The notes under the pieces are model-generated. The model was not told the DNA's origin, searched no databases, and saw only the letters and a program-made list of their open reading frames with translations. Positions 1 to 64,000 of a stretch of DNA of 64,000 nucleotides are shown in pieces. Source of the stretch: Devosia sp. 67-54 (GTDB lineage: Bacteria; Pseudomonadota; Alphaproteobacteria; Rhizobiales; Devosiaceae). The translations under genes and the position numbers were made by a program. The DNA is taken from positions 434,001 to 498,000 of the forward strand of contig NZ_MKVA01000005.1 of the NCBI RefSeq assembly GCF_001899075.1. The letters run 5' to 3'. Position 1 is the first letter of the stretch. Each line of letters begins with the position of its first letter.

Positions 1-114
1 GCGCTGGAGACCGGCACGCTGGTGACGGTGAACCGCTATTACCAGCCGATCGGCAGCGCCGAAGTGCCGGTGGGAACGCGGCCCTTTTTGCGCAAAGCAC
101 CGGAGACGGTGTAG
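1..114 (+). CDS. C-terminal end of an unidentified protein (5' truncated)
   Basis: Frame 1 is open from the window edge to a TAG at 112-114 and gives 37 residues ending in PFLRKAPETV. I recognise no domain in this tail. The codons are GC-rich like the neighbours, and the frame closes just before a palindromic intergenic element, as a real gene end would. The reverse-strand frame over the same bases looks like a shadow. Function cannot be assigned without the upstream sequence. Confidence 0.5.
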   Translation, partial: ALETGTLVTVNRYYQPIGSAEVPVGTRPFLRKAPETV

Positions 115-1589
<1,475 letters not shown>

Positions 1590-1715
1590 ACGCGCCGGAA
1601 CGATCGTTCCACTGCGAACGACCAGCAGCCCTGGCGTTCCGGCATTCATTTGCCGTTCAGGCACGCCGCTCTATCTCGCCGCCCGTCTTCGCGGGGGGCT
1701 TCTGGCGAGATACGA

Positions 1716-2264
1716 ATGGATTTCTATACGATCTTCAAACTGTTGCACGTGCTGTGCGCGCTGGCCTGGGTCGGCGGCGGCATGACGCTGCTGGTGGCGA
1801 GCCTGCTGGCGAGCCGCGCCAACAACGATGCGGGGCTGATGGCCGGGCTCGATTTGATGAACCGGCTGGGCAAGACCTGGTTCGTGCCGGCGTCGCTGCT
1901 GACGGTGGTGTTCGGCGCGGTGGTGGCGACGCTGGGCGGCATGTGGGGCGAGCTGTGGGTGATCCTGGGGCTCGCCGGCTTCGCCTCGACGTTCCTCACC
2001 GGGCTGCTGCTGCTCGAGCCGGAAGGGCGCCGGATCGGCGCGCTGGTCGAGGCCGGCGACATGGCCGGCGCCATCGCGGGCGGCCGGCGGCTGATGACCG
2101 TCGGCAAGTTCGACTACACCGTGATGCTGATGGTGATCGTCGACATGGTGGCGAAGCCGGGGCCGGGCGATGTCGCCGTGCTCGGCGTGATGGCGGTGGC
2201 GGTGATCGCCGGTGCCGTGTTCTTCCTCGGGCCGATCCTGGCGCGGACTCCAGCCGCAGCTTGA
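1716..2264 (+). CDS. DUF2269-like integral membrane protein (copy 1)
   Basis: A 182-residue hydrophobic protein with about four membrane segments (near residues 5-27, 48-75, 78-100 and 128-178). Its start is MDFYTIFKLLHVLCALAWVG, and the HxxxALxW pattern in the first helix is typical of DUF2269 proteins. No function is established for the family. ATG 1716 is preferred because the longer in-frame extension is arginine-rich and unlike a protein start. A similar protein of exactly the same length lies at 3150-3698, so the two are probably paralogues. Confidence 0.75.
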   Translation: MDFYTIFKLLHVLCALAWVGGGMTLLVASLLASRANNDAGLMAGLDLMNRLGKTWFVPASLLTVVFGAVVATLGGMWGELWVILGLAGFASTFLTGLLLLEPEGRRIGALVEAGDMAGAIAGGRRLMTVGKFDYTVMLMVIVDMVAKPGPGDVAVLGVMAVAVIAGAVFFLGPILARTPAAA

Positions 2265-2278
2265 TCGGACCGGGAGAA

Positions 2279-2360
2279 CCCCCGTCCGCCCGATGGGGCT
2301 GCCGGCGCTCCTGCGTGGGGTGGGAGGGCTGGCACCGAGGGCTCGGTCGGCGGACGGGGG
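2279..2360. repeat. 12-bp perfect inverted repeat between convergent genes
   Basis: CCCCCGTCCGCC at 2279-2290 is the exact reverse complement of 2349-2360. The 58-base spacer is itself G-rich. The pair sits between the ends of the DUF2269 gene and the oppositely oriented FMN reductase. It could end transcripts from both sides, but the long loop and missing T-run make that uncertain. Confidence 0.5.
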
Positions 2361-2376
2361 ATTGTCTTAGCGGGAC

Positions 2377-2952
2377 TTATTCCGCGGCGATGCGCAATTG
2401 CTGCGGGGCCGCGAAGCGGCCGATCCAGGCGACATAGGCGTCGACCCAGCGGTTGAGGAAGTCGCGGGTGCGCTCGTCGGTGATCAGGTGGTTCTCGTCG
2501 ATCATCCCCGGCTTCAGCACCTGGTAGACCTCCGGGCGGCCCATCACGGCGAGGCCGAGGATCACCAGGATCGAGCGCAGATGCGCCTGCGCGGCGGCGG
2601 TGCCGGACTGGCCGGCGGTGGCGCCGACGATGGCGGCGGGCTTGCCCTCCCAGACGCTCTTGCCGAACGGTCGCGACGGCCAGTCGATGGCGTTCTTGAG
2701 GACGCCGGGGATCGAGCGGTTGTATTCCGGGGTGACGAACAGCACGGCGTCGGCGGCGTCGATCCGCTGCTTGAGGTCGAGCACGCTCGCGGGCGGATCG
2801 TCCCACAGCGTCTCGTCGTAGAAGGGCAGCTTGCCCAGATCGATGAAATCGAACTGCAGCCGGCCGAGCGCCAGCTTCTCGATGGCGCGTGCGAATTGCA
2901 GATTTGAGGAGTTCGGCCGGATGCTGCCGACCAGAACCGCAACCTTGTACAT
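2377..2952 (-). CDS. NADPH-dependent FMN reductase (chromate/quinone reductase family)
   Basis: A 191-residue flavodoxin-fold enzyme. The N-terminus has the FMN phosphate loop GSIRPNSSN (residues 9-17), and the mid-region has TPEYNRSIPGVLKNAIDWPSR, the flavin-binding segment of the NADPH-dependent FMN reductase family (ChrR, ArsH and azoreductase relatives). It would reduce FMN, quinones or metal oxyanions with NADPH in the cytoplasm. The gene stands alone, transcribed against both DUF2269 genes that flank it. The physiological substrate cannot be told from sequence. Confidence 0.88.
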   Translation of the reverse strand: MYKVAVLVGSIRPNSSNLQFARAIEKLALGRLQFDFIDLGKLPFYDETLWDDPPASVLDLKQRIDAADAVLFVTPEYNRSIPGVLKNAIDWPSRPFGKSVWEGKPAAIVGATAGQSGTAAAQAHLRSILVILGLAVMGRPEVYQVLKPGMIDENHLITDERTRDFLNRWVDAYVAWIGRFAAPQQLRIAAE

Positions 2953-3149
2953 TATACCCCGTCCCGTTGGTAACTGTTTGTGACTGAGACACTAGATGTG
3001 CCTGGATTGCGGGTTCGGCAAGACGGCACAGTTTGCAGCCTGACGAACAGGCTGTTCACCGAGCGCGCAACGGTGCTTGCCCTCGCGGGGAGGACGGTTC
3101 AGTCTCCCCGCCCACTATCGGTTCGACACAGCCTGAGGGGGATGCGGCT

Positions 3150-3698
3150 ATGGACTGGTATGCACTCGTCAAATTCCTGCATGTGGCATCGGCGGTCATC
3201 TGGATCGGCGGCGCCTTCGTGATGGTCGTGCTCGGCGCCCGGGCCGACCGGGCGCGCAACGATGCCGAGATCGTCGGCGTGGTGCGGCAGGTCGCCTGGG
3301 CGGCCGAACGCGTCTATGTGCCGGCGAGCGTGGCGACGCTGGTGTTCGGCGTCATCGCCGCGACGCTGGGCACACTCTGGACGACGCTGTGGGTGATCCT
3401 CGGGCTGGTCGGCGTGGCGGTGAGCATGGCGATCGGCATCTTGGCGCTGACGCCGCGGGCCAAGCGGGTCGAGGCGGGTCACGCGGCGAGCGGCGTGACG
3501 CCGGCGATCGTCGCCATCGGCCGCGAAATCCTGACCATCGCCAAATTCGACATGGTGCTGCTGTTCGTGGTGGTGGCCGACATGGTGCTGAAACCGGAGG
3601 CCGGCGACTGGGTGACGCTGGCGGTGATGGCGGTGCTGCTGGTCGCGGCCGCGGTGGCGTGGCTGCCGGCGGCGTTCCGCAAGCCGGCCGTGGCTTAG
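3150..3698 (+). CDS. DUF2269-like integral membrane protein (copy 2)
   Basis: A 182-residue membrane protein starting MDWYALVKFLHVASAVIWIG, with the same helix pattern and the same length as the protein at 1716-2264. Both share the HVxxAxxW opening, a VPAS motif after the second charged stretch, a TLW/MWG turn and a KFDxxxL segment in the last third. ATG 3150 has a GAGGGGGA ribosome-binding site just upstream. The TAG stop overlaps the TAA of the convergent DUF697 gene by three bases. Function unknown. Confidence 0.75.
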   Translation: MDWYALVKFLHVASAVIWIGGAFVMVVLGARADRARNDAEIVGVVRQVAWAAERVYVPASVATLVFGVIAATLGTLWTTLWVILGLVGVAVSMAIGILALTPRAKRVEAGHAASGVTPAIVAIGREILTIAKFDMVLLFVVVADMVLKPEAGDWVTLAVMAVLLVAAAVAWLPAAFRKPAVA

Positions 3699-4723
3699 GG
3701 CTTTTCGGCCGATTTCGCCACATTGGCGAGCTCGGGCAGGAAGTCCCTGACCATCGGCTGCGGCTCGGTGGTGAAGGGCAGCGGCCGGACGACGCGCATG
3801 GCGGCGATGCCGACGCGCACGGTCATCAGGCCGTTGACCACGCCTTCGCCCAGCCGCTGCGACAGGCGCGAGGCGAGACCCTGGCCGAGCAGTTGCTCGA
3901 CGACGCCGTCGGTGAGCACCAGCCCGCCGGTCACGGCGAGGTGGCCGAGGATGGCGCCGAACAGCCGCCAGGTGCCCCACAGGCCGGGGCGGGCGCCATA
4001 GAGGCGGGCGATGGCGCCGCCGAGGCGGACGCTTTCCCAGACGACGAAGGCGATGTCGACCAGGGCCCGCGGCGACACGGCGGTGACCAGCGCCACGCGG
4101 CGGGCCGAGGCGGCGGTGAGGCTGCGCGCCCGCGCGTCGAGCGGCGCCAGCAGCACGCGTTCGGAAAAGCGCAGCAACTCGCCGCCGTCGAAGATCTGCG
4201 GCCGGTCGGTCCCGAAGTGGGCGAGGGCCCGCGCCATGTCGGGGCGGCCGGTGTAGATCGACCGCAATTCGCCGGTGACGGCGCTCGCCTGCTTGAAATT
4301 GTCGGTGCCGAAGACGACGAGGGCCTGGGCCTTGAGATGGTCGAGGGTGCGCAGGCGCCAGAGCGAGGCGGCCTCGCGGATGATGATGGCGACCAGCGCC
4401 AGCAGGAACAGGCCGAGCACGGTGAGGCCGAGCCAGCCGAGCCAGGGCGTGGTGGCGAAGAGGTTGCGGATCAGGGCGTCGACGGCGAGGCCGAGGCCGA
4501 GCGAGACGAGCAGTCCGGCGGTGCCCCAGAGCAGGCGCGGCAGCCAGCCGAGGCGCGGCGCCACGACCGGCAGGTCCGCCGGATCGGGCAGGGGATCGGA
4601 AAAGGAATCGACGCGATCGCTTTCGGCCTGCACGTCGTCGGGCGCGAAGGCACGGGGGGCGCGCAGCTCGACGGCGGGCACGCTGCCTGCGGCATTGAGC
4701 GGAATGGCGACGGGGCGCTTCAT
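3695..4723 (-). CDS. DUF697/YcjF-type membrane protein
   Basis: The 342-residue protein has a charged N-terminal 60 residues, two strong membrane helices (about 61-85 and 93-116) and a helical C-terminal half containing the VVNGLMTVRVGIAAMRVVRPLPF region typical of DUF697. This matches the YcjF-like proteins that sit beside YcjX. It overlaps the upstream ycjX-like gene by ATGA, so the two are translated together. In enterobacteria ycjX/ycjF belong to the envelope-stress (Psp/sigma-32) neighbourhood. No pspA is seen here. The biochemical role is unresolved. Confidence 0.82.
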   Translation of the reverse strand: MKRPVAIPLNAAGSVPAVELRAPRAFAPDDVQAESDRVDSFSDPLPDPADLPVVAPRLGWLPRLLWGTAGLLVSLGLGLAVDALIRNLFATTPWLGWLGLTVLGLFLLALVAIIIREAASLWRLRTLDHLKAQALVVFGTDNFKQASAVTGELRSIYTGRPDMARALAHFGTDRPQIFDGGELLRFSERVLLAPLDARARSLTAASARRVALVTAVSPRALVDIAFVVWESVRLGGAIARLYGARPGLWGTWRLFGAILGHLAVTGGLVLTDGVVEQLLGQGLASRLSQRLGEGVVNGLMTVRVGIAAMRVVRPLPFTTEPQPMVRDFLPELANVAKSAEKP

Positions 4724-6219
4724 CTCAGCCGATCTCCGAGCAGATAGTCGAGGGCACGATCGAAGCGGATATGCGGCAGCACCGGCGCGCCCTCGGCGTT
4801 GCGCTCGAGCTTCTGCGGCGGCAGGAAGCGCAGGAATTTGAGATCGACCTGCCTGCTTGTGCTCGGTCCATCCGGGCCCGAAGCGGGCTCGTTCGGCCAG
4901 TCGCCGGGGCTGCCGGCTTCAAAGACCGAATCCGGCGATGCCGGCAAGTCGCCGGGAAACAAGGCGATTTCGGTCCGGCCGTCATAGGTGATGCCGTCCA
5001 GGGTTTCGCCCGGCTCGGGCGTGCCGATGATCACGTCGAGATCGTGCACGCGGCCCTCGCGCGTGGCGCGGATGGCGGCGAGCGCGACGGAGGCGGCATC
5101 GGCGCCGGCGAATTTTGCGCGGCGCGCGGCGCGGGCGACGAGACGGTTGAGGATGGCTTCGAGTCGGTCGTGGCTGGTGTGATGGATGTGGTCGGCCTTG
5201 GTGGCGGCGAACAGGATGCGGTCGATGCGGCGCGAGACGAGACGCGTGAGCGGGTTGGAGTCGCCCTGGCGGAAGCAGGCGAGGATGTCGGTCAGGGCGG
5301 TTTCGAGATCGGCGACGGCCGCCGGCCCGGCGTTGAGGGCGCGCAGCGTGTCGACCAGCACGATCTGGCGGTCGAGGCGGGCGAAGTGATCGCGGAAGAA
5401 GGGGCGGACGACGATGTCCTTGTAGGCCTCGTAGCGGCGCTCGAGCATGGCGTAGAGGCTGCCGGCGCGCGGCGTGGCGGCGGGCGGCGGCAAGGGCGCG
5501 AAGGTCAGCGCCGGCGAGCCCTCGAGGTCGCCGGGCATGAGGAAACGGCCCGGCGGCAGGGTGGAGAGGGCGTGCGCGTCGGCGCGGCTGGCGCGCAGAT
5601 AGGCAGTGAAGGCGGCGGCGAGGCGTTCCGCGTCGGGGTCGGTGGCCGGCCGGGTGGCGTCGGCCGCTGCGAGAGCCTCGATGAACGCCGCCGCCTCGGC
5701 CGGCGCGCCCTGGCGGCGGGCACGGTCGATGGCGCTGGCCGACCATTCGGCAAAGTTCAGCGACAAGAGCGGCAGGTCGAGCAGCCATTCGCCGGGATAG
5801 TCGACGATGTCGAGATTGAGCGTCGACGGGCCCGACCAGCCGGAAAACCAGCGCTGCGACTGGTATTTGAGGCTGATGCGCAATTCCGAGATGCGGCGGG
5901 TGCTTTCGGGCCAGCCCGGAGTCCTGCCCGTCAGCGACTGCAGGTGCTGCTCGTAGGCGAAGCGCGGCACGCCGGCGTCGGGGGATTCGGCCAGGCGCGC
6001 GCCGATGAAGCGGCCTTCGGTGAGCGGCGCGAAGCCGGGCAGGCGCCCGCCGGTCAGCAGATTGTGGATCAGCGCGGTGATGAAGATGGTCTTGCCGGCG
6101 CGGCTGAGGCCGGTGACGCCCAGGCGCAGCGTCGGGGTGAAGCTGCCGGACGCGGCGTCGGCGAGATTGGCGAGGGCGATGCCGATCTCGTCGGTGATGG
6201 TGGTTGGCGATTGCGGCAT
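4720..6219 (-). CDS. YcjX family P-loop NTPase (DUF463)
   Basis: The 499-residue protein carries a Walker A GLSRAGKT at residues 37-44 and a DTLRALN segment that looks like the Walker B/switch region. Overall length and the WxSGPSTLN...DYPGEWLLDLPLL region match YcjX (DUF463) proteins, which are GTPase-like. The ATG at 6219 was chosen because a GGAACGAGGG ribosome-binding site precedes it, while the longer frame upstream is arginine-rich. The gene forms a two-gene unit with the DUF697 protein. The 182 bases up to the next divergent gene hold their promoters. Confidence 0.88.
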   Translation of the reverse strand: MPQSPTTITDEIGIALANLADAASGSFTPTLRLGVTGLSRAGKTIFITALIHNLLTGGRLPGFAPLTEGRFIGARLAESPDAGVPRFAYEQHLQSLTGRTPGWPESTRRISELRISLKYQSQRWFSGWSGPSTLNLDIVDYPGEWLLDLPLLSLNFAEWSASAIDRARRQGAPAEAAAFIEALAAADATRPATDPDAERLAAAFTAYLRASRADAHALSTLPPGRFLMPGDLEGSPALTFAPLPPPAATPRAGSLYAMLERRYEAYKDIVVRPFFRDHFARLDRQIVLVDTLRALNAGPAAVADLETALTDILACFRQGDSNPLTRLVSRRIDRILFAATKADHIHHTSHDRLEAILNRLVARAARRAKFAGADAASVALAAIRATREGRVHDLDVIIGTPEPGETLDGITYDGRTEIALFPGDLPASPDSVFEAGSPGDWPNEPASGPDGPSTSRQVDLKFLRFLPPQKLERNAEGAPVLPHIRFDRALDYLLGDRLR

Positions 6220-6401
6220 CTGGCCCTCGTTCCAGCCTCGAAAAATAGGCTTTCGGCCTGCCATTGCAAGGCGCGGGACGGACAGTGAAGACAGCGGCCG
6301 GTCCGCCGCCCTTGTCGCGAGCCGGCGCGGTGGCCATAGCGGAGGCCTGCCGCAACTCCAGGCCCCTGCCAGGCGTTGGAGCGCCAACCGAGGAGGACAG
6401 G

Positions 6402-6830
6402 ATGGCCGACCCCATTGTCGAGGTAGAGACCACGATCGACGCCGACCCGATGACCGTGTGGTCGGCGATGACCAACCGGCAATCGCCGATGTTCATGGGC
6501 GCAACCATGGAGTCGGACTGGACGCCGGGGTCGCGCTACACCCTGCATGGCGACTGGAACGGCACTGCGTTCACCGACTATGGCGAGATCGAAACCGCCG
6601 AGCCTGGCCGGGAGCTGAGCTTCACGCACTGGTCGAAGACGGAGGAGGCGCCGGAGAGCTACAACGCCGTCCGCGTGCGCATCGCGCCCGAAGGAAACGG
6701 CAGCCGGGTGACGCTGGCGCAGTTCGGCCGCGGCAAGACGCAGCCGGTGGACGACAAGACCAGAGCGGAGTTCCGCAAGAACTGGGCGATGATGCTCGAC
6801 GGCCTGAAGCGGGCCGCCGAGGCGAAATAG
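6402..6830 (+). CDS. SRPBCC/AHSA1-like protein
   Basis: A 142-residue START-like fold. The N-terminal VETTIDADPMTVWSAM strand-helix, the central TPGSRYTLHGDW strand pair and the C-terminal helix FRKNWAMMLDGLKRAAE match Aha1/polyketide-cyclase-type SRPBCC proteins. Members bind hydrophobic ligands or act as co-chaperones, and the ligand here is unknown. The start is supported by a strong GAGGAGGA site. It is divergent from the ycjX-like gene and stands alone. Confidence 0.8.
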   Translation: MADPIVEVETTIDADPMTVWSAMTNRQSPMFMGATMESDWTPGSRYTLHGDWNGTAFTDYGEIETAEPGRELSFTHWSKTEEAPESYNAVRVRIAPEGNGSRVTLAQFGRGKTQPVDDKTRAEFRKNWAMMLDGLKRAAEAK

Positions 6831-6843
6831 GGCCGAAGCCCGC

Positions 6844-7755
6844 TCAGGCGCCGATCCGGTCCATATCGAACGGCGTGGTCTGGTAGATCTCGTTGATCCA
6901 GTTCTGGAACAGCAGATGGGCGTGGCTGCGCCAGCGGTTCTCGGGCTCGATCGCCGGATCGCCGTTGGGAAAGAGGTTGACCGGCTGGGCGGGATTCAGC
7001 CCGGCCTTCACGTCGCGCTCATATTCGTCGGCCAGCGAGCGGTGGTCGTATTCGAGATGGTTGAGCATGTGCACGGCCCGGTGCCTGGGGTCGTCGATGC
7101 AGCAGACGCCGATGTCGGCGTTGTCGATGAGGATCTCGAGGTCGGGGCCGAGGCTTTGGCGATCGATGTCGTTGTAGCGGCTGACCGGGATCATCGGGCT
7201 GTCGGAAAAGCCGTGCAGCCATACCGAGCGCGGGTTGACGATCCTGTGGCGGAACACGCCGAAGGCCTTGTGCGGCATGCGGTAGCGGCGGACGCCGTGG
7301 AAGTAGTGCAGCGCCGCCTGCGCCCCCCAGCAGATGAACATGGTGCGGTGGACGTTGGTCTGCGTCCATTTCATGATCTCGACCATCTCGGACCAGTATT
7401 TGATCTCCTCGAAGGGGAGGTGGGCGATGGGCGCGCCGGTGACGATGAAACCGTCGAATTTTCGCGCGCGCACCTGTTCCCAAGTCGAGTAGAAGGTCTT
7501 GAGGTAGTCCTCGGAGGTGTTCTTGGACTGGTGGTCGGTGACGCGCACCAGCGTCAGGTCGACCTGCAGCGGCGTGGCGCCGATGAGGCGCGAGAACTGC
7601 GTTTCGGTCCGCTCCTTGTTGGGCATCAGGTTCAGGAGGCCGATCTGCAGCGGCCGGATGTCCTGGCGCGCAGCGCGGCTCGAATCCATGACGACGACGC
7701 CCTCGGCTTCGAGGGTCTTGCGGGCGGGGAGGTTGTCGGGAATGCGGATGGGCAT
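6844..7755 (-). CDS. metA: Homoserine O-acyltransferase MetA
   Basis: The 303-residue enzyme acylates L-homoserine in the first committed step of methionine synthesis. The catalytic cysteine is C142 in FICWGAQAALHY, and the His/Glu partners are H233 and E235 in MLNHLEYD. The N-terminal PLQIGLLNLMPNK segment is a MetA hallmark. Residue 111, which in characterised MetA proteins separates succinyl-CoA users (Gly) from acetyl-CoA users (Glu), is Ala here, so the acyl donor cannot be called. Only 37 bases separate it from the upstream gene on the same strand, too few for the SAM-II riboswitch often found before alphaproteobacterial metA. Confidence 0.95.
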   Translation of the reverse strand: MPIRIPDNLPARKTLEAEGVVVMDSSRAARQDIRPLQIGLLNLMPNKERTETQFSRLIGATPLQVDLTLVRVTDHQSKNTSEDYLKTFYSTWEQVRARKFDGFIVTGAPIAHLPFEEIKYWSEMVEIMKWTQTNVHRTMFICWGAQAALHYFHGVRRYRMPHKAFGVFRHRIVNPRSVWLHGFSDSPMIPVSRYNDIDRQSLGPDLEILIDNADIGVCCIDDPRHRAVHMLNHLEYDHRSLADEYERDVKAGLNPAQPVNLFPNGDPAIEPENRWRSHAHLLFQNWINEIYQTTPFDMDRIGA

Positions 7756-7792
7756 GAGGCGATCTCGAGATTAGGGGGCGAACGGCGGCGGC

Positions 7793-8668
7793 TCAGGTGA
7801 GCTCACGCATTCGGCCCTTGATCGCGGTGGCGACGAGATCGACGAATTCCTCGCCGTCGCGGACGGTGGCGAGGTCGGCGGCGTCGATGGTGTAGCCGTA
7901 TTTGTCGGCGAGCTTCTGGTAGCGCGGCAGGCGGTCGTGCAGCAGCGCCTCGAAGCCCCAGGCGCCGAACTTGTCGGGATCGACCTTGTTGTCGTCGGCC
8001 ACCTTGTTGAGCTTCTTGAACTCGGCCCATTTTTTCGTGAGGAAGGGCGGCTGGTAGTACATCGGCTTGGGCGAGGCCGTGAAGCGGCGCACCAGCTCGT
8101 CGGCATCCTTTTCGGTGCCGCGGATGTAGATCAGGGCGGTGCTGCCGGCGAGCGTCCTGATCACCGGATCGTCGGGGTCGTCGGGATCGACCACCTCGAT
8201 CAGCGAGCCGCCGGTGTCGGCGATGAAATTGTCGTAGGCGTAGAGGTCGTGGGCGCGCTGGATGAAGCGCGGCACTTCGAGCAGGGCGGCGATCTCGCTT
8301 TGGCGGTGCTGTTCCTGGCGGCGGCGGTATTCGTCGAGCGGCAGGCCGCCCCTGGCGGTGTTGCCGGGGCGGCCGAGATAGGTCGACAGCGGATCGAGAT
8401 TGGCGAAGGTGATGTTGGAGCCGATCTTGATCGAATCCGTGCGCAGCAGATCGCGCAGGAACGGCACCTTCATGGCCTCGGCCTTGAAGTTGTCGACGAT
8501 GAACTCGCCCATGTGGCGGGTGCCGATGCGGTAATCGACCGAATAGTGGAACCATTGCGAGCGGCGCAGCAGCGCCGCCAGCCGCGTCTTGCCGACGCCG
8601 GCCATGCCGAACACCGTCACGGCGTGACGTGGCGCGTCATGAAATTCGTCCGGCGTCCTGAACAGCAT
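7793..8668 (-). CDS. Uncharacterised P-loop ATP/GTP-binding protein
   Basis: A 291-residue protein with a Walker A motif GMAGVGKT at residues 21-28 right after a hydrophobic strand (AVTVF). Later segments such as DYRIGTRHMGEFIVDNF, ADTGGSLIEVVDP and ALIYIRGTEKDADELVRRF fit the strands of a nucleotide-binding fold. I cannot name a family. The C-terminal third is lysine- and aspartate-rich. ATG 8668 is used because the frame upstream covers the flgE regulatory region. The gene is divergent from flgE, which shares its intergenic region. A flagellar link is possible but unproven. Confidence 0.7.
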   Translation of the reverse strand: MLFRTPDEFHDAPRHAVTVFGMAGVGKTRLAALLRRSQWFHYSVDYRIGTRHMGEFIVDNFKAEAMKVPFLRDLLRTDSIKIGSNITFANLDPLSTYLGRPGNTARGGLPLDEYRRRQEQHRQSEIAALLEVPRFIQRAHDLYAYDNFIADTGGSLIEVVDPDDPDDPVIRTLAGSTALIYIRGTEKDADELVRRFTASPKPMYYQPPFLTKKWAEFKKLNKVADDNKVDPDKFGAWGFEALLHDRLPRYQKLADKYGYTIDAADLATVRDGEEFVDLVATAIKGRMRELT

Positions 8669-8732
8669 CGGGTTTTTCGCCTGGTGGGGTCGGTTGACGC
8701 GTTTAGAGGAAGCGCCGGGAAGGCACAAGCAT

Positions 8733-8774
8733 GGCGGCAGAATCTGCCGCCCAGCCCGGACGCATTTGCCGGGC
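8733..8774. promoter_or_regulatory. Two CGGCA dyads upstream of flgE (candidate FlbD-like sites)
   Basis: CGGCAGAATCTGCCG at 8735-8749 is a dyad with 7-bp arms around one base, extending to 9-bp arms over 8733-8751. A weaker relative, 12 of 15 positions, lies at 8757-8771 and ends in TTTGCCG. The same dyad recurs at 16324, 18915, 19422, 43688 and 51878, mostly upstream of flagellar genes. flgE starts 147 bases downstream. I see no good sigma-54 -24/-12 pair here. Confidence 0.6.
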
Positions 8775-8895
8775 GCGCCGGCGCGCGGCGGCCGGAAATG
8801 CTGCAAATTCAACGAGATGAGAGTCTGGCACCCGGCTTGCATCGCTGAGCCCGAACAGGCGTGCGCGAGCCGCCGCAGGCAATTGGGGACGTGCA

Positions 8896-10662
8896 ATGGG
8901 TATCTACGGGGCTCTTTCAACCGCGGTCACGGGGCTTCGCGCCCAGTCGTTCGCGCTCGAGAACATCTCGGGCAACATCGCCAATTCGCAGACCACCGGG
9001 TTCAAGCGCGTCGATACCGACTTCCTCGACATGATCCCGGACCAGCCGACCAAGATCCAGACGTCGGGCTCGGTGATCGCGCAATCGCAGGCGACCAACA
9101 CGCAGCAGGGCGACGTCAAGACGGTGAGCAATGCCACCTACATGGCGGTGAACGGCTCGGGCTTCTTCGTGGTCGAGCCGGCGATCGGGCAGACGGACGG
9201 CGCCTCGGTGTTCGCCGGCTCGAACTACTACACGCGGCGCGGCGATTTCGACATCAACAAGAACGGCTATCTGGTCAACGGCTCGGGCTATTACCTCAAG
9301 GGCCTGCCGATCGACCCGACCACGCACAACATTTCGAGCTCGCTGCCGCAGGTGATCCGCATCTCCAATTCGTTCCTGCCGGCGGCGCCGACGACGCGCG
9401 TCAGCTACCAGCTCAACCTGCCGCAGCTTCCCAAAAACGGGCAGTACCAGGAGTCCAAGACCTCGGGCAGCGAATTGCTGAAGCCGCAGGATTTCGACAG
9501 CAGCATCGGCAACGATACGTCGGCGAGCACGACCGGCGCCGCGGCGGCCACCGGCGATGCCTCGACCAATATCGCCAGCGACGGCGACTCGCTGGTGGTG
9601 CAGGTGGGGACCACGGCATCGCCGGGCACGCCCGTCACCATCACCTTCACCAACACCGGCGCGGCCACGACCGGCACCAATATCGACCTCACCACCACCA
9701 ATACGGTGGGTGGCGTGCTGACGGCGCTCAACGCGGCAGTGCCGGGCGTCACCTTCTCGCTGTCGGGCGGCAAGATCGTCGCCACGGCAGCGGGCACGAC
9801 CAACAATCTGACGATCACCGACAACACCACCGGCGCCACGACGGGCATGGGCTTCACCAACGGCTCGAGCTCGCCGAGCGTGTCGCAGACGCTGCAATTG
9901 TCGTCGCGCGCCGGGACCATCAAGGCGCAGGATTCCGACAAGTTCATCAACGAGTCGATCTCGGGCGGCGCCATCACCGTCTATGCCAGCAACGGCGCGC
10001 CGGCCAACGTGCAATTGCGCTGGGCCAAGATCGCCAGCAGCGATGTGGGCGGCGTCGACCGGTGGAACCTCTACTATCTGTCGGACAGCAGTGCGACGGG
10101 CGGCACCACGATGTGGAAGAACGTCGGCACCGACTACACCTTCGGCTCGGACGGCGCGCTGAGCCCGGCGCTGACCGAAACGGACCTGTCGGGGGTGACG
10201 GTGGACGGCGTGTCGCTGGGCAACATCTCGCTCAATTTCGGCACCGGCGGCATCACCCAGTTCAACGATCCGAACGGCACGGCGGGCGTTACGGCGCTGA
10301 GCCAGAACGGCTATCCGGCGGGGCAGTACACGTCGGTGGCGATCAACGACAACGGCCGCGTCGTGGTGTCGTACGACAACGGCCAGACGGTCGAGACGGC
10401 GCAGGTGGTGACGGCCAATTTCAATGCCGCCAACCAGCTGAAGCGGCTCGACGGCGGCACCTTCGAGGCGACGGCGGATTCGGGCGGGCCGATCATCAAC
10501 AGCAGCGGCGGGGTGATCGGATCGTCGCTCGAGAGCTCCAACACCGACATCTCGGAGGAGTTCACCAAGCTGATCGTGACGCAGCAGGCCTATGCGGCCG
10601 GCACCAAGATCGTGTCGACGGCCGACCAGATGCTGCAGCAGGCGCTCAACATGCTGCGCTGA
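8896..10662 (+). CDS. flgE: Flagellar hook protein FlgE
   Basis: The 588-residue protein builds the flexible hook. The N-terminus has the rod/hook D0 signature (STAVTGLRAQSFALENISGN, then NSQTTGFKRVDTDF), and the C-terminus has the matching heptad helix (SNTDISEEFTKLIVTQQAY...ADQMLQQALNML). The protein is about 150 residues longer than many FlgE proteins. The extra length is a Thr/Ser/Gly-rich stretch around residues 200-340 that would form an added surface domain. It is first in the flgE-flgK-flgL unit, 29 bases before flgK. Two CGGCA dyads lie upstream. Confidence 0.95.
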   Translation: MGIYGALSTAVTGLRAQSFALENISGNIANSQTTGFKRVDTDFLDMIPDQPTKIQTSGSVIAQSQATNTQQGDVKTVSNATYMAVNGSGFFVVEPAIGQTDGASVFAGSNYYTRRGDFDINKNGYLVNGSGYYLKGLPIDPTTHNISSSLPQVIRISNSFLPAAPTTRVSYQLNLPQLPKNGQYQESKTSGSELLKPQDFDSSIGNDTSASTTGAAAATGDASTNIASDGDSLVVQVGTTASPGTPVTITFTNTGAATTGTNIDLTTTNTVGGVLTALNAAVPGVTFSLSGGKIVATAAGTTNNLTITDNTTGATTGMGFTNGSSSPSVSQTLQLSSRAGTIKAQDSDKFINESISGGAITVYASNGAPANVQLRWAKIASSDVGGVDRWNLYYLSDSSATGGTTMWKNVGTDYTFGSDGALSPALTETDLSGVTVDGVSLGNISLNFGTGGITQFNDPNGTAGVTALSQNGYPAGQYTSVAINDNGRVVVSYDNGQTVETAQVVTANFNAANQLKRLDGGTFEATADSGGPIINSSGGVIGSSLESSNTDISEEFTKLIVTQQAYAAGTKIVSTADQMLQQALNMLR

Positions 10663-10691
10663 GCGGCGCGGCGGTTCGGAGTTAAGCGTCC

Positions 10692-12545
10692 ATGGGTCTC
10701 GGCATTTCGCTCGCCAACGCGCTGACCGGCATGGCCACCAGCCAGGCCAGCCTCAACGTCGTGTCGCGCAATGTCGCGAACGCGGGCACGCCCGGCTACC
10801 ACAAGCAGTCGCTCAGCGTCATCGACACGATGGGCGTCAACTCCATCTTCGCCCGGACGGGCGGGGTGCAGCGCGCCTTCGATGCCAGCCTGCAGGCGAA
10901 CTACAATTCGGCGACGTCGAACTCGGGCTACACGTCCACGATGTCGGCGGTGCTCGACCAGCTGCAGACCTATTTCGGCAAGCCGGGCGAAGATGCGTCG
11001 CTCGACACCATGTTCGGCAGCTTCATGAACGCGCTGCAGGCGCTGGGCACCAGCCCGGACGATTTTGCGACGCGCGCCACGGTGGTGTCGAAGGCACAGA
11101 GCCTGGTGTCGACGCTCAACTCGCTGTCGAGCAACATCCAGAGCCTCAGGCAGTCGACCGAAACGCAGATGCAGGCGAGCGTGACGGTGCTCAACCAGTC
11201 GCTGCAATCGCTGGCGCAGATCAACCAGCACCTCGCCAGCCAGTCGGGCGACGAGGCGGCGCGCTCGGCGCTGATGGACCAGCGCGACCGGCTGGTGTCG
11301 CAGATCTCGGAACAGATCGACGTGCAGGCGACGTATCGCAACGACGGTACGGTGGCGCTGATGACGCGCACCGGCGTCGGCCTGCTGGACGTCAAGGCGG
11401 CGACGTTCGAGTTCGACCCCGCGGGGACGCTGACGGCGGAAAAGCTCGGCAGCACCGACCCGGCCAAGAGCGCGGTGGGCAGCCTCAAGCTGATCAGCTC
11501 GTCGGGGCTGACGCTCGATCTGGTGCAGCAGAACGTGCTGCAGTCGGGCAACCTCAAGGCGTTGACCGATCTGCGCGACAAATCGCTGGTGTCGGCGCAG
11601 AGCCAGCTCGACCAGGTGGCCGCGTCGCTGGCGCAGGCGATGAACACGGTAACGACGCAGGGGACGCCCGCCGGCTCGGCGGGGGCGCCGAGCGGCTACA
11701 GCCTCGATCTCAGCGCGCTGCAGGACGGCAACGATTTTACTGTCGATGTCGGCAAGAACGGCGTTACGCAGACCTATCGTTTCGTGCGGGTCGATGACCC
11801 CAGCAAGCGGCCGCTCGACTATTACGACGCCAATGGCGCGCATGTGGTGGGCGTCGATTTTTCGGGCGGCATGGCCCAGGTGGCGCAGTCGGTGCGCGGG
11901 GCGCTCGGCGGCGGCTTCGCGGTGACGGCGACGGCCAATGGCGTGCAGGTGCTCGACGACGGCTCGACCGGCACCACCGATGTCAACGGCATGACCAGCC
12001 ACGCCACCGTGACCTCGCTGCAGGGCGGCGCCAACGCGCTGGCGCTCAACCTGTTCGTCGACAATGGCGATGCCCCCTACACCGACAGCCTCGGCGGGCG
12101 CGGGCAGAAGCTGGGGTTCGCGGCGCGCATCACCATCAACAGCGCCATTCTCGCCGACAACCGCTACCTGGTGCAGTACCAGGCCGGCGGCTCGATGGGC
12201 GACGACGACCGCGCCAACTACCTGCTCGACCAGCTCAGCAATATGCGGTTTGCCACGCCGCAATCGAACGTGTCGGACCTCGGGGCGTTCCGCCTGTCCG
12301 GCTCGGTCGGCGATCTGATCTCGCAGACGATGGACTATACCGGCAATGTCGCCGCCGACGCCAAGAGCAGCGCCGACACGCAGCAGACGGCAGTGCAGGC
12401 GCTGAACCAGCGGCTCGACAGCGAGTACGGCGTCAATGTCGATGAAGAGATGGCGCGGCTGCTCGAGCTGCAGAACGCCTATTCGGCCAATGCGCGAGTC
12501 ATCTCGGCAGTGCAGGACCTGATGTCCAAGCTGCTGGATCTGTAA
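10692..12545 (+). CDS. flgK: Flagellar hook-associated protein 1, FlgK
   Basis: The 617-residue protein is the first hook-filament junction protein. The N-terminal helix (ANALTGMATSQASLNVVSRNVANAGTPGYHKQ) and the C-terminal helix (AVQALNQRLDSEYGVNVDEEMARLLELQNAYSANARVISAVQDL) are typical of FlgK. A coiled middle around residues 120-210 (SKAQSLVSTLNSL...QSLAQINQHL) fits the D1 domain. An ATG with a GGAG site precedes the frame. It lies between flgE and flgL in one transcription unit. Confidence 0.95.
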   Translation: MGLGISLANALTGMATSQASLNVVSRNVANAGTPGYHKQSLSVIDTMGVNSIFARTGGVQRAFDASLQANYNSATSNSGYTSTMSAVLDQLQTYFGKPGEDASLDTMFGSFMNALQALGTSPDDFATRATVVSKAQSLVSTLNSLSSNIQSLRQSTETQMQASVTVLNQSLQSLAQINQHLASQSGDEAARSALMDQRDRLVSQISEQIDVQATYRNDGTVALMTRTGVGLLDVKAATFEFDPAGTLTAEKLGSTDPAKSAVGSLKLISSSGLTLDLVQQNVLQSGNLKALTDLRDKSLVSAQSQLDQVAASLAQAMNTVTTQGTPAGSAGAPSGYSLDLSALQDGNDFTVDVGKNGVTQTYRFVRVDDPSKRPLDYYDANGAHVVGVDFSGGMAQVAQSVRGALGGGFAVTATANGVQVLDDGSTGTTDVNGMTSHATVTSLQGGANALALNLFVDNGDAPYTDSLGGRGQKLGFAARITINSAILADNRYLVQYQAGGSMGDDDRANYLLDQLSNMRFATPQSNVSDLGAFRLSGSVGDLISQTMDYTGNVAADAKSSADTQQTAVQALNQRLDSEYGVNVDEEMARLLELQNAYSANARVISAVQDLMSKLLDL

Positions 12546-12557
12546 GGAGTCACTGGC

Positions 12558-14060
12558 ATGTCCGTCGTCAGCCGCACGATGTATCCGGTCCAGACCAGCA
12601 TGGACCTGATCACGCGCATGCAGAACCAGTTCACCTCGCTGCAGACGCAATTGTCGACCGGGCAGAAGGCGTCGAACCTGGCGGAGCTGGGCAGCGACCG
12701 CTATTTCGACCTCTCGATCCGCTCGCGCATCAGCCGGCTCGACGGCTATGCGACCAACATCACGGTGGTGAACAGCCGGCTCGACATGTTCGACCAGCTC
12801 ACCACCCGGCTCAGCACGCTGCAGCAGGATGCGCGCGGGCTGATCACGCCCAACAGCTACGGCTCGCAGGACATCGTGCTGGGCGCCGTGCCGGTGCAGG
12901 CGGCGAGCAGCCTCGACGAAGTCATCAACATCCTCAACAGCGACATCAACGGCCGCTATCTGTTCGGCGGCAGCGTGACCGACAAGGCGCCGGTCGCCGA
13001 CATGAACAGCATCCTCTACGGCTCGGCCGGCAAGGCCGGGTTCAAGCAGGTCGCCTCGGAGCGGCAGCAGGCCGATGTGGGCGACGGCCTCGGGCGGCTG
13101 ACGATCGGCGGCACGGCGCCGAACGTATCGCTGACCGAGGACGGCAACCATCCGTTCGGCTTCAAGCTCAGCACGGCGAGCGCCAGCAGCGCCGCGGTGA
13201 CGCTGACGACCCCGGGCGGGACGCCGCCGCAATCGCTCAACGTGCAGTTCACCGGCGTGCCGCTCGCCGGCGACAGCGTGACCATCGGGCTGACGCTGCC
13301 CGACGGCACGTCGGACGGCATCGTGCTCAAGGCGGTGACCGGGACGCCCGACGTCGGCCAGTTCCAGATCGGCGCCGATGCGGCGACGACGGCGGCCAAT
13401 TTCAGCACGGCGCTGCAGAGCGCGCTGCAAAAGCACGCGCAGACGACGCTGGTCGCGGCATCGAACAACGAGGCGGCGAACAATTTCTTCAACGGCCAGG
13501 GCCAGCCGGTGCAGCGGGTGGACGGCACGCCGGATTTCGCGCACGCCACCAGCCTGGTGACGGCCGATCCGACGACCACGGTGACGTGGTACACGGGCGG
13601 CGATTCCAGCAATCCGCGCGCCAGCATCCAGGCGCGCGTCGACGATGCGCAGACGGTCAATTACGGGGCGCAGGCCAACGAGAGCGGCACGGCGCAACTG
13701 GTGCGCTCGCTGGCGGTGCTGGCGATCCAGACGTTCAGCACCTCGGATCCGAACACCGAGGGCCGGTTCGACGCCATCGCCTCGCGCAACGTGCAGAACC
13801 TGTCGGTCAGCAACAACAGCACGCAGGGCTCGATCGCGATGCTGAGCATCGAGCTCAACAACGCCAAGGTGCAGGTGGGCGACATCAAGTCCCGGCACGA
13901 CGACTACAGCACGCAGATGCAAGGGCTGCTCGCCGGCATCGAGAAGTCGGACGACAACGAAGTGGCGGTGCAGATCGCGGCGCTGCAGACCCGGCTGCAG
14001 GCGACGTACCAGACGACGTCGCTGATCTCGAAGCTGTCGCTGGTGAACTACCTGAGATGA
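12558..14060 (+). CDS. flgL: Flagellar hook-associated protein 3, FlgL
   Basis: The 500-residue protein is the second junction protein. It has flagellin-like ends: an N-terminal helix (TRMQNQFTSLQTQLSTGQKASNLAELG) and a C-terminal helix (IAMLSIELNNAKVQVGDIKSRHDDYSTQMQGLLAGIEKSDDNEVAVQIAAL region). At 500 residues it is much longer than the ~300-350 usual for FlgL, through a beta-rich central insert (about residues 190-370). An AAGGAG site precedes ATG 12558. It is the last gene of the flgE-flgK-flgL unit, and its TGA is the first base triplet of a repeat that continues into the convergent intergenic region. Confidence 0.93.
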   Translation: MSVVSRTMYPVQTSMDLITRMQNQFTSLQTQLSTGQKASNLAELGSDRYFDLSIRSRISRLDGYATNITVVNSRLDMFDQLTTRLSTLQQDARGLITPNSYGSQDIVLGAVPVQAASSLDEVINILNSDINGRYLFGGSVTDKAPVADMNSILYGSAGKAGFKQVASERQQADVGDGLGRLTIGGTAPNVSLTEDGNHPFGFKLSTASASSAAVTLTTPGGTPPQSLNVQFTGVPLAGDSVTIGLTLPDGTSDGIVLKAVTGTPDVGQFQIGADAATTAANFSTALQSALQKHAQTTLVAASNNEAANNFFNGQGQPVQRVDGTPDFAHATSLVTADPTTTVTWYTGGDSSNPRASIQARVDDAQTVNYGAQANESGTAQLVRSLAVLAIQTFSTSDPNTEGRFDAIASRNVQNLSVSNNSTQGSIAMLSIELNNAKVQVGDIKSRHDDYSTQMQGLLAGIEKSDDNEVAVQIAALQTRLQATYQTTSLISKLSLVNYLR

Positions 14061-14128
14061 ATGGTGAATGGTAAGTGGTGAATGGGCTTGCTAGCGGCGG
14101 GCGCTGAGCCCTACCGGCCATTCACCAT
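14058..14128. repeat. GTGAATGG-type repeat hairpin at a convergent gene end (copy A)
   Basis: Downstream of flgL, bases 14058-14085 contain three GTGAATGG/TGAATGG units (one spaced by TAAGTG). The inverted unit CCATTCACCAT follows at 14118-14128, so the transcript can fold back on itself. Almost the same array occurs at 19917-20005. Both copies lie between convergent genes (here flgL and flaF). A two-way transcript end or a small mobile repeat is likely. Confidence 0.7.
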
Positions 14129-14143
14129 AACGATGTTCTTGAA

Positions 14144-14521
14144 CTACTCGGTCGGCGTGGCGCGCAGGCCGGCGGCGAGCTGACGGTTGATGTTGATCAG
14201 CACGTCGAGCTTTTGCGCGGCGGGTTCGATCTGCAGCTGCAGCATGTGCTTGGCGATGAAGATGCCGAGGTTGGCGACGTTCTGGCGGACGTCGACGGGC
14301 AGCGGGCTTGCTGGGTCGGTGACCGAGCCCATGAACACGGTCCACAGGCGCTGGTTGAACTTGAGGGCGGCGGCGAGATCGTCGCGCGTCGCGCCGTCCC
14401 AATTGTCGCGGATGCGCTGCATATTTGTCGCCGACTTCACCAGCAGATTGGCCTCGAGGTCGCGGGGATTGGCGGTCTGCTTGCCCACCTGCTGGTAGGC
14501 GTTAGCCCCGTGATGCTGCAT
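14144..14521 (-). CDS. flaF: Flagellar biosynthesis regulator FlaF
   Basis: The 125-residue protein has the FlaF core NAYQQVGKQTANPRDLEANLLVKSATNMQRI and a second conserved stretch LAAALKFNQRLWTVFM. In Caulobacter FlaF promotes flagellin synthesis or secretion and works against FlbT. It overlaps the end of flbT by 20 bases and follows flagellin on the same strand, the standard alphaproteobacterial order. The C-terminus reaches the repeat at 14058-14128. Confidence 0.93.
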   Translation of the reverse strand: MQHHGANAYQQVGKQTANPRDLEANLLVKSATNMQRIRDNWDGATRDDLAAALKFNQRLWTVFMGSVTDPASPLPVDVRQNVANLGIFIAKHMLQLQIEPAAQKLDVLININRQLAAGLRATPTE

Positions 14522-14897
14522 TTGTGAGGAGGTCCTGTTCGTACTGGATCAACCGCTTGGCGGCCTTCAGCGCTTTGTACAGCGACCCGGTTAAGATGTC
14601 GTTATTGATTTCGTCGACAATGGGGATGCAGGACGGCGCCGCGGTGACGATGTCGTTGACCAGGGCGAAATACTCGCCGCGCAGCTTCGAGATGTCGTTG
14701 TCGAGATACATGAGCTGCACGGCCAGGTAGATGCGCCTGGCAGGCGAGTTGGCGGTCTCGGGCGTTAGAATGTCCTTCTCGCGCAGGATCGGCGCGTTGC
14801 CGTCGATGAACAGGCGGGTGCGCTGGTCGGAGTTGGTGACCACGCAATTGCCGATGATCAGGCGCTCATGCGGCTTCAGCTCGACTTTCAGGGACAC
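14502..14897 (-). CDS. flbT: Flagellin translational repressor FlbT
   Basis: The protein of about 131 residues has the FlbT pattern: LKVELKPHERLIIGNCVV near the N-terminus, then LFIDGNAPILREKDIL, then YLAVQLMYLD. In Caulobacter FlbT binds the 5' untranslated region of flagellin mRNA and destabilises it until the hook is complete. GTG 14897 is preferred to an upstream TTG because a GAGG site lies at the right distance and the extension is arginine-rich. It sits between flagellin and flaF. The flagellin leader at 16149 onward is the presumed target. Confidence 0.92.
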   Translation of the reverse strand: MSLKVELKPHERLIIGNCVVTNSDQRTRLFIDGNAPILREKDILTPETANSPARRIYLAVQLMYLDNDISKLRGEYFALVNDIVTAAPSCIPIVDEINNDILTGSLYKALKAAKRLIQYEQDLLTNAASRG

Positions 14898-14970
14898 CGG
14901 ACAACCTCGACGTCTGTTCAACGATTTGCGCCGTGCAATCTAGTCGGCCATGGGCGCCGCCGCAAAGAGA

Positions 14971-14994
14971 AAGGCGGGCTCGTGGGCCCGCCTT
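14971..14994 (-). terminator. Rho-independent terminator after flagellin
   Basis: A 9-bp perfect stem (14971-14979 with 14986-14994) has a 6-base loop and is followed on the minus strand by TTTCTCTTT. It lies 24 bases after the flagellin stop and before flbT. Flagellin mRNA probably ends here, and read-through would be needed to reach flbT and flaF. Confidence 0.85.
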
Positions 14995-15017
14995 CCGTAG
15001 TCGATGCCTGGTCCGGA

Positions 15018-16148
15018 CTACTGGAGCAGACGGAGCACGTTCTGGTCCGACTGCGAGGCCAGCGACAGGGCCTTGGTGCTGAGGCTCTGGCGGGTCTGCA
15101 GCGCGAGCAGGTTGGCGGCTTCCTCGTTGGAGTCGGCCAGCGTCAGGTTCGACGCACCGGTCTGCAGCGTGTTGATCAGGGCCTTGGTGAAGTCCTGACG
15201 GGTCTGCACGATCGACAGCTGCGAACCGAAGCTCGAGGCATTCGCACGCAGCGTGTCCGACGCACCCTTGAGCTTGGACAGGATGGTGGTGATGCCGGCG
15301 TTGGTGTCGAAGCCGGTGGCGCTGAGCTGCGCGAGGCCGAGGCCGGTCGCGCTGGTGTCGGCGCCGGTGATGGTCAGGTTCGAGGTGCCGGTTTCGTTGA
15401 ACACCACCTTGAGCTGGGTGGAGGTGCCCGCCAGCAGGTTGTTGCCATTGAAGCCAGCGTCCTTGGTCAACTGGTCGATCTGATCGAGCAGGCCATTATA
15501 CTGCGAGATCAGAGCGGCGCGAGCCGGGTTGGCGACCGCTGCACCAGCGCCAGCGGCAACGTAGGCATCGGTTGCACCCGAGGTGAAGCCGACGGCGGTC
15601 GAGCCGATGGTCACCGTGGTGCCGGCCGCGCCACTGATGACCAGCTTGGTCCCAGCAGTGTCCTTCGACGCGCTGATGCCGGAAATCGCGGCGGTATTGA
15701 TGGCCGTAATCGCTGCGTCGATGTCAGCGCCATCGGCGATCGAGACGTCCGTGCCGTTGATCTTAAGCGTCGCAGCAGAGCCCGACGGCGCGGTATAGGT
15801 CGCCTGAACCGACGAGAGGTGCTCGGGGCTCGCAACGGTCTCGGAGAGCTGCTGCGCCTGGTTCGCCGTGGATTTGGCGGAGTCGACGAGCTTCTGGATC
15901 GAGGTGATGCCGTCGTTGGCGGCCTGGATGGTCTGGATGGCGTTGCCAACCGAGTCCAGCAGGTTGCCGAGGTCCGACGCACGGGCGTTCAGCGACTGAG
16001 CGGTGAAGTACGAGGTCGGGTTGTCGAGAGCACTGTTGACCTTGTTGCCGGTCGCCAGACGGGTCTGGGTGGTGTCGAGCAGCGAAGCAGTGTTCTGGAG
16101 GGACAGCAGGTTCGAACGAACCGATGCTGAAAGCGTGATGTTAGACAT
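15018..16148 (-). CDS. fliC: Flagellin
   Basis: The 376-residue filament protein starts SNITLSASVRSNLLSLQNTA and ends LSTKALSLASQSDQNVLRLLQ, the conserved D0/D1 helices. The central region contains a flagellin IN-type motif (LKINGTDVSIADGADIDAAITAIN, then SGISAS) in the variable domain. Only one flagellin gene is in the window, although alphaproteobacteria often have several. The 234-base upstream region holds a CGGCA dyad at 16324-16338. A GCCGATAG sequence on the minus strand (plus-strand 16203-16210) resembles a sigma-28 -10 element but lacks a well-placed -35. FlbT probably acts on this leader. Confidence 0.96.
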   Translation of the reverse strand: MSNITLSASVRSNLLSLQNTASLLDTTQTRLATGNKVNSALDNPTSYFTAQSLNARASDLGNLLDSVGNAIQTIQAANDGITSIQKLVDSAKSTANQAQQLSETVASPEHLSSVQATYTAPSGSAATLKINGTDVSIADGADIDAAITAINTAAISGISASKDTAGTKLVISGAAGTTVTIGSTAVGFTSGATDAYVAAGAGAAVANPARAALISQYNGLLDQIDQLTKDAGFNGNNLLAGTSTQLKVVFNETGTSNLTITGADTSATGLGLAQLSATGFDTNAGITTILSKLKGASDTLRANASSFGSQLSIVQTRQDFTKALINTLQTGASNLTLADSNEEAANLLALQTRQSLSTKALSLASQSDQNVLRLLQ

Positions 16149-16323
16149 AGTGTTCCTCTTCTGGGTCCAGTCCTAGCGCCTCTTCCTGAAGCGTCCCGGC
16201 GACTATCGGCCCGACCTCGTAAAGAAAAGTTAATGGCGGACCGCGGGATTGAGATTAAGTGCGCCGCGCCGGGTCTCGGTAAACGAGGCGTAAAAGCCCG
16301 GAATTCCGCGGCTTTCGGGCAGG

Positions 16324-16338
16324 CGGCAAAGTTTGCCG
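16324..16338. promoter_or_regulatory. CGGCA dyad upstream of flagellin
   Basis: CGGCAAAGTTTGCCG is a dyad with 7-bp arms around a central base. It lies 176 bases before the flagellin start and 45 bases past the end of the small ORF on the same strand. The distance suits an upstream activator site rather than a site overlapping the promoter. No convincing sigma-54 pair was found between it and the gene. Confidence 0.6.
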
Positions 16339-16382
16339 GGCGAGCGCGCCGGAGTGTCACACGGAGTTAACGAAGGCCGCGC

Positions 16383-16697
16383 TCAGACCTTGCGGTCAGC
16401 CAGCCGAAGGGGCGAGTCGGGAGCCTGCCAGCCGCTCGGCAGGCGCAGCTTCACCTCGGCCAGCGACGGAGCGCGGGCGGGCAATTGCTGGGCCACCAGG
16501 GCGGCGGCGAGAACCTGGTTGGGCGGCAGAATGGCGGGCGCCGGCACCGGCTCGGGAACCGGCGGCAGGATGGGCGGCAGCGGCGTGTCGGCGAGGGAAG
16601 CGGTGCGCGCGCCGGTGTCGCCGCGCGCCCGGTACTGGGTCACCGCGGTTCCCAAGACGATCGGCTCTGGCGCAATTCTAGCGACCACGATCCACAT
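16383..16697 (-). CDS. Small proline-rich protein of unknown function
   Basis: The frame gives up to 104 residues with a proline-rich middle (TPLPPILPPVPEPVPAPAIL) and an alanine-rich helix after it. I do not recognise a family. The first codons are less GC-rich than the rest, and a GTG at 16643 with GGGA upstream may be the true start, giving 86 residues. A weak CGGCA-type dyad at 16750-16764 lies just upstream, which would fit a flagellar gene between flagellin and flgN. The opposite strand is also open, so existence is uncertain. Confidence 0.4.
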   Translation of the reverse strand: MWIVVARIAPEPIVLGTAVTQYRARGDTGARTASLADTPLPPILPPVPEPVPAPAILPPNQVLAAALVAQQLPARAPSLAEVKLRLPSGWQAPDSPLRLADRKV

Positions 16698-16749
16698 CCA
16701 GCGCGTGCAGGGCCTCGGGTTTCCTGGCCCTTCGGCGGAGAGGCTAGGA

Positions 16750-16764
16750 TCGCAAATCTTGCCG
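16750..16764. promoter_or_regulatory. Weak CGGCA-type dyad before the small ORF
   Basis: TCGCAAATCTTGCCG matches 12 of 15 positions of the dyad consensus seen elsewhere in the window. It lies 53 bases upstream of the small proline-rich ORF and 45 bases after the end of flgN. It could be chance. Confidence 0.3.
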
Positions 16765-16808
16765 GGCGGTGGCGCGGCGCGGGTGGATTTATGTCAAATT
16801 GAAACGGC

Positions 16809-17273
16809 TCAGAGCGAGCGGTTGAGGGCGATGCCGCCGCTGCCGGCCGCCGGCGCCGTCAGCTCGCCGACGGCGCCATAGGTCTTGGGGCGGGCGGCGC
16901 CGGCGACGCGCTGGGCGACGTCGGTCAACAGATCCTCGGTGACGCTGCGCACGGTGGCGATGACGCGCAAATTCTCGGCCATCTGCGTCGCCAGCTGCTC
17001 GTGGCCGTGCTTGAGCCCGGCGACCCCGCCGGGAGCTTCGGCGTTGAGCCGGTCGAGCTGGCGCTGCACGGCGCGCGAATAGGTGACGTAGTCCTGCGCG
17101 AGACGGGTCTTTTCGGCGCCGAGCTGCATGGCGTCGGCGTGATGGCCGGCGCGGAGCAACGTGGTCTCGCGGTTCATGATGTCGACGAGCGCCCGCAGCG
17201 TCCCGTCGGTAAAGGCGATGAGGTCGCGGGCGGGCAGATCGTCGAGGGCGGCGAGGCGTTGCGCGGCGGACAT
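16809..17273 (-). CDS. flgN: FlgN-like flagellar export chaperone
   Basis: A 154-residue, almost entirely helical protein with the middle segment MNRETTLLRAGHHADAMQLGAEKTRLAQDYVTYSRAVQRQLDRL. That pattern (DIMNRET, then an EKxxL helix) is typical of FlgN proteins, which guard FlgK and FlgL before export. The C-terminal 30 residues are loose and Gly/Ala-rich, a common place for substrate binding. It lies 55 bases after the flgJ-like gene on the same strand. Confidence 0.75.
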   Translation of the reverse strand: MSAAQRLAALDDLPARDLIAFTDGTLRALVDIMNRETTLLRAGHHADAMQLGAEKTRLAQDYVTYSRAVQRQLDRLNAEAPGGVAGLKHGHEQLATQMAENLRVIATVRSVTEDLLTDVAQRVAGAARPKTYGAVGELTAPAAGSGGIALNRSL

Positions 17274-17328
17274 GTCTAGACTCTCGATTCAGAGGACGAT
17301 GCGGTGGAATGCGCGTGCGAGGTGCTTG

Positions 17329-17622
17329 TCATGATGCCGGGGCGGCTTCCTGCATCCGCAGCAAGGTGGGCATCAGCTGATCGGCGAGGCCGATGCCGCC
17401 GCGGTCGGCCATGGCGCCGGCGAGCTGTTCGGCCTGCATGCCGCGCCAGGTCTGTTCGGCGAAGCCGCCGCCGAAACTCTGGTCGTCGGTCTTGATGGAG
17501 GAGAACATCTCCTTCATCAGCGAGGTGAGGAACACGCCCTCGAGGTCCTTGGCCTGCTGGTGCAGCCTGGCGTAAGCGGGGCTGGCGGTGTCGACCTTGG
17601 GCAGTGGAACGGCGCTCTGCAT
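17329..17622 (-). CDS. flgJ: Rod-binding protein, FlgJ N-domain type
   Basis: The 97-residue protein matches the FlgJ rod-capping domain (YARLHQQAKDLEGVFLTSLMKEMFSSI, then GGGFAEQTWRGMQAEQLAGAMADRGGIGLADQL). It lacks the C-terminal muramidase of enterobacterial FlgJ, as is usual in alphaproteobacteria, where a separate lytic transglycosylase opens the cell wall. It overlaps flgI by ATGA, so the two are translated together. Confidence 0.92.
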   Translation of the reverse strand: MQSAVPLPKVDTASPAYARLHQQAKDLEGVFLTSLMKEMFSSIKTDDQSFGGGFAEQTWRGMQAEQLAGAMADRGGIGLADQLMPTLLRMQEAAPAS

Positions 17623-18746
17623 CACATCACCTCGATGTCGGCCTGCAGCGCGCCGGCGGCCTTGATCGCCTGCAGGATGGCGATGAGGTCGCGCGGGCTG
17701 ATGCCAAGCGCATTGAGGCCGTCGACGAGCTGTTGCAGGCTGACCGAGTCCTTGACCACGGCGAGGTCGGAGTTGACGAAGTTGACGCCGAGATCGGTGC
17801 GCGGCACCTCGGTGGTGACGCCGTTGCTGAGCGGCGGCGGCTGGCTGACCTGCGGCGTTTCGGCGACGGTGACGGTGAGGTTGGACTGAGCCACGGCGAC
17901 GCTGGAGACGCGCACGTCCTTGCCCATGACGATGATGCCGGAGTTTTCGTCGATGACGATCCTCGCCGGCTGGTCGGTGTCGACGACGAGTTGCTCGATG
18001 TCGGTGATGAGGTCGACGATGTTGCCGTTGAAGTTCTGCGGCAGGGTGATGCGCACCGTCGCCTGGTCCTCGGGAACGGCGCAGGGGGTGCCGATGAAGT
18101 CGTTGATCGACAGCGCCACGCGGCGCGAGGTGGTGAAGTCGGGGTTCTTGAGGGCGAGGCGCAGGCTGCGCTGGGCACCCAGCGAAAAGCCGATCTCGCG
18201 CTCGATCAGGCCGCCCGAGGAGATGCGGCCGGTGGTCGGCACGCCCGAGATCACGGTGGCGGCGTCGCCGGAGGCCTTGAAGCCGTTGATGGTCACCGAG
18301 CCCTGGGCGATGGCATAGACCTCGCCATCGGCGCCGAGCAGGGGCGTCACCAGCAGGGTGCCGCCCTGCAGGCTCGAGGCGTCGCCGAGCGAGGAGACCG
18401 AGACGTCGAGGCGCGAGCCCTGGGTGGAGAAGGCGGGGAGATTGGCCGTCACCATCACGGCGGCGACGTTGCCGGTGCGCATGTTCTCGCCGCGGGTGTT
18501 GACGCCGAGCCGCTCCAGCATGGCCTGCAGGCTCTGCTTGGTGAAGGGCGAGTTGTTGAGGCTGTCGCCGGTGCCGTTGAGGCCGACCACGAGGCCGTAG
18601 CCGACGAGCTGGTTGTCGCGGACGCCCTCGATGTTGACGATGTCCTTGATGCGCGCGGTGGCCGCCGCGGCCGGCGCGGCGGGAGCGAACAGGCTCGCCG
18701 CCACCAGAAGCGCCGTCACTGCCCGCAGGAATGCCCGATATCTCAT
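17622..18746 (-). CDS. flgI: Flagellar P-ring protein FlgI
   Basis: The 374-residue protein forms the periplasmic P-ring. A Sec signal peptide covers about residues 1-28 (hydrophobic core then AAPAAAA). Family motifs include RIKDIVNIEGVRDNQLVGYGLVVGLNGTGD and NVAAVMVTANLPAF. ATG 18746 directly precedes the signal peptide, and the longer frame upstream covers regulatory DNA. It heads the flgI-flgJ-flgN series. The upstream 216 bases hold a CtrA box and CGGCA dyads shared with divergent fliX. Confidence 0.96.
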   Translation of the reverse strand: MRYRAFLRAVTALLVAASLFAPAAPAAAATARIKDIVNIEGVRDNQLVGYGLVVGLNGTGDSLNNSPFTKQSLQAMLERLGVNTRGENMRTGNVAAVMVTANLPAFSTQGSRLDVSVSSLGDASSLQGGTLLVTPLLGADGEVYAIAQGSVTINGFKASGDAATVISGVPTTGRISSGGLIEREIGFSLGAQRSLRLALKNPDFTTSRRVALSINDFIGTPCAVPEDQATVRITLPQNFNGNIVDLITDIEQLVVDTDQPARIVIDENSGIIVMGKDVRVSSVAVAQSNLTVTVAETPQVSQPPPLSNGVTTEVPRTDLGVNFVNSDLAVVKDSVSLQQLVDGLNALGISPRDLIAILQAIKAAGALQADIEVM

Positions 18747-18872
18747 TGTCGATCCCCGGTTGGCGCGCCGTCCCCACGGCGCACGCAATCGGCAAGAGCA
18801 ATGCGAAATGCGTGCCAGTTTCGCCAAGCGGCTGATATTGCAGCTTTTTGCCAAAACCGGAGGGCTGGCGCG

Positions 18873-18887
18873 GAGCAGCTTTTGCCG
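18873..18887. promoter_or_regulatory. Weak CGGCA-type dyad between flgI and fliX
   Basis: The 15-mer GAGCAGCTTTTGCCG matches 12 of 15 consensus positions. It lies 6 bases before the CtrA-type box at 18893. With the strong dyad at 18915 it would flank the CtrA box on both sides. Confidence 0.35.
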
Positions 18888-18892
18888 GGTCG

Positions 18893-18907
18893 TTAAGGGG
18901 TTGTTAA
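18893..18907. promoter_or_regulatory. CtrA-type box TTAA-N7-TTAA between flgI and fliX
   Basis: TTAA at 18893-18896 and TTAA at 18904-18907 are separated by exactly 7 bases (GGGGTTG), the full consensus for CtrA binding in alphaproteobacteria. It lies 147 bases upstream of flgI and 56 bases upstream of fliX. CtrA boxes near the -35 region usually mean activation. Confidence 0.7.
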
Positions 18908-18914
18908 CGGCTGG

Positions 18915-18929
18915 CGGCAGATTTTGCCG
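18915..18929. promoter_or_regulatory. CGGCA dyad before fliX
   Basis: CGGCAGATTTTGCCG fits the consensus at all 15 positions. It starts 7 bases after the CtrA box and ends 33 bases before the fliX start, where a -10 region or transcript start would lie. The same CtrA-then-dyad order is found before flgB. Confidence 0.6.
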
Positions 18930-18962
18930 GCCAGGCGATGGGCGCCCCGAGAGTCGCGACAA

Positions 18963-19379
18963 TTGCGCGTCGAAAGTACCGCCAGATCCAGTTCGTTGAG
19001 CCGTAGCGGCGGCGTCGGCCGGGCGCAGGGCGGCGGGTTTTTCGTCGACGACGGTGCGGCGACGCAGCGGGCCGCCACGGCCGCGCCGGTGGCGGCGGCG
19101 TCGAGCCTCGACGCGCTGCTGGCGCTGCAGGCGGTCGAGGACCCGCTGTTCGCCAGAAAGAAGGCGCTGCGGCGGGGAAATGCGCTGCTCGACACGCTGG
19201 AATCGATCAAGGCGGACCTGTTGCTGGGGCAGGTGAGCGAGGGGCGGCTCAACCAACTGATGGCGCTGATCGGGCAGGCGCGCGACCGCAACCTGCCGGG
19301 GCTGGACGGGGTGCTCGACGACATCGAGCTCAGGGCGCGGGTGGAGCTGGCCAAGTTCGGGCGCTACCCCGGCATGTAA
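18963..19379 (+). CDS. fliX: Flagellar assembly regulator FliX
   Basis: The 138-residue protein shows the FliX pattern: a basic Ser/Gly-rich N-terminus, FFVDDG, then SLDALLALQAVEDPLFARKKALRRGNALLDTLESIKADLL and GLDGVLDDIELRARVELAKF at the C-terminus. In Caulobacter FliX binds and tunes FlbD, coupling basal-body completion to late gene expression. A TTG at 18963 is the most likely start because it opens the conserved MRVES-like N-terminus. The ribosome-binding site is weak. No flbD gene is in the window. FliX is divergent from flgI, across a CtrA box and dyads. Confidence 0.87.
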   Translation: MRVESTARSSSLSRSGGVGRAQGGGFFVDDGAATQRAATAAPVAAASSLDALLALQAVEDPLFARKKALRRGNALLDTLESIKADLLLGQVSEGRLNQLMALIGQARDRNLPGLDGVLDDIELRARVELAKFGRYPGM

Positions 19380-19421
19380 CCCCCGGTACGGCCACGGGAT
19401 TCACGAATTCATCATGGCACC

Positions 19422-19436
19422 CGGCAAAGCTTGCCG
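19422..19436. promoter_or_regulatory. CGGCA dyad upstream of dksA
   Basis: CGGCAAAGCTTGCCG matches 14 of 15 consensus positions. Its last six bases are the predicted -35 element of dksA, so a bound protein should block RNA polymerase or reshape this promoter. Confidence 0.6.
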
Positions 19437-19459
19437 AGCGGTTTGCCGATCACTATAAG
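19431..19459 (+). promoter_or_regulatory. Predicted housekeeping promoter of dksA
   Basis: A -35 element TTGCCG (19431-19436), a 17-base spacer and a -10 element TATAAG (19454-19459) lie 32 bases before the dksA start. The -10 matches 5 of 6 consensus bases and the -35 matches 4 of 6. Confidence 0.6.
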
Positions 19460-19491
19460 GCCGGCAACTCGGGATGGTGAGTTGAGTCCAT

Positions 19492-19914
19492 ATGGTGCGA
19501 AGCGCGGTTGCTGAGGCTGACTATCGGCCGACTGAAAACGAACCCTTCATGAACCCGCGGCAGCGGGAGTACTTCCGCAAGAAGCTCGAGAACTGGAAGG
19601 ACGACATCCTCCGGGAAAGCCGCGAGACGCTCGAAAACCTCCAGGAAGAGAGCCAGAACCATCCGGACATGGCCGACCGCGCCTCATCGGAAAGCGACCG
19701 GGCCCTCGAGTTGCGGACCCGCGACCGGCAGCGCAAGCTGATCAGCAAGATCGACGCGGCGCTGAAGCGCATCGAAGACGGCACCTATGGCTATTGCGAG
19801 GAGACGGGCGACCCGATCGGGATCGCGCGGCTCGACGCCCGCCCGATCGCGACGCTGAGCCTCGAAGCCCAGGAAATGCACGAGCGGCGCGAGAAGGTGT
19901 ATCGGGACGAGTAG
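19492..19914 (+). CDS. dksA: RNA polymerase-binding transcription factor DksA
   Basis: The 140-residue protein enters the RNA polymerase secondary channel and works with ppGpp. The coiled-coil tip motif DxxDxAS is present as D59, D62, A64 and S65. The zinc-finger region reads YGYCEETGDPIG...ATLSLEAQEMHER. Of the four classical cysteines only the first remains, the other positions being T, S and A. Some alphaproteobacterial DksA proteins work without zinc this way. Upstream are a -10 TATAAG and a CGGCA dyad on the -35. It is convergent with an ABC-F gene across a repeat hairpin. Confidence 0.95.
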   Translation: MVRSAVAEADYRPTENEPFMNPRQREYFRKKLENWKDDILRESRETLENLQEESQNHPDMADRASSESDRALELRTRDRQRKLISKIDAALKRIEDGTYGYCEETGDPIGIARLDARPIATLSLEAQEMHERREKVYRDE

Positions 19915-19916
19915 GC

Positions 19917-20005
19917 GGTGAATGGTAAGTGGTGAATGGTGAATGGGCTTGCCGGCGGGCAGGCCCTTTGCTTTTGGCGTCACCATTCACCATTCACCAT
20001 TCACC
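19917..20005. repeat. GTGAATGG-type repeat hairpin at a convergent gene end (copy B)
   Basis: Left arm 19917-19946 carries three GTGAATGG units with the same TAAGTG interruption as copy A. Right arm 19981-20005 carries three CCATTCAC units in inverted order. The arms can pair over about 24 bases with a loop of about 35. The TGA stop of the ABC-F gene lies inside the right arm. Copy A at 14058-14128 has the same left arm. Confidence 0.8.
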
Positions 20006-21575
20006 TCAGCCCCACCTCCCGCGTCACCCCGATGGCGTCGAGGAACTCCCGGTCGTGGCTCACCACCAGCAGGGCGCCGTCATAGGCGCTGAGGCCGGAC
20101 TCCACCGCGGCGATTGCGTGGATGTCGAGATGGTTGGTCGGCTCGTCGAGGATCAGCAGTTCCGGCGGGCGCGTGGCGCCGATGGTGACGGCGAGGCCGG
20201 CGCGCAGCATCTCGCCGCCGCTCAGTTCGCCGACGTGGCGGAGGGCGGCGTCGGCGCGGAACATGAAGCGGGCCAGCGCGGCGCGGCAGGCATTCTCGCT
20301 GTCGCCGGGATTGAGGCGCAGATAGTTGGCGCGCAGCGTTTTGGCCGGATCGAGCAGCGCCATCTGCTGGTCGAGCAGCGCATGGCGCGGGGTGACGCGC
20401 ACCGAGCCCGACAGCGGCGCCAGCGCGCCGGTGGCGAGGCGCAGCAGCGTGGTCTTGCCGGCGCCATTGGGACCGGTCAGGGCGATGCGCTCGGGCCCGG
20501 CGATGCTCAGCGACAAAGTCCGGATGATCGGCTTGTCGCCTGGCCCGCCTGTGAGATTTTCGATCTGCAGCACGATGCGGCCAGGGGGCAGGCGGGTGCT
20601 CTCCAGCGTCACGGTGAGGGGCTGCAGGATCTCGATCCGGGCGCCGGCGTCGGCAAGGGCGGACGTGGCCTCGGCATGTTGGCGGCCGGCGAGGCGGGAC
20701 TGCGTGCCGCTGGTCGTCTCGGCGGCGCGCTTGCGGGCGCCGGCGACGATCCGCGGCAGGTCGCCGCGGGCGCCCCTGGCCTTGCCGCGGGAGTCGGCGC
20801 GGGCCTTGCGCTCGCTGCGCTCCTGCGCCTTGCGGTCGATCTCGGCGAGCTGGCGGCCGGCGATCGCCAGATCGTGCTCGGCAGCGGCGAGGTCGAGGGC
20901 CTGCCGCTCGCGATAGGCGTCCCAATTGCCGCCGTAGAGCCTGGCGCCGACGCTGGTGAGCTCGAGGATGCGGTCGACCTCGCGCAGCAGCGCGCGGTCG
21001 TGGCTGACGACGAGGGCGCCGCCGGTCCAGGTGCGCAGCAGCTCGGCCACGGCGGCGCGGCCATCGGCATCGAGGTTGTTGGTGGGCTCGTCGAGCAGCA
21101 GGATGTCGGGCTGTTCGAGCAGCAGGGCGGCGAGCGACAGCCGGGTGCGCTGGCCGCCGCTCAGCGTGTCGACGCCGCGACCGAGGTCGAGCGGCGGCAG
21201 GCCCGTTTGCGCCAGCGCTTCGCCGATGCGGGCGGCCAAGGTCCAGTCGGCGGCCTCGAAATCGTCGGGGATGCCGGCGCCGGCGTCGATGCGGGCGAGA
21301 CAAGCGAGGGCGCCGGTCACGCCAAGCGCCTCGGCGACGTTGGCGTCGTCGGCGCGGACGGCCTGGCGCAGCAGGCCGAGGCGGCCGTCGACGGCGATGC
21401 CGCCGGCTTTGGGCACGAGCTCGCCGGCGATGACGCGCAGCAGCGTGGTCTTGCCGGTGCCGTTGCGGCCGACGATGCCGGTGCGTTCGGCGCCGAAGCT
21501 CAGATCGAGATTTTGGAGAAGGTCGCGGCCGTCAGGCGTCTGTAGCGACAGGCTTTGCAACTGGATGGAGGGCAT
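20001..21575 (-). CDS. ABC-F family ATPase
   Basis: The 524-residue soluble protein has two ABC cassettes and no membrane segment. The first has Walker A GRNGTGKT (36-43), signature LSGGQ and Walker B ILLLDEPTNNLD. The second has GPNGAGKT near residue 370, ELSGGE and LLILDEPTNHLD. The linker (about 225-300) is basic and helical, like the P-site tRNA interaction motif of ABC-F proteins. These act on ribosomes, and some rescue stalled translation or give antibiotic resistance. Which subgroup this is cannot be told. The stop codon lies in the repeat at 19917-20005. Confidence 0.92.
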   Translation of the reverse strand: MPSIQLQSLSLQTPDGRDLLQNLDLSFGAERTGIVGRNGTGKTTLLRVIAGELVPKAGGIAVDGRLGLLRQAVRADDANVAEALGVTGALACLARIDAGAGIPDDFEAADWTLAARIGEALAQTGLPPLDLGRGVDTLSGGQRTRLSLAALLLEQPDILLLDEPTNNLDADGRAAVAELLRTWTGGALVVSHDRALLREVDRILELTSVGARLYGGNWDAYRERQALDLAAAEHDLAIAGRQLAEIDRKAQERSERKARADSRGKARGARGDLPRIVAGARKRAAETTSGTQSRLAGRQHAEATSALADAGARIEILQPLTVTLESTRLPPGRIVLQIENLTGGPGDKPIIRTLSLSIAGPERIALTGPNGAGKTTLLRLATGALAPLSGSVRVTPRHALLDQQMALLDPAKTLRANYLRLNPGDSENACRAALARFMFRADAALRHVGELSGGEMLRAGLAVTIGATRPPELLILDEPTNHLDIHAIAAVESGLSAYDGALLVVSHDREFLDAIGVTREVGLR

Positions 21576-21688
21576 GGAGGGAGTCCCGGTGACGGATCAG
21601 GGCGAAGCGATCGGTCAGCGAGAAATCCAAGAGGCACCTGCCTGTTGCGTTGCGGATGGCCGCGATATGGGGGCGGGCGGCAGCGATG

Positions 21689-22228
21689 TCAACCGCGGGC
21701 GAGACCCCAGGCGGCGTAGAGGCGGTTGAGCTCGGCCATGTTGCGGCGTTCGACATAGGGCCGGCCGGCGCGTGGCAACAGCTCGCGGTAGCGCCTGACG
21801 CTACGCTGCGAGTTGAACAGGATCCAGCGCACCATCAGCCATTTGATGCTGTCTGCATTGCCCTCGAGGTCGCCGGCGCGATGCCGCTGGAACAGCGTGC
21901 GGACGACGTAGCGGCGCAGATTGGCCCACCGGTTGTCGCCGAGCAGGATGATGCCGGTCGCCCGCTCGATGCGCTGGGGAAACAGCGAGGAGTAGTTGCC
22001 TTCCATGACCCAGGCGTCGCCGGCGATGGCGGCGTCGTGCAGGCGCGCAAACTCGTCGTACGGCCGCTTCACCCAATCGCTGTTGGGCAGATGATGCAGG
22101 CGGTCGAGATGCACCACCGGCAGGCCGAGCTTGCGGCCGATGGCAACCGCCAGCGTGGACTTGCCGCTGTTGGAGGGGCCGCAGATCATGATGCGGCGGC
22201 CGAAGCGGTCGAGGGGCGGGAAATCCAC
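21689..22228 (-). CDS. P-loop kinase-like protein (FlaR/adenylate-kinase-like)
   Basis: A 179-residue protein with Walker A GPSNSGKS at 17-24 and the following LPVVHLDRLHHLPNSDWVKRPYDEF segment. This matches the small kinase-like proteins annotated as DNA topology modulation protein FlaR. WVMEGNYSSLFPQRIERATGIILLG is the second conserved block. The substrate is unknown. The name FlaR does not mean flagellar in this lineage. It stands alone on the minus strand between the ABC-F and DUF2283 genes. Confidence 0.78.
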   Translation of the reverse strand: MDFPPLDRFGRRIMICGPSNSGKSTLAVAIGRKLGLPVVHLDRLHHLPNSDWVKRPYDEFARLHDAAIAGDAWVMEGNYSSLFPQRIERATGIILLGDNRWANLRRYVVRTLFQRHRAGDLEGNADSIKWLMVRWILFNSQRSVRRYRELLPRAGRPYVERRNMAELNRLYAAWGLARG

Positions 22229-22321
22229 GGGGCACCTGCCTGCCGGCGTTGCGGGTGGGCGCGATAGGGCAGGCGTGGCGGTGTTGTCAACCGGGGAGCG
22301 GGACGCCGAAAGGGCGTCGAT

Positions 22322-22537
22322 TCAGGTCGAGTACGGCTTTTGCGCTGGCAGTCCGATGGCTTCGATCGACCTCAGGTCCGACTGCCGGGAGGCGCGGTCG
22401 ATGTCGATGCCGACGATCTTGCCATAGGCATCGACGTCCGCAGTGACGCCTTGGGCAATCTCGCGTGTTTCCGTGCCCGGCGCGGCGTTGAACTCGATGT
22501 AGAGGCTATCGGTCTCGGGATAGTAGTGCAGTTTCAT
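22322..22537 (-). CDS. DUF2283 small protein
   Basis: The 71-residue protein reads MKLHYYPETDSLYIEF then ADVDAYGKIVGIDIDRAS, the two-strand pattern of DUF2283 (a short beta-alpha unit of unknown role). DUF2283 genes are sometimes next to toxin-like DUF4258 genes. None is visible here, so I would not call it an antitoxin. Confidence 0.8.
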   Translation of the reverse strand: MKLHYYPETDSLYIEFNAAPGTETREIAQGVTADVDAYGKIVGIDIDRASRQSDLRSIEAIGLPAQKPYST

Positions 22538-22597
22538 GGGTGGCCGCCCGTTGTTCGGTGTGTGCGGCGGCCCCGTTCGTCACGCTGACGCGTGCCA

Positions 22598-22626
22598 CCT
22601 CCCCCGCATCTGCGATGCAGGGGAGG
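22598..22626. repeat. Palindromic CCTCCCC...GGGGAGG element
   Basis: Left arm 22598-22610 and right arm 22614-22626 pair at 12 of 13 positions around a 3-base loop. It lies 14 bases beyond the stop of the ornithine decarboxylase gene. It is probably an intergenic repeat that may also act as a transcript end. No T-run follows. The GC-rich theme recurs at 37631-37653. Confidence 0.65.
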
Positions 22627-22639
22627 ATCCGACTGCGGG

Positions 22640-23869
22640 TTACTCCGGCTGCTGTTCCTTGCCGGTGTAGACCTCCTCGACCCAGTACTGGTCGCGGCGG
22701 TCGAAGCCGTTGAAGGGGGTGAGGGAGGCCTGGGTGTAGGCGCCCATCAGGCCGAACTCGACCCAATCGTCCTCGTCGACGTCGGAGGGCAAAGTGAAGA
22801 TCTGCGGCAGCACGTCGTAGCTGTCGCAGGTCGGGCCCCAGACGGTGAAGTCGGAGAACTGGCCGTCATTGTCGTGCAGGCGCGGGCCGCGCCAGACGCG
22901 CACCGGCGGGGTGAAGTGCATGAACTTCACTTCCATCAGCGCGCCATAGGCGCCGTCGTTGAGATAGACGGACACGCCGCCGCGCTGGTGCTTTACGCGC
23001 AGCAGCAGCGAGGTCGACGAGGTCACGAGGGCGCGGCCGGGCTCGATGATGAGCTCGGGGGCGGACTTGCCGAAATTGTCCTTCACGGCGGCGGCGATGG
23101 TCTCGAAATAGACGTCCATCGGCGGAGCTTCGCTGGTCGGGTAGGGCGCCGGATAGCCGCCGCCGATGTTGAGGCGCTTGAGCTCGATGCCGGCCTCTTC
23201 GGCGATCTTGGCGGCGGCCGCGATGTGGCGCTCATAGGCGTAGGCGTCCTCGCACTGGCTGCCGACGTGGAAGCAGAGCGAGGGGGTGAAGCCCATCTGG
23301 TCGACCAGCCTGACGATCTCGGCGGCACCGTCCTGCATGACGCCGAACTTGATGCCGAAATCGTAGGACTTCAGGGCCTTGCCGGCCTTGAAGCGGGTGG
23401 TGACCTCGATGTCGCGCGACGGCGTGACCACGGCGGCGAGCTGGTCGAGCTGCTGCGGGTGGTCGATGGTGAAGGAGCGGACCCCGAACTCCTCGTAGGC
23501 GCGCTGGATCTCGCGCTTGTTCTTGATCGGGTTGTTGTAGTGCATGGCGGCGCCGGGGCAGAACTCGCGCACCAGCTCCATCTCGGTGTTGGAGGCGACG
23601 TCGAACGCCTTCAGCCCCTCATTGTGGAGCTGCTTGAGGATGTGCGGCGAGGGATTGCACTTGACCGCGTAGGTCAGCAGCCCGTCAAAACCCTTGCGGA
23701 ACACCTTCACGGCGCGGTGGAACTCCTTTTCCGAGAACAGGAAGCTCGGAAAATCGGGCTCCTCGGCGGCGATGAGCTGCGAGGTATTGGCATAGACCGT
23801 CTTGTCGTGCGCCGGGGCATGAAGCTGGATCACGTCGTCGGCGGAGGCGGTGGAGGCCGGAGCAGTCAT
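22640..23869 (-). CDS. Ornithine decarboxylase-like PLP enzyme (alanine-racemase fold)
   Basis: The 409-residue enzyme should make putrescine from ornithine, possibly also cadaverine from lysine. The PLP lysine is K70 in YAVKCNPSP, the phosphate-binding glycines are in LNIGGGYPAPYP, and the active-site cysteine across the dimer is C348 in WGPTCDSYD. EPGRALV is the other family motif. ATG 23869 opens the protein, and the longer upstream frame overlaps the intergenic region. It is divergent from a DegP-like gene, with 196 bases between the two. Confidence 0.92.
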   Translation of the reverse strand: MTAPASTASADDVIQLHAPAHDKTVYANTSQLIAAEEPDFPSFLFSEKEFHRAVKVFRKGFDGLLTYAVKCNPSPHILKQLHNEGLKAFDVASNTEMELVREFCPGAAMHYNNPIKNKREIQRAYEEFGVRSFTIDHPQQLDQLAAVVTPSRDIEVTTRFKAGKALKSYDFGIKFGVMQDGAAEIVRLVDQMGFTPSLCFHVGSQCEDAYAYERHIAAAAKIAEEAGIELKRLNIGGGYPAPYPTSEAPPMDVYFETIAAAVKDNFGKSAPELIIEPGRALVTSSTSLLLRVKHQRGGVSVYLNDGAYGALMEVKFMHFTPPVRVWRGPRLHDNDGQFSDFTVWGPTCDSYDVLPQIFTLPSDVDEDDWVEFGLMGAYTQASLTPFNGFDRRDQYWVEEVYTGKEQQPE

Positions 23870-24065
23870 GGTCGGCGCCTTTCGGGTCAGGGGACAGGCA
23901 AAACGCGGCTGCATATAGGGTCGTTCACCTTCAGGTACAATCGCATATTTGCCCGGCTTACAAAACCGTAACGCCACGTCCTTAAAGGCGCCGAAATCGA
24001 GGCGTTCGCCTGTGGCGAAAGCGGGGCGAAACATCCCGCGGCAACGAACACGACGGAGATCGGCA

Positions 24066-25565
24066 ATGTCGCAGCGTCAAATGGTCTTGGGGATATCGGG
24101 ACTGGTGCTGGTCGCCGTGCTGGCGATCGGCGGCGGCTGGCTGGTGGCGGAGCGGCCGGGCACGGCCAAGGCAGCGCCGCCGGTGCTGATGAGCGAGCCG
24201 GCGCCGCAGCCGGTGGCGCCCACCACCGCGACCCGGACGGTGCCGAAATCCAGCGAGGAGAAGCAGCTCAGCTTCGCGCCGCTGGTCAAGCAGGTGACGC
24301 CGGCGGTGGTCAATGTCTATGCGACCAAGACCGAGCAGGGGTTCCGCTCGCCGTTCGCCAACGATCCGTTCTTTTCGCAGCTGTTCGGCGGCGATCTGTT
24401 CCAGAGCCGGCCGCAGACCAGCCAGTCGCTGGGCTCGGGGGTGATCGTCGACGGCAAGGGGGTGATCGTCACCAATTCGCATGTCGTGCACGGGGCCGAC
24501 GAAATCCACATCGCGCTCAGCGGCGGGCGCGAATACCCGGTGAAGCTGCTGCTCGACGATCCGAAATCGGACCTCGCGGTGCTGCAGATCCAGGACGCCA
24601 AGGGCCGGACCTTCCCGGCGCTGAGCTTTGCCAATTCCGACGATGTGGAGGTGGGCGACCTCGTGCTCGCCATCGGCAATCCGTTCGGGGTAGGGCAGAC
24701 GGTGACCAGCGGCATCGTGTCGGCACTGGCGCGGACCGGGGTCGAAACCGGCAATTTCGACTATTTCATCCAGACCGACGCGGCCATCAATCCGGGCAAT
24801 TCGGGCGGGGCGCTGGTCAATCTGCAAGGCCAGCTCGTCGGCATCAACACCGCGATCTTCACCCGCTCGGGCGGTTCGGTGGGGATCGGCTTCGCCATTC
24901 CGGCCAACATGGCCAAGACGGTGGCGACGGCGGGCGAGACCACCGGCACCATCACCCGGCCGTGGTTCGGGGCGCGGCTGCAGGAGGTGTCGACCGACAT
25001 CGCCGACAGCCTCAACATCGACCCGCCGCACGGGGCGCTGATCACCGAAGTCGCCGCCGGCAGCCCGGCGGACAAGGCCGGGCTCAAATCGGGCGACGCC
25101 ATCGTCAAGCTCGACGGCGTCGACATCGACGCGCCGCAGGGGTTCGATTTCCGTTTCGCCACCAAGCCGCTCGGCACCACGGTCGACATCACCTATGTCC
25201 GCGGCGGGCAGGTGGCGGACGCCAAGGTGGCGGTGAGCGCGGCGCCGGGCGCCGGTCCGGACCAGACGGCCACGGTCAGCGGCAATACAAGGTTCGCCGG
25301 AACGACCGTCAGCACGTTGACGCCGCCCCTGGCGCAGGACATGAACCTGCCGTTCGACAGCAAGGGGCTGGTGGTGACCGACGTTGCCGACGGCTCGCCG
25401 GCGGACGACATGGGCCTCAGGAAAGGCGACATCATCCTTTCCATCAACGGCCAGGGCATGCAGGATGCCGGGGCGTTCAAGGCTCTGGTGTCGAAACGGA
25501 CCAATGGATGGCAGATCGTTCTGCAGCGCAACGGACAGGTGATCCAGTCCTATATCAGCGGCTAG
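24066..25565 (+). CDS. DegP/DegQ-like periplasmic serine protease
   Basis: The 499-residue HtrA-family protease has an N-terminal signal/anchor helix (about 8-26), a trypsin-like domain with H139 (TNSHVVHG), D169 (KSDLAVL) and S246 (NPGNSGGAL), and two PDZ domains (about 285-375 and 400-495). It would degrade misfolded envelope proteins. A CGGAGATCGGCA stretch precedes ATG 24066. The rarA gene follows after 15 bases, so the two are likely co-transcribed. Confidence 0.93.
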   Translation: MSQRQMVLGISGLVLVAVLAIGGGWLVAERPGTAKAAPPVLMSEPAPQPVAPTTATRTVPKSSEEKQLSFAPLVKQVTPAVVNVYATKTEQGFRSPFANDPFFSQLFGGDLFQSRPQTSQSLGSGVIVDGKGVIVTNSHVVHGADEIHIALSGGREYPVKLLLDDPKSDLAVLQIQDAKGRTFPALSFANSDDVEVGDLVLAIGNPFGVGQTVTSGIVSALARTGVETGNFDYFIQTDAAINPGNSGGALVNLQGQLVGINTAIFTRSGGSVGIGFAIPANMAKTVATAGETTGTITRPWFGARLQEVSTDIADSLNIDPPHGALITEVAAGSPADKAGLKSGDAIVKLDGVDIDAPQGFDFRFATKPLGTTVDITYVRGGQVADAKVAVSAAPGAGPDQTATVSGNTRFAGTTVSTLTPPLAQDMNLPFDSKGLVVTDVADGSPADDMGLRKGDIILSINGQGMQDAGAFKALVSKRTNGWQIVLQRNGQVIQSYISG

Positions 25566-25580
25566 CCGCGGCGGAGCACC

Positions 25581-26897
25581 ATGGCTGATCTGTTTGCGGT
25601 CGAAAGCGCGGGGGTATCGCCGGACAGTCCGCTCGCCGACCAGTTGCGGCCGCGTTCGCTCGACGAGGTGATCGGGCAGCGGCACCTGCTCGGACCGGAC
25701 GGCACGCTGAGGCGGATGATCGCCTCGGGGCGGCTCGGCTCGCTGATCCTGTGGGGGCCGCCCGGAACCGGCAAGACCACGGTGGCGCGGCTGCTGGCCG
25801 ACCAGGTGAACTATCGCTTCAAGCAGATCTCGGCGGTGTTCTCGGGCGTCGCCGATTTGAAGAAGGTGTTCGAGGAGGCGCGGTTCGAGCGGCTCAGCGG
25901 GCACAAGACGCTGCTGTTCGTCGACGAAATCCATCGCTTCAACCGGGCGCAGCAGGACGGGTTCCTGCCGGTGATGGAAGACGGCACGGTGGTGCTGGTG
26001 GGGGCCACCACCGAAAATCCGAGCTTCGAGCTCAACGCGGCGCTGCTGTCGCGCGCGCAGGTGCTGCGGTTCGATCCGTTCGGGCCGGAAGAGCTCGAAT
26101 TGATGGCGGAACGGGCCGAGGCGGCGGTCGGGCGCAAGCTGCCGCTCGATGCGGAGGCGCGAACGGCGCTCTATTCGCTGGCCGACGGCGACGGGCGGGC
26201 GCTGCTGGGCCTGATCGAGGAAATCTTCGCGGCGACGCGGCCGGACGAGGTGCTGGACCAGGCGGGGCTGCTGCAGGTGGTGCAGCGGCGGGCGCCGATC
26301 TACGACAAGAAGCAGGACGGGCATTACAATCTGATCTCGGCGCTGCACAAGACGGTGCGCGGCAGCGACCCCGACGCGGCGCTCTATTATCTGGCGCGCA
26401 TGCTGGTGGCGGGCGAGGATCCGCTGTTTTTGGCGCGGCGGATGATCCGCATGGCGAGCGAGGATATCGGCATGGCCGACCCGCAGGCGCTGCCGCTGGC
26501 GATCGCGGCGCGCGACGCCTACGAGATGCTGGGCTCGCCCGAGGGCGAGCTGGCGCTGGCGGAGCTGTGCGTGTATCTGGCGACCGCGCCGAAATCGAAC
26601 TCGGTCGAGGTGGCGTTCAACGAGGCGATGGCGCTGGCGCGTTCGTCGGGGTCGCCGCCGCCGCCGATGACGATCCTCAATGCCCCGACCAAGCTGATGA
26701 AGGGGCAGGGGTACGGCAAAGGCTATATCTACGACCACGACACGCCCGAGGGCTTTTCGGGACAGGAATATTTCCCCGAAAAGATCGGGCGGCAGAATTT
26801 CTACCGGCCGGTCGAACGCGGCTTCGAACGCGAAATCATCAAGCGGCTCGACTATTGGGACAAGCTGCGGGTGAAAAAGCGCGAGGACGGCGAGTAG
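25581..26897 (+). CDS. rarA: Replication-associated recombination protein A (RarA/MgsA)
   Basis: The 438-residue AAA+ ATPase has Walker A GPPGTGKT (59-66), Walker B LLFVDEIHRFN (D115, E116), a sensor-1 GATTENPS and the C-terminal tetramerisation region (IRMASEDIGMADPQAL). RarA acts at stalled replication forks. The degP-like gene precedes it by 15 bases. A hairpin directly after its stop may end the transcript. Confidence 0.96.
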   Translation: MADLFAVESAGVSPDSPLADQLRPRSLDEVIGQRHLLGPDGTLRRMIASGRLGSLILWGPPGTGKTTVARLLADQVNYRFKQISAVFSGVADLKKVFEEARFERLSGHKTLLFVDEIHRFNRAQQDGFLPVMEDGTVVLVGATTENPSFELNAALLSRAQVLRFDPFGPEELELMAERAEAAVGRKLPLDAEARTALYSLADGDGRALLGLIEEIFAATRPDEVLDQAGLLQVVQRRAPIYDKKQDGHYNLISALHKTVRGSDPDAALYYLARMLVAGEDPLFLARRMIRMASEDIGMADPQALPLAIAARDAYEMLGSPEGELALAELCVYLATAPKSNSVEVAFNEAMALARSSGSPPPPMTILNAPTKLMKGQGYGKGYIYDHDTPEGFSGQEYFPEKIGRQNFYRPVERGFEREIIKRLDYWDKLRVKKREDGE

Positions 26898-26921
26898 GGG
26901 CGCCGCGAAGCCGCGGCGCCC
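26898..26921. terminator. GC-rich hairpin after rarA
   Basis: A perfect 10-bp stem (26898-26907 with 26912-26921) has a 4-base loop and starts right after the rarA TAG. It lies between rarA and the convergent SH3 gene. There is no T-run on either strand, so termination may depend on Rho. Confidence 0.5.
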
Positions 26922-26933
26922 GGGAGCAGAACC

Positions 26934-27299
26934 CTAGAGATTGTTCGGGTTGTTGCGGTCGGCGACCTCGCCGTCATCGTGCGGATTGTAGATCGACACA
27001 CCGGCGGAGGCGGCCGGCGCCGCGGGAGCGACGAGCTTCGCCCGGGTCATGCCGGCGATGTCGCCGCACGGAACCCAGCCCATGTCGGGTGCGGAAATCT
27101 TGCACCAATTGCTGGCTTCGTGGGTGACCTTCACGGTGTCGCCGGCCTTGAGCCTGGCGATCGTGTGGTAGCTGTCGCCGGGACCGGCGAGAACGCTGAC
27201 CGAGCTGTCGAGCGTGGTCGCGGCGAACGCGCCGCCGATGCTCAGGGTGACGATGGCGGCGCCCAGCGCGACGGCTGAGGTGAGATGAGAGAGATGCAT
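26934..27299 (-). CDS. Secreted SH3-domain protein
   Basis: The 121-residue protein has a signal peptide (about 1-26, ending GGAFAA) and a bacterial SH3 fold (SVLAGPGDSYHTIARLKAGDTVKVTHEASNWCKIS). The two cysteines in that fold could form a disulfide. The C-terminal tail is low-complexity (AAPAAPAASAG, then NPHDDGEVADRNNPNNL). Such domains often bind peptidoglycan. ATG 27299 is chosen because it opens the signal peptide after a GGAGTCC site. Confidence 0.8.
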   Translation of the reverse strand: MHLSHLTSAVALGAAIVTLSIGGAFAATTLDSSVSVLAGPGDSYHTIARLKAGDTVKVTHEASNWCKISAPDMGWVPCGDIAGMTRAKLVAPAAPAASAGVSIYNPHDDGEVADRNNPNNL

Positions 27300-27494
27300 A
27301 TTGGACTCCTGCGTTGCCCTCGGGAGCATCTAACTCGCCGGCCGCATGGATGTTGCCTTAAATGGACTTACAAATGGGAGAGCCTCCTGTCATGAATTTC
27401 ACGGCCGGGCGATTGGCGCGTGATGCTGGTTTCCGGGCGCAAGGTTGGTTAAGACGGCGCGACAAGCGCCTTGGGCAGCACGCGAGCATTTGAC

Positions 27495-27875
27495 ATGTAT
27501 CCCTATCTTCTCGTCGCCATCGGTGGTGCACTTGGATCGGTGGCCCGCTACGGCACCGGCGTGCTGGTGGGCAAGGTGTGGGACTCGACGTTCCCGCTGG
27601 CCACGATGCTGATCAACGTGGCGGGGTCGCTGGCGATGGGGCTGTTCATCGGCTACCTGGTGCGCACGACGCCCGGCTGGCAGGCCGATGGGCGGCTGTT
27701 CGTGGCCATCGGCGTCCTCGGCGGTTTCACCACGTTCTCGTCGTTCTCGCTCGATGCGATCTCGATGCTGGAGCGTGGCGACGTCGGGCCGGCGCTGTTC
27801 TACGTGGTCGGGTCGGTGGTGATCGGGCTTGCGGCGCTGTTCGGCGGCCTCGTGGTGATGCGGGCCGGCGCATGA
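27495..27875 (+). CDS. crcB: Fluoride ion channel CrcB (Fluc)
   Basis: The 126-residue, four-helix membrane protein exports fluoride. It has the family signatures GGALGSVARYGTG near the N-terminus, TMLINVAGSLAMG in helix 2 and GGFTTFSSFS in helix 3, the last forming the phenylalanine-lined pore. A single gene suggests a symmetric dual-topology dimer. The 195 bases upstream show no fluoride-riboswitch pattern. It overlaps rluC by ATGA. Confidence 0.95.
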   Translation: MYPYLLVAIGGALGSVARYGTGVLVGKVWDSTFPLATMLINVAGSLAMGLFIGYLVRTTPGWQADGRLFVAIGVLGGFTTFSSFSLDAISMLERGDVGPALFYVVGSVVIGLAALFGGLVVMRAGA

Positions 27876-28858
27876 GTGGAGCGCGAGTCCAGACGGTCGG
27901 ACGCGACGAAGACGGCATGCGGCTCGACCGCTGGTTCGGGGTGCATTTCCCGCAGGTGACGTTCGGGCATCTGCAGAAGCTGATCCGCACCGGGCAGGTG
28001 CGCATCGACAGCGCCCGCGCCAAGACCAATTCGCGGCTCGCGGCGGGGCAGCAGGTGCGCATTCCGCCGCTCGAGGCGGAGGTGCGGCGCATCGAACAGA
28101 AGATCAACGCCGAGGATGCGGCGTTCCTGCGCTCGCTGATCCTCTACGAGGACGACGAGCTCTATGTGTTCAACAAGCCGCCCGGGTTGGCGAGCCAGGG
28201 CGGCAGCGGCACCAAGCGGCACATGGACGGGCTGCTCAAGAGCCTGCCCAACAAGCAGGGCGAGGCGCCGCGGCTGGTGCACCGGCTGGACCGCGATACT
28301 TCGGGCGTGCTGGTGGTGGCCAAGACGCGCGCCGCCGCGTCGCATTTCGGAAAGGTGTTCCAGTCGCACGCGGCGCAGAAGATCTACTGGGCGGTGGTGT
28401 ATGGCGTGCCCAAGCCGGCGCAGGGCAGCATCTCGTGCTTTCTCGCCAAGCAGATCGTCGGCGACAACGAGCAGATGGTGGTGGTGGAGCAGAACTATCC
28501 GGGCGCGCAGCACTCCAAGACCTACTACTCGATCACCGACAGCGCGGCGCGGCGATTTTCCTGGGTCACGCTGAAGCCGGTGACCGGGCGGACGCACCAG
28601 CTGCGCGTGCACATGGCGCAGCTCGGCAACCCGATCATGGGCGATCCGCGCTACTTCAACATCGAGAATTTCCAGGGTGCGCCCGGGCTGGGCGAGGGGC
28701 TGCACCTGCATGCCCGCCGCATCCGGCTGCCGCTCAGGAGCGGCAAGCTGCTCGACGTGAGCGCGCCGCTGCCGCCGCACATGGTGCAGAGCTTCGAGGC
28801 GCTCGGCTTCGACGCCGACCGCTACGACGTGAAAGATCAGGACCCCGAACGCGAATGA
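27872..28858 (+). CDS. RluC/RluD-family 23S rRNA pseudouridine synthase
   Basis: The 328-residue enzyme has an S4 RNA-binding domain (about 15-65) and a catalytic domain with the HRLDRDTSG motif, whose D140 is the nucleophile. PVTGRTHQLRVHMAQLGNPIMGDPRY is the second signature. RluC makes pseudouridine at 955, 2504 and 2580 in E. coli 23S rRNA, but the exact target here is not provable. It is linked by ATGA overlaps to crcB before and the HAD gene after. Confidence 0.92.
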   Translation: MSGARVQTVGRDEDGMRLDRWFGVHFPQVTFGHLQKLIRTGQVRIDSARAKTNSRLAAGQQVRIPPLEAEVRRIEQKINAEDAAFLRSLILYEDDELYVFNKPPGLASQGGSGTKRHMDGLLKSLPNKQGEAPRLVHRLDRDTSGVLVVAKTRAAASHFGKVFQSHAAQKIYWAVVYGVPKPAQGSISCFLAKQIVGDNEQMVVVEQNYPGAQHSKTYYSITDSAARRFSWVTLKPVTGRTHQLRVHMAQLGNPIMGDPRYFNIENFQGAPGLGEGLHLHARRIRLPLRSGKLLDVSAPLPPHMVQSFEALGFDADRYDVKDQDPERE

Positions 28859-29523
28859 GACTGGTGATTTTCGACCTCGACGGCACGCTGATCGATTCCG
28901 AGGCGCTGATCGTCGCCTCGGTGACCGAGGCGTTCCAGGCGGTGAACGAGCCGGTGCCGGACGAGGACGCCATCCGGGCGATCTCGGGGATCACGGCGCG
29001 CGATGCGCTGGCGATGCTGGCGCCGAAGGCCGACGCGGCGCGGGTGGAGGTGCTGCTCAAGAGCTATGTGTCGCATTACCAGGCGCGCAGCACCGCGACG
29101 CGCGAGCCGCTGTTCGAGGGGGCGCTGGAGGCGCTCGACCGGCTGCAGGCGATGCCCGAGACCGTCCTCGCAGTGGCGACCGGCAAGGGCTATGCCGGGG
29201 CGGTGACGCTGCTCGAGCACCACGGCATTGTCGGGCGGTTCAATTCGATCGAGACGCCGACGCACAATCGCGGCAAGCCGGACCCCGAGATGATCGAGGT
29301 GGCGATGCGCAAGGCCGGCGCCGAGGCCGGCCAGACCGTGATGGTCGGCGACACCGTGCACGACATGCGCATGGCCAAGGCGGCGGGCGTCAAGGCGATC
29401 GGCGTCACCTGGGGCTATCACGAGATCGGCGACCTGCGCGAGGCGGGAGCCGATGTGGTGCTGCGGACGTTCTCCGAGCTGGATGCAAGGATCGACGATC
29501 TGGTGGGAGGCGGGCATGCGTGA
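28855..29523 (+). CDS. HAD-IA family hydrolase, phosphoglycolate-phosphatase-like
   Basis: The 222-residue protein has the HAD motif I FDLDGTLIDSE (nucleophile D7, acid D9), motif II ATGKGYAG, a lysine in HNRGKPDPEM and motif III MVGDTVHDMRMAKAAG. It would remove phosphate from a small metabolite, unknown here. It overlaps rluC by 4 bases and the ATP12 gene by 8 bases, so all four genes from crcB form one operon. Confidence 0.9.
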   Translation: MRLVIFDLDGTLIDSEALIVASVTEAFQAVNEPVPDEDAIRAISGITARDALAMLAPKADAARVEVLLKSYVSHYQARSTATREPLFEGALEALDRLQAMPETVLAVATGKGYAGAVTLLEHHGIVGRFNSIETPTHNRGKPDPEMIEVAMRKAGAEAGQTVMVGDTVHDMRMAKAAGVKAIGVTWGYHEIGDLREAGADVVLRTFSELDARIDDLVGGGHA

Positions 29524-30292
29524 GTTTCTCGAAGACGCCAACCAGCATCGCGATGACGGCTATGGGCGCGCGCAGGCGCATGTGAAGCCGCAACTGCCCA
29601 AGCGGTTCTACAGCGAGGCGACGGTCAAGCCGATGGAGGGCGGCTTCGCGGTGGCGCTCGACGGCAAGGTGCCGCGCACGCCGGGGATGAAGCATGTGGT
29701 GGTGCCGCTGGCCACGATCGCCGAGGCGATGGCGGCGGAGTGGGCGGCGCAGGACAAGGACATCGACCCGATGACCATGCCGATGACCCGGCTGGTCAAT
29801 TCGGCGGTCGAGGCGGGCGAGGAGACGGCGCCGGCGCTGCGCGACGAGATCGTCAAATATGTGGGCAGCGACCTGCTGCTGTATCGCGCCGACACGCCGG
29901 ACTCGCTGGTGCGGCGGCAGGAAGAGGCGTGGGACGCGGCGCTGGTAAAGCTCGCCCGGCATTTCGGCGTGGCGTTCCAGCCGACCATCGGCGTCGTGCA
30001 CCAGGCGCAGCCGGCGCCGACGCTCGCCCGCCTGCGGGCCGCGCTCGAGACGGAGGATCTGTTCACGCTGGCGGCGATGAATGCGGTGATGTCGATCACC
30101 GGCTCCGGACTGCTGGCGCTGGCGCTGCGGCACGGCCTGCTGACGCCGGAAGAAGTGTGGGTCGCGGCGCATGTCGACGAAGACCACAATGTGTCGCTGT
30201 GGGGCGAGGTCGAGGAAATCACCGAGCGTCGGGCCAAGCGGCGCGCCGAATTCGACGCGGCGGCGCGGCTGTTGGCCCTGCTAAAGGCCTGA
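29516..30292 (+). CDS. ATP12 family F1-ATPase assembly chaperone
   Basis: The 258-residue protein matches the ATP12 family: PKRFYSEATVKPMEGGFAVALDGKVPRTPG, then EWAAQDKDIDPMTMPMTRLVNSAVE and HHDLLLYRAD-like SDLLLYRADTPDSLVRRQEEAWD. ATP12 helps alpha-subunit folding in mitochondrial and alphaproteobacterial F1. The gene is the last of the crcB-rluC-HAD-ATP12 operon. No clear terminator follows in the 215 bases before the next gene. Confidence 0.9.
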   Translation: MREFLEDANQHRDDGYGRAQAHVKPQLPKRFYSEATVKPMEGGFAVALDGKVPRTPGMKHVVVPLATIAEAMAAEWAAQDKDIDPMTMPMTRLVNSAVEAGEETAPALRDEIVKYVGSDLLLYRADTPDSLVRRQEEAWDAALVKLARHFGVAFQPTIGVVHQAQPAPTLARLRAALETEDLFTLAAMNAVMSITGSGLLALALRHGLLTPEEVWVAAHVDEDHNVSLWGEVEEITERRAKRRAEFDAAARLLALLKA

Positions 30293-30507
30293 CTCCTCAA
30301 AAGCTCTTCGGGCTCTGCACAAAAACTGCAAAGCGGGCGCGCATGCTCCCGACATGCGCAATCCGATCCTGCCTTCGCCCAATCGTCCCATCCCGCTTCC
30401 TGACTGCATCCTGATGGATGCCTGGTGGGCCGATCGACGCGACGTATTGCGCGAACGGTCTGGCTCGGTCCTGCGCCTTGTCATCGGCGAGCGGGAAGAG
30501 GGCCCAC

Positions 30508-32055
30508 ATGACCGACCAGTCTCTGAACAGCGTCGCGGCTGAGGACCAGCGGCCCAGCCAATTGCCGTGGAGCCGCCGCGCGGCGACGGCGAGCCTCGCT
30601 CTCGCCGTGCTCATCGCCGCGGGCGACCTGCTGTTCTTTCGGCACGAGCCGGGTATCAGCCTGGCGGTGTTCTTTCTGGCGCTGACCGCCGCCGTGGCGG
30701 CGCTGCACCGGCAGGCGCTGCGGCGCCCGCGCGCCGTGGTGCTGCTCGGTGTCGCGGTATTGGCGGCGCTGCCTTTCGCCGAATTCGAGAATCTTCTCTG
30801 GGTGCCGTTCGCCCTCGGCGCCGTCAGCCTGCTGGCGCTGGAGCTCGGTGGCCATCTCGGGCGCTTCGAGGACTGGCTGGGTCCGGTGCTGCGTTTTGCG
30901 CTGCTGTCGCCGGTGCGCGGGCTGACCGATGGCGCCGCGGTGCTGGGGGCGGCGGGACGGCAGCGGCTCGGCGGCCGCCTGGCGCGCCTCGCGCTGGTGT
31001 GGATCGTGCCGGTGGCCTGCGCCGCGGTGTTCGCTTTCCTGTTCGTCGCCGCCAACCCGGTGCTCGAGGACGTGCTGCATGCGGTGCGGCTTGCGGCGCT
31101 GCTCGACTGGCTCGATCCGCTGCGCGTGTTCATCTGGTGCGTGGTCGCGGCGGCCGCCTGGCCGGTGCTGCTGCCGCGGCTGCTGCCGTGGCGCCTCGGC
31201 GGCGCGTGGCAGGGACCGCTGCAGCCGCAGCCGGAAAGCCTGGTCTTCGGGACGGCGGCGATACGCAATTCGCTGCTCGTGTTCAATGCGCTGTTTGCGG
31301 TGCAGACGGCGATGGACCTGCTGTTCCTGTGGGGCGGCGTGCGTCTGCCCGACGGGCTCAGCTATGCCGACTACGCGCATCGCGGGGCCTATCCGCTGAT
31401 CGCAACGGCGATCCTCGCGGGCGCATTCGTGCTCTTGGCGATGCGGCGCGGCGGGCCGGGCGAGAAGTCGCCGCTGATCCGGACGCTGGTCTATCTGTGG
31501 GTGGCGCAGAATGTCTGGCTGGTGGTCTCGTCGCTATTGCGGCTCGACCTCTATGTCGAGGCCTATGGCCTCACCGAAATGCGGATCGCGGCCGGGGTGT
31601 GGATGGGGCTGGTCGCCGTCGGCCTGGTGCTGATCGTCGGCAAGATCGCGGCCGGCCGCAGCAATCGCTGGCTGGTGATGGCCAATCTCGCGGTGCTGAT
31701 GCTGGCGCTGTGGGGCGTGGCCTTCATCGACGTGCCGGCGCTGATCGCGCGCTTCAACGTGGAGCACAGCCGCGAGGTGGCCGGCAGCGGTCCCGCCGTC
31801 GACACCTACTATCTGGCGGGGCAGGGGGCGGGAGCGATCCCGGCGTTCGACCAGTTCCTGCGCACGGCGAAATTCGCCGCGCCGGAGACGCTCGCCAGCG
31901 CCGCGAAGATGCGGACCATGCTCGCCGACCGGCTGCGGCAGCGCGACGCCGAGGCGCCGCCTGTCTGGCAGAGCTGGACATGGCGCGACACGCGGGTGCG
32001 GGCCTATCTTGCGACGCAGCCATTTGCACCCGACGCGGCGGCGGCTAAGAACTAG
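30508..32055 (+). CDS. DUF4173-like polytopic membrane protein
   Basis: The 515-residue protein has about ten predicted membrane segments (for example around 25-60, 75-110, 150-185, 200-240 and 265-430) and a soluble C-terminal tail with VDTYYLAG and LRQRDAEAPPVWQSWTWRDTR. This matches DUF4173 (DUF4153-related) proteins of unknown role. ATG 30508 is chosen because the charged MTDQSLNSVAAEDQRP start follows a GGAAGAGGG site. A response regulator gene follows after 64 bases, so it may be in one unit with the two-component system. Confidence 0.8.
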   Translation: MTDQSLNSVAAEDQRPSQLPWSRRAATASLALAVLIAAGDLLFFRHEPGISLAVFFLALTAAVAALHRQALRRPRAVVLLGVAVLAALPFAEFENLLWVPFALGAVSLLALELGGHLGRFEDWLGPVLRFALLSPVRGLTDGAAVLGAAGRQRLGGRLARLALVWIVPVACAAVFAFLFVAANPVLEDVLHAVRLAALLDWLDPLRVFIWCVVAAAAWPVLLPRLLPWRLGGAWQGPLQPQPESLVFGTAAIRNSLLVFNALFAVQTAMDLLFLWGGVRLPDGLSYADYAHRGAYPLIATAILAGAFVLLAMRRGGPGEKSPLIRTLVYLWVAQNVWLVVSSLLRLDLYVEAYGLTEMRIAAGVWMGLVAVGLVLIVGKIAAGRSNRWLVMANLAVLMLALWGVAFIDVPALIARFNVEHSREVAGSGPAVDTYYLAGQGAGAIPAFDQFLRTAKFAAPETLASAAKMRTMLADRLRQRDAEAPPVWQSWTWRDTRVRAYLATQPFAPDAAAAKN

Positions 32056-32119
32056 CTGCCGTCCTGTCGCGGTTCCGAACCGGAAGCCGCGGCACACCTT
32101 TCCGGGAACCACTCCGAGC

Positions 32120-32800
32120 ATGCCGCGCATCCTCATCGCCGACGACGAGCCGAACATCCGGGAGGTGATTTCGTTCGCGCTGGAGCGGGCGGGGTTTGCC
32201 GTGGCTACCGCCCGCAACGGCTCGGAGGCGCTGCAGCAGCTCCGGCGTGGCCAGATCGACCTGATCGTGCTCGATATCGGCATGCCGGAAATGGACGGGC
32301 TCGAAGTGTGCCGGCAGGTCCGCAAGAGCTCGGACGTGCCGATCCTGTTCCTCAGCGCGCGCGACGAGGAGATCGACCGCGTGCTCGGGCTCGAGATCGG
32401 CGGCGACGACTACGTCACCAAGCCGTTCAGCGCGCGCGAGCTGGTGGCGCGGGTCAATGTGATCCTGAAGCGGGCGCGCAACGGGGTGAAGGCGCCGGCC
32501 ACGGCAAGCCACGGCCGCGTGCGGCTCGACGCCAGCCGGCACGGCGTGTGGTTCGGCGATACGGCGATCACGCTGACGGCGCTGGAGTTCGAGATTCTCG
32601 CCGCGTTCATGGCACGGCCGGAGGTGGTGTTCAGCCGCGAGCAGATCATGGAAGCGGCGTATGGCGGCGGCACCTTCGTGTCCGACCGCACCATCGACAG
32701 CCATATCCGCAATCTGCGCGCCAAATTCGCCGAGGCCGGATGCAGCTCGATCGTCGAGACGGTGCACGGCGTCGGCTTCCGCCTGGGGGCGGCAGGCTGA
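32120..32800 (+). CDS. OmpR/PhoB-family response regulator
   Basis: The 226-residue regulator has a receiver domain with the acidic pair D8/D9, phospho-acceptor D52 (LIVLDIGMPEMDG) and K101 (DDYVTKPFS). The C-terminal winged helix (about 125-222) ends ETVHGVGFRL. Phosphorylation should allow dimeric DNA binding. Its stop overlaps the ATG of the kinase (TGATG), so they are a pair. Targets are unknown. The DUF4173 gene before and the iron transporter after are candidates. Confidence 0.95.
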   Translation: MPRILIADDEPNIREVISFALERAGFAVATARNGSEALQQLRRGQIDLIVLDIGMPEMDGLEVCRQVRKSSDVPILFLSARDEEIDRVLGLEIGGDDYVTKPFSARELVARVNVILKRARNGVKAPATASHGRVRLDASRHGVWFGDTAITLTALEFEILAAFMARPEVVFSREQIMEAAYGGGTFVSDRTIDSHIRNLRAKFAEAGCSSIVETVHGVGFRLGAAG

Positions 32801-33789
32801 TGGCGGGCCGCAGCGTTCCGCAGAAATGGCGACCGACGCTGGCGATGATCGTGTTCGCGGTGCTGCTGACGGTGCTGGTGCTGCCAGCGGCGATCGTGGT
32901 GTGGTTCCGCTATCTCGAGCACACCAGCGAGCTGAGGCCGATCGAGATCGGGGCGCTCGCAGTGGCGCTGGTGATCACGGTGGTGATCGCGGTGGTGTTC
33001 CTGCGCACCATCACCGGGCCGATCAACGCGCTGGTGAAGCGCGCCGAGGCCATCGGGCGCGGCGGCCGGGCGGCGATCGTGTCGCCGGAGCAGCTGGGCA
33101 CGCGCGAGATCGCGACGCTGAGCCAGAGCTTTCTCGACCTCGCCGAGCGGCTGGTGGACCGCACCGAATACGTGTCGTCGTTCGCCGCGCATGTGAGCCA
33201 CGAGCTCAAATCGCCGATTACCTCGATCCGGGGCTCGGCCGAGCTGCTGCGCGATGCCGAGATGAGCAAACAGGAGCGGGCGCGCTTCCTCGACCATATC
33301 ATCGCCGATGCCGACCGGCTGGCGGCGCTGCTGGAGCGGCTGCGCGAGCTGGCGCGCGCCGATCTCGACGCGGCGCCGGGATCGACCAGCGTCGCCGAGG
33401 CAGTGGCGGGGCAGGCGCTGGTCACGACCGGCGGGACGATCGAGGCGCGCATGGCGCTCGGCCCGGAGGCGGGCAAGGCGGTGTTCGGGCAATTGCTGCG
33501 CAACGCCGCCGAGCACGGCGCAAGCGCGGTGCGGATCGAGGCGGCGCGCGACGACGGCATGCTGCGGATCCGCGTTTCCGACAATGGCAGCGGCGTGTCG
33601 CCGGGCAATCGCGACCGGGTGTTCGAGCCGTTCTTCACCACGCGGCGCGAGGCGGGCGGCACGGGAATGGGGCTGCAGATCGTGCGTGCGATGCTGGCGG
33701 CGCATGGCGGGAGCATCAGGCTGCTGCCGTCGGACAGTGGAGCGACATTCGAGCTCCGGGTGCCGCTGGCGGGACAGGACAACACCTGA
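32800..33789 (+). CDS. Sensor histidine kinase with minimal periplasmic loop
   Basis: The 329-residue kinase has two membrane helices (about 13-36 and 48-70) joined by only about 11 residues, so it has no periplasmic sensor domain. A HAMP region (about 70-120) is followed by the H-box HVSHELKSPITSI with H134 and the ATPase domain (DNGSGVSP, FEPFFTTRREAGGTGMGLQIV). Signals may come from the membrane or from the DUF4173 protein encoded two genes upstream. It is coupled to the response regulator by a TGATG overlap. Confidence 0.93.
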   Translation: MAGRSVPQKWRPTLAMIVFAVLLTVLVLPAAIVVWFRYLEHTSELRPIEIGALAVALVITVVIAVVFLRTITGPINALVKRAEAIGRGGRAAIVSPEQLGTREIATLSQSFLDLAERLVDRTEYVSSFAAHVSHELKSPITSIRGSAELLRDAEMSKQERARFLDHIIADADRLAALLERLRELARADLDAAPGSTSVAEAVAGQALVTTGGTIEARMALGPEAGKAVFGQLLRNAAEHGASAVRIEAARDDGMLRIRVSDNGSGVSPGNRDRVFEPFFTTRREAGGTGMGLQIVRAMLAAHGGSIRLLPSDSGATFELRVPLAGQDNT

Positions 33790-33862
33790 ACAAGGCGGTT
33801 CATCCGGTTGTCCGCGAGGAATGTCGCTAGTTTAGACCTGTTCCAGGGTCGGTCGTTTTAAG

Positions 33863-33891
33863 TTGACGGCGTCGATCCGCATTTCTATGCC
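33863..33891 (+). promoter_or_regulatory. Predicted promoter of the fbpABC unit
   Basis: A -35 element TTGACG (33863-33868), a 17-base spacer and a -10 element TATGCC (33886-33891) lie 40 bases before the solute-binding protein start. No clear Fur, Mur, RirA or Irr box was seen here. Confidence 0.45.
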
Positions 33892-33931
33892 GCCCGCAGT
33901 TCAATCGCGCGTCATGAGGTGTTCCGTGAAC

Positions 33932-34924
33932 ATGCGTCTTGCTTTCCTCTGCGGCCTGGTGGCCGCTGCTTTGGCCCTGCCTGCCCTGGCGCAGGACGAC
34001 GGGCTGGTCGTCTACAATGCGCAGCACGAGGCGCTGACGCAGGAATGGGCCGACGGCTTCAGCAAGGAGACCGGGATCAAGGTGACGCTGCGCAACGGTA
34101 GCGACACCGAGCTCGGCAACCAATTGCTGCAGGAGGGCGCCGCGTCGCCGGCCGACCTGTTCCTGACCGAAAACTCGCCGGCGCAGGTGCTGGTCGACAA
34201 TGCCGGCCTGTTCGAGAAGCTGCCGCAGGACATCCTCGACGAGGTGCCGCCGGCCTATCGCCCGTCCTCGGGCAACTGGATCGGCATCGCGGCGCGCTCG
34301 ACGGTGTTCGCCTACAACACCGATCTGCTGAAGCCCGACCAGCTTCCCAAGTCGATCATGGATCTGGCCAAGCCCGAGTGGAAGGGACGCTGGGCGGCCT
34401 CGCCGTCGGGCGCCGACTTCCAGGCGATCGTGGCCGCCATGCTGTCGCTCAAGGGCGAGCAGGCGACCGCCGACTGGCTGAAGGCGATGAAGGACAACGC
34501 CGTGGCCTATCGCGGCAATACCGCCGCCATGAAGGGCGTCAACGCCGGCGAGGTGCAGGGCGCGGTGATCTACCACTATTACTATTTCGGCGATAAGGCC
34601 AAGACCGGCGAGAACAGCAACAAGGTGGCGCTGCATTTCTTCAAGGGCCAGGATCCGGGGGCGTTCGTGTCCACCTCCGGCGGGGCGGTGCTGAAATCGA
34701 GCAAGCACAAGGCGGAAGCGCTGGCCTTCCTCAAGTGGATCGCCGGCAAGGGCGGGCAGGACGTGCTGAAGACCGGCACCTCGTACGAATATGCGGTGGG
34801 CGTCGACGCCGAGTCGAACCCGGCGCTGCCGCCGCTCTCCAGCCTCGAAGCGCCGACGGTCGATGCCTCCGGGCTCGACAGCAAGAAGGTCACCGAGTTG
34901 ATGACGGCGGCCGGCCTGATCTAG
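33932..34924 (+). CDS. Iron(III) ABC transporter substrate-binding protein (FbpA-like)
   Basis: The 330-residue periplasmic protein has a signal peptide (about 1-21, cut after ALAQ) and the FbpA/AfuA-type fold: LVVYNAQHEALTQEWADGFSKETGIKV, then PADLFLTENSP and VIYHYYYFGD. The tyrosines in HYYYF would coordinate ferric iron. ATG 33932 is preferred to the in-frame ATG at 33914 because GAGGTG lies at the right distance and the signal peptide then starts at once. A hairpin at 34941-34966 separates it from the permease. Confidence 0.9.
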   Translation: MRLAFLCGLVAAALALPALAQDDGLVVYNAQHEALTQEWADGFSKETGIKVTLRNGSDTELGNQLLQEGAASPADLFLTENSPAQVLVDNAGLFEKLPQDILDEVPPAYRPSSGNWIGIAARSTVFAYNTDLLKPDQLPKSIMDLAKPEWKGRWAASPSGADFQAIVAAMLSLKGEQATADWLKAMKDNAVAYRGNTAAMKGVNAGEVQGAVIYHYYYFGDKAKTGENSNKVALHFFKGQDPGAFVSTSGGAVLKSSKHKAEALAFLKWIAGKGGQDVLKTGTSYEYAVGVDAESNPALPPLSSLEAPTVDASGLDSKKVTELMTAAGLI

Positions 34925-34940
34925 AGGATAGGACGATTTG

Positions 34941-34966
34941 CCCTGCCGGAACGGCTTCCGGCGGGG
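34941..34966 (+). other. Intercistronic stem-loop between fbpA-like and permease genes
   Basis: A stem of 11 pairs (34941-34951 with 34956-34966, including one G-T) has the 4-base loop CGGC and no T-run. Such hairpins protect the upstream message in ABC operons, giving more binding protein than permease. It may also be a weak terminator. Confidence 0.6.
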
Positions 34967-35014
34967 CCGAGGCGATGCTATGCGGGCGTCGAAAAGCCCG
35001 GAAAGTCCAAAGTC

Positions 35015-36574
35015 TTGAGTGGTGCCCTCGCAGCTTCCCCGCCCGCCTCGCGGCCGCTCCGGCTGCCACAGCGGGCGGTTGCCTATGCGGTGGCGACGCT
35101 GGTGGCGGCGCTGAGCCTGATCCCGCTCGGCTTCATCGCGTGGGTGGCGGTGGCGGGCGGCTGGGACCAGGTGCGCACGCTGGTGTTCCGTCCGCGCGTG
35201 GGCGAGCTGCTGGCCAACACGCTGTGGCTCGAGGCGATCACCCTGCCGGTGGCAGCGGCGCTGGGGGTGGGGCTCGCCTGGCTGACCGAGCGCACCAGGC
35301 TGCCCGGCGCGCGCTGGTGGGCGGCGCTGATGGTCGCGCCGCTGGCCATCCCGGCGTTCGTGCAATCCTACGCCTGGAACAGTGTTCTGCCGCAACTGCA
35401 CGGCCTGCCGGGCGCGGTGGTGATCGCGCTGATCTCGTACCTGCCGTTCGTCTATCTGCCGGTGGCGGCGCAACTGCGCCGGCTCGATCCGGGGCTCGAG
35501 GACGGCGCGGCGGCGCTGGGCAAGGGGCCGCGGGCGATCTTCTTTCGCGTGGTGCTGCCGCAACTGCGCTGGCCGGTCTGCGCCGGGGCGCTGCTGGTCG
35601 GGCTGCATTTGCTGGGCGAATACGGGCTGTTCGTGCTGATGCGCTACGACACCTTCGCCACGGCGATCGTCGACCAGTTCGAGAGCGTCTATAACGGCCC
35701 GGCCGCCAATCTGCTGGGCGGCGTGCTGGTGCTGTGCACCGTGGTGCTGATCGGGCTCGAGACGATGCTGCGCGGCGACCGGCGCTACGCCCGGCTGGGG
35801 GCCGGCGCGGCGCGGCAGCCGGTGCGGCACGAGCTCGGACGCTGGCTGGCGCCGGCGCTGGCTGGCCTGACCGTGGTGGCGGTGCTGTCGGTCGGCGTCA
35901 CCCTGGGCACGCTGTTGCGCTGGCTGTGGATCGGCGGCACCGCGGTATGGCGGCTCGATCAGGTCGGCGCGGCGCTCTGGCAATCGGTGTTCTACGCGCT
36001 GGCCGGCGGCGTGCTGACGACGCTGCTGGCGGTGCCGATGGCGTGGCTGACGATCCGCGCGCCGGGGCGCTGGCAGCGCGTGCTCGAGGCGTCGCATCTG
36101 TATGTGGGGGCGCTGCCGGGGATCATCGTGGCGCTGGCGCTGGTGTCGATCACGGTGCGGCTGCCGATCTACCAGACGGCGTGGACGCTGACCTTCGCCT
36201 ATGTGCTGATGTTCCTGCCGCGGGCGCTGACGGGGCTGCGGTCGTCGATGGCGCAGGCGCCGATCGAGCTCGAGCGCGCGGCGATGAGCCTCGGGCGGCC
36301 GCCCATGGTCGCGGTGATGCAGACGACGATGCGGCTCGCGGCACCGGGGATTGCCGCCAGCATGGCGCTGGTGGCGCTCGGCATCGCCAACGAGCTGACC
36401 GGCACGCTGCTGCTGGCGCCCAACGGCACGCGGACGCTGGCAACGAAATTCTGGGCGCTGACCAGCGAGCTCGACTACGTGGCGGCGGCGCCCTATGCGC
36501 TGCTGCTGATCGTGCTGTCGCTGCCGCTCACGGTGCTGCTGCGGCGGCAGGCCGACAAGGCGCTCGCCGCATGA
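35015..36574 (+). CDS. Iron(III) ABC transporter permease (FbpB-like, fused two-domain)
   Basis: The 519-residue protein has about twelve membrane helices in two homologous halves, each with a permease loop ([23 protein letters not shown] near 160 and [23 protein letters not shown] near 415). Ferric-iron permeases of the Fbp/Sfu type are fused this way. TTG 35015 is the likely start, with GGAAAG upstream. The stop overlaps the ATPase start (ATGA). Confidence 0.9.
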
Positions 36575-37590
36575 GCCTGTTGTCGCTGAGCGGGGTGAGC
36601 AAGCGCTATGGCGAGGTGCGGGCGCTCGACCGCGCCACGCTGTCGGTGGCGGCCGGCACGCTCACCGCCATCGTCGGCGCCTCGGGCTCGGGCAAGACCA
36701 CGCTGCTGCGGCTGATCGCCGGGTTCGAGATGCCGGACGAGGGCAGCATCGTGTTCGACGAGCTGCAGGTGGCGGGGCCGCTGCGCATGGTGCCGCCGCA
36801 TCGGCGCGGCATCGGGCTGGTGGCGCAGGAGGGGGCGCTGTTCCCGCACCTCAGCGTCGGCGGCAATATCGGCTTCGGCATGGAGCGGCGTTCCGATCGG
36901 GCGGAGATCGACGCGCTGCTCCGGGCGGTGGAGCTCGATCCGGCCATCCGCAAGCGGATGCCGCACGAATTGAGCGGCGGGCAGCAACAGCGCGTGGCGT
37001 TGGCCCGGGCGCTGGCGCGGCGGCCCAAGCTGATGCTGCTCGACGAGCCGTTCTCGGCGCTGGATGCGGGCCTGCGCGCCAACATGCGCGAGATGGTGAA
37101 GCGGCGCCTGCAGGCCGACGGCGTCACAGGCATTCTGGTGACGCACGACCAGCAGGAAGCGCTGAGCTTTGCCGACCAGCTCGCGGTGTTGGAGGACGGG
37201 CACGTGGTGCAGGCCGGCTCGCCGCGCGAGCTCTACCTGCAGCCGCGTACCGAGATGCTGGCGCGGTTCCTGGGCGATGCACTGATCCTCGATGCCGAGG
37301 TGCGGGCCAGCGAAGTGGAGACCCCGCTCGGGCGGGTGCGCGTGACGCGCACCACCCGCGACGGCGCCGCGCGCATCATGCTGCGGCCCGAGCAGGTGCG
37401 GCTGGTGCCGTGGAGCGAGGGCACCCCGACGGCCGAGATCGTCTCGGCCTCGTTCGAGGGGCCGATCACGGTGGTGCGGTTCAAGGCCAATGGCGCGACC
37501 TTCACGCTCAAGGTGCCGAGTGCCGACGCGCCGGTGCAGGGCCGCGCCTCGATCGTGCTGATCGGCACCGGGCACGTGCTGCCGCAATAG
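36571..37590 (+). CDS. Iron(III) ABC transporter ATPase (FbpC-like)
   Basis: The 339-residue ATPase has Walker A GASGSGKT (36-43), signature LSGGQQQ, Walker [13 protein letters not shown] and H-loop LVTHDQQEA. The C-terminal 110 residues form the TOBE-like domain ([11 protein letters not shown]) found in the CysA/FbpC class. It powers the permease encoded just upstream. Intergenic palindromes follow the stop codon. Confidence 0.92.
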
Positions 37591-37630
37591 GGGCAGGGCG
37601 AAATCCGGTGGCTGCGGCCCCCACCCCCAG

Positions 37631-37653
37631 CCCCTCCCCGCAAGGGGGAGGGG
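37631..37653. repeat. CCCCTCCCC palindromic repeat after fbpC-like gene
   Basis: A 9-bp perfect stem (37631-37639 with 37645-37653) has the 5-base loop GCAAG. It sits in C- and G-rich flanks between convergent genes. The GCAAGGGGGAGGGG form is widespread in alphaproteobacterial intergenic DNA (recollection). Confidence 0.65.
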
Positions 37654-37689
37654 GGCGATAGAACTGCATTCTCCGGTGGTGCAGTCGAG

Positions 37690-37724
37690 AATCCTCGCCC
37701 GCGCCTGCGGCGCAAGGGAGGATT
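37690..37724. repeat. AATCCTC...GAGGATT compound palindrome
   Basis: Outer arms AATCCTC (37690-37696) and GAGGATT (37718-37724) enclose an inner hairpin GCGCC-TGC-GGCGC (37701-37713). It lies 10 bases beyond the carboxypeptidase stop and may end that transcript. Confidence 0.55.
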
Positions 37725-37733
37725 TCCCGACTG

Positions 37734-39242
37734 CTAGGGCAGGTATCTCTGCCTGAGGTGCGCCTCGAAGTAGTTGCCGTTCAGCTTCTCGCCGGTGGCG
37801 TGCACCAAGAGGTCCGGGGTCGAGTAGCGCGAGGCCTGCGTCCAGATCCGGTCGCGGCGCCAATCGTTGATGGCGACGAAATGGCCGCGGCGCATCTGCT
37901 CGCGGGCATCGGGGATGTCCTTTTCCATCGCCGCCCAGAGCTGCGCCGCGATCATGGCGCCGAGGGTGTAGCTCGGGAAGTAGCCGAAGGCGCCGCTCGG
38001 CCAGTGCACGTCCTGCATCGGGCCGTCCTTGTAGGTGTCGCGGGTGGACAGGCCCAGATATTCGGTCATGCGGGCGTGCCATTGTTCCGGCACGTCGCGC
38101 GGGCGGATGCTGCCGTCGATCAGGCCCTTCTCGATCTCGAAGCGCAGGATGACGTGCAGCGGGTAGGTGGCCTCGTCGGCGTCGACGCGGATGAGGCCGG
38201 TCCTGACCTCGTGCACATGCGCCAGGAGGTCCTCGATGTCCCAGCCGGCGATGGCTTCGTCGCCGAGGTGCTGGCGGACCAGCGGCATCGCCCATTCCCA
38301 GAATTCGGCGGAGCGGCCGACCTGCTTTTCCATGAACAGGCTCTGGCTTTCGTGGATGGCCATGCCGCGCGCCTTGCCGACGGCGAAGTTCGACCACTCC
38401 TTGGGCAGACCCTGCTCGTAGAGGCCGTGGCCGGTCTCGTGGATGATGCCCATCAGCGAAGAGAGGAATTCGGAGGTGGTGTAGCGCGTGGTCATGCGCA
38501 CGTCGGTGGGCACGCCGCCGCAGAAGGGGTGGTGCGACACATCGAGGCGGCCATGCGCGAAATCGAAGCCGATGGCTTCCATCACGGCGAGGCCGAGGGC
38601 CTTCTGCCGCTCGATGGGGAAAGGGGCGTTGAGCGGCTTCAGGGCGCGGCGGGCGCGGTCGGCCTCCTGCTTCGCCAGCACCGCCGGCACGAAATCCCTG
38701 AGGAAGAGCTTGAGGCGCGCGAACACCGGAGCGATATCGGCGGCGCGGTTGCCGGGATCGTACTGTTCCATCATGGCGTCGTAGGGATCGAGGCCGAGCG
38801 CCCGGGCGCGCAGCTCGGCTTCCTCGCGGGCGATGCCGACCACCTCCTCGAAGGCGGGCAGGAAGCCGGCCCAGTCGTTCTTGCCGCGCAACTCGCGCCA
38901 GAGCTGCTCGGAGCGCATGCGGGCCACCACCTGCCGGCGCACGAAATCGGCGGAGAGGCAGGTCATGTTGGTGTAGACGCGGCGCTGCTCGCGGATCGCC
39001 GCCTGCTGCATGTCGTCGAGCGGCTCGTCCTCGGCCGCGGCCAGCCAGTCGCCGATCTCCGGGGCCGTGGCCATCTCGTGATACATGCCGGCCAGCACCG
39101 CCATGGATTCGGCGCGCTTTTCGCCGCCGCCCACCGGCATCGTCACCGCCTCGTCGACGCTCAGCATCGATTGGGCGTGCTCGATGGCCTCGAGCTTGTG
39201 GCCGAGCTCTGACAGTCTGGCGAAGGCGGAGTTGGCGGACAT
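37734..39242 (-). CDS. M32 family metallocarboxypeptidase (Taq type)
   Basis: The 502-residue cytoplasmic enzyme removes C-terminal residues from peptides. The zinc site is HETGH (H268, E269, H272) plus E298 in IHESQS, the M32 arrangement. DVSHHPFCGGVPTDVRMTTRY and RVDADEATYPLHVILRFEIE are further family blocks. ATG 39242 follows GGAGACGTC. The gene stands alone on this strand with a small membrane-protein gene 58 bases upstream. Confidence 0.94.
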   Translation of the reverse strand: MSANSAFARLSELGHKLEAIEHAQSMLSVDEAVTMPVGGGEKRAESMAVLAGMYHEMATAPEIGDWLAAAEDEPLDDMQQAAIREQRRVYTNMTCLSADFVRRQVVARMRSEQLWRELRGKNDWAGFLPAFEEVVGIAREEAELRARALGLDPYDAMMEQYDPGNRAADIAPVFARLKLFLRDFVPAVLAKQEADRARRALKPLNAPFPIERQKALGLAVMEAIGFDFAHGRLDVSHHPFCGGVPTDVRMTTRYTTSEFLSSLMGIIHETGHGLYEQGLPKEWSNFAVGKARGMAIHESQSLFMEKQVGRSAEFWEWAMPLVRQHLGDEAIAGWDIEDLLAHVHEVRTGLIRVDADEATYPLHVILRFEIEKGLIDGSIRPRDVPEQWHARMTEYLGLSTRDTYKDGPMQDVHWPSGAFGYFPSYTLGAMIAAQLWAAMEKDIPDAREQMRRGHFVAINDWRRDRIWTQASRYSTPDLLVHATGEKLNGNYFEAHLRQRYLP

Positions 39243-39300
39243 CTTGACGTCTCCGTGGGGCGGGAGACTGCGCATAGCCAAATGCAGCGCCGGTTGGAAG

Positions 39301-39483
39301 CTACTTCCGCACCCGGTCGAGCGACAGGCCGATGGCCACGCCGATGGCGATGCCCAGGCCGATGCCGGTCGCCAGATTGCCCCAGACCGTGCCGATCACG
39401 GCGCCCAGACCAACGCCGATGGCGATGCCGAGCGCCAGATTGGCGCTGGTTTTCTTCTTGGGATCCGTCTCGTCGCCGGCCAT
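39301..39483 (-). CDS. Small glycine-rich membrane protein
   Basis: A 60-residue protein with a charged start (MAGDETDPKKK), then a long Gly/Ala/Ile/Leu stretch in two parts (about 17-35 and 38-55) rich in GxxxG spacing, and a short basic tail. It should insert as one or two helices. A perfect AAGGAG lies 9 bases before the ATG, which supports expression. Family and role unknown. Confidence 0.7.
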   Translation of the reverse strand: MAGDETDPKKKTSANLALGIAIGVGLGAVIGTVWGNLATGIGLGIAIGVAIGLSLDRVRK

Positions 39484-39673
39484 GTCCGGTCTCCTTTCAA
39501 AGGTCCCATTTAGGGACCGGGGCCGTGATGTAAAGGGTTGGGCCCGGCCCGATGCCCGGCGATGCCAGCATTTCCGGGGCAGAGACGGCGGGCCGATGTC
39601 CACCGGGTGGTGGACGACAGCGCCGGCAGCCTTCGCCAGGATCGGGCTCATGGCCCAATTTGGAGGATGGCGC

Positions 39674-40114
39674 ATGAAACTGCGTAACTTTCACCGCGTC
39701 CTGGCGTTCTGCCTCGGGGTGGCGATGACGCTGCCGGCGGCCGCCGCGCCGCTGGCCTATGCCGCGAATGAACGGGGGGCATTCGGCTGGGCCATGGATG
39801 CGGGAAGCCGGGGGGCGACCGAGAGGCTGGCGATGCAGCGCTGCGGCGGCACCGCCAATGGCTGCAAGATCGTGATGTCCAAGAACGGCGACTGCATGGC
39901 GGCGATCGAGTCCAGGGGCACGCCCAGCCACCCAGGCTATTGGTACTGGGTCGGCTACACGACGGCTGTGAATGCCTATGCGCGTTCCAGCGAACTGCAG
40001 CGGGTGCGCGGCCTGGTGTATCACTGGTGCACCGGCGTCGGCGCCGGCCCACCCTTCAACACCTGCCGCTCCGTCCACTCCGATTGCGCCAGCTATATCC
40101 GGAATCTCAATTGA
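39674..40114 (+). CDS. DUF4189-like secreted protein
   Basis: The 146-residue protein has a signal peptide (about 1-24) and a cysteine-containing domain: AANERGAFGWAMDAGSRGATERLAMQRCGG, then CKIVMSKNGDCMAAIE. This is the DUF4189 pattern. Six cysteines in the mature part could form disulfides. The function is not known. It is convergent with flgH across a short hairpin. Confidence 0.78.
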   Translation: MKLRNFHRVLAFCLGVAMTLPAAAAPLAYAANERGAFGWAMDAGSRGATERLAMQRCGGTANGCKIVMSKNGDCMAAIESRGTPSHPGYWYWVGYTTAVNAYARSSELQRVRGLVYHWCTGVGAGPPFNTCRSVHSDCASYIRNLN

Positions 40115-40132
40115 GCGGCGCATAAAGGGGAC

Positions 40133-40160
40133 GGGGCGCAGCCGGGGAGGACTGCGCCCC
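40133..40160. terminator. Hairpin between DUF4189 gene and flgH
   Basis: An 8-bp perfect stem GGGGCGCA/TGCGCCCC (40133-40140 with 40153-40160) has a 12-base loop. It lies 19 bases after the DUF4189 stop and 113 bases beyond flgH. No strong T-run follows. Confidence 0.4.
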
Positions 40161-40272
40161 TCAGAAAGGCGGGCCCTTCTGGACTTCGCCTCGGGCCGGC
40201 GCGCGCCATTGGGGGAATGCGCGAGCCGGAGCTGGGACCGGCGGCGGCGCCGCCGGGAATTGATGCGTGCTG

Positions 40273-41013
40273 CTAGAACGGCAGGATGGCGTCGGCGATC
40301 TGCTGGCCGTAGCGCGGCTGCTGCACGTCGGTGATCTGGCCGCGGCCGCCGTAGGAGATGCGGGCCTCGGCGATCTTTTCGGACAGGATGGTGTTGTCCG
40401 ACTGGATATCTTCCGGCCGCACGATGCCCTGCACGACGAGGTCGCGGATCTCGAAGTTCACCCGCACCTCCTGGTGCCCTTCGATGACGAGGTTGCCGTT
40501 GGGCAGCGTCTGGGTGACGACCACGGCGACATTGGTGGTGAGCTTTTCGTTGCGGTTGACCGAGCCGGTGCCGCCGTCGCTCATGGTGCCGGCGGTGGAG
40601 ACGCCACCGCTCGGGCTGACGTCGACGCCCGGCACCTTGGTGCCGAACAGCGAGCCCAGGCTGGTGCCGATGCTGGCGTCGTTACCCGAGGTGCGCTTGC
40701 GGCTGGTGGCGTTGGAGATCTGGGCGCTGTCGTCGATGGTGACGATCACCGTCAGGATGTCGCCGACCTTGTGGGCGCGCTGGTCCTTGAAGAAGCCGCG
40801 GGCGTCGGTCGAGAACAGCGAATTGGGCTGGTAGCTGGCCGGCACCACGGCCGGCATCGGCATGTTGACCGGGGTGTAGCCGGGCTGCGCCGTCGGGTCG
40901 GCGATGGCGGTGAGCTTGGGCGCGTCGCCGACGCGGGAGAGCTGGTCCATCGTCGCACAGCCGCCGAGCAGCGCCATCAGCGAGAGCGTGGTGATCAGTT
41001 TGAGGGCGTTCAT
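40273..41013 (-). CDS. flgH: Flagellar L-ring lipoprotein FlgH
   Basis: The L-ring protein is about 246 residues long. A lipoprotein signal ends with LLGGC, making C19 the lipidated residue. Family segments are SLFSTDARGFFKDQRAHKVGDILTVIV and LPNGNLVIEGHQEVRVNFEIRDLVVQGIVRPEDI. The ATG at 41013 has a GAGAG site at a good distance. An ATG 6 bases earlier is also possible. It is the last gene of flgF-flgG-flgA-flgH. Confidence 0.95.
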   Translation of the reverse strand: MNALKLITTLSLMALLGGCATMDQLSRVGDAPKLTAIADPTAQPGYTPVNMPMPAVVPASYQPNSLFSTDARGFFKDQRAHKVGDILTVIVTIDDSAQISNATSRKRTSGNDASIGTSLGSLFGTKVPGVDVSPSGGVSTAGTMSDGGTGSVNRNEKLTTNVAVVVTQTLPNGNLVIEGHQEVRVNFEIRDLVVQGIVRPEDIQSDNTILSEKIAEARISYGGRGQITDVQQPRYGQQIADAILPF

Positions 41014-41022
41014 GTGCATCTC

Positions 41023-41964
41023 TCAGAGCGAGGCCACGGTGGTGGCGGCGGACAGGATTTCGACGGTGCCGTCGGCGCGGGCGACGCCGTGCAGCACTTT
41101 CTTGGTGATGATGTTGAGCACGTCGACCGGCTGGCCGGCGGCGGCGGTACCCAGCGCCTGGCCGCGCACCGTCAGCGTCATGGCGCCGGCCTTGAGGGTC
41201 ACGGTGACCAGCGCGTTGCGGGTGACCACGGTCGGCTCGCTCACGTCGGACGCCTTGAGCATGATGCCGGCCCGGCTCTGGCGCACCAGCTGCTTGCCGA
41301 CGAGCTGGTCGAGATCGGCGTAGCCGCCGGCCGCCGCCATGCTCAGCGGCACCTCGGCGAGCTCGAAATCGGCGGCGCTCAGGATGGTGCCGGCGGCGTA
41401 GGTGTCGAGCAGGCGCGGCGCCTTGGTCATCAATTGCAGCGTGCCGGTGAGGTCGACCGGCCGGTCGATGCCGGCGATCATGAAGCGGGCGGCGAACTGG
41501 CCGGTCTGCGGCGTATAGCGGAGGTCGGCAAGGGTGGCCGGCGCCGGCACCTGGCTGGCGTTGAAGCTCACATTGGCAAGGTCGAAATGCGTCTCGGCGG
41601 TGACGCCGCTGGTGAGCACGCCGCGGCGGTCGAGCTCGGCCGTGATGAGGCTCGACAGGGCCGGCGCATCGACCACGGTGGTGAGGCGGGTGACGCGGAT
41701 GCGGGTGTAGCCGATATTGTCGAAATCGGCGAGACCGACCAGCCTGGCCGCGCTCGCGACGCTGGCGATGGGCACGATGCCGGTGGTGCCGGGCGCCGGG
41801 GCGCGGAAGATCGCGGTTTCCGACAGGGCGCCGGGATTGTCGAACATGTCGCCGATGGTAACGAGGTCGGCATTGACGGTGATGTCGCCCTTGAGCGTCG
41901 GCTGCGCCAGAGCGGCAACGGTCGAGAGCAGGCCGATCGCCAAAGCCAGAATGAGGGATTTCAT
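41023..41964 (-). CDS. flgA: P-ring assembly chaperone FlgA
   Basis: The 313-residue protein has a signal peptide (about 1-20) and a C-terminal SAF-like domain with AAGTILSAADFELAEVPL, then VGKQLVRQSRAGIMLKASDV and the ending TVRGQALGTAAAGQPVDVLNIITKKVLHGVA. FlgA escorts FlgI subunits in the periplasm. It lies between flgG and flgH with gaps of 12 and 9 bases. Confidence 0.93.
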   Translation of the reverse strand: MKSLILALAIGLLSTVAALAQPTLKGDITVNADLVTIGDMFDNPGALSETAIFRAPAPGTTGIVPIASVASAARLVGLADFDNIGYTRIRVTRLTTVVDAPALSSLITAELDRRGVLTSGVTAETHFDLANVSFNASQVPAPATLADLRYTPQTGQFAARFMIAGIDRPVDLTGTLQLMTKAPRLLDTYAAGTILSAADFELAEVPLSMAAAGGYADLDQLVGKQLVRQSRAGIMLKASDVSEPTVVTRNALVTVTLKAGAMTLTVRGQALGTAAAGQPVDVLNIITKKVLHGVARADGTVEILSAATTVASL

Positions 41965-41976
41965 CGGTCAGCCTCC

Positions 41977-42762
41977 TCAGCGCATCTGGCTTACCGACGA
42001 GAGCATCTCGTCGGCGCCGGTGATGACGCGGGCGTTCATTTCGTAGGCGCGCTGCGCGGCGATCAGGTCGGCGATCTCGGTCACCGGGTTGACGTTGGCC
42101 TGTTCGAGATAGCCCTGCATCAGATGGCCCATGCCGTCGGAATTGGGCGTGCCGGCCTGGGCGGCGCCGCTGGCGGCGGTCTCGACGAAATTGTTGTCGC
42201 CGACGGATTCGAGTCCCGACGGATTGACGAAGCGGTAGAGCTGCAACTGGCCCAATTGCGTCGGCGTCGTGGAGGTGCCGACATAGGCCTGGACGATGCC
42301 GTCGGCGCTGATCGAGATCGAGTTGGCGTTGTCGGGAATGGTGATGCCGGGCTGCACCTGGTAGCCGTCGACATTGACCAGGAGGCCGTTGGGGCTGCGG
42401 TCGAACGAGCCGTCGCGGGTGTAGCCGGTGCGGCCGTCGGGCAATTGGATGGCAAAATAGCCTTCGCCGGACACGGCGAGGTCGAGGTCCTTTTCCGTCG
42501 GGTTGACCGTGCCCTGGCTCATCACGCGCGGTGTCGCGGCGGTCTTGACGCCGGAGCCCACCTCGATGCCGACCGGCGCGGTGGTGCCGGAGTCCGAGGT
42601 GCTGGCGCCGGCGCGTGCATATTGCTGGTACAGCAGGTCCTGGAATTCGGCGCGCTGGCGCTTGAAGCCAGTGGTGCGCATGTTGGCGATGTTGTTGGAG
42701 ATGATTTCGACGTTGCGTTCCTGGGCAGCCATGCCGGTGGACGCGATGTAGAGAGCTTTCAT
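41977..42762 (-). CDS. flgG: Flagellar distal rod protein FlgG
   Basis: The 261-residue rod protein starts MKALYIASTGMAAQERNVEIISNNIANMRTTGFKRQRAEF region and ends EQANVNPVTEIADLIAAQRAYEMNARVITGADEML, the FlgG signature. The length fits FlgG exactly. It lies between flgF and flgA in one unit. Confidence 0.97.
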   Translation of the reverse strand: MKALYIASTGMAAQERNVEIISNNIANMRTTGFKRQRAEFQDLLYQQYARAGASTSDSGTTAPVGIEVGSGVKTAATPRVMSQGTVNPTEKDLDLAVSGEGYFAIQLPDGRTGYTRDGSFDRSPNGLLVNVDGYQVQPGITIPDNANSISISADGIVQAYVGTSTTPTQLGQLQLYRFVNPSGLESVGDNNFVETAASGAAQAGTPNSDGMGHLMQGYLEQANVNPVTEIADLIAAQRAYEMNARVITGADEMLSSVSQMR

Positions 42763-42775
42763 CTTTTCCTCCGGC

Positions 42776-43513
42776 TCAGGCGGTCATGTCGCCGAGCTTC
42801 TGCACGGCAGTGGAGCGCAGTTCGTCCTGGCGCTGCATGATGCCGGCCAGTGTCTGATAGGCACGCTCGATGCGGATCATGTCGGCCATCGACTGCACGC
42901 CCGAAACGTTGGAGCGTTCGACGGCGCCCTGGACCACGACGGTGTTGGTGGCCGGCGTGCCGGCCGGCCCCGAATAGTAGTTGTTGCCTTCACGGGCCAG
43001 CACCTGCGGGTTGCCGAACTCGACCAGCGCCAGCTTGCCCTTGCTGCCCTGGCTGGTGCTGATGCTGCCGTCCCTACTGATGGCGATGTCGGTGTCGGCG
43101 CTGTCGAAGGTGATGGGGCCGGAGCTGCCCAGCACCGGGTTGCCGGCGAGGTCGACCAGGGTGCCCTTGGCATCGATCTGCAGCGAGCCGTTCTTGCTGT
43201 AGCGCGGGCCGGCGGGCGTCTGCACGGTGAGGAAGCCCTCGCCGCTGAGCGCCACGTCGAGCGGGTTGCCGGTCTGCTCGATCGAGCCGGTCGACATGTC
43301 GTGGATGGTCGACCAGTCCTCGGTGTAGTGCACGATGTCGTCGCTGCCGGCGAAGTCGTTGTCGCGGGCGACCGGCATCAGATAGTCCTGGAACAACATG
43401 CTCTCGGACTTGAAGCCGGTGGTGTTGATGTTGGCCATGTTGTTGGCCACGACATCCATCTGGCGCTGCAACGCGATCTGTCGCGAGAGCGAAACTAGCT
43501 GCGCATTTTCCAT
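42776..43513 (-). CDS. flgF: Flagellar proximal rod protein FlgF
   Basis: The 245-residue rod protein starts with SLSRQIALQRQMDVVANNMANINTTGFKSE and ends with RSNVSGVQSMADMIRIERAYQTLAGIM. It is the first gene of the flgF-flgG-flgA-flgH unit. ATG 43513 opens the conserved helix, and the longer in-frame extension is arginine-rich. The 276-base gap before fliL holds a CGGCA dyad and a CtrA-like box. Confidence 0.95.
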   Translation of the reverse strand: MENAQLVSLSRQIALQRQMDVVANNMANINTTGFKSESMLFQDYLMPVARDNDFAGSDDIVHYTEDWSTIHDMSTGSIEQTGNPLDVALSGEGFLTVQTPAGPRYSKNGSLQIDAKGTLVDLAGNPVLGSSGPITFDSADTDIAISRDGSISTSQGSKGKLALVEFGNPQVLAREGNNYYSGPAGTPATNTVVVQGAVERSNVSGVQSMADMIRIERAYQTLAGIMQRQDELRSTAVQKLGDMTA

Positions 43514-43687
43514 TCGCGCATATCCCCGTCGTCTGTCCCCGAAGCGTTCCACCTCCCCAGGCGGGTCGCCTCGGCGTTAACAGTGCAGAAACCGTGCCAA
43601 AGCAAAAAGCTCAACGATTTCAGCGATGTCCAACATTCGCCCGGTTCGCGGCGCTAGACCCTGCGGTGCCCCGCGGCAAGAACGACC

Positions 43688-43702
43688 CGGCAAATTCTGC
43701 CG
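43688..43702. promoter_or_regulatory. CGGCA dyad between flgF and fliL
   Basis: CGGCAAATTCTGCCG fits the 15-base consensus fully. It lies 14 bases before the CtrA-like box at 43717 and 87 bases before fliL. Both divergent operons could be controlled from here. Confidence 0.6.
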
Positions 43703-43716
43703 CTTTGGGACAGTTG

Positions 43717-43731
43717 GTAAGGGATCGTTAA
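43717..43731. promoter_or_regulatory. CtrA-like box GTAA-N7-TTAA between flgF and fliL
   Basis: GTAA (43717-43720) and TTAA (43728-43731) are spaced by 7 bases (GGGATCG), with one mismatch from TTAA-N7-TTAA. It is 58 bases upstream of fliL, the usual distance for a CtrA box at a -35 region. Confidence 0.55.
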
Positions 43732-43789
43732 CCAACAGACGCTTAGCTGCATCGGGAAGCGGAATCGTCCGGATTTGCGGGGGTTTGCC

Positions 43790-44296
43790 ATGGCTGTCGA
43801 CGCCGAGGCGGAAGACGGGGACGGCGAGGGCCAGGTTGCCGCCAAGCGCGGCATCCCGCGGCGACTCCTGATCATCGGTGCCGCCGGACTGATCGTCCTG
43901 CTCCTGGCTGGAGCGGCGCTCTATTTCTTCGTGTTCGCCGGACGCTCGAGCGATGCGGCGCGGGCGCAAGCCGCGGCGGTGCTCGACAGCTTCATCTTCA
44001 ACCTGCCGACGATGACGGTGAATCTGGCGCCGGACGAGGGGGCCAAGACCGACCAGTTCCTGAAGCTCACGGTGGCGCTGGAAGTCGCCAATGAGGGCGT
44101 GATGAAGGACATCCAGCCGCGCATGGCCAAGGTGATCGACGCCTTCCAGGTGTACCTGCGCGAGCTGCGCAAGAGCGACCTCGAAGGGTCCGAAGGCGTC
44201 TACCGGCTGAAGGAGGAATTGCGGCGGCGCATCAACGTCGCGATCTTCCCGGCGCAGATCGACGGCATCCTGTTCAAGGAAATCCTGGTGCAGTGA
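43790..44296 (+). CDS. fliL: Flagellar basal-body-associated protein FliL
   Basis: The 168-residue protein has one membrane helix (about 25-50, RRLLIIGAAGLIVLLLAGAALYFFVF) and a periplasmic domain with FIFNLPTMTVNLA and the C-terminal LKEELRRRINVAIFPAQIDGILFKEILVQ, the FliL hallmark. FliL surrounds the stator in the inner membrane. It is translationally coupled to fliM by TGATG. Confidence 0.95.
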   Translation: MAVDAEAEDGDGEGQVAAKRGIPRRLLIIGAAGLIVLLLAGAALYFFVFAGRSSDAARAQAAAVLDSFIFNLPTMTVNLAPDEGAKTDQFLKLTVALEVANEGVMKDIQPRMAKVIDAFQVYLRELRKSDLEGSEGVYRLKEELRRRINVAIFPAQIDGILFKEILVQ

Positions 44297-45438
44297 TGGC
44301 GGGGCCGCAGGACCAGGACAAGCTCGCCGAAAGCTGGAACCCCAATGTAGGGGCGGATGGCGACGGCATTTCCGCCGACTGGGCGGCGATGCTGGAGAGC
44401 GACGGCGCCGGCGCGTCGCCGTCCGACGGCACCGACCGGGTGCTCAACCAGGACGAGATCGACAGCCTGCTGGGGTTCGACGCCAACACCACCAGCAATG
44501 TCGAGCTCACGGGCGTGCAGGCGCTGATCAATTCAGCGCTGGTGTCGTACGAGCGCCTGCCGATGCTCGAAATCGTCTTCGACCGGCTGGTGCGGCTGGC
44601 GACGACGAGTCTCAGGAACTTCACCTCGGACAATGTCGAAGTGTCGATGGAGTCGATCTCCTCGGTGCGCTTCGGCGACTATCTGAACTCCATTCCACTG
44701 CCGGCGATCCTCAGCGTCATCAAGGCCGAGGAATGGGACAATTTCGGCCTGCTCACCGTCGACAGCAACCTTATCTACTCGATGATCGACGTGCTCCTGG
44801 GCGGGCGGCGCGTCGGCGGGCAGATCCGCGTCGAGGGGCGGCCCTACACCACCATCGAGATGGCGCTGGCGCGGCGCATGATCGAGGTGATCCTCGAGGA
44901 CACGCACAAGGCGTTCGCGCCGGTGACCGAGGTCAATTTCCGGCTGGAGCGGCTCGAGACCAATCCGCGCTTCGCCGCGATCTCGCGTCCGGCCAATGCG
45001 GCGATCCTGATCGAGCTCAGGATCGAGATGGACGATCGCGGCGGCAAGATCGAAATCCTGCTGCCCTATGCCACGATCGAGCCCATCCGCGAGCAATTGC
45101 TGCAGATGTACATGGGCGAGAAGTTCGGCCGCGACCCGATCTGGGAAGGCCATCTCGCCACCGAGGTCTATGCCGCCGACGTGACGCTCGATGCGGTGCT
45201 GCACGAGTTCGACCTGCCGCTCAGCCGGGCGCTGGCGCTGGCGCCGGGCGAGACCATCATGTTCGACCGCACGCCGCACGATCCGGTGACGCTGCGCTGC
45301 GGGGACGTCGAGCTGACCGAGGCCCTGATGGGGCATATCGGCAATCATGTATCGGTGCGCGTGACGCGCCCCCTCAACCCGCCCAAGGTGACCATGGCGG
45401 CGTTCGAGGCGCTGGACAAATCCGAGGAGGGTCGGTGA
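44296..45438 (+). CDS. fliM: Flagellar motor switch protein FliM
   Basis: The 380-residue C-ring protein has an N-terminal tail with LNQDEIDSLLGFD (the usual CheY-binding/LSQxEIDALL motif), the middle domain (LEIVFDRLVRLATTSLRNF, SLIYSMIDVLLGG region) and a C-terminal SpoA-like domain (LSRALALAPGETIMFDR). GTG 44293 in the same frame is an alternative start, but ATG 44296 overlaps the fliL stop. It is followed by the DUF6468 gene with a 4-base overlap. Confidence 0.96.
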   Translation: MAGPQDQDKLAESWNPNVGADGDGISADWAAMLESDGAGASPSDGTDRVLNQDEIDSLLGFDANTTSNVELTGVQALINSALVSYERLPMLEIVFDRLVRLATTSLRNFTSDNVEVSMESISSVRFGDYLNSIPLPAILSVIKAEEWDNFGLLTVDSNLIYSMIDVLLGGRRVGGQIRVEGRPYTTIEMALARRMIEVILEDTHKAFAPVTEVNFRLERLETNPRFAAISRPANAAILIELRIEMDDRGGKIEILLPYATIEPIREQLLQMYMGEKFGRDPIWEGHLATEVYAADVTLDAVLHEFDLPLSRALALAPGETIMFDRTPHDPVTLRCGDVELTEALMGHIGNHVSVRVTRPLNPPKVTMAAFEALDKSEEGR

Positions 45439-45905
45439 TCGTGGGCTTCAACCTTGGGATGCTGGTGGAGGGGTCGGTGGCGGTGCTGCTCGCCGTCACC
45501 ATCGGCTATTGCGCCATCCTCAACCAGCGGTTGAAGCGCCTGCACTCGGACCGCGAGACGCTGGCCAAGATGGTCTCCGACCTGGTGCAGGCGACGGGCC
45601 TTGCCAATGCGGCGATCACCGAGCTCAAGACGGCGGCGCTCGAAGCCGACGCCAAGCTCAACGACCGGCTGGTGCAGGCCAGGGAACTCGAGGCGGAGTT
45701 GCACGCGCAGGTGTCGAGCGGCTCGCAGCTCATCGAAAAAATTGCGCGCATCACCGCGGCCGCCAAGACGCAGCCTTTGCCCGACGCACCGGCGGCAAAG
45801 CCCGAGCCGGCCAAGCCGGCGGTGGCGGTCGAGCCGCAGAGCCGGCTGCATTCGGCGCTGCAGCAGCTCGCCATGCGGCCCGGTATCGGAGGCAAGGCCG
45901 CTTGA
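45435..45905 (+). CDS. DUF6468 flagellar-cluster protein
   Basis: The 156-residue protein has an N-terminal membrane helix (about 6-27), a coiled region (LNQRLKRLHSDRETLAKMVSDLVQATGLANAAITELKTAALEADAKL) and a proline-rich tail. It matches DUF6468, which alphaproteobacteria carry next to fliM. No biochemical role is known to me. GTG 45435 overlaps the fliM stop. The next gene starts at a TTG overlapping its TGA. It may touch the motor from the inner membrane. Confidence 0.78.
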   Translation: MIVGFNLGMLVEGSVAVLLAVTIGYCAILNQRLKRLHSDRETLAKMVSDLVQATGLANAAITELKTAALEADAKLNDRLVQARELEAELHAQVSSGSQLIEKIARITAAAKTQPLPDAPAAKPEPAKPAVAVEPQSRLHSALQQLAMRPGIGGKAA

Positions 45906-46873
45906 GATCGATCCGCCTCCTACCGGTCGTCATCTTCGCCGCGCTGGCGCTCCTGGTCTTCAAGGGGATCGGGCTCGTCACCAATGGCGGCTACGTGCTG
46001 ACCGGACCGGTGGCGGTGGTGGCCGAGGAGAGCGACACGCCCAGCGCCGATGCGACCATCGCGACGCCATCCGAGGCGACGATGGCCGACACCAGCCCGA
46101 CCATGGACGATTCCCAGCCGACGCTCGCCACCAAGGTCGACGCACCGCCGCCGGTGGCGAGCAGCCACGAAGCGGCCGCGTCGTCGGCGGCGGCCTCGTC
46201 GGCGGCGGCCGACGCCAGCACCTCGTCCTCGGCCGCGAGCGCCGTCGAGGCGTGTCCGCCCGAGGGCGCGCCTGCCGCGGCCAGCCAGCCGGAGGCGGCA
46301 TTGCCCGCGGGCTGCCAGGCCGCGTCCGCGCCGGTCAACGCGCATGGCGATGCGCTGCCGACCGTCCGCACGGCCACGGGCGCGGTGGAGCCGCTCAGTG
46401 CGGTCGACGGCGACAACAGCGAGCAGGCGCTGCTGGCGCGGCTCGGCGAGCGGCGAGCGCAGCTCGACAAGCGCGAGGCGGATCTGGCGATGCGCGAGTC
46501 GCTGGTGGCGGCGGCGGAAAAGAAGCTCGACGAGCGCACCAAGGAACTGGCGGCGCTGCAGCAGCAGGTGGCCAGCCTGGTCGACCAGAAGCAGGCGTCC
46601 GAGGCGGCCAATTTCAAGGCGATCGTGTCGATGTACGAGACGATGAAGCCCAAGGACGCGGCCAAGATCTTCGATACGCTCGACCTCAACGTGCTGATCA
46701 AGGTGGCGCAGGCGATGAATCCGCGGAAGATGTCGCCGATCCTCGCCGCGATGAGCGCGGCGCCGGCGCAGGCGCTGACCACGGCGCTGGCGACCACCGG
46801 CGACACCGATACGGTCGCGCAGGTGGCCGGCGGCCAGGACCTGTCGCAGTTGCCGCAGATCGTCGGCCACTAA
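45902..46873 (+). CDS. motE: MotE-like flagellar protein
   Basis: The 323-residue protein has an N-terminal membrane helix (about 4-24), a long Ala/Ser/Pro-rich linker (about 40-170), a coiled coil (ALLARLGERRAQLDKREADLAMRESLVAAAEKKLDERTKELAALQQQV) and a C-terminal MgtE-N-like domain (YETMKPKDAAKIFDTLDLNVLIKVAQAMNPRKMSPILAAM). MotE is a periplasmic chaperone of MotC in Sinorhizobium. I infer a similar role for the partner encoded just downstream. TTG 45902 overlaps the DUF6468 stop. Confidence 0.8.
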   Translation: MRSIRLLPVVIFAALALLVFKGIGLVTNGGYVLTGPVAVVAEESDTPSADATIATPSEATMADTSPTMDDSQPTLATKVDAPPPVASSHEAAASSAAASSAAADASTSSSAASAVEACPPEGAPAAASQPEAALPAGCQAASAPVNAHGDALPTVRTATGAVEPLSAVDGDNSEQALLARLGERRAQLDKREADLAMRESLVAAAEKKLDERTKELAALQQQVASLVDQKQASEAANFKAIVSMYETMKPKDAAKIFDTLDLNVLIKVAQAMNPRKMSPILAAMSAAPAQALTTALATTGDTDTVAQVAGGQDLSQLPQIVGH

Positions 46874-46915
46874 GGCGCCGCCGCCACCGCAAGGCCCCGG
46901 AAAATCCATGCTGTC

Positions 46916-46930
46916 TTAGGCGCGCGTTAA
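46916..46930 (+). promoter_or_regulatory. CtrA-like box TTAG-N7-TTAA before the TPR giant
   Basis: TTAG (46916-46919) and TTAA (46927-46930) are separated by 7 bases, with one mismatch from the CtrA consensus. Another TTAA lies at 46947-46950. The TPR gene starts at 46986, so it may have its own promoter although it follows motE by 112 bases. Confidence 0.45.
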
Positions 46931-46985
46931 GCCGCCGCCGCTATGCTTAACGCCTGTTTGCGTATGCGTTGAGTAGCGGCCGGCG

Positions 46986-49900
46986 ATGAGTGAGTTTGTG
47001 CGGCGGGCGAGCGTGCCGGTGCGGCCAATCCTGGCCGTGCTGGCTTGGCTTGCCCTCGCCTTCGCCGCGACCGCCGACGACCGCGTGCAACTCCAGGCCA
47101 CGGCCGAGACCGGCTTCGGGCGGCTGGTGCTGGAGTTTTCGACCCGCCTCGACCTGCCGGGCTACAAGATCAACTACGACAACAACGTGCTTGCCGTGAC
47201 CTTCTCGGGGCCGGTGAACATGGCGATGCCGGACATGGCGTCGACGCTGCCGCAATACCTCACCATCGGCCGCGTCGATCCGGACGGCAAGGGCGTGCGC
47301 TTCGGGCTCCGGAACCCGGTGACCATCCACAGCATGGAGGCGGGCGAAAAGCTGTTCATCGACCTGCTGCCGGTCGGCTGGCAGGGGCTGCCGCCGTCGC
47401 TGCCGCCGGAGGTGGTGGCGGATTTGGCGCGCCGCGCCAAGAATGCGGAGATCCTCGCCGAGCAGCGCCGCAAGGCGGAAGACGCCAAGGCGCTCAATCC
47501 GCGCGCGACCATCCATATCGGGCATAATCCGACGTTCTACCGCGCCGAGTTCGACTGGAGCACCGACACCAAGGCGGAGTTCAGCCAGGAGGGCAACACC
47601 GCCACGATCACCTTCGACTGGCCGGTGGCGGTGGATGTCGCCGACCTCGCGGCCGACATGCCGGCGCAGATCACCGCCGTCACCAATTCGGTGTCGCCGG
47701 CGGGCAGCTCGGTGGTGCTGACCCTCGCCGACGGCGTCGCGCCGCGCTTTTATGCGGCGGACCCGCAGCATTTCACCTTCGACGTGGACCTCGCGCCGGC
47801 CGAGATCGACAAGAACCGCGTGACCGCCGAAGTGGCGGCGAAGCGGGCCGAGGCTGAAGCGGCCGCCGAGGCGGCTCGGCAGGCGCAAAGCCAGACCTCG
47901 GCGTCGGCCGAGCTGCAGGCCACGCAAGGCACCGACGCACCGACCGGCGCGGCGATCACGCCGAAGATCGACATGGTCTCGGGGACGGTGCGCATGATGT
48001 TCCCGTTCGAGCGCGACACGGCCTCGGCCGTGTTCCGGCGCGGCAATACGCTGTGGATGCTGTTCGACACTCCGACGCAGATCAACCAGCCGGCGCAATC
48101 GCCGGCGCTGTCGTCGATCGCGTCGGCCTTCGAGGTGACGTCGGCGGGAGAGACGCAGATCGTGCGGGTCGACCTGTCGACGGCCAAGCTCGCGACGCTG
48201 GCGTCGGAGGGGCGGTCATGGGTGCTGTCGATCGGCGACGTGCTGCTGGATGCGACCGAGCCGCTGGAGATGAAGCGCAGCCGCGACCAGGACGGGCATT
48301 TCGAAATGACGGCGCTGCTGGGCAAGCCGTACAAGGTGCACAGCTTCCGCGATCCGAATGTCGGCGACGTGCTCGACATCGTCACCGCCTATCCGCCGGC
48401 GCGCGGCACGGTGCGCGATCTCAGCTATGTCGATTTCGACGCGCTGCGCTCGGTGCACGGGCTGGTGGTGCGGCCGGACAATGACGAGCTCAAGGTGAGC
48501 ATCGTCGACGACCACGCGCTGATTTCGTCGCCGGACGGGCTGTTCCTGTCGGACCAGAACGGGCCGCGGGCGCTCGATGCGGGGCGGGCGTCGGAAGTGC
48601 GCGACAGCTTCGTCGATTTCGCGGCGCTGAAGCAGGACAATCCGGCGGTGTTCAGCAAGCACGCCGAGGATCTGAGCGAGGTGGCGGCGAGCAAGGAAGG
48701 GCAGGCGCGCGAGGTGGCGCGCCTGACGCTGGCGCAATACTATATCGGCAACCAGTTCGGGCCCGAGGCGCTCGGCGTCCTCAAGGTGCTGGAGCGCGAC
48801 CTCAAGACCGACGAGCTGCGCAAGAAGGTGCAGCTCAGCACTGCGATCGCCGACGTCATCGCCTATCGGCCCACCGACGCGCTGGCGATCCTCAACAGCC
48901 CCGGCTTCGCCGACGAAGTCGACGCCCTGATGTGGCGGACGATCGCGCGCACCGCGGCGCACGACTATGCCGGCGCCCGCGCCGATGCGCTCGCCTCGGA
49001 TGCGGTGATCGAGAACTATCCGGTGTGGGTGCAGCAGAAATTCCTGTTCGCGGCGACCCGCGCCGCGCTCGAAACGAACGACCTCGCCTCGGCGCAGAAA
49101 TACCTCAAGCTGATCACCTTCGCGCAGCTCTCGCCCGAGGATGTGACGCTCTACCAGCTGTTCCAGGGACGCGTCGCCGAGAGCATGGGGCAGACGCAGC
49201 AGGCGCTCGACACCTACGGCCAGGTGATCGCCGCCGACGTGCGTCCGACCCATGCCGAGGCGGTGTACCGCACGCTGCTGCTGCTCAGGCAGACCGGCAA
49301 GATCGACCTCACCAAGGCGACGCAGACGCTCGCGGCCGAGGCGATCCTGTGGCGCGGCAACCCGCTCGAAGTCGACATGGACAAGCTCCTGGCTGAGCTC
49401 TATTTCGCCAACAAGGACTATCGGCTCGGCTTCGAGACGGCCCGGGACGCGGCGGCGCACAGCCCGCCGAGCAAGCCGGTCGACGATTTGCTGACCGAGA
49501 CGCAGCAGCAGTTCACCGACCTCTTCCTCAATGGCGGGGCGAGCCAGCTCGGCGACCTGGACGCGCTGAGCCTCTACTACGATTTCCGCGAGCTCACGCC
49601 GGCTGGCGCCAAGGGCGACGAGATGATCCGCAACCTCGCGCGGCGGCTGGTGCAGGTGGACCTGCTGGGGCAGGCGGCCGACCTGCTGCAATACCAGATC
49701 GACAACCGGCTGAAGGGCGTGGCGCAGGCGCAGGTGGCGGCGGACCTGGCGCTGATCCGCATCGCCAACCGCGACCCGGAAGGGGCGCTCAAGGCCCTCA
49801 ACCAGACGCGCATGGCCAATCTGTCGCCGACGCTGGAGCGGCAGCGCCGCATCCTCGAGGCGCGCGCGCTGATCGACGCCGACCGCGAAGACCTGGCGCT

Positions 49901-50336
49901 CGACCTGCTGGCCCGCATCGACGGCCGCGACGCCGATCTGCTGAAGGTGGACGGCTACTGGAAGGCCAAGAACTACAGCGCGGCGTCGGACCTGCTGGAA
50001 ACCATCTATTCCGCCGATCCGACCGAGCCGCTGAACCAGGACGCGCGGATGAACATCGTCAAGGCGGCGGTGGGTCTGGTGCTGGCCAACGATCCGCTGG
50101 GGATGAGCCGGCTGCGGGCGAAGTTCTCGGAGCGGCTGGCGCAGACGCCGGAAGGTCCGATGTTTGCCTACATCACCAGCCCGGACGCGCAGGTCACCGG
50201 GCTCGAATTCAAGGCGGCCGCCAAGGCGGTGGCGAGCATCGATACGGTCACCGGCTTCCTCAACGCCTACCGCAAGATCTATCCGGTCGATCCCAAGATC
50301 GCGCCGGCCGAGGCGAGCGCCAAGGCGGCGGTGTAG
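46986..50336 (+). CDS. Giant periplasmic TPR protein of the flagellar locus
   Basis: The 1116-residue protein has a signal peptide (about 1-30) and a repetitive N-terminal half with beta-rich, AMIN-like units (EFSTRLDLPGYKINYDNNVLAVTFSGPV and TITFDWPVAVDVADL). A coiled segment near 275-305 (AAKRAEAEAAAEAARQAQ) links to a helical half with TPR-like repeats (LALAQYYIG... TQQALDTYGQVIAADVRPTHAEAV... DLLQYQIDN) to about 1060. It lies directly after motE, so a motor-associated scaffold is likely. It might do the job of MotC or of PflA-type TPR proteins. I cannot name a family. It is convergent with fliP, ending 7 bases from it. Confidence 0.75.
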   Translation: MSEFVRRASVPVRPILAVLAWLALAFAATADDRVQLQATAETGFGRLVLEFSTRLDLPGYKINYDNNVLAVTFSGPVNMAMPDMASTLPQYLTIGRVDPDGKGVRFGLRNPVTIHSMEAGEKLFIDLLPVGWQGLPPSLPPEVVADLARRAKNAEILAEQRRKAEDAKALNPRATIHIGHNPTFYRAEFDWSTDTKAEFSQEGNTATITFDWPVAVDVADLAADMPAQITAVTNSVSPAGSSVVLTLADGVAPRFYAADPQHFTFDVDLAPAEIDKNRVTAEVAAKRAEAEAAAEAARQAQSQTSASAELQATQGTDAPTGAAITPKIDMVSGTVRMMFPFERDTASAVFRRGNTLWMLFDTPTQINQPAQSPALSSIASAFEVTSAGETQIVRVDLSTAKLATLASEGRSWVLSIGDVLLDATEPLEMKRSRDQDGHFEMTALLGKPYKVHSFRDPNVGDVLDIVTAYPPARGTVRDLSYVDFDALRSVHGLVVRPDNDELKVSIVDDHALISSPDGLFLSDQNGPRALDAGRASEVRDSFVDFAALKQDNPAVFSKHAEDLSEVAASKEGQAREVARLTLAQYYIGNQFGPEALGVLKVLERDLKTDELRKKVQLSTAIADVIAYRPTDALAILNSPGFADEVDALMWRTIARTAAHDYAGARADALASDAVIENYPVWVQQKFLFAATRAALETNDLASAQKYLKLITFAQLSPEDVTLYQLFQGRVAESMGQTQQALDTYGQVIAADVRPTHAEAVYRTLLLLRQTGKIDLTKATQTLAAEAILWRGNPLEVDMDKLLAELYFANKDYRLGFETARDAAAHSPPSKPVDDLLTETQQQFTDLFLNGGASQLGDLDALSLYYDFRELTPAGAKGDEMIRNLARRLVQVDLLGQAADLLQYQIDNRLKGVAQAQVAADLALIRIANRDPEGALKALNQTRMANLSPTLERQRRILEARALIDADREDLALDLLARIDGRDADLLKVDGYWKAKNYSAASDLLETIYSADPTEPLNQDARMNIVKAAVGLVLANDPLGMSRLRAKFSERLAQTPEGPMFAYITSPDAQVTGLEFKAAAKAVASIDTVTGFLNAYRKIYPVDPKIAPAEASAKAAV

Positions 50337-50343
50337 CCGGCGG

Positions 50344-51159
50344 CTAACTGCCGGTGAAGCTGCGCACGAGCGAGCCGGCGACCAGGTGCCAGCCGTCCAC
50401 CAGGACGAAGAAGATCAGCTTGAACGGCAGCGAGATCACCACCGGCGGCAGCATCATCATGCCCATCGACATCAGCACCGAGGCGACCACCATGTCGATG
50501 ATGACGAAGGGCAGGAACAGCAGGAAGCCGATCTCGAAGGCGCGGCGGAGCTCGGAGATCATGAAGGCCGGGATCAGGATCTTCAGCGGGATGGTCTTGG
50601 CGTCGGCCGGCGGCGGCTCGTTGCTGAGGTCGTAGAACAGCTGCACGTCCTGCTCTCGGACGTTGGCGGCCATGAAATCGTGCAGCGGCACCGAGCCGCG
50701 GTCGAACGCCTCCTGGAACTGGATCTGGCCGGCGAGAAGCGGCGCCACCCCCTGGTCGTAGGACGCCTGCAGCGTCGGCTGCATGATGAAGAAGGTCAGG
50801 AACAGCGCCAGCGACACCATCACCGAATTGGGCGGCGCGCTCTGCAGGCCGAGCGCCGTGCGCAGCAGCGACAGCACCACCACGATGCGGGTGAAGCTCG
50901 TCACCATGATCAGGATCGAGGGGGCGAGGGCGAGGACGGTGATGAGGCCGACGAGTTGGACGGCGCGCTGGGTCAGCGTCGTATCGTCGCCGAAATTGAC
51001 CGAGATGTCCTGCGCCTGCGCGACGGAGGGAAGGGCAATGACGGCAAGGGCGAGCGCTGCGAGCAGCAGGCCGCGGGGGAGGGCTCTAGCTGTCGGTGCC
51101 GCGCCGGAGACCGCGGAGGAGCCTGCTTCTGCCGCCAAAGGGGGTATGCCCACTGCCAT
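50344..51159 (-). CDS. fliP: Flagellar export gate protein FliP
   Basis: The 271-residue membrane protein has a signal peptide-like N-terminus, then four membrane segments with the FliP signatures SILIMVTSFTRIVVVLSLLRTALG, PPNSVMVSLALFLTFFIMQP and LPFVIIDMVVASVLMSMGMMMLPPVVISLPFKLIFFVLVDGW. It is part of the export gate with FliQ and FliR. It overlaps fliO by 74 bases if ATG 51159 is the start. Confidence 0.96.
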   Translation of the reverse strand: MAVGIPPLAAEAGSSAVSGAAPTARALPRGLLLAALALAVIALPSVAQAQDISVNFGDDTTLTQRAVQLVGLITVLALAPSILIMVTSFTRIVVVLSLLRTALGLQSAPPNSVMVSLALFLTFFIMQPTLQASYDQGVAPLLAGQIQFQEAFDRGSVPLHDFMAANVREQDVQLFYDLSNEPPPADAKTIPLKILIPAFMISELRRAFEIGFLLFLPFVIIDMVVASVLMSMGMMMLPPVVISLPFKLIFFVLVDGWHLVAGSLVRSFTGS

Positions 51160-51739
51160 TTGGCGTGGGTTTAGCTGAGTCGTCGCCGGCCCCCGCGGAA
51201 TTCTCGACGCGCAGCCCCGGGCCCATGGGGATAACCTTGTCGCTGCCGTCGACCGGACGCAGCAGGTTGGTGTGGCGCAACGAGGTGCGCGGTGTCAGCG
51301 GCGCCGGGCGGGCAAGGTCGCGCAGCCGGTCGACCGCCTCGCGCGGCACCGGCCGCTCGGGCGGGGTCGGGGTGCGGATGTCGGAAGGCTCGGCGGCGGC
51401 AGGTGCGGCCGGTCGCTGCGGACGGCGGGCGGCAGGCGCCGGCGCCGGTTCGGGCGCGGCGATGCCGGATTCGATCACCAGATCCTGCGGACCGCCGGTC
51501 ATGATCAGGTGCTCGACGTTGTCCCGGCGGATGATCACCACCTGGCGCTTGCCGTCGACCATGGCGGTGTCGACCACCTGCACGCGCTTGCGCGCGGTGC
51601 CGAGGCGGGCCGTGCCCCGCGTCAAAAGCTTGAGCAGCCACAAGCCCATAACGATCAGGACGAGGACGATGCCGAGGGCAAAAGCGGAGTGCAGAAGGGT
51701 GTTTTCCGACCCGCCGAACAGGGACGCGATGAATTGCAT
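51086..51739 (-). CDS. fliO: Flagellar biosynthesis protein FliO
   Basis: The protein of about 217 residues has an N-terminal membrane helix (LHSAFALGIVLVLIVMGLWLLKLLT) and a cytoplasmic domain with RVQVVDTAMVDGKRQVVIIRRDNVEHLIMTGG, the FliO core. The long Pro/Ala-rich tail is not conserved. ATG 51739 has a TGGAG site at 10 bases. FliO helps assemble the FliP ring, fitting its place before fliP. Confidence 0.9.
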   Translation of the reverse strand: MQFIASLFGGSENTLLHSAFALGIVLVLIVMGLWLLKLLTRGTARLGTARKRVQVVDTAMVDGKRQVVIIRRDNVEHLIMTGGPQDLVIESGIAAPEPAPAPAARRPQRPAAPAAAEPSDIRTPTPPERPVPREAVDRLRDLARPAPLTPRTSLRHTNLLRPVDGSDKVIPMGPGLRVENSAGAGDDSAKPTPNGSGHTPFGGRSRLLRGLRRGTDS

Positions 51740-51783
51740 ATCGAAATGCTCCACGGTCGCCGTCCCCCTTTACGACCGAACCT

Positions 51784-51798
51784 AAGCAGAATTTGCCG
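51784..51798. promoter_or_regulatory. CGGCA-type dyad upstream of fliO
   Basis: AAGCAGAATTTGCCG matches 13 of 15 consensus positions, with only the first two bases different. It lies 45 bases before the fliO start. A more degenerate relative follows at 51807-51821. Confidence 0.4.
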
Positions 51799-51854
51799 AG
51801 TCTTACCGGCAGATTGTGCAAAATGCGAGACGAAGGCAGCACGTTCCCATGTGG

Positions 51855-51869
51855 TTAACCAGCCCTTAA
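51855..51869. promoter_or_regulatory. CtrA-type box TTAA-N7-TTAA upstream of flgB
   Basis: TTAA at 51855-51858 and 51866-51869 are exactly 7 bases apart (CCAGCCC), a full consensus CtrA site. flgB starts 46 bases downstream. The divergent fliO-fliP unit starts 116 bases away on the other side. Confidence 0.7.
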
Positions 51870-51877
51870 CCATCGCC

Positions 51878-51892
51878 CGGCAAAGTTTGCCT
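51878..51892. promoter_or_regulatory. CGGCA dyad upstream of flgB
   Basis: CGGCAAAGTTTGCCT matches 14 of 15 consensus positions. It begins 8 bases after the CtrA box and ends 23 bases before flgB, like the fliX arrangement. A regulator bound here would cover the likely -10 or start site. Confidence 0.6.
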
Positions 51893-51915
51893 ACCGTGGT
51901 GAACAGAGTCTGAAG

Positions 51916-52323
51916 ATGGCCGGACTAGGAAGCATTCCGCTGCTGCAGGCGCTGACCGACAAGATGCGCTGGCATCAGTCGCGCCAGCAAGTGCTGGCCG
52001 AAAACATCGCTAACGCCGACACGCCCGGCTACATCGAGCGCGACCTCAAGCCGCTCAGCTTCGACGACCAGGTGCAGTCGGTGGCGCAGGTGAGCGTCGC
52101 CCGCACCAGTCCGATGCACATTTCGGTGTCGAGCGCCGGCGACACCGGCGGGTTCGACGCCGCGCGCGAGACGCCCTTCGAGATCACCCCCAGCGGCAAC
52201 GGCGTCACGCTCGAAGACGAGATGATGAAGGTCGCCGGCAACGACATGGACTACCAGACGGTGACCGCGCTCTATACCCGCTCGATGGCGATCCTGCGCA
52301 CCGCCCTTGGGCGCTCGGCCTGA
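51916..52323 (+). CDS. flgB: Flagellar basal-body rod protein FlgB
   Basis: The 135-residue rod protein has KMRWHQSRQQVLAENIANADTPGYIERDLKPLSF at the N-terminus and MMKVAGNDMDYQTVTALYTRSMAILRTALG at the C-terminus, typical of FlgB. It heads the flgB-flgC-fliE-fliQ-fliR-flhB unit. Upstream are a full CtrA box and a CGGCA dyad. Confidence 0.95.
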   Translation: MAGLGSIPLLQALTDKMRWHQSRQQVLAENIANADTPGYIERDLKPLSFDDQVQSVAQVSVARTSPMHISVSSAGDTGGFDAARETPFEITPSGNGVTLEDEMMKVAGNDMDYQTVTALYTRSMAILRTALGRSA

Positions 52324-52334
52324 GGATCGCCCAG

Positions 52335-52748
52335 ATGACGGATTTCCTTTCTTCACTGAAAATCGCCGCGACCGGCCTGCACGCGCAGAACGCGCGCATG
52401 CGGGTGATCGCGGAAAACCTCGCCAACGCGGACTCCGCCGGCAAGACGCCGACCGACGAGCCGTACCGGCGCCGCATCCCGACGTTCAAGGCGGTGATGG
52501 ACGCCGACGCCGGCGGCGAGGTGGTGAAGGTGGGCAAGATCGCGCTCGACCAGACCGCCTTCCAGGAGCGCTACGAGCCGGGGCACCCGGCGGCCGACAA
52601 GAACGGCTACGTCAAATATCCGAACGTCGATCCACTGATCGAGGCGATGGACATGCGCGAGGCGCAGCGCACCTACGAAGCCAACCTCAACGTCATCACC
52701 GTGACCCGGCAGATGCTGGGGCGCACCCTCGACATCCTCAAGGGCTGA
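52335..52748 (+). CDS. flgC: Flagellar basal-body rod protein FlgC
   Basis: The 137-residue rod protein starts LSSLKIAATGLHAQNARMRVIAENLANADSAG and carries YVKYPNVDPLIEAMDMREAQRTYEANLNVI at the end, the FlgC signature. It follows flgB by 11 bases and precedes fliE by 18. Confidence 0.96.
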   Translation: MTDFLSSLKIAATGLHAQNARMRVIAENLANADSAGKTPTDEPYRRRIPTFKAVMDADAGGEVVKVGKIALDQTAFQERYEPGHPAADKNGYVKYPNVDPLIEAMDMREAQRTYEANLNVITVTRQMLGRTLDILKG

Positions 52749-52766
52749 GCGGAGTAGAATCAGCAG

Positions 52767-53090
52767 ATGACCACGCCGTTCAACGCCGTCGCCGCGGCCT
52801 ACAGCAACGCCTCCAAGCTGATCACCGACGCCGCCAAGCCTTCGAGCGGCGCATTAGGGCAGGCGGGACAAGCGCCTGATTTCGGCAAGCTTCTGGCCGA
52901 CCAGGTGCAGGGCGTCATCGACTCCGGCAAGGCCTCGGACAAGATGTCGCTTGATCTGCTCAACGGAAAGGCCAACGTCGTGGATGTCGTCACCGCCGTC
53001 AGCCAGACGCAACTGGCGATGGAGAGCATGGTGGCGATCCGCGACAAGGTGATTTCCGCCTATGAGGAAATCATGCGGATGCCAATCTAG
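52767..53090 (+). CDS. fliE: Flagellar hook-basal body protein FliE
   Basis: The 107-residue protein has the FliE pattern FGKLLADQVQGVIDSGKASDKMS and VDVVTAVSQTQLAMESMVAIRDKVISAYEEIMRMPI at the C-terminus. FliE joins the MS ring or export gate to the rod. It lies between flgC and fliQ. Confidence 0.95.
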   Translation: MTTPFNAVAAAYSNASKLITDAAKPSSGALGQAGQAPDFGKLLADQVQGVIDSGKASDKMSLDLLNGKANVVDVVTAVSQTQLAMESMVAIRDKVISAYEEIMRMPI

Positions 53091-53099
53091 GATACTCGC

Positions 53100-53366
53100 A
53101 TGAACGGCGCCCAGGTTCTCGATATCGCCCGTGACGGCATATGGGTGATGGTGCTGGTCGCGGCGCCGATGATGCTGGTCGGGCTGGTGGTGGGCATCGT
53201 CATCGCGCTGGTGCAGGCGCTGACGCAGATCCAGGAACAGACGCTGGTGTTTGTGCCCAAGATCCTCGCGATCTTCGTCACCATGCTGATCGCACTGCCA
53301 TTCATGGGCGCCACCATGTCGAGCTTCATGACGCGGCTGGCCGACATGATCGTGACCGGCGGATGA
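53100..53366 (+). CDS. fliQ: Flagellar export gate protein FliQ
   Basis: The 88-residue protein has two membrane helices and the FliQ signature LVGLVVGIVIALVQALTQIQEQTLVFVPKI. It joins FliP and FliR in the export gate. The stop overlaps the fliR start by 4 bases (ATGA). Confidence 0.96.
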   Translation: MNGAQVLDIARDGIWVMVLVAAPMMLVGLVVGIVIALVQALTQIQEQTLVFVPKILAIFVTMLIALPFMGATMSSFMTRLADMIVTGG

Positions 53367-54130
53367 TCTCGCTCAACTGGCTGCCCGAGACGGCCTATTT
53401 CTACGTGCTGATCTTCGCGCGGGTCGGCAGCATCCTGATGCTGCTGCCGGCGCTGGGCGAAATGACCATCCCAGCGCGCATGCGGCTGAGCTTTGCGCTG
53501 GTGTTCAGCCTGGTGCTCTATCCGCTGGTGCAGCCGCAGCTTCCGGCGCTGCCGAGCGAAGTGCTGCAGACCATCGTCTATCTCCTGCACGAGATTGCGG
53601 TGGGGCTGATCCTGGGGGCCATCATCCGTTTCGTCACCATGGCGGCCGCGGTGGCCGGCGCGGTGATCGCGTTCCAGACCGGGCTGTCGGGCGCGCAGGG
53701 GGCCGATCCGATCAATGGCGGCACGCAGGGTGCGCTGATCGGCGCCTTCCTGTCGATGCTGGGGGTGACGCTGATCTTCGCCACGGATTTGCACCATGTG
53801 GCGCTGATGGGGATCCGCGACAGCTACATGATCTTTTCGCCCAAGGAGCCGCTGATGTTCGGCGACGCCGCGCAGATGGCGGTGCAGTCGGCGGCGTCGG
53901 CGTTCGTCATCGGCGTGCAGATGTCGGCGCCGTTCATCGTGCTCGGGCTGGTGTTCTACCTCGGCATGGGCCTTTTGGCGCGGATGATGCCGCAATTGCA
54001 GGTGTTCTTCGTCGCCATGCCGGCCTCGATCTGGGTCGGGCTGAGCCTTGTGGCGCTGCTGCTGTCGATGATGATGGGCTGGTACCTCACGCATTTCCAG
54101 AATGAGCTCGAGCTGTTCCGGGGGCGGTGA
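53363..54130 (+). CDS. fliR: Flagellar export gate protein FliR
   Basis: The 255-residue membrane protein has several helices and FliR-type segments LIFARVGSILMLLPALGEMTIPARMRL, GLILGAIIRFVTMAAAVAGAVIAFQTGL and LGLVFYLGMGLLARMMPQLQVFFVAMP. It completes the FliPQR gate. Its TGA overlaps the flhB ATG (TGATG). Confidence 0.95.
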   Translation: MISLNWLPETAYFYVLIFARVGSILMLLPALGEMTIPARMRLSFALVFSLVLYPLVQPQLPALPSEVLQTIVYLLHEIAVGLILGAIIRFVTMAAAVAGAVIAFQTGLSGAQGADPINGGTQGALIGAFLSMLGVTLIFATDLHHVALMGIRDSYMIFSPKEPLMFGDAAQMAVQSAASAFVIGVQMSAPFIVLGLVFYLGMGLLARMMPQLQVFFVAMPASIWVGLSLVALLLSMMMGWYLTHFQNELELFRGR

Positions 54131-55209
54131 TGAGCGACGAAGCGCCGGAACAATCCTCGAAAACAGAAGACCCGTCGCAGAAGAAACTCGACGACGCGCA
54201 CAAGCGCGGCGACGTGGTCAAGAGCCAGGAGGTCAACAACTGGTTCATGATCGCCGGGTCGGGGCTGCTGTTCTCGCTGATGGCGGCGCCGACGACCACT
54301 GGGCTCGCGACCTCCCTCAAAACGCTCCTTGCCAATGCCGATCAGTTCGATATCGGCGGGCCGGCGCTGACGAATTTCTTCACCGGGCTCGCCGTCACCA
54401 TCCTCACCGTGGCGCTGGTGCCGCTGACGGTTCTTATGGTGTTCGGCATCGCCGCCAATCTGGTGCAGCACCGGCCGCTGCTGTCGCTCGAGCCGATCAC
54501 GCCGAAATTTTCCAAGATCTCGCCGATCCAGGGCGGCAAGCGGCTGTTCTCGCGCGACGCGCTGGTCAATTTCGTCAAGGGCCTCGTCAAGCTGGGCGTG
54601 GTCGGTGGCGTGGTGTTTGCGGTGATGTGGAGCGACCGCGACCGGCTCGAGATGATGGTGACGCTCGATCCGGGGGCGCTGCTGCCGACGTTCCAGGAGA
54701 TGGGGCTCAAGATCTTCGGGGCGGTGCTGGCGATCGTCACGGTGATCGCGCTCGCCGACTACGTCTATCAGCGGCAGCGCTGGTGGACGCGGCTCAAGAT
54801 GACGGTGCAGGAGGTGCGCGACGAGTACAAGCAGATGGAGGGCGACCCCAAGATCAAGGGCCGCATCAAATCCATCCGCAACGAGCGCAGCCGGCGCCGC
54901 ATGATGGCCAACGTGCCGAACGCGACGGTGGTGATCACCAACCCGACGCACTTTGCGGTGGCGCTCAAATACGACCGCTCGATGTCGGCGCCGCTCTGCC
55001 TCGCCAAGGGCGCCGACGACGTGGCGTTCCGCATCCGCGAGCTGGCGAAGGCGCACGACGTGCCCATTGTGGAAAACCCCCCGCTGGCGCGGGCGCTGTT
55101 CGCCTCGGTCGATGTCGACGAGAGCATCCCGACCGAGCATTTCAAGGCGGTGGCGCAGGTGATCGGCTTCGTCATGCGCATGCGCGACAAGCGGGCCTGG
55201 AAAGCATGA
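54130..55209 (+). CDS. flhB: Flagellar export switch protein FlhB
   Basis: The 359-residue protein has four membrane helices and a cytoplasmic C-domain with the self-cleaving NPTH motif (N271-P-T-H274, in VVITNPTHFAVALKYD). Cleavage after N271 switches export from rod-hook to filament substrates. GTG 54127 in frame is an alternative start, but ATG 54130 overlaps the fliR stop. cckA follows 97 bases after the stop. Confidence 0.96.
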   Translation: MSDEAPEQSSKTEDPSQKKLDDAHKRGDVVKSQEVNNWFMIAGSGLLFSLMAAPTTTGLATSLKTLLANADQFDIGGPALTNFFTGLAVTILTVALVPLTVLMVFGIAANLVQHRPLLSLEPITPKFSKISPIQGGKRLFSRDALVNFVKGLVKLGVVGGVVFAVMWSDRDRLEMMVTLDPGALLPTFQEMGLKIFGAVLAIVTVIALADYVYQRQRWWTRLKMTVQEVRDEYKQMEGDPKIKGRIKSIRNERSRRRMMANVPNATVVITNPTHFAVALKYDRSMSAPLCLAKGADDVAFRIRELAKAHDVPIVENPPLARALFASVDVDESIPTEHFKAVAQVIGFVMRMRDKRAWKA

Positions 55210-55306
55210 GGATTGCGGGCGCAGTGGCTTCTGCGCGCTAGAGGGTGACTCCGCCATTTGCTAGAGCTTTGGGGCGGTGATTCGGCCGCGAGCGAGGGGC
55301 GAATGG

Positions 55307-57871
55307 ATGTCCAGCATGCCGGCTGACGAGGACAACTATCCGAGCCCGCTGCTTTCCCGCACCCGCAACATCTCCGGCCTGTGGCGCGTGGTGGCGCTGG
55401 CCGCGGCGTTCATCGTCGTGGCTGTGGCGATCTCGACGCTGGGCGAATACATCCCGCCCGACGTGATCCTGGTGTTCGTCGGCCTGCTCGCGGTGGTCGG
55501 CGTGTTCTGCCTGTTCGCGCTGACGGCGGGGATTTTCCGGTTCTCGTCGGCGGGCGAGACGCAGACCCTGTCGCGCGCCATCGTCGACAGCCTGCCGTTC
55601 GGGGCCGTGGTCAGCGACCGCGACGGCCGCATCTCCTACGTGAACGCACAGTATGGCGAGCTGGCCGGCGGGGTGAGCGAAGGGGTGCCGGTCGGGGTAC
55701 CGCGGCTGTTCGCCGGGCAGCCGGAAGCCAGCGAGGCGATCTATCGGCTGTCGCGCGCGGCGCGCGATGGCCGCCCCGCGACCGAGGACGTGCGGCTGGT
55801 GGGCGGTCTCGGCGGCTCGCTGGGCGGCTCCAACAAGCCGGTCTGGTACCGGCTGGCGGTGCGGGCGCTGCCGCAAACCGAAGATGCTGGCAGGCCGCTG
55901 GTACTGTGGTCGGTCGAGGACATCACGCGCGACCGCGAGCGGCAGGACAACGCCTTTCTCGAGCTGCAGCGGGCGATCGACTATCTCGACCACGCGCCGG
56001 CCGGGTTCTTTTCCGCCGATCCGCAGGGGCGGGTGCAGTATCTCAACTCGACGCTGGCCGACTGGCTGGGCCACGACCTCGCCGAGTTCGAGGCGGGCAC
56101 GGTGCGGCTCGGCGACATCGTGCGCGGCGACGGCGCGAGCCTGTTGATGCGCGGCCGGGCCGACGGCGAAATCCGCACCGAGATCATCGACATCGACCTC
56201 GTCAAGCAGAACGGCACCTCGTTTCCGGTACGGCTGCTGCACCGGGCGGCGCGCATGGCCGACGGCGAGCTGGGCGAGACGCGGACGCTGGTGCTCGACC
56301 GGCGCAACGGCGTACAGGGCGAAGAGGCGCTGCGTGCCTCCGAAATCCGCTTTTCGCGGTTTTTCAACGACACGCCGTTCGCCATCGCCACCCTCGACAA
56401 GGATGGCCGCATCATCCGCACCAACGCGCCATTCAGCCGCATCTTCGACTGGTCGGGCAGCGAAAAGCCGCTCGACCGGGTCGCCATGCCGGAGCTGCTC
56501 GGCGAACAGAGCCGCGCCCGCTTCGCCGAGGCGTTCGAGGCGGCGCTCGCCAACAAATCCGAGATCGAGCCGGTCGACGCGCAGCTCAGCCGCGAGGGCG
56601 AGCATGCCATCCGGCTCTACATTTCCGGCTCCGAGGAGGCCGAGGGGTCGCCCGAGCGGGTCAACGTCTACGCCCTCGACATGACCGAGCAGCGCAAGCT
56701 CGAGGCGCAGTTCGCGCAGGGCCAGAAGATGCAGGCGGTGGGCCAGCTCGCCGGCGGCGTGGCGCACGATTTCAACAACGTCCTCACCGCCATCATCGGC
56801 TTTTCCGACCTGCTGCTGCTCAAGCACAAGCCGGGTGATCCGAGCTTTGCCGATCTGATGTCGATCAAGCAGAGCGCCAACCGCGCCGCCGGCCTCACCC
56901 GGCAATTGCTGGCGTTTTCGCGCCGGCAGACGCTGCGGCCGCAAATCCTCGAAATCCCGACGCATGTCGACGATCTCACGGTGCTGCTCAAGCGGCTCAT
57001 CGGCGAGCAGATCGCGCTGCACGTCGATCACGGTCCGGCGATCTGGCCGGTGAAGGCCGATCTGGTGCAGCTCGAGCAGGTGGTGGTGAACCTCGTGGTC
57101 AACGCCCGCGACGCGATGCCCAATGGCGGCTCGATCACCATCCGTACCCGCAACGTACCCGAGGCCGAGGCGGCGGGGCTCAGCTACACCGGCATGCCGG
57201 CCGCCGACTACGTGCTGATCGAGGTGGAGGACACCGGCACCGGCATGACGCCGGAGATCATGGAGAAGATCTTCGAGCCGTTCTTTTCCACCAAGGAGCT
57301 CGGCAAGGGCACCGGGCTCGGCCTCTCCACCGTCTACGGCATCATCAAGCAGACCGGCGGCTTCATCTATCCCGAATCCGAAGTCGGCAAGGGCACGGTG
57401 TTCAGGATCTTCCTGCCGCGGCACGTGCCGGCGGAGGGCGAGGTGGTCGCCCGGCAGCAGGCCGCGGTGGTCAAGGACCTTACCGGACATGAACGCATCC
57501 TCTTGGTCGAGGACGAGGACAATGTCCGCTCGTTCTCGGCGCGGGCGCTGCGCGCCACCGGCTACGAGGTGTTCGAGGCCGACAGCGGCGAGGAGGCGCT
57601 CGACGTCCTGGCCGATATCGGCGGGCAGATCGACCTGATGATCTCGGACGTGGTGATGCCCGAGATGGACGGGCCGGCGCTGCTGATCAAGGTGCGCGAG
57701 CGGCTGCCCAACCTCAAGGTGATCTTCGTGTCGGGCTATGCCGAAGAGAGCGTGCGGCAGGACATCGCCGACGACCGCTCGGTCGAGTTCCTGGCCAAGC
57801 CGTACTCGCTCGACCAGATCAACTCCAAGGTCAAGGAAGTGCTGGGCAAGGGCGCGCAGACGCTGCAATAG
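55307..57871 (+). CDS. cckA: Cell-cycle hybrid histidine kinase CckA
   Basis: The 854-residue kinase has two membrane helices near 25-45 and 50-70, PAS-type domains (about 90-220, 220-340 and 350-470), a dimerisation domain with H487 ([22 protein letters not shown]), an ATPase domain ([38 protein letters not shown]) and a receiver with D781 ([14 protein letters not shown]). This fits CckA, which through ChpT phosphorylates CtrA and CpdR. ATG 55307 follows GAGGGG at 9 bases. It sits just after flhB, as in other Hyphomicrobiales. Confidence 0.93.
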
Positions 57872-57922
57872 AACGGCGTCGCAGCCTATGCACGCCAACG
57901 CGCGACGGCGGGTTTGGTGACG

Positions 57923-58951
57923 TCAGGCCGGCAGCGGCGTGTTCGACTCGACCAGGCCGGCGGTGACGAGATCGCGCCACAGCGCCGGCGGGATCGGCGT
58001 CGTCCACCAGTCGAGGTTCTGCCGCAGCTCGTCCGGCGATTTCGGGCCGGTCAGCACCGAGCACACCACCGGATGGGTCAGGGCGAATTGCAGCGCCGCG
58101 GCGCCGAGCGGCACGCCGTGGCTGCGGCAGACCTCGCGCAGTGCCTCGACGCGCGCCATGATCTCCGGCGGGGCGGCCTGGTAGGCGCCGGTCGCCGGCC
58201 CCCAGATGTTGGTGCCGGCGAGGATGCCGGCGGCGAACGGGCCGGCGGCGATCACCGAGGTGCCGCGCTCCCGGCAGGTGGTGAACAGCGGATCGAGCGG
58301 GGTCTGTTCGAGCAGAGTGTAGCGGTTGGCGAGCAGGAAGACGTCCCAGTCGCCGATCGCGAGCGCGTCCATCAGCACCGGCCATTCGTTGACGCCCAGC
58401 CCGATGGCCGAGATCAGCCCCTGGCGGCGGAGCTCGTCGAGCGCGCGGTAGCCGCCGCCGGCGAGGTCGGCCCAGTGCCGGCGGTTGCCTTCGACGCCGT
58501 GGGTCTTGGTGCCGATGTCGTGCACCAGCAGGATGTCGATCTTGCCCAGGCCCAGCCGCTGCAGGCTGTCCTCGAACGAGCGCATGATGCCGTCATAGCT
58601 GTAGTCGTAGGCGATCTCGAACGGAAAGGGCTGCGTCCAGCCGTGCTGCACGGTCCGCTCGGCATCCGAGCGCACCGGCCGCAGCAACCGGCCGACCTTG
58701 GTCGAGAGCGCGAACGGCTTGTCGGAAAAGCGCAGGGCATCGCCGAGCAGGTGCTCGGCGCGGCCGAAGCCGTAATGCGGCGCCGTGTCGAAATAGCCGA
58801 TGCCGGCGTCGAGGGCGGCGTGGATGGTGGCGATCGCCTGCTCGGGTGGCACCATAGTGCCGCCGGCGCCCACCAGCGTGGCGCTGCCGAAGCCGAATTC
58901 GGTGACCTCGAGCGCCGTCCTGCCGACCTTGCGCTTGTTGAACACGACCAT
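57923..58951 (-). CDS. Aldo/keto reductase, D-threo-aldose/L-fucose dehydrogenase-like
   Basis: The 342-residue TIM-barrel enzyme has GIGYFDTAPHYGFGRAEHLLGDAL (catalytic Asp and Tyr) and ALSTKVGRLLRP (catalytic Lys), with KIDILLVHD following (catalytic His). These match the sugar-oxidising AKR group. It sits beside a sugar ABC transporter, so it may oxidise the imported sugar. ATG 58951 follows AGAGGA. A terminator separates it from the binding-protein gene, so it should have its own promoter. Confidence 0.85.
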   Translation of the reverse strand: MVVFNKRKVGRTALEVTEFGFGSATLVGAGGTMVPPEQAIATIHAALDAGIGYFDTAPHYGFGRAEHLLGDALRFSDKPFALSTKVGRLLRPVRSDAERTVQHGWTQPFPFEIAYDYSYDGIMRSFEDSLQRLGLGKIDILLVHDIGTKTHGVEGNRRHWADLAGGGYRALDELRRQGLISAIGLGVNEWPVLMDALAIGDWDVFLLANRYTLLEQTPLDPLFTTCRERGTSVIAAGPFAAGILAGTNIWGPATGAYQAAPPEIMARVEALREVCRSHGVPLGAAALQFALTHPVVCSVLTGPKSPDELRQNLDWWTTPIPPALWRDLVTAGLVESNTPLPA

Positions 58952-59056
58952 TGGAATCCTCTGCATTCGGGCGAGCGGACACTGACATGTTAGTGCCGCC
59001 CGGCAAAGCCGTCTCGACACAATAATTGGTCGCATGCGGCGCATGCCAAAAAGCAA

Positions 59057-59078
59057 GGGGCACGCCGAAGCGTGCCCC
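59057..59078 (-). terminator. Rho-independent terminator after the sugar-binding protein gene
   Basis: A 9-bp perfect stem GGGGCACGC/GCGTGCCCC (59057-59065 with 59070-59078) has a CGAA loop. On the minus strand it is followed by TTGCTTTTT. It lies 28 bases after the stop of the binding-protein gene. Confidence 0.85.
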
Positions 59079-59106
59079 CCGCCGAGGAGACTGATGTTCC
59101 GGCGAC

Positions 59107-60099
59107 CTACTTCTGGATGCAGGTGTCGGTGTTGTCCTTGGTGCACTCGTCGAGGCCGGTGAACACCGGATCGTCGACCTTTTCGCCCTTGATCAGGCTG
59201 ATCATGACCGAGGGCGCCTTGTAGCCCATCTCGAACGGCCGCTGGCCGACGAGGGCGGTGACGAGGCCTTCCTTGGCGATCGCCACTTCGTCGCCGATGG
59301 TGTCGGCGGCGCCGATGGCGAAGCTGTTGCTGGCCAGCTTGTCCTTCAGCGGCCCGACGAGGTCACGGTAGGGCTGCGGCGCGCCGAACAGCGGCCAGCC
59401 GCCCATGATGCCGAAGGCGACGAGGTCGGGGTTGGCGGCGAGGATGTCGGTCATCGCCTGCACGCCCTTGGCGCCGTCGTCGTTGGTGAACACCGGGCAG
59501 CCGGGCGCTTCGGTCCAGCCGCCTTCGCCGGCGAGGGCAGTCAGCCCGTCCTTGCCGGTCAGCGCGTCGCGGAAGCCCTGGGCGCGGCGCAGGATGTTGT
59601 CGGCGGCGGGGTTGCCTTCGATGGTGCACACCTTGCCGCCGTTCGGGATCGCCTTCTTGACGTACTCGCCGATGCGCTTGCCCATCAGGTAGTTGTCGGT
59701 GCCCAGATAGCTCTTGCGCAGACCGGCGTCTTCCTTGGCGAGATCGGCGTCCACGGTCATGACCGGGATCTGCGGATTGGCCGATTTGATGGTCTGGGCG
59801 ATCAGCGGCGCGTTCGAGGGCGAGATCGCCATGGCCGCGGTGGTCGGCTTGGCCAGCATGTCGGCGACGATCTGCGCCTCGCCGGCTTCGTCCGACGTGG
59901 ACGCCGGGCCGGTGTAGAAGCATTCATATTCGGAGCTGGCATTCTCCGAATTCCACTTCAGGCAGCCTTGGTGGATCGCTTCGAAGAAGGGGTTGTCGAG
60001 CCCCTTCACCACGATCACGAGCTGCTTCTTGTCCTGCGCAACCGCCGGCCCGGCCAAGGCCAGCGCGGCGGTCGCCGCCAGCAGAATGAGACTCTTCAT
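59107..60099 (-). CDS. Sugar ABC transporter substrate-binding protein (RbsB/FrcB-like)
   Basis: The 330-residue protein has a signal peptide (about 1-21, cut after AVAQ) and the type-I periplasmic-binding fold: LVIVVKGLDNPFFEAIHQGC, then ADMLAKPTTAAMAISPSNAPLI, VMTVDAD and CTIEGNPAADNILRRAQGF. This is the ribose/fructose-binding class. Six cysteines in the mature protein may form disulfides. ATG 60099 follows GGGAGGAC. It is divergent from its ATPase and permease across a 29-bp palindrome. Confidence 0.9.
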   Translation of the reverse strand: MKSLILLAATAALALAGPAVAQDKKQLVIVVKGLDNPFFEAIHQGCLKWNSENASSEYECFYTGPASTSDEAGEAQIVADMLAKPTTAAMAISPSNAPLIAQTIKSANPQIPVMTVDADLAKEDAGLRKSYLGTDNYLMGKRIGEYVKKAIPNGGKVCTIEGNPAADNILRRAQGFRDALTGKDGLTALAGEGGWTEAPGCPVFTNDDGAKGVQAMTDILAANPDLVAFGIMGGWPLFGAPQPYRDLVGPLKDKLASNSFAIGAADTIGDEVAIAKEGLVTALVGQRPFEMGYKAPSVMISLIKGEKVDDPVFTGLDECTKDNTDTCIQK

Positions 60100-60207
60100 C
60101 GGTAGTCCTCCCTTTGAACGGAGGGTTCGTTCCCGGCGCCGCCCCAAGACGGCCACCGGCCTCCAAACGACCCTACGGGGGCGAGCTAAGCAAGCTGAGG
60201 CACGTTC

Positions 60208-60236
60208 GTCAATAATAAGTCATACTTTTTATTGAC
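60208..60236. promoter_or_regulatory. 29-bp near-perfect palindrome in the divergent sugar-transport promoter
   Basis: The 13-base arms 60208-60220 and 60224-60236 are reverse complements at 12 of 13 positions, with CAT in the centre. The arm begins GTCAATAA. Each end contains the TTGAC of a potential -35: on the minus strand TTGACG (60212-60207) with TTAGCT 17 bases on, and on the plus strand TTGACT (60232-60237) with CAATTT 17 bases on. The AT-rich stretch is unlike its surroundings. It is a likely operator, perhaps for the FadR-type protein at 62144. Confidence 0.65.
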
Positions 60237-60366
60237 TGCGCACGCGTTGACGACCAATTTGACCGCTGCAAGGTTTGCGCGGGGTCGGCCTCGGGGGAGA
60301 GGCCTTCATCGTTGGCGGGGCAGGCCAGCCGAAAACCGGCTGGCGACAGGGGAGGGCTGACGCAAC

Positions 60367-61107
60367 GTGCCGGTTCTTGAACTCAACAATATCTCGAAGC
60401 ATTTCGGGGCGATCCACGCGGTGAACGAGGTGTCGCTGTCGCTCGAGCCCGGCGAGGTCGTCGGGCTGATGGGCGACAACGGCGCGGGCAAGTCGACGCT
60501 GGTCAAGATGATGGCGGGCAATTTCCTGCCGAGCTCGGGGTCGATGAAGCTCGACGGGCAGGAGATCGCGCTGAGCCGGCCGGTCGACGCGCGCCGCCAC
60601 GGCATCGAGATCGTCCACCAGGATCTGGCGCTGTGCAACAATCTGACGGCGGCGGCCAACGTCTTCCTCGGGCGCGAAATGCGCAAGGGGATGGGGCCGC
60701 TGCGCGTGCTCGACTACCAGGGGATGTATCGGCGCGCGGCGGAGCTGTTCACCGAGCTCAAATCGGAAACGCGGCCGCGCGACCTCATCCGGCAGATGTC
60801 GGGCGGCCAGCGCCAGGCGGTGGCCATCGCCCGCACCATGCTCAGCAAGGCCAAGGTGGTGCTGATGGACGAGCCGACCGCGGCCATCTCGGTGCGGCAG
60901 GTGGCCGAGGTGCTCAACCACATCAAGCACCTGCGCGACCAGGGGGTGGCAATCGTCCTGATCAGCCACCGCATGCCCGACGTGTTTTCGGTGGGCGACC
61001 GCGTGGTGGTGCTGCGCCGCGGCCGCAAGGTCGCCGACAAACGTATTGCCCACAGTTCTCCGGAGGAGGTCACCGGCCTCATCACCGGCGCGATCGAACA
61101 GGTGTAA
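60367..61107 (+). CDS. Sugar ABC transporter ATPase, single-domain (FrcA-like)
   Basis: The 246-residue ATPase has Walker A GDNGAGKS (36-43), Q-loop VHQDLALC, signature SGGQRQAV and Walker B VVLMDEPTAAIS. Most CUT2 sugar ATPases have two cassettes (~500 residues). This one has a single cassette, like Sinorhizobium FrcA. GTG 60367 follows GGGGAGGG. The permease gene starts 2 bases after its stop codon. Confidence 0.88.
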   Translation: MPVLELNNISKHFGAIHAVNEVSLSLEPGEVVGLMGDNGAGKSTLVKMMAGNFLPSSGSMKLDGQEIALSRPVDARRHGIEIVHQDLALCNNLTAAANVFLGREMRKGMGPLRVLDYQGMYRRAAELFTELKSETRPRDLIRQMSGGQRQAVAIARTMLSKAKVVLMDEPTAAISVRQVAEVLNHIKHLRDQGVAIVLISHRMPDVFSVGDRVVVLRRGRKVADKRIAHSSPEEVTGLITGAIEQV

Positions 61108-61109
61108 CC

Positions 61110-62117
61110 ATGGCCATGACCCTCGAGCAAACCATCGCCAAGCGGCAGCACACCTGGACGTCGGCGCTGTTCAGCAGCCAGGCCTTCTGGGTGTTCATCG
61201 CGCTGCTGCTCGCCTGCGTCTTCCTGAGCTTCGAGACGCGGGCGTTCCTGACGCCGCAGAACGTCTTCAACATCACCCGCAACTTCACCTTCACGGCGAT
61301 CATCGCGCTCGGCATGACGTTCGTGATCATCACCGGCGGCATCGACCTCAGCGTCGGCTCGGTGCTGTGCCTGTGCTCGATGGTGATCGCAACGGTGATG
61401 CATGCCGGGGCGCCGCTCTATGTGGGCGTGGCGGCGGCGCTGCTGACCGGCCTCGGCGTCGGGCTCTTCAACGGCGTGCTGATCGCCTATCTGGGGTTTC
61501 CATCGTTCGTGGTGACGCTGGGCATGCTGTCGGCCGGGCGCAGCTTCGCCATGATCGTGTCGAACAACCAGACGGTGTTCCAGTTCGGACCGGACCACGA
61601 CAAGCTGCTCTATCTCGGGGGCGGCTCGCTCAACATCCTCGGCGCGCAAGTGTCGCTGCCGGTGATCTACACGCTGATCCTCGCCGCCATCGCCGGCTTC
61701 ATCCTGCGCTGGACCAGGTTCGGGCGGCACGTGTTCGCCATCGGCGGCAACGAGCATGCGGCCGAGCTCAGCGGCATCCCGGTGCGGCCGATCAAGGTGG
61801 TGGTGTTCATGATCTCGTCGCTGACGGCGGCGATCGCCGGCATCGTCGAGACGGGCTGGCTCGGGGCGGTCACCACCAATATCGGCGCCGGCATGGAACT
61901 GCAGGTCATCGCTGCGGCGGTAATCGGCGGGGCGAGCCTGATCGGGGGCACCGGAACCGCCATCGGCGCGCTGGTCGGCGCGGCGCTGATCGAGATCATC
62001 CGCAACAGCCTCGGCCTGCTCGGGATCAATCCGTTCTGGCAAGGGACGGTAATCGGTCTTGCCATCATCATCGCTGTGGCATTCGAACGCGTTCGCCAGC
62101 TAAGGTCGCGGGAGTAG
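61110..62117 (+). CDS. Sugar ABC transporter permease (RbsC/FrcC-like)
   Basis: The 335-residue membrane protein has about nine to ten helices and the CUT2 motifs GMTFVIITGGIDLSVGSVL and AIGGNEHAAELSGIPVRPIKV. It follows the ATPase gene by 2 bases. A FadR-type regulator gene follows after 26 bases, so the three form one unit. The sugar is not identifiable. Confidence 0.9.
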   Translation: MAMTLEQTIAKRQHTWTSALFSSQAFWVFIALLLACVFLSFETRAFLTPQNVFNITRNFTFTAIIALGMTFVIITGGIDLSVGSVLCLCSMVIATVMHAGAPLYVGVAAALLTGLGVGLFNGVLIAYLGFPSFVVTLGMLSAGRSFAMIVSNNQTVFQFGPDHDKLLYLGGGSLNILGAQVSLPVIYTLILAAIAGFILRWTRFGRHVFAIGGNEHAAELSGIPVRPIKVVVFMISSLTAAIAGIVETGWLGAVTTNIGAGMELQVIAAAVIGGASLIGGTGTAIGALVGAALIEIIRNSLGLLGINPFWQGTVIGLAIIIAVAFERVRQLRSRE

Positions 62118-62143
62118 TTTGACGGCACGCGGAGGCTTGCCCG

Positions 62144-62869
62144 GTGCCGCAACGGCCCAGTCCACACCAGTACCAGACGGCGCGGCCGGCGCGCTCGCAC
62201 ACCTCGCGCGTCGTCGACGACCTCGGGCTCAAGATCGTGTCCGGTGCACAGCAGCAGGGGAGCCTGCTGCCGGGCGACGGCGAACTGATCGAACGCTACG
62301 GCGTGTCGCGGACGGTGCTGCGTGAGGCGCTGAAGACGCTGTCGGCCAAGGGGCTGCTGCAGGCCAAGGCGCGGATCGGCACCCGGGTCCGGCCGCGCGC
62401 CGACTGGAACCTGTTCGATCCCGACGTGCTGGTCTGGCACGCCCGCATCGGCTTTGCGCCGGAATTCCTCAAGCATCTGGGCGAGATGCGCATGGCGCTC
62501 GAGCCGGAGGCGGCGGCGCTGGCGGCGAGCCGGCGGACGCCCGGGCAATTGCAGGGGCTCGAGGACTGGGCGGGCCGGATGGACAATCCCGACATCGGCC
62601 AGCAGGATTTCGTCGACGCCGATCTGGGCCTGCATCTGGCGGTGGCCGAGGCGGCGAACAACCCGTTCTTCCTGTCGATCTCGACGCTGATCGAGGTGGC
62701 GCTGGTCGCCATGCTCACCGCGTCCTCGCCGGTCGAGAGCGCGGCCCGGCTCAAGGCCTCGGTGGCACAGCACCGCGCCATCGTCGACGCCATCGCCGCC
62801 CGCGATCCCGACGCGGCCCGCAAGGCCATGCAGGCGGTGGTGCAGACCGGCATCGACGGGGCGCGATAG
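62144..62869 (+). CDS. FadR-type GntR family transcription regulator
   Basis: The 241-residue regulator has a winged-helix domain (about 20-90, with LIERYGVSRTVLREALKTLSAKGLLQAKARIGTRV) and an all-helical FCD domain (about 105-235) whose HLAVAEAANNPFF and VAQHRAIVDAIAARD carry metal-binding His residues. Such proteins sense sugars or organic acids. It is co-transcribed with the sugar transporter. The palindrome at 60208-60236 is a candidate target. GTG 62144 is the start. Confidence 0.92.
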   Translation: MPQRPSPHQYQTARPARSHTSRVVDDLGLKIVSGAQQQGSLLPGDGELIERYGVSRTVLREALKTLSAKGLLQAKARIGTRVRPRADWNLFDPDVLVWHARIGFAPEFLKHLGEMRMALEPEAAALAASRRTPGQLQGLEDWAGRMDNPDIGQQDFVDADLGLHLAVAEAANNPFFLSISTLIEVALVAMLTASSPVESAARLKASVAQHRAIVDAIAARDPDAARKAMQAVVQTGIDGAR

Positions 62870-62900
62870 GGCGCCGGGTACGCCTTTCCCGGAGACGCTC

Positions 62901-64000
62901 CTATTCGCGCGCCAGCGCCTGTACCGGATCGAGCCGGGCGGCGGAGCGGGCGGGCATGAAGCCGAAGACCACGCCGATCAGCGTCGAGGACAGCAGCGCC
63001 GCGGCGATCGACAGGGTGGAGTAGGAGACGCGGGCGCCCGAGAGGAACTGCGTCAGCGCAAAGCCGACACCGAAGCTCAGCGCGATACCGGCGATGCCGC
63101 CGACGATGCAGACCAGCACCGCTTCGGTAAGGAATTGTCGCAGGATGTCGCCGCGGCGCGCGCCCACGGCCATGCGGATGCCGATCTCGCGGGTGCGCTC
63201 GCTCACCGACACCAGCATGATGTTCATCACCCCGATGCCGCCGACGATCAGCGAAATCACGGCGATGGCCGAAATCAGCAGCGTCAGCGTCTGGCTGGTC
63301 GACTGGATGGTGTCGCGGATGGTGTTGGTGTTCTGCAGGAAGAAGTCGGTTTTGCCGCCATGCAGCCGGGTCAGCAGGTCGGTGATCTCGGTCTCGGCGG
63401 TGTCCATGTCGGCGCTGTCGGCGACGCGCACGGTGATCTGGCTGAGGTAATGCTGGCCGAGAATGCGATCCATCACCGTGGTGTAGGGCAGATAGATCGA
63501 GGGGTTGGAGCTGCCCGGCCCGAAGGTCGAGGTGACGGCGACGACGCCGATCACGCGCACCGGCACCTTGCCCACCACGATCACCTGGCCGATCGGGTTT
63601 TCGCCGTGGGTAAAGATGGCCGTCTGCGCGTTGGTGTCGATCACCGCCACCTGGGCGCGCTCGTCGACCGCGGTGCTGTCGAACTCGCCGCCCTCGTTAA
63701 GGGTCGAGCCGTTGACGCGGAAATAGTCGACACCGACGCCCGAGACCTGCGCGTTCACGGCGACGTTCTGGAACAGGATCGACTGGTTGGTGGACACGCG
63801 CGGGGTGACGCTGTCGGCGTAGGGCTCTTTCGCCAATGCGTCGGCATCGCTGGCCACCAGCGTGCGGATACGGCCCTGGCCGCGGTCGCCGAAGCCGGTG
63901 CCGGGATAGATGTTGATGGTGTTGGTGCCGATCGAGGCGATGTTTTCGAGCACCATCTGCTGGCTGCCCTGGCCGAGGGCGACCACCGACACCACCGAGG
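62901..64000 (-). CDS. MacB-like ABC permease (5' truncated at window edge)
   Basis: The visible C-terminal ~366 residues have a periplasmic MacB-PCD-like domain (SFGDRGQGRIRTLVASDADAL region) followed by FtsX-type helices with LISAIAVISLIVGGIGVMNIMLVSVSERTREIGIRMAVGARRGDIL, then two more helices and the tail PARSAARLDPVQALARE. It belongs to the MacB export/lipoprotein-release class. The N-terminus is beyond the window, so the start and any ATPase fusion are unknown. Confidence 0.88.
   Translation of the reverse strand, partial: SVVSVVALGQGSQQMVLENIASIGTNTINIYPGTGFGDRGQGRIRTLVASDADALAKEPYADSVTPRVSTNQSILFQNVAVNAQVSGVGVDYFRVNGSTLNEGGEFDSTAVDERAQVAVIDTNAQTAIFTHGENPIGQVIVVGKVPVRVIGVVAVTSTFGPGSSNPSIYLPYTTVMDRILGQHYLSQITVRVADSADMDTAETEITDLLTRLHGGKTDFFLQNTNTIRDTIQSTSQTLTLLISAIAVISLIVGGIGVMNIMLVSVSERTREIGIRMAVGARRGDILRQFLTEAVLVCIVGGIAGIALSFGVGFALTQFLSGARVSYSTLSIAAALLSSTLIGVVFGFMPARSAARLDPVQALARE

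Follow-up and report, generated by a model that had tools for sequence, protein, structure and literature searches.

Upstream of flgB, a TTAA-N7-TTAA box is followed at a short distance by a palindromic dyad, and a closely similar pair stands before fliX. Are the two elements a single regulatory module, which proteins would read it, and what would it do to the operon that begins with flgB? A first-pass annotation of this DNA had proposed one shared module for the early flagellar operon. Here, the arrangement was followed through the window (the whole 64-kb stretch of DNA that was analysed), the complete host genome, the host family, order and class, and a set of named genomes.

The flgB promoter region and its operon

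The box upstream of flgB (TTAACCAGCCCTTAA) is a TTAA-N7-TTAA sequence at 51855-51869, where the first-pass annotation had placed it. It is followed by GGCAAAGTTTGCC at 51879-51891, a perfect 13-bp dyad of the form 6+1+6. The dyad had been given as 51878-51892, which is one base too long on each side. Since 51878 (C) and 51892 (T) are unpaired, the gap between box and dyad in front of flgB is 9 bases by the perfect-dyad measure, not 8. The rest of the earlier description is right, with the flgB ATG at 51916 just past the dyad. The region comprises the following features:

51086-51754, minus strand: fliO, divergent from flgB (TIGR03500, 26.2 bits, below the cut-off of 55.25)
51785-51797, no strand assigned: another dyad-like site (AGCAGAATTTGCC), close to where fliO starts and mostly conserved in 11 relatives
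51855-51869, plus strand: putative CtrA full site TTAA-N7-TTAA (TTAACCAGCCCTTAA), all eight TTAA bases invariant between the window and 11 family relatives
51879-51891, no strand assigned: perfect dyad GGCAAAGTTTGCC, candidate ftr4-type operator for FlbD, GGCA-N4-TTGCC invariant in the alignment
51893, plus strand: predicted transcription start (A), 24 nt past the CtrA box, from the 23-24 nt rule in the excerpt of PMC6180460
51916-52323, plus strand: flgB (TIGR01396, 61.1 bits, cut-off 59.05)
52335-52748, plus strand: flgC (TIGR01395)
52767-53090, plus strand: fliE (PF02049)
53100-53366, plus strand: fliQ (PF01313)
53141-54130, plus strand: open frame holding fliR (PF01311)
54127-55209, plus strand: flhB (PF01312)
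55307-57871, plus strand: cckA as scanned, in an open frame from 55277 (NF046020, 1271.6 bits, cut-off 1000)

The true start of fliR lies inside its frame, because the PF01311 match begins at residue 87. fliO and fliP run opposite to the flgB operon. The gene for CckA, the kinase feeding CtrA, follows flhB within about 100 bases (55209-55307) in the same direction, so that a CtrA-controlled operon might read into cckA. When the fliO-flgB interval of the window was aligned with those of 11 relatives (12 in all), box and dyad appeared as invariant blocks. A further block around GTGCAAAATGCGAGAC (51816-51831), located between the two dyads of the interval, is also largely kept in the 11 relatives. 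It is possible that this block and the dyad-like site at 51785-51797 are control elements of fliO.

For Rhodobacter sphaeroides, the excerpt of PMC6180460 gives a distance of 23-24 nt from the end of the CtrA box to the transcription start, which is a purine and is preceded by G at -4 and A at -11; the rule is said there to agree with Caulobacter crescentus. Placed by hand, this register fits flgB at A51893 (24 nt) and fliX at G18930 (23 nt), and the best register for fliF, at 25 nt, is one nucleotide longer than the rule. The predicted flgB start puts A51882 at -11 and G51889 at -4, with the dyad extending from -14 to -2. Both bases belong to the dyad itself, and therefore only the register is informative.

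In having a full TTAA-N7-TTAA site ahead of it, the early gene flgB shows one feature of a CtrA-dependent class II flagellar promoter. No sigma-54 GG/GC element (-24/-12) was found at flgB; the sole hit of at least 13 in 51739-51920 scores 14.0 of 20.5 and lies on the fliO strand. FlbD-dependent sigma-54 flagellar promoters (class III/IV) have the same dyad as a likely enhancer. As the fliO-flgB region is without a sigma-54-like site above 14 of 20.5, flgB does not belong to this class. A sigma-54 promoter at flgB within the dyad was likewise rejected, since its GG and GC start 10 apart and not 12.

Occurrence of the box-dyad pair in the host genome and its relatives

The window holds two TTAA-N7-TTAA sites, the flgB box and one at 18893-18907 before fliX; the count in 100 dinucleotide shuffles of the window is 0. 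The second site lies in the fliX-flgI interval:

18802-18817, minus strand: sigma-54-like site TGGCACGCATTTCGCA upstream of flgI (motif scan)
18874-18886, no strand assigned: weaker dyad on the flgI side (GGCAAAAGCTGCT, read on the minus strand), 3 mismatches, 6 bases from the CtrA site
18893-18907, plus strand: putative CtrA full site before fliX (TTAAGGGGTTGTTAA, motif match)
18916-18928, no strand assigned: dyad GGCAGATTTTGCC, gap of 8 past the CtrA site, 98 bp from the flgI sigma-54-like site
18924-19379, plus strand: fliX, frame as scanned (PF10768)

The flgB arrangement had been described as nearly a copy of the one at fliX, with a gap of 7 in the latter; the fliX gap is 8, and the difference of one base between the two stands. 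As the listed fliX start falls inside the dyad, the true start is probably further in. Within 18740-18990, dyads flank the CtrA box to the left and right, and flgI is preceded by a sigma-54-like site. Another dyad (GGCAAAGCTTGCC, 19423-19435) is found between fliX and dksA; no sigma-54-like hit of at least 13 accompanies it in 19380-19500.

Across the 4.21 Mb of the host genome, TTAA-N7-TTAA occurs 20 times and the reversed pattern 10 times. The composite of TTAA-N7-TTAA, 0-30 bases and GCANANNTTGC occurs exactly twice, before fliX and flgB, with 0 control matches. When both sides of the 20 boxes were read for a dyad starting 0-25 bases away, a dyad with at most two mismatches was again found at fliX and flgB only (2 of 20 sites), and the next best has three mismatches. 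A relaxed pattern that accepts TTTA as the right half-site adds just one copy, the third, which lies outside the window before fliF and has a gap of 10. An in-frame fliF ATG starts 2 bases past this dyad, at the predicted start site (L042:5305-5321), so fliF could be leaderless or use a later codon. The dyad by itself (GGCAAA-N-TTTGCC, up to two mismatches) is found 11 times in the 64-kb window, compared with 1.49 +/- 1.18 in shuffles (maximum 5).

The pair is conserved in every genome searched of the host family, in which Pelagibacterium lentulum was among the genomes sampled. The composite is present in 21 of 21 genomes including the host's own (53 matches vs 2 in the control), and thus in 20 of 20 relatives, where all 50 composites directly precede fliF (20), flgB (16), fliX (13) or flgI (1). 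All 16 further family genomes, two of them from the same genus, carry it as well (43 matches vs 4 in the control). From this second set, 30 loci were read out of the 43 matches, and all 31 distinct composites, identical ones being counted once, precede fliF (11), fliX (10), flgB (6) or flgI (4). The flgI-facing composites are thus also found in relatives. In total, 81 of 81 family composites with the downstream gene read stand before one of these four genes, and the gaps are gene-specific: always 10 at fliF, 9-10 at flgB, 7-9 at fliX and 7 at flgI. The proposal of one shared module for the early flagellar operon is supported by these data. Two outcomes had been named that would speak against it, namely an occurrence at many non-flagellar genes and an absence from close relatives, and neither was encountered.

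Within the host order, the composite is found in 182 of 397 genomes (293 matches) and in 61 of the 142 sampled genera; the reversed pattern has 20 matches, in 20 genomes. FliX was found in 228 of the 397 genomes. The composite occurs in 173 of 228 FliX-positive and 9 of 169 FliX-negative genomes (Fisher p 3e-50, uncorrected for common descent). The reversed control is also commoner in FliX-positive genomes (17 of 228 vs 3 of 169, p 0.01), so base composition explains a small part of the association. The strict composite is missing from 55 of the 228 FliX-positive genomes, including 16 of 17 in one family (f35). On 30 loci read in the order, 33 composites precede flhA (13), flgB (11), fliO (3), fliF (2), flgI (1) or none of the genes searched (3). 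One of these last three precedes a gene for a LysE-type translocator (L052:1501-1538), a non-flagellar case.

At the class level, 29 of 385 genomes have the composite, compared with 22 for the reversed control, and the bare count therefore says little outside the order. Among 27 class loci read, the downstream gene is fliF in 10, fliO in one, the genome's own fliX in one and none in 15; the loci before flagellar genes show that some class composites are real. Named genomes were also scanned with a stricter pattern, the gap being fixed at 9; many of the hits are Devosia, and the 71 stretches obtained comprise 20 with flgB, 13 with fliF, one with fliO and 37 with none by BLAST. Six of these 37 hold a small frame, alike by eye, and the one that was scanned resembles the FlhB C-terminus (PF01312). 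Three Asticcacaulis loci contain a frame that was scanned in one of them and encodes an SLT domain there (PF01464). In one Asticcacaulis stretch (L172:2837-2873), the composite directly precedes this type of transglycosylase (SLT) gene, which is possibly a flagellar cell-wall enzyme. Many of the remaining stretches without a BLAST match, outside alphaproteobacteria, are probably due to chance.

The dyad as a putative FlbD site

FlbD is encoded in the host genome (NF050807, 813.8 bits, cut-off 750), clustered with fliF, fliG and flhA. FliX is encoded within the window, where CckA is also found, so that both FlbD and FliX are present. The genome has six strong hits for bEBPs including FlbD. Four of the six were scored with the FlbD model, L019 and L020 being left out, and one passed the cut-off. 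At 327 bits against the cut-off of 750, the bEBP encoded at C8:87326, close to one of the other TTAA-N7-TTAA sites, was rejected as FlbD.

The same dyad is found upstream of sigma-54-like sites. A sigma-54 scan at 17 or above gives many background hits in GC-rich DNA, and hits were therefore considered only if they fell between a dyad and the start of a flagellar gene. Besides the flgI case, two such dyads lie in the window:

8736-8748, no strand assigned: dyad with 2 mismatches upstream of flgE, 77 bp from sigma-54-like TGGCACCCGGCTTGCA (8826-8841, plus strand)
43689-43701, no strand assigned: dyad upstream of flgF, 89 bp from sigma-54-like TGGCACGGTTTCTGCA (43584-43599, minus strand)

Over the host genome, dyads with 1-2 mismatches are separated from the sigma-54-like site by 77 bp at flgE, 76 bp at fliK, 89 bp at flgF and 98 bp at flgI. 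A dyad followed by 72-102 bases and a -24/-12 element was found in 21 of 22 family genomes (38 matches vs 4 in the control). Thirty of these loci were read, giving flgF in 15 (two of them being one place), flgE in 6 (one match weak, 27.6%), fliK in one and none in 8; two of the loci are from the host genome. Over flgF, flgE and fliK the distances range from 74 to 90 bp and the dyads are often in tandem. At flgF, several tandem pairs lie 88-90 and 74-76 bp away from the sigma-54-like site. At early promoters, a second dyad with at most two mismatches follows the first in none of the 50 family composites. A perfect dyad is also located about 176 bp upstream of a flagellin frame (16325-16337; frame 15018-16148, minus strand), and the best sigma-54-like hit in between reaches only 16.5 of 20.5.

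In the excerpt of a review (PMC3930126), FlbD is described as binding ftr sites of early genes, e.g. ftr4 upstream of fliF, and repressing them, and as activating middle genes. Its action is under the control of FliX (PMC3930126, PMC3096577, both in part), and Caulobacter without fliX has increased fliF and decreased fliK promoter activity (PMC3096577, in the part available). The use of one dyad both at early promoters and at sigma-54-like sites fits FlbD, because this protein represses early and activates middle genes. Most likely, therefore, the dyad is an FlbD site of the ftr4 kind, and the copies upstream of sigma-54-like sites are likely FlbD enhancers.

A comparison was made with the Asticcacaulis family (Caulobacteraceae). 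A FliF match was found in 29 of 30 genomes (G804 had none), and a short second match in G799 (L271) was excluded from the promoter reading. In their best placement, all 29 fliF promoters contain, besides a CtrA-like box with 0-2 mismatches, a sequence resembling the dyad, e.g. GGTAAATCCTGCC; the gap is 10 in 28 and 9 in one. These dyads are degenerate, with 3-4 mismatches in 28 of 29. A promoter score of at least 5.5 is reached by 20 of 29, compared with 3 of 1450 shuffled controls, and at least 4.5 by 14 of 29 compared with 0. The strict composite is present in only 9 of 60 genomes of this family (control 0), and its 10 matches precede flgB (3), fliF (2), fliQ-like (2), SLT-like (2) and lpxC-like (1, frame L233) genes, the last three kinds being assigned by eye. 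The degenerate site, at a fixed short distance past the fliF CtrA box, is a candidate counterpart of ftr4.

The module is thus similar to C. crescentus fliF/ftr4, an early gene under CtrA with a repressing FlbD site (PMC3930126, in part), and the order of box, 10 bp and dyad is shared by host fliF and 28 of 29 fliF promoters of the Asticcacaulis family. With this precedent, the shared module is less novel than the first-pass annotation implied. Unlike fliF/ftr4, the host dyad is almost perfectly palindromic, and flgB and fliX carry the module too, as do flhA, fliO and others in other families. The fla2 promoters of R. sphaeroides (flgB2p-fliI2p, fliF2p-fliL2p) are also CtrA-activated and divergent, and start 23-24 nt past the box. 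They differ in that the flgB2 and fliI2 boxes have a 6-bp spacer and that a dyad of the FlbD type is unmentioned in the excerpt of PMC6180460. None of the literature titles and abstracts surveyed describes the module at flgB, fliX or flhA.

A probable two-input switch and its alternatives

Taken together, 51855-51891 is very probably a two-input switch of the flgB-flgC-fliE-fliQ-fliR-flhB operon, with CtrA turning it on and FlbD turning it off. Binding of both proteins, activation, repression and the start site are all deduced from the sequence. CtrA, fed by the CckA relay, would bind TTAA-N7-TTAA near -35 and activate the operon early in assembly. After a signal from FliX that the basal complex has been completed, FlbD, a sigma-54 activator, would bind the dyad 9 bp downstream of the flgB box and switch the operon off. 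With the predicted start, the dyad would overlie the -10 region and reach roughly to the start itself, and bound FlbD would therefore block RNA polymerase; CtrA could still sit upstream while the FlbD dimer excludes the polymerase. fliX and fliF would be governed by the same switch. Bound to this dyad at sigma-54 promoters, at a distance of 74-98 bp upstream and often to tandem copies, FlbD would turn on the middle genes flgF, flgE, fliK and flgI. Given its two dyads and sigma-54-like site, the fliX-flgI interval suggests a single FlbD site with two opposite tasks, one that may silence fliX and activate flgI.

Alternatively, the shared CtrA site might activate fliO and repress flgB, so that the composite would be a double negative element for flgB. 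In C. crescentus, too, fliO and flgB diverge from an interval that contains a CtrA site, and the excerpt of PMC6180460, citing others, says that CtrA represses flgB and activates fliO there, with an FlbD site unmentioned. We regard this as unlikely for the host, even though the two genes are divergent here too. In order and gap, box and dyad at flgB are similar to the pair at fliF, which belongs to the CtrA-controlled class II genes (PMC3096577, in part), and the repressor sites described in the accessible part of the cited work are half sites over the -10 region, in contrast to the full site upstream of flgB.

The dyad sits where the -10 element must be by the 23-24 nt rule, and its fliF version in the Asticcacaulis family is less symmetrical yet keeps the spacing. 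It could accordingly represent just the -10/start region conserved among class II promoters that depend on CtrA, and bind RNA polymerase, not FlbD. This is quite improbable. The same palindrome, partly in tandem, recurs at sigma-54-like sites, 74-98 bp upstream of them, in a position that requires no -10 element; across genomes, the composite goes with FliX; and the 18 other TTAA-N7-TTAA sites of the host genome are without the dyad. That a regulator other than FlbD binds the dyad appears very improbable: FlbD binding is a prediction and the genome has further bEBPs, two of them unscored against the FlbD model, but just one of the four scored passed the cut-off, and the dyads lie at flagellar genes of both the early and the sigma-54 type, as for FlbD. 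A chance juxtaposition of two common motifs, which the first-pass annotation had already thought unlikely, has a negligible probability, for although TTAA-N7-TTAA occurs 20 times in the host genome and the class-level composite is hardly commoner than its reversed control, the controls in the host genome are 0 and every family relative searched conserves the composite ahead of the same genes, which refutes it for the host family.

The two-input switch is thus most likely of a known kind, the CtrA-activated, FlbD-repressed early promoter of fliF/ftr4, which would here also serve flgB and fliX. What distinguishes it is the near-fixed geometry, the pure gene context in the family and the spread in the order. 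In the literature, Caulobacter fliF is the one example given of an early flagellar gene repressed by FlbD (PMC3930126, PMC3096577, as far as the excerpts go).

More tentatively, and with less confidence than we place in the switch at flgB, the box-dyad geometry might be a general hand-over device in alphaproteobacteria of the FlbD/FliX type. An FlbD dimer over the -10 region would shut fliF, flgB, fliX and, in other families, flhA; FliX would shut its own gene; and the fliX-flgI dyad would silence fliX and enhance flgI. If so, one binding event at fliX-flgI would end the early phase and start the middle phase, and a single dyad near the box would signal off, and more distant dyads, often in tandem, would signal on. 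The small difference between the class-level count and its control lowers the probability of this reading. The near-fixed geometry, readable from the sequence, suggests which early operons FlbD closes, in which lineages, and where a site may have opposite tasks. The shut-off of early genes at basal body completion would thereby become a base-by-base prediction for many genera.
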